Shown here: one piece after another, positions 1 to 24,512 of the stretch
How positions within the stretch are numbered: position 1 is the stretch's first letter
How the letters are laid out: every line of letters starts with the position of its first letter
Virus record (IMG/VR): IMGVR_UViG_3300022744_000096
Coordinates: 1 to 24,512 of that record
Strand: one strand, 5' to 3'
From: a virus
DNA length: 24,512 nucleotides
The notes under the pieces: model-generated
Told to the model about the DNA's origin: nothing
The model's input: only the letters and a program-made list of their open reading frames with translations
The model's database searches: none
Position numbers and translations under genes: made by a program

Positions 1-1394
1 GATTGGAGGAGCGGCTCTTTCTCGGCGAGCAAAGCCGAGAGTCCGTCAACGTCGGCGATGGTCGGCGCCGCCTCTTTCGCTATCGGGCTCTCTATTCGAG
101 AAGACCCGTCGGCATACTGAAGTGTTACCGTCGTGGAAGTCGAGCACGTAGCGTAGAGCCTGAAAAACACGCGATGCGAGCGCGATGCAACTGCCCTCTC
201 GGAAGACGTAGCTAGCTTTTGGGTAACCGCAAACGTGGTGTTGGTGAAGGTGTCCGTGGTCCAATTGAACCACTGGGCATATCCGCCAGACCCATCCGTG
301 TCCCAGACCTCTACCCTGATTGCTGCACCGTTGGCGTTGACTTTGGCGTTCAGTTTCGCCAGCCACGCCCCTCCTGGCCACAACATTCGGTTTTCGTAGT
401 CCGATGTTTCACCCGCGAAGAATTCAGCGATGAGCCCATCGCTCCCGGTTGAGCACACGGCAGAAGACGTTGCGGCGGTGCTCGGCGAAAACGTTCCCCA
501 TCGGTAGAAAACCGGCCCCTCGCTGGTGTGCAGGAAGTACGTCCCGAGCGGGTCGAAGTCGATTGTCCCATTTGCAGCCACGATGCCCGTGCTTGTTCCC
601 GTCGCCGTGTACTTTGGAATCTGACCAGAAGATCCAGGGACAGATGGCTGCGCGCCTACGTCGGCCGCGGTGATGGTCTTGGCCGAGATGGTCCCGTCAG
701 TGCTGGACTGGTAGAGGAATTTGTTGACGCCTCCGCCGGGGAGAGTCTTGACCGCGAGACCTCCGGCAATGGTCAAAGTACCAGCGCTCAGCCTCATTTC
801 CTCGGCGTATCCCGATCCGTCGTAGGCGGCGTGGCCCCATGTGAAAAGCTGTAGGCCAGTTGGGACCTGGAACCGGAGCGGCTCACCAGAGAACACGCCG
901 ATCCCTGATTTGTTGTAACTCCCGTCGTCGTACACAGAGAGCTTCAGATATCCGTAATTTGGCCCGGTGTTCAGCTCAAGCGGGAAGAAGAACTTGACGT
1001 CGTCTTGGTACGCGAGCGAATCACCCCACCCGCCGGCAGTCTTCTTGGTGAGGTGGTTCAGCGTGCCGGTGATGTTCGTCACGCCCCATTCTGTTCCGGT
1101 GCCCGTGCCAGATCCCGTGACGATGACCTGCGGGACATCGCCAGGTACCGCGCCTTCGGGCAGCGTCTTGATGGTCCGCCAGTACGCCCCCCGCTGGTCG
1201 GTGCCCGTGGGCATTTGCAGGACAGCTCCGGGGGCTGGGTTCTTCCCAAGCTGCTCGGGGAATACCGTTCCCACGTCGTCATCGATGACAGCCGGATCTC
1301 CCACCGCTGCCCAAACGAGCGGGACGGCAGAGACGACGGACACGATGATCGCGACGATGTGCCACGGTCTGATTCTTAGTTCTCGCTCTCTCAT
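1..1394 (-). CDS. Fibre-region protein with N-terminal signal-like segment (partial)
   Basis: The frame is open from an ATG at 1394 to the left edge (464 codons, no stop), so only the N-terminal part is seen. The ATG overlaps the stop of the upstream gene (ATGA), showing translational coupling. After a charged start (MRERELRIRPW), residues 12-29 form one hydrophobic stretch ending in VWAAVGD, which looks like a Sec signal peptide or a membrane anchor. The rest is Gly/Thr/Ser-rich, low in Lys and beta-like. A stretch near residues 275-300 (ADVGAQPS, then SGQIPKYT) and a late LSALLAEKEPLL resemble linker repeats common in phage tail fibres. Position after the hub agrees with a fibre or fibre-adaptor role. 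A signal peptide is unusual for a fibre, so a membrane or exported conversion protein is the alternative. No specific family is recognised. Confidence 0.6.
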   Translation of the reverse strand, partial: MRERELRIRPWHIVAIIVSVVSAVPLVWAAVGDPAVIDDDVGTVFPEQLGKNPAPGAVLQMPTGTDQRGAYWRTIKTLPEGAVPGDVPQVIVTGSGTGTGTEWGVTNITGTLNHLTKKTAGGWGDSLAYQDDVKFFFPLELNTGPNYGYLKLSVYDDGSYNKSGIGVFSGEPLRFQVPTGLQLFTWGHAAYDGSGYAEEMRLSAGTLTIAGGLAVKTLPGGGVNKFLYQSSTDGTISAKTITAADVGAQPSVPGSSGQIPKYTATGTSTGIVAANGTIDFDPLGTYFLHTSEGPVFYRWGTFSPSTAATSSAVCSTGSDGLIAEFFAGETSDYENRMLWPGGAWLAKLNAKVNANGAAIRVEVWDTDGSGGYAQWFNWTTDTFTNTTFAVTQKLATSSERAVASRSHRVFFRLYATCSTSTTVTLQYADGSSRIESPIAKEAAPTIADVDGLSALLAEKEPLLQ

Positions 1395-3151
1395 GAAGTA
1401 GGCTTCCTTCCCTGCTTGTAGAACCCGAGGTGCCACGCCCCGCCGATCAGCATCAGGTCGGCCTGCCCTTCGGGGTAGAACCTGATGGTCGACGACTTCG
1501 GATCGCTGAGCCCGCCGAAGTTCCCAAAGCTCATCCCGAGGAAGTCACCGGATGGGCTTTGGCCCTGGACGAGGTATCCACCGCCCACGAAGTACAACCG
1601 GTGCGACCGACAAAATCCGCCGGGCCACTGCGACGAATCTATGCGTTCGATGGTAACCTCGGTGGTCAGAATCGTGGTGTCGGCCGTCGGGTCGGGTGTG
1701 AGGTTGCCGCCCGAGAACGAAAGCGGGACAGACGCGAAGTCCTCGACGGACCGCCTGGGGTGGCACGACCTAGCAGCGGCTGCGACTTGCTCGGGGGTGA
1801 ACTTGCGGCTTGCCGCCGTCAAAAGCTGGTGGTCGAGCGTGCCGTAACTTGCCGTTTCCACCGTGGTCTGCACGCGGGTCGTGTGGCCGGCATCGTTGTA
1901 GACCAGTCGGATCGTCACCTCGTTGGCGCTGTTGCTGTAGCCGTAGAAACAGGCGCTCAGAACATCCGACGGGTTGACCGCGAGGTCGGCGGGGATGGTC
2001 CCCTGGCACCTGTAGATGGTCGGTGACGTTGCGTGAATCGGCGGGCTGTTGGCGTAGGCGAAGTTGTGGTCGATGCCGAGGTTGGTGGAAAGAAGAGCGC
2101 GAATCTGCACCGTCGCCGCGGGGTCGTCGGAAACCACATAGGCCAGAAGTTCCCAGTTGACCACGCCCTTCTTGATCGTGCTGACCCCGAGGGTGTCAAA
2201 CATCTCGAACACCGGAATCGCAAAGAGCGTTCCGCCGCTGGTTCCGCCCGGGATGGTCACAGAGGTTTCGCGCGTGGTCGTGCCGGCAAGGTGTACCTGG
2301 GTTCCGGTGAAAAGGTTGTACGTTGTGGTGCTGGCGTAGTCGGGGCGGTAGGCCAGGGTCTTGTCGGGCAGGCTCAGGATCTCCCAGTACCAATCCTCAA
2401 ACTGAGCCCCATCGCCATCGACCTTGAACATGGACCCGACTTGCAGATCGTCCGCGGTGGGATGCAGGACCGCCTTGGTCGAACCGTCGCCGATGGTCTG
2501 CACCGTGCACATGCCGCCGTGCCAGACGTTGTCTGAGGCCCCCTGCCACATGGCCAGCCAAACGCGTTGGCCTTGCGATAGCGCGAAGGTCTGCGTCCCG
2601 TCTGGGGCAAGGCCATAGAGCTGGCCCACGGCCTTGTGCTCGTAGTCTCCGCTCTCCAAGACGTTGAAGAGTTCTGACTGCCCGGGGTCAAGCCCGCCCA
2701 TGCCCTCCAGGGATTTGACGAAGCTCTTCACGGGGTCGAATAGGTCGCTGGCCTGAATGGATCCGGTGTAGAGCCACGACCCTTGCCCGGCCGGCGGCGT
2801 GACCGGGGCAGCGTTGAACCGAACCCGCTGGATCCCGGTCACTGGGTCAAAGTAGAGCTCGGGCGTGATGCTGGCGCTCGGTCCGGTCTTCTCTATCAGG
2901 CCGCCGGGCGCCGTCGGGTCGACGTTGCTGGCAAGCACCAGGTGGTCATCGCTTCCCGGGCTGGGGCCCGAGCCACCACCGGCCCTGCACGCCTCCAGAA
3001 TCTCCTGCAGCTCGCGCTGTAGGTTCTCGCGCTCTTCCGGTGACGCCCGCTCGTAGTAGGCTCCCCATTCGTACCAGAAGCGCGCCGTGGCCAAGCGCAT
3101 GGCCTCGAGCACTTCCTTGGCCACTGGCAGGCCGATCGGGGTGTAGCTCAC
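1391..3151 (-). CDS. Large tail/baseplate-region protein, unknown
   Basis: The protein is 586 aa. The start is taken as the GTG at 3151, which overlaps the stop of the hub gene (GTGA). An upstream in-frame ATG would bury 110 residues inside the hub gene and is rejected. Residues 1-55 are helical and charged (KEVLEAMRLATARFWYEWG), followed by a Gly/Ser/Pro linker and then a long beta-rich body with many Thr, Ser and Gly. This layout (short helical anchor, linker, beta body) suits a tail fibre, a baseplate appendage or a receptor-binding protein. It lies between the hub and another fibre-like gene, coupled to both by 4-base overlaps. No catalytic motif or known family is recognised, and the role is inferred from position only. 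Confidence 0.7.
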   Translation of the reverse strand: MSYTPIGLPVAKEVLEAMRLATARFWYEWGAYYERASPEERENLQRELQEILEACRAGGGSGPSPGSDDHLVLASNVDPTAPGGLIEKTGPSASITPELYFDPVTGIQRVRFNAAPVTPPAGQGSWLYTGSIQASDLFDPVKSFVKSLEGMGGLDPGQSELFNVLESGDYEHKAVGQLYGLAPDGTQTFALSQGQRVWLAMWQGASDNVWHGGMCTVQTIGDGSTKAVLHPTADDLQVGSMFKVDGDGAQFEDWYWEILSLPDKTLAYRPDYASTTTYNLFTGTQVHLAGTTTRETSVTIPGGTSGGTLFAIPVFEMFDTLGVSTIKKGVVNWELLAYVVSDDPAATVQIRALLSTNLGIDHNFAYANSPPIHATSPTIYRCQGTIPADLAVNPSDVLSACFYGYSNSANEVTIRLVYNDAGHTTRVQTTVETASYGTLDHQLLTAASRKFTPEQVAAAARSCHPRRSVEDFASVPLSFSGGNLTPDPTADTTILTTEVTIERIDSSQWPGGFCRSHRLYFVGGGYLVQGQSPSGDFLGMSFGNFGGLSDPKSSTIRFYPEGQADLMLIGGAWHLGFYKQGRKPTS

Positions 3152-4377
3152 GCGCCCCTCACCTGCGGCGAGAGAAAGCCGCCCGAGGCAGCGGCCTGAG
3201 CCTGGAACGCCGTCAACGCCGCGATGGCCTGGGCCACGCCTGGCCCCAGCGGTCCAAACGGGCCGACCGGGGAGCACAGCGGGGCCAGCAGCGAGAACGC
3301 CTGCTGCAGCCCCGCGAAGAGTTTGTCCTCGGCCGCCCGGTAGCTGGTGCCGTGGATGAAAGCCTCGGTGGCGGTGCGGCTTCCGAGGTTGAGCTGGTCC
3401 GCCACCAGCGACACCCGAACCGCATGGGTATCCCGATTCCACAGCGCCGCGAACGGCTTGTTCGGCTGGCCATCGTCCCACCCGATCAGCAGGTAGGAGC
3501 CGATCTCCACCTGGACCCGCAGGCCGGGCACGCCGTGCCGCAGGGGAATCTTCATCATGTCGGGCAGCCGAGGATCCTCGGGCCGCACGTCCACAAAGTC
3601 AGCGTCGCCGTTCTGGGCCAGCACCTTGGCCCGGTACATCGAGGCATAAAGCCCCATGGGGTCCTGGGCCGCTTGCATGCTTCCCCAGGCCGAAGCCGTG
3701 CGGTCAGTGTCGGCATCGTCGGCCGCCGCGAACATGACCGCAGTTCGGTCATTGGCCAGGTCGTGCTGGACGGTGTCCACGCGCCGGCCGTCGAGCAAGG
3801 TTCCGGGCAGCAGCGTGGGCAAGTCCGTGCCCACCACCGACGCCGCGTTGGCCCCGTCGAGCGTGATAGTCCGCGAGTCGATGCCCGAGTCGGGCCAGGC
3901 TTCGACGCCGATCCAAACGGTGCCATCGGCCAGGACGCGCCAGTTTGCGCCATTGCCCACCACCGCGCAGATCGCCGCCAGCATCGAGCCCGTGGGCGCG
4001 TCCATGGTATCCCAGGCTTCCAGCTCGGTCCCGAGGATGTCCGCGCTTGACGTGGTCGACAGCTTCTCGCCCGAGTCCCGCAGCAGGTCGGCCACAATGT
4101 GGCGCACGAGGGGCCGGTGGTAGTGCTTGGGACGGGCGTTCTCGCCGATCCCGCCAGCGCCGCCCACCAGCCGCACGTCGGTCATGCCGCCCACCAGCTC
4201 GGCCTTATGCACGGCTGCGGGCATCTCAATCCCGCCAAGTACCATGGTCAGGTGGTCGGGCAGCTCGTCGCGCTCGTCGACCTTCAGGTCGGCAACCCAG
4301 ATCCCCGTGCGCGGAAGCACGATGTGACCCCCGGTGACGTTGCGGGTTTGGTCGGCGGAGAGCTTGAGCGTGATCAT
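3148..4377 (-). CDS. Baseplate hub/spike-like protein
   Basis: The protein is 409 aa and its ATG overlaps the upstream stop (ATGA). Residues 1-240 look like a hub of the Mu gpP/T4 gp27 type: beta-rich, with a block at 85-160 (VRHIVADLLRDSGEKL, then WRVLADGTVWIG) that resembles late-control/hub proteins. Residues about 248-318 resemble the OB-like base of a tail spike (Mu gp45/P2 gpV type), with VEIGSYLLIGWDDGQPNKPF matching the usual 'GD.VLVGF.DGDP..P' pattern. Mu uses two genes for these roles, so this looks like a fusion. The C-terminal tail (320-409) is helical and Ala/Gly/Pro-rich instead of the long beta-helix of a full spike. The family call rests on motif memory and on gene order after the tape measure. 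Confidence 0.6.
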   Translation of the reverse strand: MITLKLSADQTRNVTGGHIVLPRTGIWVADLKVDERDELPDHLTMVLGGIEMPAAVHKAELVGGMTDVRLVGGAGGIGENARPKHYHRPLVRHIVADLLRDSGEKLSTTSSADILGTELEAWDTMDAPTGSMLAAICAVVGNGANWRVLADGTVWIGVEAWPDSGIDSRTITLDGANAASVVGTDLPTLLPGTLLDGRRVDTVQHDLANDRTAVMFAAADDADTDRTASAWGSMQAAQDPMGLYASMYRAKVLAQNGDADFVDVRPEDPRLPDMMKIPLRHGVPGLRVQVEIGSYLLIGWDDGQPNKPFAALWNRDTHAVRVSLVADQLNLGSRTATEAFIHGTSYRAAEDKLFAGLQQAFSLLAPLCSPVGPFGPLGPGVAQAIAALTAFQAQAAASGGFLSPQVRGA

Positions 4378-5180
4378 GGCTCAAGGGCCTTTGCGCTACT
4401 GCCGGGGGGCTTGGGCTTGCGCGCGTCCTTCTGTTCGATCGCCTTGTCGAAGGCGTTGGCCCCGCGGCTCGTTTCCTTCGTGCCCTTGGTCTTCTTGACC
4501 GCCGAGGGCTTGACCGCCGGCTCGGGCACGTATTCCATGCACTCGATGGTCATCCGACGGGCCCCGACGATCTCGCAGGCCACGAGGGGCGTGGGCTTTT
4601 GGATCACCACGTAGAAGATGCCCATCATGTTCAGGGCAGGGTTGACGATGGCCAGCGATCGCTGCTCGCCGATGATCTCGCCCTGGTCCTTTTCGACGGC
4701 CCTGACCTTGCCCTTGGCATCGCGCTGCACGTCCTGGGCATGGACCTTGAAGGGCTTCCGCCAGATACCGGGAAACACGTCCTGCAGGATGCGGAACTGC
4801 ATCGGGGTCCATAGGGTTCCGGTCAGCGTGACGCCGGCCGGGAGGTAGCCGCGGGTGATGACCGCCGCGCCGTCGTAGCCGAGGGGCTTCTGCACGTCGA
4901 GCTTGATCGCCGGGGTCGCGGTGGCGGTCCAGATGCCGGGCAGCTTCCACTCGCCGAGCTGCACACAGTCCCAGGCGTTGGCCGCGTAGTCCTCGCCATC
5001 GACGCCGTGGGTGTTGCCCTGGGAGTCGACGCAGCCAGGATCCCAAAACGGCTCGTAGAACGCGCCAGCCTCGACCAGCGGGGAGTCCACGAGGCTTTCC
5101 AGGTCGATGGGCTGTCCTGCCCCAACGTCGTGGGTCTTGCCCATGAGGGCGTCCAGTTGCTTGTCTTTCGTGGACGCCAT
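4374..5180 (-). CDS. Tail/baseplate protein, unknown (gpN position)
   Basis: The protein is 268 aa. Its ATG directly follows the tape-measure stop with no gap, and its stop overlaps the next start by 4 bases. It occupies the position of Mu gpN, between tape measure and hub, where tail-tip or baseplate adaptor proteins are encoded. The body (residues about 35-215) looks globular and beta-rich, with WTATATPAIKLDVQ and GYLPAGVTLTGTLWTPMQF. The last 50 residues are a Lys/Pro/Ala-rich, probably disordered tail. I do not see a LysM motif or a recognisable gpN sequence signature, so the structural role comes from context only. Confidence 0.6.
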   Translation of the reverse strand: MASTKDKQLDALMGKTHDVGAGQPIDLESLVDSPLVEAGAFYEPFWDPGCVDSQGNTHGVDGEDYAANAWDCVQLGEWKLPGIWTATATPAIKLDVQKPLGYDGAAVITRGYLPAGVTLTGTLWTPMQFRILQDVFPGIWRKPFKVHAQDVQRDAKGKVRAVEKDQGEIIGEQRSLAIVNPALNMMGIFYVVIQKPTPLVACEIVGARRMTIECMEYVPEPAVKPSAVKKTKGTKETSRGANAFDKAIEQKDARKPKPPGSSAKALEP

Positions 5181-6713
5181 CTATCGCTTCCTCTTGGCAC
5201 TCGCGGTGCCTTGGTGGAGTCCAGTCTTTTCAAGGGCCGCGGTCATGCCCTCCTGGGTGCCAGCCTTGACCGCCTCGCCCACTTCCTTGGGGGAGCCGGT
5301 GCCGCCGTTGACGTGCACGTGCACCTCGGCCTTGGCCTCAACTTTGGTGGAGTTGCCACCGCCGGCATCAGATGACCCGAAAGGCCGAAGAGGAGCCGCG
5401 CCGATCTGGAAGTCGACCACCGGCTTCTGGGTTGAACGCTCCACGGTGTTGATCGCAAGATCCGCCTGAGATTCGATCTCATCATCGCGAAGTTGTTTCG
5501 CCTCGGCGATCTTAAACAGGCGCTCGTTTAGCTCGCCCTTCTGGGCATGCTCGTCGAACTCTTTGCCCTTGGATGGGTTCAAGAGATCGAACACCTCACC
5601 CCCAAGCTTGTCCCCAATTTCTGGGAGCTTTGCGATAGCCTCCGTAACCTTCAGGGCCGCCGCGGCGACTTTGCTCAGCGGATCAATCCATGCGCCGAGC
5701 GACGACGCCACCCCGCCGATGCTCTTGGTGACCGCGCCCCAGTCGGTGTCCTCGATGAACGTCCCGACGGTGTCCATCAACCGCCCAAGTCCCTCGACCA
5801 TCTTGCCGCCCTTCTCGCCGCTCGGGTCGAACGACTCCAGCAGCTTGTCGAAGGACTTTTCTATCTTGTCCATGCCCGGGCTGTCGGACACGGCCTTCAT
5901 GATCTTCCGCGGCCACTCGCGCCAGTGGGTCAGCTTGGCGTCCAGGCCCTTGCCAGCGGAGACGCCGGCCTCTCCCAGGTTCTTGCCCGTCTTGCGCTCA
6001 AGCGCGCGAAGGACGGCTTCATACGCCTTGGCCGCCGGGATCGCCCCTTCTTCCAGCCCCTTCTTGACCGCGCCGGGCGACATGCCCAAAGCATCGGCCA
6101 GATCACCCACGACGTCCTTCTCACTGAGTCGCAGTCCGCGCAGGGCTCGCGCGTCCACCTTGCCCGTCATCTTCATCCGGGCCAGCGACGACATGGCCTC
6201 TTCGGCGCCCGCCATCTTGTCGGGGGCCATCGACGCGGCGTCTGCCATGGCCGCCATAGCATCCTTCCACTCCCGCCCGCGATACCCAGCGTTCAGCAGC
6301 TCACGCCCCCACGACTGCGTCTTGTCGTCGTTGAACTCGCTCAGCTCCCCCCACTTTTCCATATAGGCTAGCGCCTCGTCGGCTGCCGCTTTTCCGCCGA
6401 GCAGGTTCATCATGGACATGGATTCGCGCCGCTCGTCGGCCGCCACGTTGACCGTCTGCTTGATGACGTCGCCGACTTTGCGAATCCCATCCACTGCCAT
6501 CTGAGCGCCCATCTCCAGCCCCTTGGCCCAGAGCTGACCGGCCACGGTGGCGTTAAAGATGTTGGACTTGAGCGCGCTGAACTCCTGCGCTCCCTGCGCA
6601 ACCGCACGGTTTGCCTTGTCGGCAGCTTGCGCGGTCTTGTCCAATACGACATCGGGAGACGGCCCGCTGGTGCGGTTCTGCAGGTCGATTAGAAACTTGA
6701 TGCCGTCACCCAC
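5181..6713 (-). CDS. Tail tape measure protein
   Basis: The protein is 510 aa, starting at a GTG (6713) placed 4 bases after the end of the frameshifted chaperone frame. It has the expected character of a tape measure: long, mostly helical, Ala/Gly/Lys-rich, with N-terminal coiled-coil-like heptads (KTAQAADKANRAVAQGAQEF) and a central tape-measure-domain-like stretch (ALRGLRLSEKDVVGDLADALGMSPGAVKKGL, about 195-225). The region around 345-395 is more hydrophobic. At about 1.5 angstrom per residue the length predicts a tail of roughly 75 nm, an estimate from the general ruler rule. Gene order (chaperones, then tape measure) is diagnostic. It is shorter than many tape measures, which agrees with a short contractile tail. 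Confidence 0.85.
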   Translation of the reverse strand: MGDGIKFLIDLQNRTSGPSPDVVLDKTAQAADKANRAVAQGAQEFSALKSNIFNATVAGQLWAKGLEMGAQMAVDGIRKVGDVIKQTVNVAADERRESMSMMNLLGGKAAADEALAYMEKWGELSEFNDDKTQSWGRELLNAGYRGREWKDAMAAMADAASMAPDKMAGAEEAMSSLARMKMTGKVDARALRGLRLSEKDVVGDLADALGMSPGAVKKGLEEGAIPAAKAYEAVLRALERKTGKNLGEAGVSAGKGLDAKLTHWREWPRKIMKAVSDSPGMDKIEKSFDKLLESFDPSGEKGGKMVEGLGRLMDTVGTFIEDTDWGAVTKSIGGVASSLGAWIDPLSKVAAAALKVTEAIAKLPEIGDKLGGEVFDLLNPSKGKEFDEHAQKGELNERLFKIAEAKQLRDDEIESQADLAINTVERSTQKPVVDFQIGAAPLRPFGSSDAGGGNSTKVEAKAEVHVHVNGGTGSPKEVGEAVKAGTQEGMTAALEKTGLHQGTASAKRKR

Positions 6714-6716
6714 AGA

Positions 6717-7297
6717 TCACCCATTGCTGTGAGCCTTGGCAAACGCCACGGCAACCTTGGCGCACACGTCGAGATTGCTCAAAGCCTCGGCCAAGTGCAG
6801 ACCGCCGGCATCGGCTGCTGACGACTCCTCCCCGCGGGCCCATGCAGTCAGGCACTCGGCCATCTGCACGAGGTTCCCGCGGGTACGCTTCCAGGCGTCT
6901 ACAGCCGTTTGACTTTTTTTGCCTTGATGAGCCCGCCGAACTCGGCCAGCTCTCCCCCGAGCACTTCCACGAAGCCAGGCTGACGCTCGATGATCTTCTG
7001 GAACTCGTCAGGGGGCGGGTAGATGCAGCAGGGGACGACGAGAAGTTGCAGCGCCCGAGCCTTGACCTGGGCGTTGTTTTCGAGGGTCGCGGTTCGATAC
7101 CGGAACCACTCGCCATCGGTCGGGCGGCGGAATCCAAAAGTGACGCCGATCTTTTCATCGTCATCCTCGTCGGGCATCGTGACCGTCAAAGGCCTGTAGG
7201 ACAGGCCGGCGGCAGCCTTCGCCGCCAGGATTCCGGCCGTGTCTTTGTCGAGCCGCTGTTTTTCTTCGGGGGTCAGGTTCTGCTGTTCTTGGTCCAT
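6717..7297 (-). CDS. Tail assembly chaperone, -1 frameshift product
   Basis: This is the predicted long form. The ribosome reads from 7297 through the seven-A tract at 6920-6914, slips back one base, and continues in the -1 frame to a TGA at 6717-6719. That gives 128 residues of the short chaperone plus 65 more (about 193 aa). The added segment is protein-like (SQTAVDAWKRTRGNLVQMAECL, with an Ala/Leu-rich helical end), unlike the Arg/Cys-rich reading of the other frame. It ends 4 bases before the tape-measure GTG. This matches the conserved G/GT arrangement of tailed phages, in which the long form binds the tape measure during tail assembly. The slip is inferred from the sequence and not measured. 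Confidence 0.75.
6899..7297 (-). CDS. Tail assembly chaperone, short form
   Basis: The protein is 132 aa, acidic, and lies between tube and tape measure, the invariant site of the tail assembly chaperone (lambda gpG, Mu gp41 position). Its ATG at 7297 follows a good ribosome site (GGAGAGG). Sequence features are a charged helical start (EEKQRLDKDTAGILAAKAAA), a beta segment (YRPLTVTMPD, then KIGVTFGFRRPTDGEWFRY) and a second helical half ending in a basic tail (IKAKKVKRL). The basic end is where the slippery A tract lies. It is not part of the virion in known systems; it coats the tape measure so that tube subunits can assemble around it. Confidence 0.75.
   Translation of the reverse strand: MDQEQQNLTPEEKQRLDKDTAGILAAKAAAGLSYRPLTVTMPDEDDDEKIGVTFGFRRPTDGEWFRYRTATLENNAQVKARALQLLVVPCCIYPPPDEFQKIIERQPGFVEVLGGELAEFGGLIKAKKVKRL
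6914..6920 (-). promoter_or_regulatory. Slippery heptamer for -1 ribosomal frameshift
   Basis: On the minus strand the frame reads GCA AAA AAA GTC, so the seven A residues form an A AAA AAA heptamer in the correct X XXY YYZ phase. The zero-frame stop comes only four codons later. After a -1 slip an open frame continues to the base next to the tape-measure start. Confidence 0.75.
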
Positions 7298-7327
7298 GGG
7301 CTACCTCTCCAGGGATGTTGGTCCGAC

Positions 7328-7855
7328 CTACATGGCCGGTATTGCGATGCCTTCAGGCGTGAGCTGGAAGAACCCCGGCGAGAACTTTCCGCGGCCCCAC
7401 GAGATCGCCATGATGTCGAGTTCAAACGTGACCGTGAGCGGGTCGGTGCCCTCCTGGCCGCCGGCCTCGGGGCTGTGAATGCGAACGCCCAGCAGCTTGT
7501 CACACACGGTCTGCAACGGATTGCTCGGCTCGCGGTACGAGACGGTGATGGGGAACGCCTGCTCGGCAAACCCGATCTTTCCGCCGGCAGCCGCGGCGGC
7601 CACCACGTCGACCATGATCTGGTCCCAGCCCGAGCGGTACACCTCCCACGTGCCGGTGGGCGCGGTCTGCCCACGGGTACGGCCGATCGGGCGGGAGCTG
7701 GTCCCGTAGATTTTCCCAATCTGCAGGGGGTCGCGGTACTTGAGCGACTTGGTGGCTACGACGTTCTTAATCCCGGCGATCTCGATCTCGACGGATGACC
7801 AGGAAAAGGCAAAGCCCGCAATGTCGGGATAGCCGAGGATATCGGAGAAGGACAT
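7328..7855 (-). CDS. Tail tube protein
   Basis: The protein is 175 aa, with its ATG at 7855 ten bases after the sheath stop. It is beta-rich with the pattern of phage tube proteins: an N-terminal strand (FSWSSVEIEIAGIKNVVATKSLKY), a loop with Arg/Gly (RPIGRTRGQT), a strand with a conserved Trp (WEVYRSGWDQIMVDV) and a C-terminal strand (TVTFELDIMAISWGRG). Tube proteins polymerise as hexameric rings around the tape measure and form the DNA channel. Order sheath, tube, chaperone, tape measure is that of Mu and P2-like myophages, which supports the call even though the sequence similarity was judged only by eye. Confidence 0.75.
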   Translation of the reverse strand: MSFSDILGYPDIAGFAFSWSSVEIEIAGIKNVVATKSLKYRDPLQIGKIYGTSSRPIGRTRGQTAPTGTWEVYRSGWDQIMVDVVAAAAAGGKIGFAEQAFPITVSYREPSNPLQTVCDKLLGVRIHSPEAGGQEGTDPLTVTFELDIMAISWGRGKFSPGFFQLTPEGIAIPAM

Positions 7856-7865
7856 GGGTGCTCCT

Positions 7866-9560
7866 TTAAGCGGCGAGCCGCGGGTTGACGAATCCGATCA
7901 CGAGGTCAAGCTGCTTGCCGTAGCCCTTGGGCACGATGGACATCGCGAAGGACAGCGTGGAGTCGGACAACAGGTTGTTCTCAGGGTCGAGGCTGACCGT
8001 GACGCCAGAGATTTCATCCTTGGCGCTGCCAGGGGTTCCGGTCATCGCCGCCTTGATCTGGTCCTCAAGGTCGCCCGTGAGTTTCAGCGAGTCGGTTTGG
8101 TCGAGGTGGCCGGTCGCGGGGTCGATGCGCCAATCCCCGTTGAGTTTGCCGGTGAGGTACTGTTGGCCGATCACGGCCGCCCTGTTGGCCACTCGCACCC
8201 GTTGGATCTCGCTGAAGTCGCTGGTGGGCACGTCCATCGTGTTCCCGTTGGTCACGTAGTAGCCGGCAAAGCCCTGCAGGGTCCGCAGGGTCACGAAGCG
8301 CGAGCCGTCGAAGGTGTCGGCCACGGGGCTGCCTCCATACGCCGAGTATATGGCCTGCACGCCGGGGAGAGAGCCGTTGCCGTTGTCGACGAAGCCCGGG
8401 TGCGTGCTGTACTTGGTGGAAGCAAGGCGCGTGGTGTACGGCCAAGCCGCATTGCGCTTCATGAGCAGGCCGGTATCGCTCGAAGAAACGTCAGCGTCTC
8501 CGATGCAGACCTGCAGCTTGCCGTTGCTGCTGACCAGGTTCGCGAAGGCCGACTGAACCGTGGCGTCGGCCTCGACGGTCGGGCACTCGCTCACGCCCCA
8601 GATGTAGCGTAGGTATTCGGTCTCCGCGCCCTGCAGTTCACTGGACAACATGGTCGCCAGCGTGAGAGCAGCAGCCGCGCTCGCGGGCGTTCCCACGATG
8701 TGAATGCCCTCGAACTCGTAGGCGCTTTTCAGCGCAACTTCGATCGCCGCCTGGGCATCCGACGAGGTGAAGGCCGGCGGGGTCGTGGTGGCGATGTACG
8801 TGTCGCCCGAGACATAGGCCGCGTCCGAGAAAGCCAGCACAATGCCGGTCTCGGGGACCACGAACGATGCCGCGGTGGCGTAGGTGCGCGAGGTGTTCTC
8901 GCCGCCGTCCAACGAGTAGTTGAACTCGGCAGTCCCGCGGGCTCCGTCCTTCATGATCGTGACCTGCAACTGGTAGGCGTCCACCGGGCTCGACACCTGG
9001 GTGACGGTCGCAGAACCGCCAGAGGTGACGGTCACGACGCCGGCCGTGCTCACGGTGTAGACATCGTTGAGCCGATACGTGGCCGCCGCGAAGGTGAGCG
9101 TGGTGAACGTGCCGGGCACGCGGTAGGGGAAGCTGGTGGCCGTGCTGGTGACGGTCGAGCCGTAAGCCCCACCGCCCACGCTGAACTGAAACTGTGCCGT
9201 CCCGAGCGTTCCGCCGGTCACGCACTTGGCGAGGATTTGCTCATCGGGGCCGGACGAGGCGGTGATGACACCGGCGCCGGTGCCCTGATGGGTAATCGCG
9301 CTGATGGATCCGGCCGAGCTGATGGGCACGGGGACAAACAGCACCGTCCCGCCGCTGCGCCGGGTGTGGTTGATTGTGCAGTCGCAGCCGGGGCCGCCTT
9401 TCAAGAGGCGCTTGGCGACGGTACTGCTCGAGCAAACCTGAATCACGCCGGGCTCGCCGAGGAGTGACAGCCCGATCTTGACCGACGACTTGCCGGCGCC
9501 ACTGGTGACGATGCCGAGCCCGCCGTTGCGGAACCTAACGCTTGCTTTTGGGAGTGCCAT
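7866..9560 (-). CDS. Tail sheath protein, DUF2586-like, with duplicated beta insert
   Basis: The protein is 564 aa. The start (MALPKASVRFRNGGLGIV) fits DUF2586-type sheath proteins of Mu-like phages, as does the C-terminal half from about residue 265 (alpha/beta, with RVRVANRAAVIGQQYLTGKLNGDWRID and a final beta strand SFAMSIVPKGYGKQLDLVIGF). Between them, about residues 85-263, are two copies of a beta unit built on 'GTA-F-SL-GG ... T-A-SF-VP-T- L-F-A-Y---D-Y'. The first has GTAQFQFSVGGGAYGS and the second GTAEFNYSLDGGENTS. Such inserts usually project from the sheath surface. The rest of the protein would form the contractile core. A 17-base gap separates it from the upstream small gene. 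Confidence 0.7.
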   Translation of the reverse strand: MALPKASVRFRNGGLGIVTSGAGKSSVKIGLSLLGEPGVIQVCSSSTVAKRLLKGGPGCDCTINHTRRSGGTVLFVPVPISSAGSISAITHQGTGAGVITASSGPDEQILAKCVTGGTLGTAQFQFSVGGGAYGSTVTSTATSFPYRVPGTFTTLTFAAATYRLNDVYTVSTAGVVTVTSGGSATVTQVSSPVDAYQLQVTIMKDGARGTAEFNYSLDGGENTSRTYATAASFVVPETGIVLAFSDAAYVSGDTYIATTTPPAFTSSDAQAAIEVALKSAYEFEGIHIVGTPASAAAALTLATMLSSELQGAETEYLRYIWGVSECPTVEADATVQSAFANLVSSNGKLQVCIGDADVSSSDTGLLMKRNAAWPYTTRLASTKYSTHPGFVDNGNGSLPGVQAIYSAYGGSPVADTFDGSRFVTLRTLQGFAGYYVTNGNTMDVPTSDFSEIQRVRVANRAAVIGQQYLTGKLNGDWRIDPATGHLDQTDSLKLTGDLEDQIKAAMTGTPGSAKDEISGVTVSLDPENNLLSDSTLSFAMSIVPKGYGKQLDLVIGFVNPRLAA

Positions 9561-9577
9561 GGGGTGGGGTCTCCTTG

Positions 9578-9823
9578 CTATCGGGCATCGACGGCGGACA
9601 GCGCCGCCACGGCCTCGTTGTAGGTGGTTTCGGAAATCTCAGAATCCAGGGACCAGCGGTGATGCAGGCACACGGCCTGAACCTTCCAGCTCTGGCGGTT
9701 GAACTTCACCGGGCGCATGCGATCGCCCGCGAACGTCTCGGGCAGGTGTCCCGCCTTGGTGGCCCACACGCGAACCGCTGCCACGGGGGGCTTGTCGTCG
9801 GTTTCGATCTGCTGCTCAGACAT
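9578..9823 (-). CDS. Small conserved-looking tail protein, unknown
   Basis: The protein is 81 aa, with its ATG overlapping the upstream gene by 8 bases. It has a short acidic N-terminus, then a mixed beta segment (VRVWATKAGHLPETFAGDRMRPVKF) and a C-terminal helix (YNEAVAALSAVD). Its site between the tail terminator candidate and the sheath matches the small gp38-like gene of Mu-type clusters. Nothing in it points to an enzyme. It is judged real because of tight spacing on both sides and a shared reading direction. Confidence 0.65.
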   Translation of the reverse strand: MSEQQIETDDKPPVAAVRVWATKAGHLPETFAGDRMRPVKFNRQSWKVQAVCLHHRWSLDSEISETTYNEAVAALSAVDAR

Positions 9824-10370
9824 GGGGGGCGAACTCCGTGCGAACGGTGGCCTTGGTGATGTGCGCCGTGGGATTGTCCTCGCGAATGAGCGGGACCCTC
9901 ACCTCGACGACCAATTCCAGCGACATCCCGATTCCGGTACGACCGCTGTTGAACCAGGTGGCCGAGCCGATCGCGTAGGATTGCGGTGTGCTGGTCCGGT
10001 GGATGATGTTCATCAGTTTGGACATCAGGGTTTCGGTGAGCCGTGTGCCTTGGTAGGCCATGCCGCTCTCGGTGAACGTGCCCTCGGGCGGGACGCCGCC
10101 GAACAGCACGAACGACACCGGGACAGAGCGCACCAGCAGCATCCCGGGAGAACCGGGCGCACCCTGGCGCTGGGGCGGCATGAAACTCTCGGTGAGCGGG
10201 CACCAGTGGATACCAGGCGGCGACGTGTCGGCCGCGTCGTCCTCGGGCCCGTAGACCGTGACCGGCAGGCCGTAGCCCGCGAAATTCTGGTTGGTGGCCA
10301 CCAGCTCGTCGAGCCAGCGCCTCACCACGTCGCCCACGTGGGCCACCTGGTCGGTGCGCGCGATCGTCAT
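9816..10370 (-). CDS. Tail terminator / tail completion candidate
   Basis: The protein is 184 aa, with its ATG overlapping the stop of the gpG-like gene (ATGA). It begins with a helical segment (VAHVGDVVRRWLDELVATNQNF) followed by strands (VTVYGPEDDA, LLVRSVPVSFVLFGG, SLELVVEVRVPLI). This helix-then-beta-sheet layout and the position just before sheath and tube agree with Mu gp37/K-like or neck proteins that cap the tail and join it to the head. No specific residues confirm the family, so this is position plus general fold. Confidence 0.55.
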   Translation of the reverse strand: MTIARTDQVAHVGDVVRRWLDELVATNQNFAGYGLPVTVYGPEDDAADTSPPGIHWCPLTESFMPPQRQGAPGSPGMLLVRSVPVSFVLFGGVPPEGTFTESGMAYQGTRLTETLMSKLMNIIHRTSTPQSYAIGSATWFNSGRTGIGMSLELVVEVRVPLIREDNPTAHITKATVRTEFAPHV

Positions 10371-11011
10371 TGCCGCGCCCCCTTCTCAACCCAGCGGCGC
10401 ATCAGCCCGACCGTCTCCCGCTGGATCATCTTGTTCCAGCTTGCCGGCATGCCCATCTCGGGAGAGGGCAGCATCATGCGCTGAGGGATGGTGATTCCCT
10501 CGGCAAAGGTGCGGCTGTAGCGCCCGGCCTGCACCTGTTGCCCGACTCGGTGCGCGCGCTTGGCTTGGGCCATGGACGCGAATCTGTTGTTCACCCGATA
10601 GGTGACGTTGCCGTAGCTGGCGAGTCGCGAGTGGGGCGCAATGTGGGCGCCGTTCTGGTGGACGCTGGCGTAGCCCGTCGGGATGGCCACGCCGCCCGAT
10701 CGCCCCTGCTGAATCGATGCGGTGGAGTTCCGCATGCGGGAGGTACCAATCAGGATCTTCTGCCCGCGCACCTTCTTTCCCTTGGCAATGGCCGCGAGGC
10801 GGGCCCGCTTGTCTCGGGTGCGCTCGCGGGCCAGCGGCTTCCACTCTCGCCCGTAGGGGTCGGCCTGCTTGCGAAAGCAGTCCATCGTGAGCTTGACCCC
10901 GCCGGCCGAAACCAGTTGAGCCAGGCGAGGCACGTGGGCACCGAGGCGCAGGCTTTCAAAGTCGCGGCGCATGCGGGCCAGTGCACCCTTGTCGTAGGTC
11001 ACGCCTGCCAC
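10367..11011 (-). CDS. Mu gpG-like virion morphogenesis protein
   Basis: The predicted protein is 214 aa. The start is a GTG at 11011, chosen because it lies 1 base after the preceding stop and 6 bases after a strong ribosome site (GGGGAGGA); the frame opens farther upstream only inside the gp36-like gene. The basic protein contains the arrangement typical of the Mu gpG/phage tail completion (Phage_tail_S) family: MDCFRKQADPYGREWKPLARERTRDK at about 45-70, with DPYG.EW.PL as the signature, then ILIGTSRMRNSTASI, and later the VHQNGAHIAPHSRLA region. In Mu-like phages this protein acts at head-tail joining. The basic C-terminal half ends in a helix (ETVGLMRRWVEK). Confidence 0.75.
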   Translation of the reverse strand: MAGVTYDKGALARMRRDFESLRLGAHVPRLAQLVSAGGVKLTMDCFRKQADPYGREWKPLARERTRDKRARLAAIAKGKKVRGQKILIGTSRMRNSTASIQQGRSGGVAIPTGYASVHQNGAHIAPHSRLASYGNVTYRVNNRFASMAQAKRAHRVGQQVQAGRYSRTFAEGITIPQRMMLPSPEMGMPASWNKMIQRETVGLMRRWVEKGARQ

Positions 11012-11012
11012 G

Positions 11013-11471
11013 TCAGTTCCTCCCCTGGAAAGCGCCGCCGCGGCCGAAGCCAGAGGAGGAGTATCCCCGCCCAGAATAGGAAGACACCTGGGCGGTGCCA
11101 CCGTTCTGGGCGAGGCCTGGGAGAGCGGACGGAGCGGAGTCGGTGACGTTGGGCGAGAACTTGCCCGAAGAGATGTCCCGCAGATTCGCGATCGAATCGT
11201 CGTACATCTTCTCAAGCTGCTCGTCGCCCTGGCGGGCCGAGTTGAACCCGCGGACCATCAGCAGGTCATGCACGGCGATCTTGGCGCAGAGGCGACGGAT
11301 ATCAACTCCCCAGGCCACCAAAGGGAGCTGGTAACGGGACCGGAGGTAACCGTCAATCACGTCGCTAGCTGCATCGATGGCGGCCTGGAGAACTTCGGGC
11401 AAAATACTGCGCAGGGCTTCGGCTCGAATCCCGTAGGTTGTGAGCTCGTCCGCTGTGCAGTAGCTGGCCAT
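11013..11471 (-). CDS. gp36-like head-tail connector (DUF1320)
   Basis: The protein is 152 aa; its ATG overlaps the upstream stop by one base (TGATG). The N-terminal 95 residues match the DUF1320/Mu gp36 pattern: a start with 'YCTADELTTYGIRAEAL', a helix with ASDVIDGYLRSRYQLPL, and RRLCAKIAVHDLLMVRG. This is the fold of adaptor proteins that bind below the portal. The last 45 residues are Ser/Gly-rich and low complexity (SSYSGRGYSSSGFGRGG), probably disordered. Order gpT, gp35-like, gp36-like, gpG-like is that of Mu. Confidence 0.8.
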   Translation of the reverse strand: MASYCTADELTTYGIRAEALRSILPEVLQAAIDAASDVIDGYLRSRYQLPLVAWGVDIRRLCAKIAVHDLLMVRGFNSARQGDEQLEKMYDDSIANLRDISSGKFSPNVTDSAPSALPGLAQNGGTAQVSSYSGRGYSSSGFGRGGAFQGRN

Positions 11472-12031
11472 CAGCCGCGCTTGCCCTTCTTGGTGCTTTC
11501 AATCGCGGGCGCAGTGAGCTGCTCAAGCTGTTTGTTCAGCTCGTCGCGCTCGGCCTGAGCCTTGGCGGCCTTGTCGTTGGCTTCGTCGATCAGCTTGTTC
11601 TGCTTCTCGATGACGCCTTGAAGGCGAATGATCTCGGCCTGCGCTTGGGCAGACGATGCAGGACCTTCCTTTTCGAGCTTCTCCAGCTTGCGCTCGGCGG
11701 TGAGCGCGCGAGCTTCGGCGTCGGCCGCTTTCTTCTCGGCCTCGACCAGCTTGGAGATCGCCGTCTGGACATCGGCCACGTTCTCGCCCAATGGGCGGAC
11801 GGTCAGCATCTTGTCCGAGCAAATGCGCTTCCACGCCCGCTGCCCGATCTTGATCGGGTCGGGGTACTGCCTGCGCTCGTCGCCGACCATGCGGGAGAGC
11901 ATCGGGCAATCCTCTTGTTCGAGGACTTCGACCTCGACAGGCTGACCGCTCGGCCATGCTCGGCCTGGCGTGCTGTAGCTGGGGTGCCCCATCCCAGAAC
12001 GGTCCACTGCTGTGACGGTGTACTTTGCCAT
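11471..12031 (-). CDS. FluMu-like N-domain plus coiled coil (gp35 position)
   Basis: The protein is 186 aa. Residues 1-80 form a small beta domain (YTVTAVDRSGMGH, PSGQPVEVEVLEQ, ending SDKMLTVRPLG) resembling the FluMu/gp35 domain found after the major capsid gene in Mu-like phages. Residues about 85-170 are a long, highly charged coiled coil (KLVEAEKKAADAEARALTAER, and later KAAKAQAERDELNKQLEQL), ending in a basic tail. The coiled coil is an addition to the usual short protein. It could form a fibre on the head or an oligomeric neck part. The start is the ATG at 12031, preceded by AGAGG at a good distance. The upstream 84 bases hold paired hairpins. Confidence 0.65.
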   Translation of the reverse strand: MAKYTVTAVDRSGMGHPSYSTPGRAWPSGQPVEVEVLEQEDCPMLSRMVGDERRQYPDPIKIGQRAWKRICSDKMLTVRPLGENVADVQTAISKLVEAEKKAADAEARALTAERKLEKLEKEGPASSAQAQAEIIRLQGVIEKQNKLIDEANDKAAKAQAERDELNKQLEQLTAPAIESTKKGKRG

Positions 12032-12050
12032 CGCGTTCTTGGTTACCTCT

Positions 12051-12099
12051 GTTGCTGTTGGGGGAAGCGGTTCGGCGAGCCGGGCAACAGCAACCCGGC
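12051..12099 (-). promoter_or_regulatory. Two mutually exclusive hairpins downstream of capsid gene
   Basis: GTTGCTGTTG at 12051-12060 and CAACAGCAAC at 12085-12094 form a perfect 10-base inverted repeat with a 24-base loop. GCCGGG at 12079-12084 and CCCGGC at 12094-12099 form a second 6-base stem whose loop is the arm of the first. Both cannot form at once. They lie in the only sizeable gap (84 bases) of the capsid cluster, after the capsid stop and before the ribosome site of the next gene. No T tract follows, so a plain intrinsic terminator is unlikely. An attenuator, processing site or mRNA stabiliser are options. Confidence 0.5.
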
Positions 12100-12115
12100 C
12101 CGCCGATTCGAGGGA

Positions 12116-13078
12116 CTACGAGGGAGCGAGGCGAATGGCAGTCCAGGGCAGGCCGTAGCCTGCGCAACCGCGACCGTCCACGCCGTAGGTCAACTTCTTG
12201 GTGTCGAAGACCTTGGGATCTTCGGGGTTGATGCGAGCCTTGAACATCACGGGCTCGCGCACCTGCCAGAGGAAGGGCTTGAGCGACTTCTTGGTGTCCA
12301 GGGCGTAGCCCGCGGTGGTGTCGCTCGTGAGCCACGAGGAGCAGACCACGGTGATCTTGCCCTGGTAGATGTTCGTCACGCCAGCGCCGGCCACGTTGTT
12401 GCCGGTTCCCTGCACGGCCTGGATGGTCGCCACGATGGTGGACGAGTCCGCGATCGTCAGAGCAGCGTCGAGCAGGTCGGGGCCGACCAGCAGCGTGTCG
12501 GGGATGGCGTTCAGGGGCTTGCCACCGTCATCCTTGAACTTCATCATCGCGGCCTTGGCCTTCGACCACGCGCCCTTCGGGTCAGTCGCCAGGTTGTAGC
12601 TGGCGCCCACGAGGTTGTTGTCGTAGGTGCCGAGGGTGGAGTCATCCACGTTGACCGGGTGGGCGTCAGCGAAGAACGCCTGGCCATCCCAGCAGATCGC
12701 CGTGGTGCCGTTGTACACGGCCTTGGCGGTCTCTTGGTCGGGCAGGGTCTTGCCGACGCGGGCCAGGTTCTCGACGACGGCGCCGAAAAACCCGTATTGG
12801 TCATCGGACACCTTGTCCAAGTCCAGCTCGACCGTGCGCTCGAAGGGAGCGTTGCGGAGGGTGTACGACCGGCCGGCGGCGTCGACAGCCTGGCGGCTGC
12901 CTTCCCACTTGCGCATTCCGCCGAACTGGGCGAGCCAGCCGTACACGTTCTCGGACGTGGACGACGGGACCTCGCTGGCGTACTGCTGCCAGGTCGTCGG
13001 CGTCACGTCGAACATCGACTGAAACTGCCGGCTGTACTGCTGGAAGAGGAACTTCAGATTCTGAGGAGTGATTTGCAT
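12116..13078 (-). CDS. Major capsid protein, Mu gpT-like
   Basis: The protein is 320 aa (Mu gpT is about 305). The start is the ATG at 13078 (MQITPQNLKFLFQQYSRQF), with AAGGGAG upstream; the longer open frame above it is a shadow of the decoration gene. The N-terminus 'ITPQNL..L...YS..FQ..FD.....W...A..VPSST..N.Y.WL..FG.MR.W.G' is the gpT signature, followed by KVSDDQYGFFG and a C-terminal segment with YALDTKKSLKPFLWQVREPV. The family has the HK97 fold and forms the icosahedral shell. It sits between decoration protein and the gp35-like gene, with the scaffold-protease upstream, as in Mu. Confidence 0.92.
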   Translation of the reverse strand: MQITPQNLKFLFQQYSRQFQSMFDVTPTTWQQYASEVPSSTSENVYGWLAQFGGMRKWEGSRQAVDAAGRSYTLRNAPFERTVELDLDKVSDDQYGFFGAVVENLARVGKTLPDQETAKAVYNGTTAICWDGQAFFADAHPVNVDDSTLGTYDNNLVGASYNLATDPKGAWSKAKAAMMKFKDDGGKPLNAIPDTLLVGPDLLDAALTIADSSTIVATIQAVQGTGNNVAGAGVTNIYQGKITVVCSSWLTSDTTAGYALDTKKSLKPFLWQVREPVMFKARINPEDPKVFDTKKLTYGVDGRGCAGYGLPWTAIRLAPS

Positions 13079-13092
13079 CGGAGTTGCTCCCT

Positions 13093-13989
13093 TTAGGCGA
13101 CCCGCAGGCCGCGGACGACGACGATGCAGGCGACGTTCGCCGCGCTCGCCTTGGTTCGGGTGATCTTGAGGGTGCCGCCGGCGGCGACGGTCTGTTGCGC
13201 ATCGTCGATCGTGCCAGCACGCACGACAACCTTGTCGGCGACGTTGATGCTCATGGCGTCGGTGATGGCGGTGGATCCATTCTTCACCGTGATGGTGTCG
13301 CTGGCGCCACCGGCGCCGGCCGTCTTGATGACGGTCACGTCGGTGATCATGGTTTTGTGGGTCAGGACGACGTCGACGTCTCCGGTCGCGCCGTCTGCAA
13401 CGGCGATCCGGTGCACGACGTACAGGCCGCCGACCACGTTGGCGTCGGCCGTGTTGGCGACCTGGGTGCCGGTCAGCACGCCCGCGAGGGTGGTGCCGGT
13501 CGAGCTCTTGAGGTCGGTGTCCAATGCCTGGCGAGTGGTGATCTCGCTGGCAAGGGCAGTGCCGAACGCGGGGCCGATGTGGACCCAAACGCCCGAGCTG
13601 TCCACGCGGCGGACGATGCCAGCCACGGACTTGCTGGTGCTGGTGTGGCAGACGGTCGTGTCGTCGGCGATGTAGCAGAACGCCTCGACGTCAGCCTGAA
13701 CGACCAGATCGTCGCTCTTGTTGGCGAAGCAGAACACGCCACGACGGACGCGGGCATTCATGTCGCCAGCTTGGCCGGCCGAGTTGTCCTGGTATCCCTC
13801 GACCACCTCGCCGGTGAAGTCGAAAATGCCAACGACGGCCTTGCCAGTGGCGGCGGTGCCGGGTTCGACGTAGCCGGCGGCATTGAGAACCGCGATGCCG
13901 CCCTGGTACGCCTTGACGGCGGCCTGGGGGTAGTACGCGAGATCGGGTTGCTCGTCGGAGGTTCGGGGAGCTGCAGCAGTGAGTGCCAT
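13093..13989 (-). CDS. Head decoration protein, two-domain
   Basis: The protein is 298 aa. Residues 15-150 resemble DUF2190/head-decoration-like proteins, with KAYQGGIAVLNAAGYVEPGTAATGKAVVGIF, a pattern seen in capsid stabilising proteins encoded just before the major capsid gene. Residues about 190-298 form a separate beta domain (HRIAVADGATGDVDVVL, then KTAGAGGASDTITVKNGST, ending in GLRVA) that looks like a surface-exposed add-on often found in environmental phage genomes. It starts with an ATG at 13989, 15 bases after the protease/scaffold stop, and stops 14 bases before the capsid start. It probably binds the outside of the capsid. The two-domain reading is by eye. Confidence 0.7.
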   Translation of the reverse strand: MALTAAAPRTSDEQPDLAYYPQAAVKAYQGGIAVLNAAGYVEPGTAATGKAVVGIFDFTGEVVEGYQDNSAGQAGDMNARVRRGVFCFANKSDDLVVQADVEAFCYIADDTTVCHTSTSKSVAGIVRRVDSSGVWVHIGPAFGTALASEITTRQALDTDLKSSTGTTLAGVLTGTQVANTADANVVGGLYVVHRIAVADGATGDVDVVLTHKTMITDVTVIKTAGAGGASDTITVKNGSTAITDAMSINVADKVVVRAGTIDDAQQTVAAGGTLKITRTKASAANVACIVVVRGLRVA

Positions 13990-14004
13990 GATGTTTTGCC
14001 TTCC

Positions 14005-14610
14005 TTACTTGGCCGAAGTGGCGGCCTGCTTGAACGCGGCCTCGCCGCCGAATTGACCGGCGCAGTTGCGCGCGATTGCGATTTGCATGGGGTCCACGGC
14101 GCTAGCCGCGACGGGCTCGTGGCTGGTGCCAGTGAGCGACACGATCGGCTCCTTGGGCATGAACGCCTTCAGGGCGGACAGGGCCTTGGTGGTGCCGAGT
14201 TCCTTCTTGAGAGCGACGAAGCTGTCCTTCATCGCCGGGGGCAACTTGCCTTCCTTGACCGACGAATCGCAGAGCGTGGTGAACTCGGTCTCTTCGGCCG
14301 CGGCCTTGGAGGCTGCGATCTCGGCCTTCAGCGCGACCAGTTCGGCCGCTTGGGTGGCCATCAGACTGACGGCGCCCATGGCCTCAGTCACCGACGCTTT
14401 GCCGGTGGTGGCGATTACGTGGCTGCGCAGGGCCTTCAGCTCCTTGTCGCCTTCGTGCTCGCTCGACTCTTCCTTGGCCCAGTCGTCGAACGACTTGCCG
14501 GTCTTCTTGAGGCAGAGGGCGCTCATGCCTTCGCACTTGCCCTTCAGCTCTTCGCGTTCCTTCTCGGCCTGGGACAGCTTCTCTCGGAGTGCCTTCAGTT
14601 CCTCTTCCAT
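14005..14610 (-). CDS. Scaffold protein from in-frame internal start (Mu Z-like)
   Basis: Within the protease gene an in-frame ATG at 14610 (residue 183) is preceded by AAAGGAC eight bases upstream, a good ribosome site. It opens exactly at the junction between the protease domain and the coiled-coil scaffold (MEEELKALREKLSQAEKE). The product would be 201 aa. Mu expresses its scaffold gpZ from an internal start in gene I in the same way. The N-terminal 30 residues form a coiled coil and the C-terminal end (PMQIAIARNCAGQFGG) is likely to contact the capsid. The presence of both a domain border and a ribosome site supports the call. Confidence 0.65.
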   Translation of the reverse strand: MEEELKALREKLSQAEKEREELKGKCEGMSALCLKKTGKSFDDWAKEESSEHEGDKELKALRSHVIATTGKASVTEAMGAVSLMATQAAELVALKAEIAASKAAAEETEFTTLCDSSVKEGKLPPAMKDSFVALKKELGTTKALSALKAFMPKEPIVSLTGTSHEPVAASAVDPMQIAIARNCAGQFGGEAAFKQAATSAK

Positions 14611-15156
14611 GTCTTTGTCCTTTGTTGGGGCTGTTTCGCTCGCGGCCACCAACGGCGCGATCTCGTAGGACGCGGGCAAATTGGTCAGCGCGAAGTTGAT
14701 CAGCGCGGCGATCCGACCGCTCTCGTCGGGCACGAATGCCGGGCTGTAGAGGCGGTATTCACCGGACTCCAAACGCTCGCGGGCACGGTCGGCCCACTGG
14801 ATCTGCGTCGCCCAGCACTCGGGTCCGCCGTTGGCGTCGCGTCGAATCTCGGGCACCCACTGCGTGGCCGAGGCCGGCGCTTCCATGGGGGGCGTCGCAA
14901 GGGACTGGTGCTCGTAGTCACCCATCAGCGGGACGCTGTGGTTACGAGCCGCGTAGGCCTCCATCACGAGCTGGGCCGCGACGTCATCGAAAAGGAAGTC
15001 GCCCTTACTGGTGTGATTCAGGCCTGCGTGAAACAGGCGAATCTCAGTGGGGGCGGTGCGCTTGCCGTCTTGGCCAGCGTCGAACGAGGCAACAGCATAG
15101 GCCGCAAGTGCGACCAGTTTCTCGTGCTCACGTTGCCGGCGCTTTGCTTCGCCCAT
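14005..15156 (-). CDS. Mu gpI-like prohead protease with C-terminal scaffold
   Basis: The protein is 383 aa (Mu gpI is about 360). The ATG at 15156 follows GAGGGG by one base. Residues 25-175 form the protease part of the Mu-like I family, with RLFHAGLNHTSKGDFLFDD, the segment HSVPLMGDYEHQSLA, and YRLYSPAFVPDESGRIAALINFALTNLPA, a block characteristic of this family. Residues 183-383 are a charged helical scaffold (EEELKALREKLSQAEKERE) with its own internal start. The protease processes the prohead and the scaffold organises capsid assembly. A promoter-like element immediately precedes the gene, so the capsid block can be expressed separately from the portal block. Confidence 0.85.
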   Translation of the reverse strand: MGEAKRRQREHEKLVALAAYAVASFDAGQDGKRTAPTEIRLFHAGLNHTSKGDFLFDDVAAQLVMEAYAARNHSVPLMGDYEHQSLATPPMEAPASATQWVPEIRRDANGGPECWATQIQWADRARERLESGEYRLYSPAFVPDESGRIAALINFALTNLPASYEIAPLVAASETAPTKDKDMEEELKALREKLSQAEKEREELKGKCEGMSALCLKKTGKSFDDWAKEESSEHEGDKELKALRSHVIATTGKASVTEAMGAVSLMATQAAELVALKAEIAASKAAAEETEFTTLCDSSVKEGKLPPAMKDSFVALKKELGTTKALSALKAFMPKEPIVSLTGTSHEPVAASAVDPMQIAIARNCAGQFGGEAAFKQAATSAK

Positions 15157-15172
15157 CCCCTCGGGTGGTACG
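15154..15172 (-). repeat. 19-base repeat copy 1, at the protease start
   Basis: CGTACCACCCGAGGGGATG (minus strand) is identical to 19865-19847. It includes the -10-like TACCAC, the ribosome site GAGGGG and the start codon of the protease gene. Confidence 0.9.
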
Positions 15173-15193
15173 GGCGATCACGGTTGCGCGAAA
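15165..15193 (-). promoter_or_regulatory. Phage promoter-like element before protease gene
   Basis: Minus strand: TTTCGC at 15193-15188, then GCAACC, 17-base spacing to TACCAC at 15170-15165, followed 8 bases later by the ATG. GCAA and CGTACCACCCGA occur at the same positions in the portal element. The -35 is the poorest of the three copies. It is back to back with the rightward promoter at 15201. Confidence 0.6.
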
Positions 15194-15200
15194 TGACCCA

Positions 15201-15228
15201 TTGACCGCTGCACTCAGTTTGTTACAAC
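15201..15228 (+). promoter_or_regulatory. Rightward promoter of the inserted cassette
   Basis: TTGACC at 15201-15206 and TACAAC at 15223-15228 are spaced by 16 bases. The first start codon (15236) is 7 bases after the -10 box, so the transcript would begin at or next to the ATG. The -35 and its flank (TTGACCGC) match the leftward elements before portal and parB. Confidence 0.6.
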
Positions 15229-15235
15229 TCAAGGC

Positions 15236-15487
15236 ATGAGACTTCTGCCGAATAACAAACCACTCGACAGCGCGACCACCGCCATTGTCCGCGAATATGT
15301 TTCGCGTCGGGGCGAACGAGGGGCGGCCGATCGCCTATGCGTATCGCGCGGTACGATTCGGGGAATTATGGCGGAGAAGCCGATCCACCTGAGCATCAGC
15401 GTGTGCGTGCGGGCGATGCTGGGGCTTCCGGTGCGCGAAGAAGTTTTGAACGAAAGCGATATGGCCGAACTGGATGGTGCCCAATGA
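15236..15487 (+). CDS. Small helix-turn-helix protein, cassette gene 1
   Basis: The protein is 83 aa, first gene of the rightward cassette, starting at an ATG with only a weak AAGG before it. Residues about 18-58 form a helix-turn-helix candidate (VREYVSRRGERGAADRLCVSRGTIRGIMAEKPI), with the AADRLCVS-GTIR pattern of a recognition helix region, followed by a short helix with LGLPVREEV. It resembles small Cro/XRE-type regulators in shape, though the family is not named with confidence. It may regulate the divergent promoter 80 bases away. It overlaps the next gene by ATGA. Confidence 0.65.
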   Translation: MRLLPNNKPLDSATTAIVREYVSRRGERGAADRLCVSRGTIRGIMAEKPIHLSISVCVRAMLGLPVREEVLNESDMAELDGAQ

Positions 15488-15699
15488 TGGCCAGGGCAAC
15501 AGCGAGACTGGATGACGTTCAGTGCGACCGGGTGAAGGCGCTCATTGAAAAGAAGGGGCTACACCACGCATCCCGGATCTTCGACATCTGCCCGGACAGC
15601 TTGAAGGTGGCCAGCCTTGGCGGTGCCATCTCGAGCGGGACCGTGGCCAAGGTGGTGCTCAAGATACGGGAGCGGGACGAGGCGGGGAAGACGCCGTGA
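15484..15699 (+). CDS. Small helix-turn-helix protein, cassette gene 2
   Basis: The protein is 71 aa, starting at 15484 in an ATGA overlap with the first gene (the frame is open upstream but inside that gene). Residues about 13-56 (VKALIEKKGLHHASRIFDICPDSLKVASLGGAISSGTVAKVVL) follow the same layout as the first cassette protein: a helix, a Gly-containing turn, an 'A..F.I..DSLK' helix, and a helix beginning at SSGTV. This suggests a diverged tandem duplicate. The likely role is DNA binding, perhaps as a partner or antagonist of the first. No specific family is recognised. Confidence 0.6.
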   Translation: MMARATARLDDVQCDRVKALIEKKGLHHASRIFDICPDSLKVASLGGAISSGTVAKVVLKIRERDEAGKTP

Positions 15700-15923
15700 A
15701 ACCCGGCGAGCGCCTCGTGTGGGCCGCAGCGTTTGCCCAGGTGATTGCCACCGTTGACGATCCGGCCGCAGACTTGCGCCTGCTGCTTACAAAAGCTGTC
15801 TGTTGCGCTCACCTGGCCGTGCGAGGCCTGCGGGCGGCCAATTATCTCGCGACCAATAATGCAACCGGCGAAAACGCCGAGGCCTGGGCGATGGCGCAAG
15901 ACATGGCCGGGTCCACCAACTGA
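15696..15923 (+). CDS. Small helical protein, cassette gene 3, unknown
   Basis: The protein is 75 aa, starting at 15696 in an ATGA overlap with cassette gene 2. It is Ala-rich and mostly helical (ERLVWAAAFAQVIAT, LLLTKAVCCAHLAVRGLRAANYLA), with no charged tail and no clear membrane segment. The family is not recognised. Similar tiny Ala-rich phage proteins of unknown function occur between structural genes. Tight coupling to both neighbours supports expression as part of the cassette. Confidence 0.55.
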   Translation: MKPGERLVWAAAFAQVIATVDDPAADLRLLLTKAVCCAHLAVRGLRAANYLATNNATGENAEAWAMAQDMAGSTN

Positions 15924-15936
15924 ACCGAGGTAACCC

Positions 15937-16368
15937 ATGGGCGACCACAAGACCAATCCCCGTTCCATCGTGAAAGACATCCTGCCCCCGCTGCTGCCAC
16001 CGGGTTGCCGCGCTGGCGTCGACATCCAGCCGCGGGTTGTGCCCAAGGTCAACGTGCTGCTGGTTGGGCCCGATGACTTCCGGTTTGTCGACGACGACTG
16101 CGAGGTGTTCGTCAATGACAAGTGGGAGGTAGTACCCGAAGGCACCGTGGTCCACCCCACAGATCAACCGCTGCCGCCCGAGCTGTGTGACGTGGTGGTG
16201 ATGCTGCGCACGCTGGTCGCGGAGCCTGGATCGCGCGGGATAGTCGTCCCGGGGCAGTCTCCAAGCGGCAACGTCTCGGCACTGGAGTTTGCCGAGCTGG
16301 GACGCGCGCCGCTGTTGGAGTGGCAGGCGCGGCACTTGGGGGCGCTGCGGGGAAGCGAGGTCGGGTGA
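15937..16368 (+). CDS. Cassette gene 4, unknown
   Basis: The protein is 143 aa. Its ATG follows a good ribosome site (GAGGT) 5 bases before it, the best in the cassette. The sequence is acidic and beta-leaning (NVLLVGPDDFRFVDDDCEVFVNDKWEVV), then changes to a helical stretch (ELCDVVVMLRTLVAEPG) and ends in GRAPLLEWQARHLGALRG. No known domain is recognised. The compact acidic fold and independent ribosome site suggest a soluble protein made in some quantity. It overlaps the next start by one base (TGATG). Confidence 0.6.
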   Translation: MGDHKTNPRSIVKDILPPLLPPGCRAGVDIQPRVVPKVNVLLVGPDDFRFVDDDCEVFVNDKWEVVPEGTVVHPTDQPLPPELCDVVVMLRTLVAEPGSRGIVVPGQSPSGNVSALEFAELGRAPLLEWQARHLGALRGSEVG

Positions 16369-16535
16369 TGCTCGGCAAGGTGACCGAATGGGGACCACCG
16401 CCGCCGCTCCCCGATGACATTCGCGATCTGCCTCACTTCGACAAGTTCGTCGCGCACTGCATGCTTTTGCCTCCCGGGGTCCGTTCGATGACCTACGGCG
16501 AGTTTTGCCAGGACGTTTCCGAGGGACTGCGCTGA
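16368..16535 (+). CDS. Cassette gene 5, tiny protein, unknown
   Basis: The protein is 55 aa, with its start at 16368 overlapping the previous stop (TGATG) and its stop overlapping the next start in the same way. It is Pro-rich at the N-terminus (WGPPPPLPDDIRDLPHFDKFVAHC) and then a short helical end (MTYGEFCQDVSEGL). The pattern 'LP..FD.FVAHCMLLP' is suggestive of a small interaction peptide, but no family is known to me. Reality is supported mainly by the precise overlaps on both sides. Confidence 0.5.
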   Translation: MLGKVTEWGPPPPLPDDIRDLPHFDKFVAHCMLLPPGVRSMTYGEFCQDVSEGLR

Positions 16536-17113
16536 TGAACTCGGTTTCGCACGAGGGTCAGCTCGTCTTGTTCAGGAACGCCACCGGAGAAGGGTTTGTC
16601 CAGCGCCACGACGCTGCGGCAGGTGTCCCCGTTTATCTCGTTGGCGCCGGAACCGTTGCGAAGATCAGCAGCATTGTCGACGGCCAGAGCATCGGCCGCG
16701 CTGTACTTCCCGTCGGAACGTATCAAGAGGAAGTTGTCAGGGAGCATCCCGGTTGCATCATCGTGGCGATGCGCAAGGGGATTCCGGCGTCGCATGTCTC
16801 GGCGTTCTTTGACGAGGCAGAGGGAGCGCGCGATCGCGCAATCGTCGGGTTCGCCACCGATGCCCCGCAACCACCAGAGCCGCGCGAGCCGATCAGGTGC
16901 CCGCACGGCAGCGAGATGGCGGCGCTCGTGGCGATGCTGGAAAGGGCAGGCATCCCGTACGATTGGAGCCCCGACGGCTCGGGGACCGAGGTTGCGATAG
17001 GCAACAGCGGGGAGAGCGCGCCGCCGCGGTTCTACATGGGACATGGCGCTGGGGCTTCCTTCCAGTTCGACAGCTCGGGAACGCTCATTCGTCTTGAGCT
17101 TTCGGGGGATTGA
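16535..17113 (+). CDS. Cassette gene 6, unknown soluble protein
   Basis: The protein is 192 aa, the largest of the cassette, with its start chosen at 16535 because it overlaps the preceding stop (TGATG). Residues 1-95 are mixed alpha/beta (GQLVLFRNATGEGFVQRHD, VAKISSIVDGQSIGRAVLP, HPGCIIVAMRKGIPASHVSAFF). After a Pro-rich linker (PQPPEPREP) comes a second part with PHGSEMAALVAMLERAGIPYDWSPD and a C-terminal beta pair. No catalytic residues are obvious and I do not recognise it. The two-domain layout and size make it the leading candidate for the functional effector of the cassette. Confidence 0.6.
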   Translation: MNSVSHEGQLVLFRNATGEGFVQRHDAAAGVPVYLVGAGTVAKISSIVDGQSIGRAVLPVGTYQEEVVREHPGCIIVAMRKGIPASHVSAFFDEAEGARDRAIVGFATDAPQPPEPREPIRCPHGSEMAALVAMLERAGIPYDWSPDGSGTEVAIGNSGESAPPRFYMGHGAGASFQFDSSGTLIRLELSGD

Positions 17114-17115
17114 CC

Positions 17116-17199
17116 ATGAGCAAGCGCACGCGCTGCCGAGCTAGTCACCGCAGCCCGACGGTCATCTATCCCGACGTGGTAGCATCCAAGGGACCATGA
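17116..17199 (+). CDS. Cassette gene 7, 27-residue basic peptide (tentative)
   Basis: A 27-codon frame starts 2 bases after the previous stop and ends in an ATGA overlap with the next gene. The product is basic (MSKRTRCRASHRS at the start). Its position in an unbroken chain of coupled genes is the only support. It may serve mainly as a coupling leader. Confidence 0.35.
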   Translation: MSKRTRCRASHRSPTVIYPDVVASKGP

Positions 17200-17378
17200 T
17201 GGTCCTCTTCCTCGCCGGCCTCTGCGACCTATGCGGCGAAGCTCGCCCCCTGGCCACGCGCGAGCAATGCAAAGCCGCGGGGCTCGACCTGGACGCGGCA
17301 GTTTGCGTGGAGTGCTTGGGGAGAGCGCGGCCGGCGACGAGCAAGACGCCAGCGCCTGAACCGGATAAGCCGAGCTAG
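17196..17378 (+). CDS. Cassette gene 8, CxxC-containing small protein
   Basis: The protein is 60 aa from 17196, or 59 from the second ATG at 17199. It has CDLC near residue 10 and CVEC near residue 37, spaced like the two knuckles of a small zinc-binding domain, with a lone Cys between. The C-terminal part is Pro/Lys-rich (ATSKTPAPEPDKPS). The stop lies within 4 bases of the stop of the leftward F-like gene, so the two transcription units converge with no gap. Role unknown; a zinc-finger-type adaptor or inhibitor is possible. Confidence 0.5.
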   Translation: MMVLFLAGLCDLCGEARPLATREQCKAAGLDLDAAVCVECLGRARPATSKTPAPEPDKPS

Positions 17379-18076
17379 CCCTCGTACTCGGCCAGCTTCT
17401 TTTCCAGCGCGTCCCGCAGCTCGGGATCCAAGTCGGTCAAGTCAGGCGACCAGTCCTTGCCTTCACTGCTGGGCTCGTTTCCGAACCCTTCGTCGGCCTC
17501 AACGTCGGGTACGTCGTCGGCGCTGGTAATGCCTTCCTCTTCGGCTTCCTCGGGGGATAGCGCAACGACCGAGCATTCGCATTGGTGGTGCAAGGGAGGA
17601 TGCGCCCTTGACCACACCGGGTCGTCGGCAGGACGGATCATCCCGTGGAACTCGTGGCACACCTCGCACTCACGATCGTTGTCGGTGTCGTCGTAGCGCC
17701 AGTATGGCCGCGCCTCTTTGACGGCGGGCGCGCTGTTGATGGCATGCCGGCCTTCGGCGTAGGCCGTCTGAATGTTGGTGCGGAAAATGGTCTCGATGCG
17801 GCTGGGGATCTCCGCCCCTCCCCACTCGTTGATCAGCTTGTCGGACACCGCGTCGCGGAAATCCCCGATCGCCGTGCCGTCCTCGACCGCCTTGTCCACG
17901 GCGTCGAGCACGTCTTGCAGCACATCGATGCGGGCCACCTGCGAGACCGTGAAGGCGTGCTCGCGCTCCTCGGCCTGCATCTCGTCCCACTTCTCGCGCG
18001 GCACGGGCACCCGCTTGCGTACCGAATCGATTGCCTCGCGGTAGTGCTCTTCGGCGGGGATTTGTAGGTCAGCCAC
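17375..18076 (-). CDS. Mu gpF-like minor head protein
   Basis: The protein is 233 aa, starting at 18076 nine bases after the portal stop. Residues 85-175 carry the gpF/SPP1 gp7 signature: RIETIFRTNIQTAYAEGRH, then YWRYDDTDNDRECEVCHEFHGM, then HPPLHHQCECSVV. The Cys and His residues (137, 140, 141, 144, 159, 163, 164, 166, 168) form the usual metal-binding-like cluster. The C-terminus is acidic. The family member is needed for head morphogenesis and is found right after the portal. It is much shorter than the Mu protein (about 430 aa), so it is a minimal version. Downstream, the leftward frame meets the rightward cassette. Confidence 0.85.
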   Translation of the reverse strand: MADLQIPAEEHYREAIDSVRKRVPVPREKWDEMQAEEREHAFTVSQVARIDVLQDVLDAVDKAVEDGTAIGDFRDAVSDKLINEWGGAEIPSRIETIFRTNIQTAYAEGRHAINSAPAVKEARPYWRYDDTDNDRECEVCHEFHGMIRPADDPVWSRAHPPLHHQCECSVVALSPEEAEEEGITSADDVPDVEADEGFGNEPSSEGKDWSPDLTDLDPELRDALEKKLAEYEG

Positions 18077-18085
18077 GGGTCGGCC

Positions 18086-19849
18086 CTACTTGTGCAGGAC
18101 CCCGTGCAGCGCAGACTCGCGGCCGTGGAGCCGCGCCAGCAGGTTCACGTTCTTGACCAGCGCCGCGATCTTGTCCATGTCGGCGCCGCCCTTGCGGGCC
18201 TCGGCCACGATGAACTTGCGGACGTCCTCGTAGGTCTCGGCGCCGTCGATCATCGCCAGCACCTTCTCGACGAAGGGAGCCATGGCCTTGGAGGCGCCGC
18301 GGGCTGCGAGCTTGGCCTGTGCCACCTGGTACTTGGCGCCCTTGCGGGTCTTGCCCACACCTGCGCTCAGCGCGACGGGGTTGGAGAGCGTGCGAAGGGC
18401 GGCAGAGGGGGCGGCGCCGGCCTCGGCGTTTGCGGCCTCACTGATGATGGTCGAGTGCTTGGCCTGGTCCTCAGCCACGGTCAACTCGCCATCAACAGCC
18501 AGCGGGGGCATGCCCTGCTGGGCGCGAACCTCGTTGACCTTGGTGACCGCCGCCGCAGCCGACGGGGTGATCATCACGGCCCCGCCGCTCTGCTGTGGCT
18601 GCAATACGCGCTGGCGCTCAATCGCCGCCTCCAGCTCTTCGCCCTCGCGCATCGGCAGCCCGTGGGCCTCGAGCACGGCCTCGGCGTCGAGCTCGGGCGG
18701 AGCGTCCTTCAGGGCTTGCACGATGGTCAGCAGCTCTTGGGCCGTTTGCGTCGGGTCCTCGGGCGCGTCAAAGGACGGCCGGGGGTAGGGCGCCAGCTCG
18801 GGATCGCCGGTCGAATACATCGCCCACCAGGTCAGCACCTGCTCGCGCAGCACGCGGAATATCTCGGCGTCGCGCTTTTTCACGTCGCCACGCACGTGCT
18901 CGTGGACCTTACTGGCTGCGAGTGATCCGCCCGACACCTCGGTGGTGAGGTTCTGGCCCAACACGCGAACTGCGATGTTGCTGTTGAGCTGGTCCTCGCG
19001 ACCCTTGAAAATCTGCCAGCCCGTGCCCTCCACCTGGTGCAGCTCGATGCCCCAGCCGGGCTCATCCTTGGTGCGGCCCTGCGGCGTGACGATCGTGGGC
19101 TCGTTGCCCAGGCCGCGCAGGCGATTCTCAAAGGCTCGTTTCTCGGCCTCGCTCGCACCTGCGGGGGTCTTGCCCTCGATGATGCCCATGCCGTATTTCT
19201 CGCTGTACCGGGCGGCGTCCCGCTGGTTCCAGCCTCGGTCAATGTAGGGCACGCCGAGGGAGCGCACCAGCCCGGTCATCCACGAGCGATAGCCGCCCCA
19301 CACGAACCACTTGCCATCGCAGCGAATGTTCTCGTCGGGCTTGGGCAGGTACACGATGGGCTCGCCCCACGACGTGACGACGTAGCCCCACGATGCCCAG
19401 TCCCACCGCAAGAAGCGCGGGTGCCAGCACGTGACCTTCGGCACCCACTGGCCGTCTCGCGTGTCCCAGTCGATCTTGCCGAACGCCACGCCGATACCGA
19501 TCTTCCACTTCAGGATCTCATTCATCGTGGTCGCGTCGACCATGCGGTTCCACAGTCCGTCGTCCTCGGTGCGGTCATTGCCGCCCAGAAGCTCGGCCAG
19601 CTTGGTCGACTTGCGCTTATCGTCGGCGGGCACGAAGCCCAAGTCCGCCGCCGTGATGCCGCCGGCCCGCGTGTCGAATACGGCCCCGATTCGGTCGTCG
19701 GAAAGGCACTCTTCCCAAAACGTCGCGCTGTTGAGGAACACGCCTTGCTCGTGCTCCTGCATGATCGCGCGGAGCGTGTCGATGCTGTCGGTGGACCGCC
19801 AATTGGTGTAGAGCGGGAGCTGTCGAAAGACTTGGGTGTCCGGGCGCAT
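18086..19849 (-). CDS. Portal protein, DUF935 (Mu gp29-like)
   Basis: The protein is 587 aa from the ATG at 19849. The open frame continues 8 codons upstream, but this ATG has GAGGGG one base before it and lies in the repeated initiation element. The N-terminal 300 residues show the DUF935 pattern: LRAIMQEHEQGVFLNSATFWEECLSDDRIGAVFDTR, WHPRFLRWDWASW, and the wing/stem region with YSEKYGMGIIEGKTPAG. Residues about 330-390 give the C-terminal crown part. The last 130 residues are a helical extension that includes VNEVRAQQGMPPL, a motif seen in C-terminal extensions of this portal family. The portal forms the dodecameric DNA gate and terminase docking site. Confidence 0.9.
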   Translation of the reverse strand: MRPDTQVFRQLPLYTNWRSTDSIDTLRAIMQEHEQGVFLNSATFWEECLSDDRIGAVFDTRAGGITAADLGFVPADDKRKSTKLAELLGGNDRTEDDGLWNRMVDATTMNEILKWKIGIGVAFGKIDWDTRDGQWVPKVTCWHPRFLRWDWASWGYVVTSWGEPIVYLPKPDENIRCDGKWFVWGGYRSWMTGLVRSLGVPYIDRGWNQRDAARYSEKYGMGIIEGKTPAGASEAEKRAFENRLRGLGNEPTIVTPQGRTKDEPGWGIELHQVEGTGWQIFKGREDQLNSNIAVRVLGQNLTTEVSGGSLAASKVHEHVRGDVKKRDAEIFRVLREQVLTWWAMYSTGDPELAPYPRPSFDAPEDPTQTAQELLTIVQALKDAPPELDAEAVLEAHGLPMREGEELEAAIERQRVLQPQQSGGAVMITPSAAAAVTKVNEVRAQQGMPPLAVDGELTVAEDQAKHSTIISEAANAEAGAAPSAALRTLSNPVALSAGVGKTRKGAKYQVAQAKLAARGASKAMAPFVEKVLAMIDGAETYEDVRKFIVAEARKGGADMDKIAALVKNVNLLARLHGRESALHGVLHK

Positions 19850-19865
19850 CCCCTCGGGTGGTACG
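19847..19865 (-). repeat. 19-base repeat copy 2, at the portal start
   Basis: Identical to 15172-15154 and in the same relation to a start codon. The wider similarity extends to GCAACC and the -35 region upstream. Confidence 0.9.
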
Positions 19866-19886
19866 ACTGTCAAGGGTTGCGGTCAA
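19858..19886 (-). promoter_or_regulatory. Phage promoter-like element before portal
   Basis: Minus strand: TTGACC at 19886-19881, GCAACC, 17-base spacing, TACCAC at 19863-19858, then the ATG 8 bases later. It fills the 46-base gap between terL and portal, the largest gap of that cluster. Confidence 0.65.
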
Positions 19887-19895
19887 GGGGCGTGG

Positions 19896-21290
19896 TCAGC
19901 GGCGGGGGCGCCAGAGGGTTTGCGTGGGGGCCTGGTAGGGTTCGGGCGCCGGAGCGACCAGCATGTCGGTCAGGATGTGCACCAGGGCGTCGATGTCGTC
20001 GGGCGAGTCCTCGGCTTGTTCCTTGGGGTCCCAACTACACATGCGATCTTCCAGCTTGGTGAACATCCCAATGTGGTGAACCTTGCCCTGCTCGTACAGG
20101 GCCGACACCGGCTCGGCCCGTAGCTTCTTGCCGTCCTTGGCGTGGACGCCGCGGTAGTTCAGGCGCTTGGCCTGGTCGTGCGTGCGCAGCAGCGATTCGA
20201 TCCAGTCGCCGCCCTGGTTGGTCTCACCGATGACCGCGTTGGCCCCGCGGCGCGTGTACACGTCCAGCACCTTCTCGCAGGTCTCGTTGGGCGAGTAGAC
20301 GTCGGTGGCGTCCTCCAGCACGAACCCGTGCAACTCGGGCTGGCCCTTGCACATGCACATGCCGCAGCCGGCGGCCACGATGCCGGCCTCGTCGCTGTTC
20401 TTGCTGTTTGTGGTGGACGGGTCGAGGCCCACGCCCACCTTGGAAAAAACCACCCCCATCGACGCGAACTCGGCCAGGGTCAGGCGGCACCTGTCGATCT
20501 GCGCCCGCTTCCACATGGCCCCGGGGTTGTCGTCGAGAATGACGGCGTCGATCTCCTGCTGCCCCAACCGCGTGCCCTCGTACTTGTCGCGCACGCGCTT
20601 GAGGAACTTGGGCGCCAGGTTGCGCTTGCTTTCGTAGGTGCTGCCGGTGGTGGTGACGGTGCTGGGGTCGGCTTCTAGCTCGCGCAGGAACTTCAAGCCT
20701 CGCGGCGTGCTGGTGATCAGCGCCTGCGGGTTGATGCCGATGCGCAGGCCGAACTGGAGCATGTCCCACGTCTCTTCGAGTCGCGCCCACGCCGCCAGCT
20801 CGTCGCACCACGCGAAGTCGTGCTGCGGGCCTCGCAATCGATCGGGCTCTTCGGCGCTGTACAGGGCCACCTGGGCGCCGTTGGGCCACGTAACCCGGCG
20901 CTTCGATGGCTCGTAGACCGGGCGATTCCACGGGGGGCACACGGCGATCAGGCCTGACGTGCCCTCGACCATGACGTCGCGAGCATCGGCCGCTGTCGGG
21001 GCCACGAGCGCGCCACGACCGCAGCCGTCGTGCTCTATCTTCCAGCGCACCCATTCGGCGCCCGTTCTCGTCTTGCCGAATCCACGTCCCGCGCGCAGGT
21101 GCCACGTGGACCAGTCGCCCAGCGGGGCTAGCTGCTTCTTGCGGGCGATGAACGACCAGTCGAACTGCAGCTCAAGCTGGGCCTGGCGCGGGTACGACTC
21201 CCACAGCTCGAGGAAAGCTTCCTCCCCGAGTTCGTCTATCGCCCGTTGGAGCTCCGAACGGTCGTCGGGGTCACTTCGCGCCAGCGTCAT
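19896..21290 (-). CDS. Terminase large subunit
   Basis: The protein is 464 aa from the ATG at 21290, which overlaps the small-subunit gene by 20 bases; a frame open further upstream is a shadow. The ATPase has Walker A at 67-74 (AGRGFGKT), a Walker B-like DFAWCDE at 158-164, and a LITSTPRGLKF coupling motif. The C-terminal RNase H-like nuclease shows GVGLDPST (first acidic residue), NAVIGETNQGGDW, and DDIDALVHILTDML near the end. It cleaves concatemeric or host-joined DNA and drives packaging through the portal. The Walker A form is that of small, GTA-like or HK97-type terminases. Downstream lies the portal. Confidence 0.92.
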   Translation of the reverse strand: MTLARSDPDDRSELQRAIDELGEEAFLELWESYPRQAQLELQFDWSFIARKKQLAPLGDWSTWHLRAGRGFGKTRTGAEWVRWKIEHDGCGRGALVAPTAADARDVMVEGTSGLIAVCPPWNRPVYEPSKRRVTWPNGAQVALYSAEEPDRLRGPQHDFAWCDELAAWARLEETWDMLQFGLRIGINPQALITSTPRGLKFLRELEADPSTVTTTGSTYESKRNLAPKFLKRVRDKYEGTRLGQQEIDAVILDDNPGAMWKRAQIDRCRLTLAEFASMGVVFSKVGVGLDPSTTNSKNSDEAGIVAAGCGMCMCKGQPELHGFVLEDATDVYSPNETCEKVLDVYTRRGANAVIGETNQGGDWIESLLRTHDQAKRLNYRGVHAKDGKKLRAEPVSALYEQGKVHHIGMFTKLEDRMCSWDPKEQAEDSPDDIDALVHILTDMLVAPAPEPYQAPTQTLWRPRR

Positions 21291-21750
21291 TTGCCGGCGC
21301 CTCGGGCTGTGGTTCCGCCTCTTGCTGGGCCGCCTTGCGACGCTCGGCGATGGCCGCACGCAGGGTGTCGCCGATGCTGTCGGGGCCCAACGGGCTCATG
21401 CTGCCGTCTTCGCTGGACAGGTCGACCTGTTGTCTTGGGCGGCCGGCATACTGCTCGCGCAGGCCCTTGCGGGCGGCGTCGCTCTTGCCCAGGCCGGCGA
21501 TAACCTCACGATGGACCAGGGCATCGATCAGCGGCGTGTCCTCGGGCAGCCCGAGCTTCTTGACCATGGCCAGCTCGACCGATGTGGCCGCAGCACCCTC
21601 AAGAATCTTGGCGATACGCTCGACGCGCGTACGCCCGTTCTTGCCCGTCGGATTTCGCGAGGGGTCCCCCGGCTTGCTCTTGATCAGGTTGGCCAGGCTG
21701 TTGGGGTTCTTGCCGCGCTTGTCGGGCGGGAATGGGGAGTCGTCAGACAT
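21271..21750 (-). CDS. Terminase small subunit-like protein (DUF5681-like)
   Basis: The protein is 159 aa, with the ATG at 21750 overlapping the radical SAM stop by 8 bases and its own stop overlapping the large terminase. Near the N-terminus, KPGDPSRNPTGKNGRTR is a basic Gly/Pro/Asn element like the 'GNP-GRPKG' of DUF5681 small terminases. Residues 40-85 are helical and a later RKGLREQYAGRPRQQVDLS matches the family's C-terminal basic block. It probably recognises packaging sites and stimulates the large subunit. The role follows from position and motif; a generic DNA-binding regulator is the alternative. Confidence 0.7.
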   Translation of the reverse strand: MSDDSPFPPDKRGKNPNSLANLIKSKPGDPSRNPTGKNGRTRVERIAKILEGAAATSVELAMVKKLGLPEDTPLIDALVHREVIAGLGKSDAARKGLREQYAGRPRQQVDLSSEDGSMSPLGPDSIGDTLRAAIAERRKAAQQEAEPQPEAPANDAGAK

Positions 21751-23053
21751 CGGCGCTTGTCCTCTCGGCCTCTGCCCTCATCCTCCGAGCAACGGCGCGC
21801 AGTTTCTCCTTTTGCGTGAAGCTGGTTAGGAAGTCGGCCGGGTGGGGCTCGTCGATCTCGTACTTGCGTAGATAGGAAGCCAGATCGAAATGAGCCGACA
21901 ATCTGCGCACCTTGTCCGCGGCAGGATTGCTTTGCAGCTTAGGGGCAAAGCAGATCGCTTCCCAACACGCGTCCGTCGCGGCGGTTGCCCGTTCCGCCAC
22001 AACAGTCACCAAATGCGACCATGGACCCTCGTTGCTGAAGCTGTGCATTGCTCTCAGGTTGGGTCGATCAACGATCACCTGAGCGGATAGGTCACTCATC
22101 GTCGGGGCCAATCTGACCGGCTCCCATTGCATGGGGGTCAAGTTAGACGGACGGAATGGAGTCGACTGCAGAACTACGATGACCCTCCCCTTGGGCTGAG
22201 CCTCGGCGAACGTGGCATACAGCTCTTTCTTGTCAGCATCCGTCTCGGTCGGCATGTTGCTGATGTTGTAGGCAAGGACAGTGCTTGTTCCTCCGAACGA
22301 CCCAACATGTTCGATGCCCCCGATCACATCCGATCGGGTTATCCGCTTACCGTAGCATGCCCGTAGGCGCTGGGAGAACCCGTCGAGGGCACTGCGGATC
22401 CTGCCATGCTTGCGATCGATTCCCCTCAACCTATCCCAAGTTATTTCAGGCGAAGACGCTGCGACCGATGTCTGGATGTAGTCCCCCGCAGGTCCGCGAT
22501 ACTTTCGCGCCCATGAGTAGTGACAGAATTTGCACTTTCTCTTGCACCCAATGAACTGCTCGACCTTGCCGCAGACCTCATGGGGATACAACTCGGATTG
22601 CCCCATGATCACCGGACTAACGTCAGGAAGATTCATCACCGACGGATGTTCAAAGGGCCTGCCATCAACTGCTGCCTCGACCAACCGTAGGGCGAAAGAT
22701 TCGGACCTCCCGAATGCTGCATAGTCGATCAGATTTCTCACCACGTGCGGGTTCTGCATGCCTGCTCCACCTGCAACCACTCGAAAGGTTCGGCTGCCGC
22801 GTTTCCAGTCCGAACGCCTCCCGACTGCTTGGGTAAGAGCCAACATGTCGTAGGTTGATGTCATGGATACGAGCACCACCCTATGCTCGTGAGCCGATTC
22901 GGGTGAGCAATACCCAACCTGCAATCCGCCGCGCCTAAGGACGTCGGCGATCAGCTCAACACCCATGTTACCAAGTCCATCAAAAGATTCATCTTCGCTC
23001 CGCTGCTTGGCGGGGCGATAGACCAAGATCGCAACTTCACTACTTGTCGACAT
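21743..23053 (-). CDS. Radical SAM protein with degenerate B12-binding-type domain
   Basis: The protein is 436 aa from the ATG at 23053 (MSTSSEVAILVYRP), which overlaps parB by 14 bases. Residues 1-135 resemble a B12-binding Rossmann-type domain: an N-terminal strand, a GVELIADVLRRGGLQVGY helix-strand unit, SMTSTYD, VVAGGAGMQNP, and AAFGRSES matching the usual 'V-GEGE'. The DxHxxG cobalamin-ligand motif is absent. Residues 170-177 hold the CX3CX2C iron-sulfur motif (CKRKCKFC), and 262-271 (YNISNMPTET) corresponds to the later barrel motif. It would generate a 5'-deoxyadenosyl radical; the substrate is unknown. A C-terminal 120 residues are unassigned. GC content looks lower than in neighbouring genes. 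Confidence 0.75.
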   Translation of the reverse strand: MSTSSEVAILVYRPAKQRSEDESFDGLGNMGVELIADVLRRGGLQVGYCSPESAHEHRVVLVSMTSTYDMLALTQAVGRRSDWKRGSRTFRVVAGGAGMQNPHVVRNLIDYAAFGRSESFALRLVEAAVDGRPFEHPSVMNLPDVSPVIMGQSELYPHEVCGKVEQFIGCKRKCKFCHYSWARKYRGPAGDYIQTSVAASSPEITWDRLRGIDRKHGRIRSALDGFSQRLRACYGKRITRSDVIGGIEHVGSFGGTSTVLAYNISNMPTETDADKKELYATFAEAQPKGRVIVVLQSTPFRPSNLTPMQWEPVRLAPTMSDLSAQVIVDRPNLRAMHSFSNEGPWSHLVTVVAERATAATDACWEAICFAPKLQSNPAADKVRRLSAHFDLASYLRKYEIDEPHPADFLTSFTQKEKLRAVARRMRAEAERTSADV

Positions 23054-23612
23054 AGCGAAACCCGCATTTAGGGCACGTCGACAATTTGTCACCGGTCGAA
23101 TCCTCACCCGTCAGGTTGCCAAGCTCATCGTCATTGGCGGACTCCATATCAGCCAGCTCCTTCTCCAGCGCTCCCAGCTCCAACTCCGCAAACCCCTCGA
23201 CGTCCTCCAGCTCCTTGAGCTGCGCCAGCGCGTCCTCGGTGAAGTCTCCGCCGATGTGCGGGTTGTTGGCCACGAGGTTCGCCATGCGCTGCTTGTCCTC
23301 GTCCCAGTCCACGAAACGCACGCGGAAGCGCTCGCCGGTCTTGGGATGCAGGACGTAGCCATCGGCGCCGGTGCGCACCACCTCGACGGCACCGGCCGCG
23401 CGTAGGCGCTCGAGCCGCTGGTGGGCGCCGACGATCTGGCCGGTGCGATCGTTGAATACGATGCCAGACAGATCGCCGAACGCCTCCAGCGACACGCCAA
23501 GGCCCGCCCGGGCGGCGGCGCTCATCTTGCGCGGGTTGCGCGGGTCAGGTGCCAGCGCATCGAGCGGGACGCGAATCGATTCGACTCCAGTTCCTGGTTT
23601 AGACTTTGCCAC
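23040..23612 (-). CDS. ParB/Srx-like nuclease-domain protein with C-terminal CxxC
   Basis: The protein is 190 aa, starting at a GTG (23612). Residues 10-75 form a ParB N-terminal-like domain: IRVPLDALAPDPRNPRK, then LEAFGDLSGIVFNDRTGQIVGAHQRLERL, where GAHQR replaces the usual G-H-R ligand motif. A middle helical segment with DWDEDKQRMANLVANNPHIGGDF is often seen in phage ParB-like proteins. An acidic linker leads to a C-terminal CPKCGF (180-185), a half zinc ribbon. The family binds CTP or DNA or cleaves it; in phages it is often next to or fused with DNA-modifying enzymes. It is the first gene of the leftward late cluster, with a promoter-like element directly upstream. Confidence 0.75.
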   Translation of the reverse strand: MAKSKPGTGVESIRVPLDALAPDPRNPRKMSAAARAGLGVSLEAFGDLSGIVFNDRTGQIVGAHQRLERLRAAGAVEVVRTGADGYVLHPKTGERFRVRFVDWDEDKQRMANLVANNPHIGGDFTEDALAQLKELEDVEGFAELELGALEKELADMESANDDELGNLTGEDSTGDKLSTCPKCGFRYVDK

Positions 23613-23622
23613 GTTATGTCAG

Positions 23623-23651
23623 GTGGTACGCGCCTCGTGCCTTGCGGTCAA
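23623..23651 (-). promoter_or_regulatory. Phage promoter-like element before parB
   Basis: Minus strand: TTGACC at 23651-23646, GCAA, 17-base spacing, TACCAC at 23628-23623, then the GTG 10 bases later. The element is shared with portal and protease but lacks the GAGGGG ribosome site. It therefore shows that the conservation is not only ribosome-site duplication. Confidence 0.65.
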
Positions 23652-23707
23652 TGGGCCACCGATTCCGCGATCTAAAACCGCGCCTCGCGCCCAATTCCCC
23701 GGGGGCC

Positions 23708-23926
23708 ATGCTGCTGCCCGTCATCGCCCTGTCCGCTACCGCCTGCGCCCTGACGGGACTTACCGTCGCAATGTTCCGCCTGAGACGGGACCGCCGCGAC
23801 ATCGCCTACCTGGTCGAGACGGTCCAGCTCCTCGAAGATGCCAACTACCGCCTGGCCTGCGAGCTGTGCGGCACGGCAGCGGTTGACCACGCCGTCGCTC
23901 GGGCGGGAGTTCGGAAAAGAAACTGA
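23708..23926 (+). CDS. Small single-span membrane protein, unknown
   Basis: The product is 72 aa from the ATG at 23708; an upstream in-frame ATG would add 34 residues but has no better signal. A hydrophobic segment (LLPVIALSATACALTGLTVAMF) at the start is followed by a basic stop-transfer run (RLRRDRRD) and a helix (IAYLVETVQLLEDANYRLACELC). This is the layout of an N-terminally anchored membrane protein with a cytoplasmic helix. It is the first rightward frame of the right-hand region and ends 45 bases before the next start. The role is unknown; superinfection exclusion or holin-like functions would be speculation. Confidence 0.5.
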   Translation: MLLPVIALSATACALTGLTVAMFRLRRDRRDIAYLVETVQLLEDANYRLACELCGTAAVDHAVARAGVRKRN

Positions 23927-23936
23927 CGATTCTTTG

Positions 23937-23964
23937 TTGACATACCAGCGGGCGCTGGTATGAT
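23937..23964 (+). promoter_or_regulatory. Strong rightward promoter
   Basis: TTGACA at 23937-23942 and TATGAT at 23959-23964 are spaced by 16 bases, an almost perfect sigma-70 promoter. The start codon follows 7 bases after the -10 box, so the transcript should start at or next to the ATG. Confidence 0.8.
23942..23961. promoter_or_regulatory. Operator-like palindrome in the rightward promoter
   Basis: ATACCAGC, GGGC, GCTGGTAT is an 8-base perfect inverted repeat with a 4-base centre, lying between and overlapping the -35 and -10 boxes. This position is classical for a repressor operator. Confidence 0.65.
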
Positions 23965-23971
23965 GATTCTC

Positions 23972-24512
23972 ATGGAAACGACGACGCGCTACGCAGACGA
24001 TGTTCCGCTGGCCCTGGCTACCTCGGCCCACCAATGGACATCGCATGTCCCTGAGACCCGCGGAGAACAAGAGCGCGCCGACTACGACCGCACGCTGGCC
24101 AGCGACCGGGCCGAGCTGGAGAAGATCGCGGGCGAGGACCCGGCCAAGTTGGAGACGCTGTCCGCCGAGTGGGACGTCTACCGCGCTGGATACCGCACGC
24201 GCTTCCTCGCACGCCTGTCCGCGATGAGCCGATGCGCGTCCACGATGGTCACTGGCGCCAGCGGGTTCAATGCCCGCCGGGCCCAGAAGCGCAACGACAC
24301 CGCCGACAAGCGCGGGCAAGAGCTGCGGGATTACCGCGAGCGCACCCTGGCCGCCATCCGTCGCGCCCTGCAGCCAGAGCTGGCCCCGATTCGACGAGGG
24401 GACACCGACGAGCGCGAGCGCCTTCTGTCCAAGCTGGAAGAGCGCGAGGCTTTCCAGGCGCTGGCCATTAAGGCGAACAAGGCGATCAAAGGCCTGAACA
24501 CGCCGGCCGAGC
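23972..24512 (+). CDS. Early-region protein with coiled-coil, partial at right edge
   Basis: The frame is open from the ATG at 23972 to the window end (180 codons, no stop). It follows a strong promoter by 7 bases. The N-terminal 85 residues are charged and helical. Residues 88-106 (CASTMVTGASGFNARRAQK) recall a 'S-M-TG---F--R---K' motif from large phage and mobile-element proteins of Gram-negative bacteria and Bacteroides, judged from memory. This is followed by charged heptads (RERTLAAIRRALQPE and RERLLSKLEEREAF). The likely role is in early phage functions such as DNA replication or host takeover, but the evidence is only motif memory and promoter strength. Confidence 0.6.
   Translation, partial: METTTRYADDVPLALATSAHQWTSHVPETRGEQERADYDRTLASDRAELEKIAGEDPAKLETLSAEWDVYRAGYRTRFLARLSAMSRCASTMVTGASGFNARRAQKRNDTADKRGQELRDYRERTLAAIRRALQPELAPIRRGDTDERERLLSKLEEREAFQALAIKANKAIKGLNTPAE

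Follow-up and report, generated by a model that had tools for sequence, protein, structure and literature searches.

Why a ParB-like gene should be coupled to a radical SAM (rSAM) gene directly in front of the packaging genes of a phage is the question raised by IMG/VR virus record IMGVR_UViG_3300022744_000096 (24,512 bp, 64% GC; this whole stretch of DNA is referred to as the window). The late genes on its minus strand include a Mu-type portal, MuF, protease, tail sheath and terminase. On the same strand, the ParB-like CDS (P0002; 23040..23612; 190 aa, GTG start), an orphan phage ParB, is followed by the rSAM gene (P0001; 21743..23053; 436 aa, cobalamin class), by the small terminase subunit TerS (21271..21750), assigned by its position between rSAM and TerL, and by the large subunit TerL (19896..21290; Pfam Terminase_6N 6.6e-25, Terminase_6C 6.7e-8). 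TerS gave no family match of its own in Pfam or PHROG and resembles the TerS-position ORFs of contigs L010 and L011. The rSAM start was set to the ATG at 23053, with the stop at 21743, on the basis of homologs and the conserved overlap with ParB; the mechanically listed ORF begins upstream, at a GTG (23107). The ParB stop and the rSAM start thereby overlap by 14 nt (23040..23053, minus strand), an arrangement suggestive of translational coupling, and rSAM and TerS by 8 nt (21743-21750); both overlaps had been reported in the first-pass annotation and were confirmed. An inverted repeat (TTGTCGAC/GTCGACAA; window 23020-23093) spans the rSAM start codon, with a predicted folding energy of -22.6 kcal/mol, and is not conserved in the relatives.

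The class of the enzyme was assigned by using motifs and profiles. A CX3CX2C [4Fe-4S]/AdoMet motif (C170KRKCKFC177; 22523..22546, minus strand) was found, in which Cys170, Cys174, Cys177 and F176 are invariant in 8/8 full-length members (alignment A5); of the remaining cysteines in these eight proteins, two are invariant, Cys49 and Cys368. Pfam Radical_SAM gave 1e-3 with the window protein alone, below cut-off, and matched nine of the ten family members (best 3.1e-6), as did Radical_SAM_N2 (9/10, best 2e-5). Cluster motif and partial TIM-barrel profile together place the protein in the radical SAM superfamily. Its N-terminal part (about residues 28-160; 22574..22972, minus strand) was delimited as a Rossmann/B12-binding-like region by the family's Pfam matches and hhalign; Pfam B12-binding matched eight of the ten members (best 7.3e-5), the window protein itself lying under the curated cut-off. 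Alignment of the family with cellular B12-type rSAMs from genomes by using hhalign gave 97.4% (E 9.7e-12) over residues 28-318; the negative controls gave 0.1-0.5% (0.5% for the window protein against DUF5131), and the range across DNA methyltransferases, DUF5131 and the phage M6 rSAM was 0.1-0.7%. Two NCBIfam families were approached, both far below their curated cut-offs: TIGR03960 (2.1e-9, 36.5 bits; cut-off 462 bits) and TIGR04014, or MgmA (14.6 bits; cut-off 360 bits; best match among the ten members 1.3e-9), so that the window protein stands outside both families proper. A PDB search with the family profile returned a single convincing chain, 9CCB (1.5e-4; the match covers the B12-binding domain), and none that was meaningful was found with the window sequence alone. 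This chain is MgmA, a B12-dependent rSAM C-methyltransferase that acts on a protein glutamine residue and holds cobalamin without a lower ligand (PMC11796369). The DxHxxG cobalamin motif is absent from every rSAM member aligned. The last ~120 residues matched nothing, and the AlphaFold model (10 sequences; pLDDT 49) was left out of the fold search. On these comparisons the rSAM is classed as a divergent cobalamin-class enzyme, related to the MgmA/TIGR03960 group and carrying a unique C-terminus; we infer that it uses cobalamin.

Besides the window, the rSAM was found on 11 further IMG/VR contigs (50-81% identity, one truncated): L002 (80%), L003 (C-terminal part only), L017-L022, L027/L034, L029 and L041, with L018 and L019 being close copies of each other. 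Neither a set of 50,697 named phages nor one of 72,556 plasmids yielded it, and it was likewise not found in GTDB species genomes searched with exact peptide patterns or 398 Pseudomonadota genomes searched with a profile, a result that falls short of proving its absence from cells. Comparison of the window gene with that of L002 (pN 0.145, pS 0.777) showed strong purifying selection; the gene is evidently maintained, because the proteins are still 79-90% alike although saturation of the synonymous sites has been reached or nearly so. Ten of the rSAM loci have readable upstream sequence and were treated as testable. At nine of these ParB and rSAM overlap by 11-14 nt, and at L021 they are separated by a 143-nt gap instead. 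Purifying selection, the invariant CX3CX2C motif and this recurring overlap argue that the pair is not a product of chance.

The terminases and portals around the module fall in different, unrelated families, and in the named phages whose TerL is most similar (46-49% identity), neither ParB nor rSAM is annotated ahead of TerS. By these comparisons the pair is mobile cargo that has moved between unrelated packaging modules. The lower GC3 of the rSAM gene (0.65, vs 0.80-0.88 in ParB, terminase and portal) is consistent with cargo status. The contigs are metagenomic fragments, from which accessory genes may be missing.

Traces of rearrangement were seen at three places. At L003:1308-1772 an ORF with a ParB-like start (MMAKVKPATMRLD) passes straight into the rSAM sequence from residue 294 on. 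Most of ParB and rSAM has apparently been deleted in frame, unless the contig is misassembled; the resemblance to ParB covers a short stretch. At L007:1425-1817 an internal deletion in a ParB-methyltransferase fusion joins the ParB start to the methyltransferase C-terminus; the TerL of this contig resembles that of the window. The two independent inactivating deletions suggest that loss of the modification is sometimes favoured. At L019:526-928 a second, truncated ParB N-terminus and, after it, an ORF resembling an HNH nuclease stand immediately before the intact tail-bearing ParB, an arrangement that looks like a homing-type insertion or a module exchange scar.

The ParB-like protein matched PHROG ParB-like (2.5e-17) and the ParB-methyltransferase family phrog_498 (4.4e-17); the Pfam ParB_N threshold was not reached by the protein itself. 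It keeps the NPR and H-Q-R motifs (box II Arg66, GHQR-like), and Arg66 is invariant among 14 relatives; the profile match and the box II arginine place it in the ParB/Srx (ParB-CTPase) fold. The informative Foldseek matches of its model (pLDDT 72) were to ParB/Spo0J, at a level that was not significant (prob 0.80-0.93, E 0.03-0.08). A ParA-like protein, the partner that ParABS partition would call for, was not recognised among the ORFs examined, the immediate neighbours belonging to the TerS/rSAM set. The protein ends in a half zinc-ribbon-like tail (CPKCGFRYVDK; 23043..23075, minus strand), which is predicted to be an rSAM docking element. A ParB with a CPKCG[FH]x[YF] tail lies directly upstream of the rSAM at all ten testable loci, the variants being CPKCGF[ERTK]Y and, at L041, CPKCGHEF. 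A DNA-pattern scan of 2.9 M viral contigs with CPKCGFxY[AV]I matched seven contigs, all of them rSAM contigs (7/7); the pattern had been derived from the tails at rSAM loci, and the scan therefore shows specificity and is not an independent discovery. A scan with a longer DNA pattern retrieved no additional contigs.

The tail follows the enzyme rather than the protein that carries it. Across the rSAM loci the ParB bodies are 23-41% identical and the paired rSAMs 50-79% (window vs other loci, 23-29% and 50-54%; L020 vs L021, 32% and 71%; L034 vs L021, 41% and 79%), and since the bodies diverge far more than the rSAMs, the tail is taken to track the latter. The reverse case is given by contig L009, the ParB of which has the body nearest to that of the window outside the rSAM set and is identical to it at 124/154 positions of the body (residues 1-155; 81%) and at 6/35 of the tail; it is without the CPKCG tail, and its partner is an ABC-ATPase/GNAT protein (phrog_11143), a family that is also found downstream of ParB in Leptospira phage LE3. 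Tail and partner thus change together, and the two proteins can be read as a natural experiment. Related tails on ParBs beside Mom and CmoX made it less likely that the tail is confined to rSAM partners; only the narrow form CPKCGFxY[AV]I was rSAM-exclusive in the scan.

The partners of other phage ParBs were then compared. Bodies 54-64% identical to that of the window are fused to N6/N4 DNA methyltransferases before TerS (L004/5, L011/12, L013/14), with a DUF5131 gene intervening in the ParB-methyltransferase/TerS interval of L013/14; the ParB of L007 has methyltransferase remnants, and those of L010 and L006 stand beside DUF5131. These DUF5131 three-Cys proteins (L010:2493-3353, L013:7836-8660, L006:3398-4408) occupy the ParB-TerS interval or a position ahead of ParB, and DUF5131 is possibly another ParB-associated Fe-S enzyme. 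About 20 named phages were surveyed from the top-scoring matches, which does not amount to a census. In phiEf11 a ParB with a CPxC(G/K)xxF tail precedes Mom (PF25680, 1.8e-45), and in Arthrobacter phage Sonny a tail-bearing ParB is followed by one small gene and then Mom (4e-61). Mcat8 has the order tail-bearing ParB, SPPC-type C5 DNA methylase (3.6e-58), CmoA-like methyltransferase, TerS-like gene and terminase; tail-bearing ParBs also precede SPPC-type C5 DNA methylases in PaBG (1e-51; CmoA-like gene present) and Alexandra, an order that matches the carboxymethylcytosine pathway of PMC12783734. The CmoX-type methylase of this Erwinia phage is split by an apparent intein directly after the SPPC motif (L049:4695-6824). 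ParBs with other tails adjoin PAPS-reductase-like genes (035JT001, 031MP002, LR1, JNU_P7) or are fused to methyltransferases (Javan122, Heliusvirales phages). No recognised modifying enzyme adjoins the ParBs of Rasputia, Hendrix and cthkR962, which have CPxC near the C-terminus, or the tail-less ParB of P087. As a rule for named phages, the order of tail-bearing ParB and modifier is suggestive. In Escherichia phage 473R12 (L056:2477-4193) ParB is followed by a hypothetical protein that looks, by eye, like a glycosyltransferase, and then by terminase; it is possibly a further ParB-coupled modifier.

These associations point to a function that we consider somewhat more probable than all its alternatives together: a two-gene phage cargo module in which a ParB clamp, through a docking tail, serves a B12-class rSAM that modifies phage DNA, most likely by methylating an unreactive carbon. 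That DNA is modified is well supported by association, because Mom and CmoX come after tail-bearing ParBs and the closest bodies carry fused DNA methyltransferases. The nucleotide bound by the ParB-CTPase fold is CTP, ATP or GTP, and canonical ParB forms a clamp that closes on DNA (PMC12704722); in a ParB-methylase, the ParB domain nicks DNA (PMC5512222). By this model the ParB-like protein would act as an NTP-regulated clamp or loader on phage DNA, its CPKCGF tail would dock the partner, and the cobalamin-class rSAM recruited in this way would modify DNA bases. We infer that the enzyme would most probably move a methyl group onto an unreactive carbon of base or sugar, since class B methylases are the enzymes most closely related to it; no other step of the proposal is as weak. 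The presumed benefit would be resistance to host nucleases, by analogy with other phage DNA modifications.

The nearest solved relative, MgmA, methylates a protein residue, which calls for caution, and the target here might instead be a protein, as for MgmA and Mmp10, with ParB bringing the rSAM to DNA-bound targets; RNA polymerase, a packaging protein or a restriction factor of the host would be examples. The module adjoins packaging genes at all loci read; however, the flanking terminases and portals come from unrelated families and offer no constant neighbour as substrate, and the other partners of ParBs with a similar tail are DNA modifiers, so that we hold a protein target to be rather unlikely. 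That tRNA or some other RNA is modified, by a methylthiotransferase-like reaction or by methylation, with ParB as a separate regulator, is a reading that draws on the CmoA-type tRNA enzymes of neighbouring modification operons and on the fold features that B12-class rSAMs have in common with RNA-modifying rSAMs. It leaves the strict ParB linkage unexplained, and a MiaB/RimO-type auxiliary cysteine cluster is missing, only Cys49 and Cys368 being invariant beyond CX3CX2C; we regard it as very unlikely. The tail might also act like Mu Com, as a zinc-finger regulator on the mRNA at the overlapping start of a toxic modification gene, and not as a dock for the enzyme. The com and mom genes overlap, and Com is a zinc-finger translational activator; tail and rSAM start are likewise coded within about 40 nt, the overlap is kept in nine of ten loci, and the window rSAM start lies inside the stable hairpin predicted above. 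Yet the hairpin lacks conservation (other loci give about -9 to -15 kcal/mol), L021 keeps the tail despite its 143-nt gap, and in Sonny another gene separates ParB from Mom. A regulatory tail of this kind, which we judge quite unlikely, would be compatible with the DNA modification reading in any case.

The first-pass annotation had proposed modification of DNA before its entry into the head and had named thymidine hypermodification and 7-deazaguanine synthesis, both of which use rSAM enzymes. DNA modification found support in the genomic context of tail-bearing and fused ParBs; the named chemistries did not. Superfamily membership held, the enzyme being of B12 type and not of the thymidine-pathway or QueE type: the window protein shows no relation to the SPL-like M6 rSAM (gp053; hhalign 0.7%, BLASTP E 5.8), and neither QueE nor SPL family matches were obtained for the ten members in NCBIfam and Pfam. 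Kinase, pyrophosphorylase, PLP enzyme and thymidylate-synthase homolog went unrecognised in the partial contig (Pfam, PHROG), which bears out the remark that the usual partners of the thymidine pathway are missing and that the chemistry would differ. Either of these pathways is accordingly given almost no credence. The proposed timing, before packaging, did not find support: in L021 the pair sits between TerL and portal, and the analogous set of PaBG is annotated away from packaging genes in the stretch read.

DNA modification coupled to ParB in phages is already known, and the rSAM would be a new class of partner, working like the CmoX and Mom modules and belonging to neither. The phage M6/ViI thymidine hypermodification rSAM is likewise a phage enzyme with a proposed DNA-linked role; it is SPL-like, with no detectable relation to the window protein beyond the superfamily. 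Mom, a GNAT-like enzyme, stands just downstream of a CPxCGxxF-tailed ParB in phiEf11 and, behind its small gene, in Sonny, and differs from the rSAM in chemistry and fold. With the ParB-DNA methyltransferase fusions (phrog_498) the window has in common a ParB body up to 60% identical (L004/5), the place directly upstream of TerS and a putative DNA-modifying partner; unlike them, it has a separate rSAM gene, no Rossmann methyltransferase and a ParB with a CPKCGF tail. Methyltransferase matches in the window rSAM, ParB and TerS were confined to the ParB part of phrog_498. Radical SAM goes unmentioned in the main text of the survey of the ParB-CTPase fold (PMC12704722). CmoX carboxymethylates cytosine in DNA and frequently has a ParBc protein beside it; many CmoX contigs encode ParBc proteins, the function of which is called unknown by the authors (PMC12783734). 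The sets of PaBG, Mcat8 and Alexandra resemble the window in that a DNA-modifying enzyme with a gene of its own comes directly after the CPxC(G/K)xxF-tailed ParB, and in Mcat8 the packaging genes come next; their catalyst is an SPPC C5 cytosine methylase with CmoA, whereas the window has a B12-class rSAM, and neither SPPC-type DNA methylase nor CmoA was recognised in it. Likeness to the MgmA/TIGR03960 rSAMs extends, by profile comparison, over residues 28-318 (B12-like Rossmann domain, CX3CXaromaticC barrel and ...TPxQW region), and the window enzyme departs from them in its scores, its C-terminal ~120 residues, its phage location and its coupling to ParB. DUF5131 (phage Gp37/Gp68) is similar as a three-Cys protein in the ParB-TerS interval (L010, L013/14), without profile similarity to the rSAM. 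The window pair fits a proposed group composed of a CPxC(G/K)xx(F/Y)-tailed ParB and an adjacent SAM enzyme, with DNA as a predicted rSAM substrate.

New nucleic-acid chemistry and counter-defence are abundant among the modifications of phage DNA. If the proposal holds, a B12-class rSAM acting on DNA would permit C-C bond formation at unactivated DNA positions, of which we know of no described example. Full-text literature searches returned no B12-class rSAM acting on DNA, and neither such an enzyme as a ParB partner nor the correspondence of tail and partner was found in the literature searched. More tentatively, the module may be the first case of DNA modification that relies on a cobalamin-class rSAM, placing a C-linked methyl or radical mark at positions inaccessible to ordinary methyltransferases, with tail-bearing ParBs as a shared adaptor for interchangeable modifiers (Mom, CmoX, rSAM). 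The correspondence would give a simple adaptor role to many orphan phage ParB-like proteins, whose function beside DNA modifiers is given as unknown (PMC12783734), and tail-bearing ParBs offer a route to further modification enzymes.

Two minor features of the window were recorded. Small plus-strand ORFs without PHROG match are clustered amid the minus-strand late region (window 15236-17113) and are a probable moron cassette. A 706-aa open frame on the plus strand (window 13084-15204), antisense to the protease and adjoining structural genes, is probably a high-GC coding artefact.
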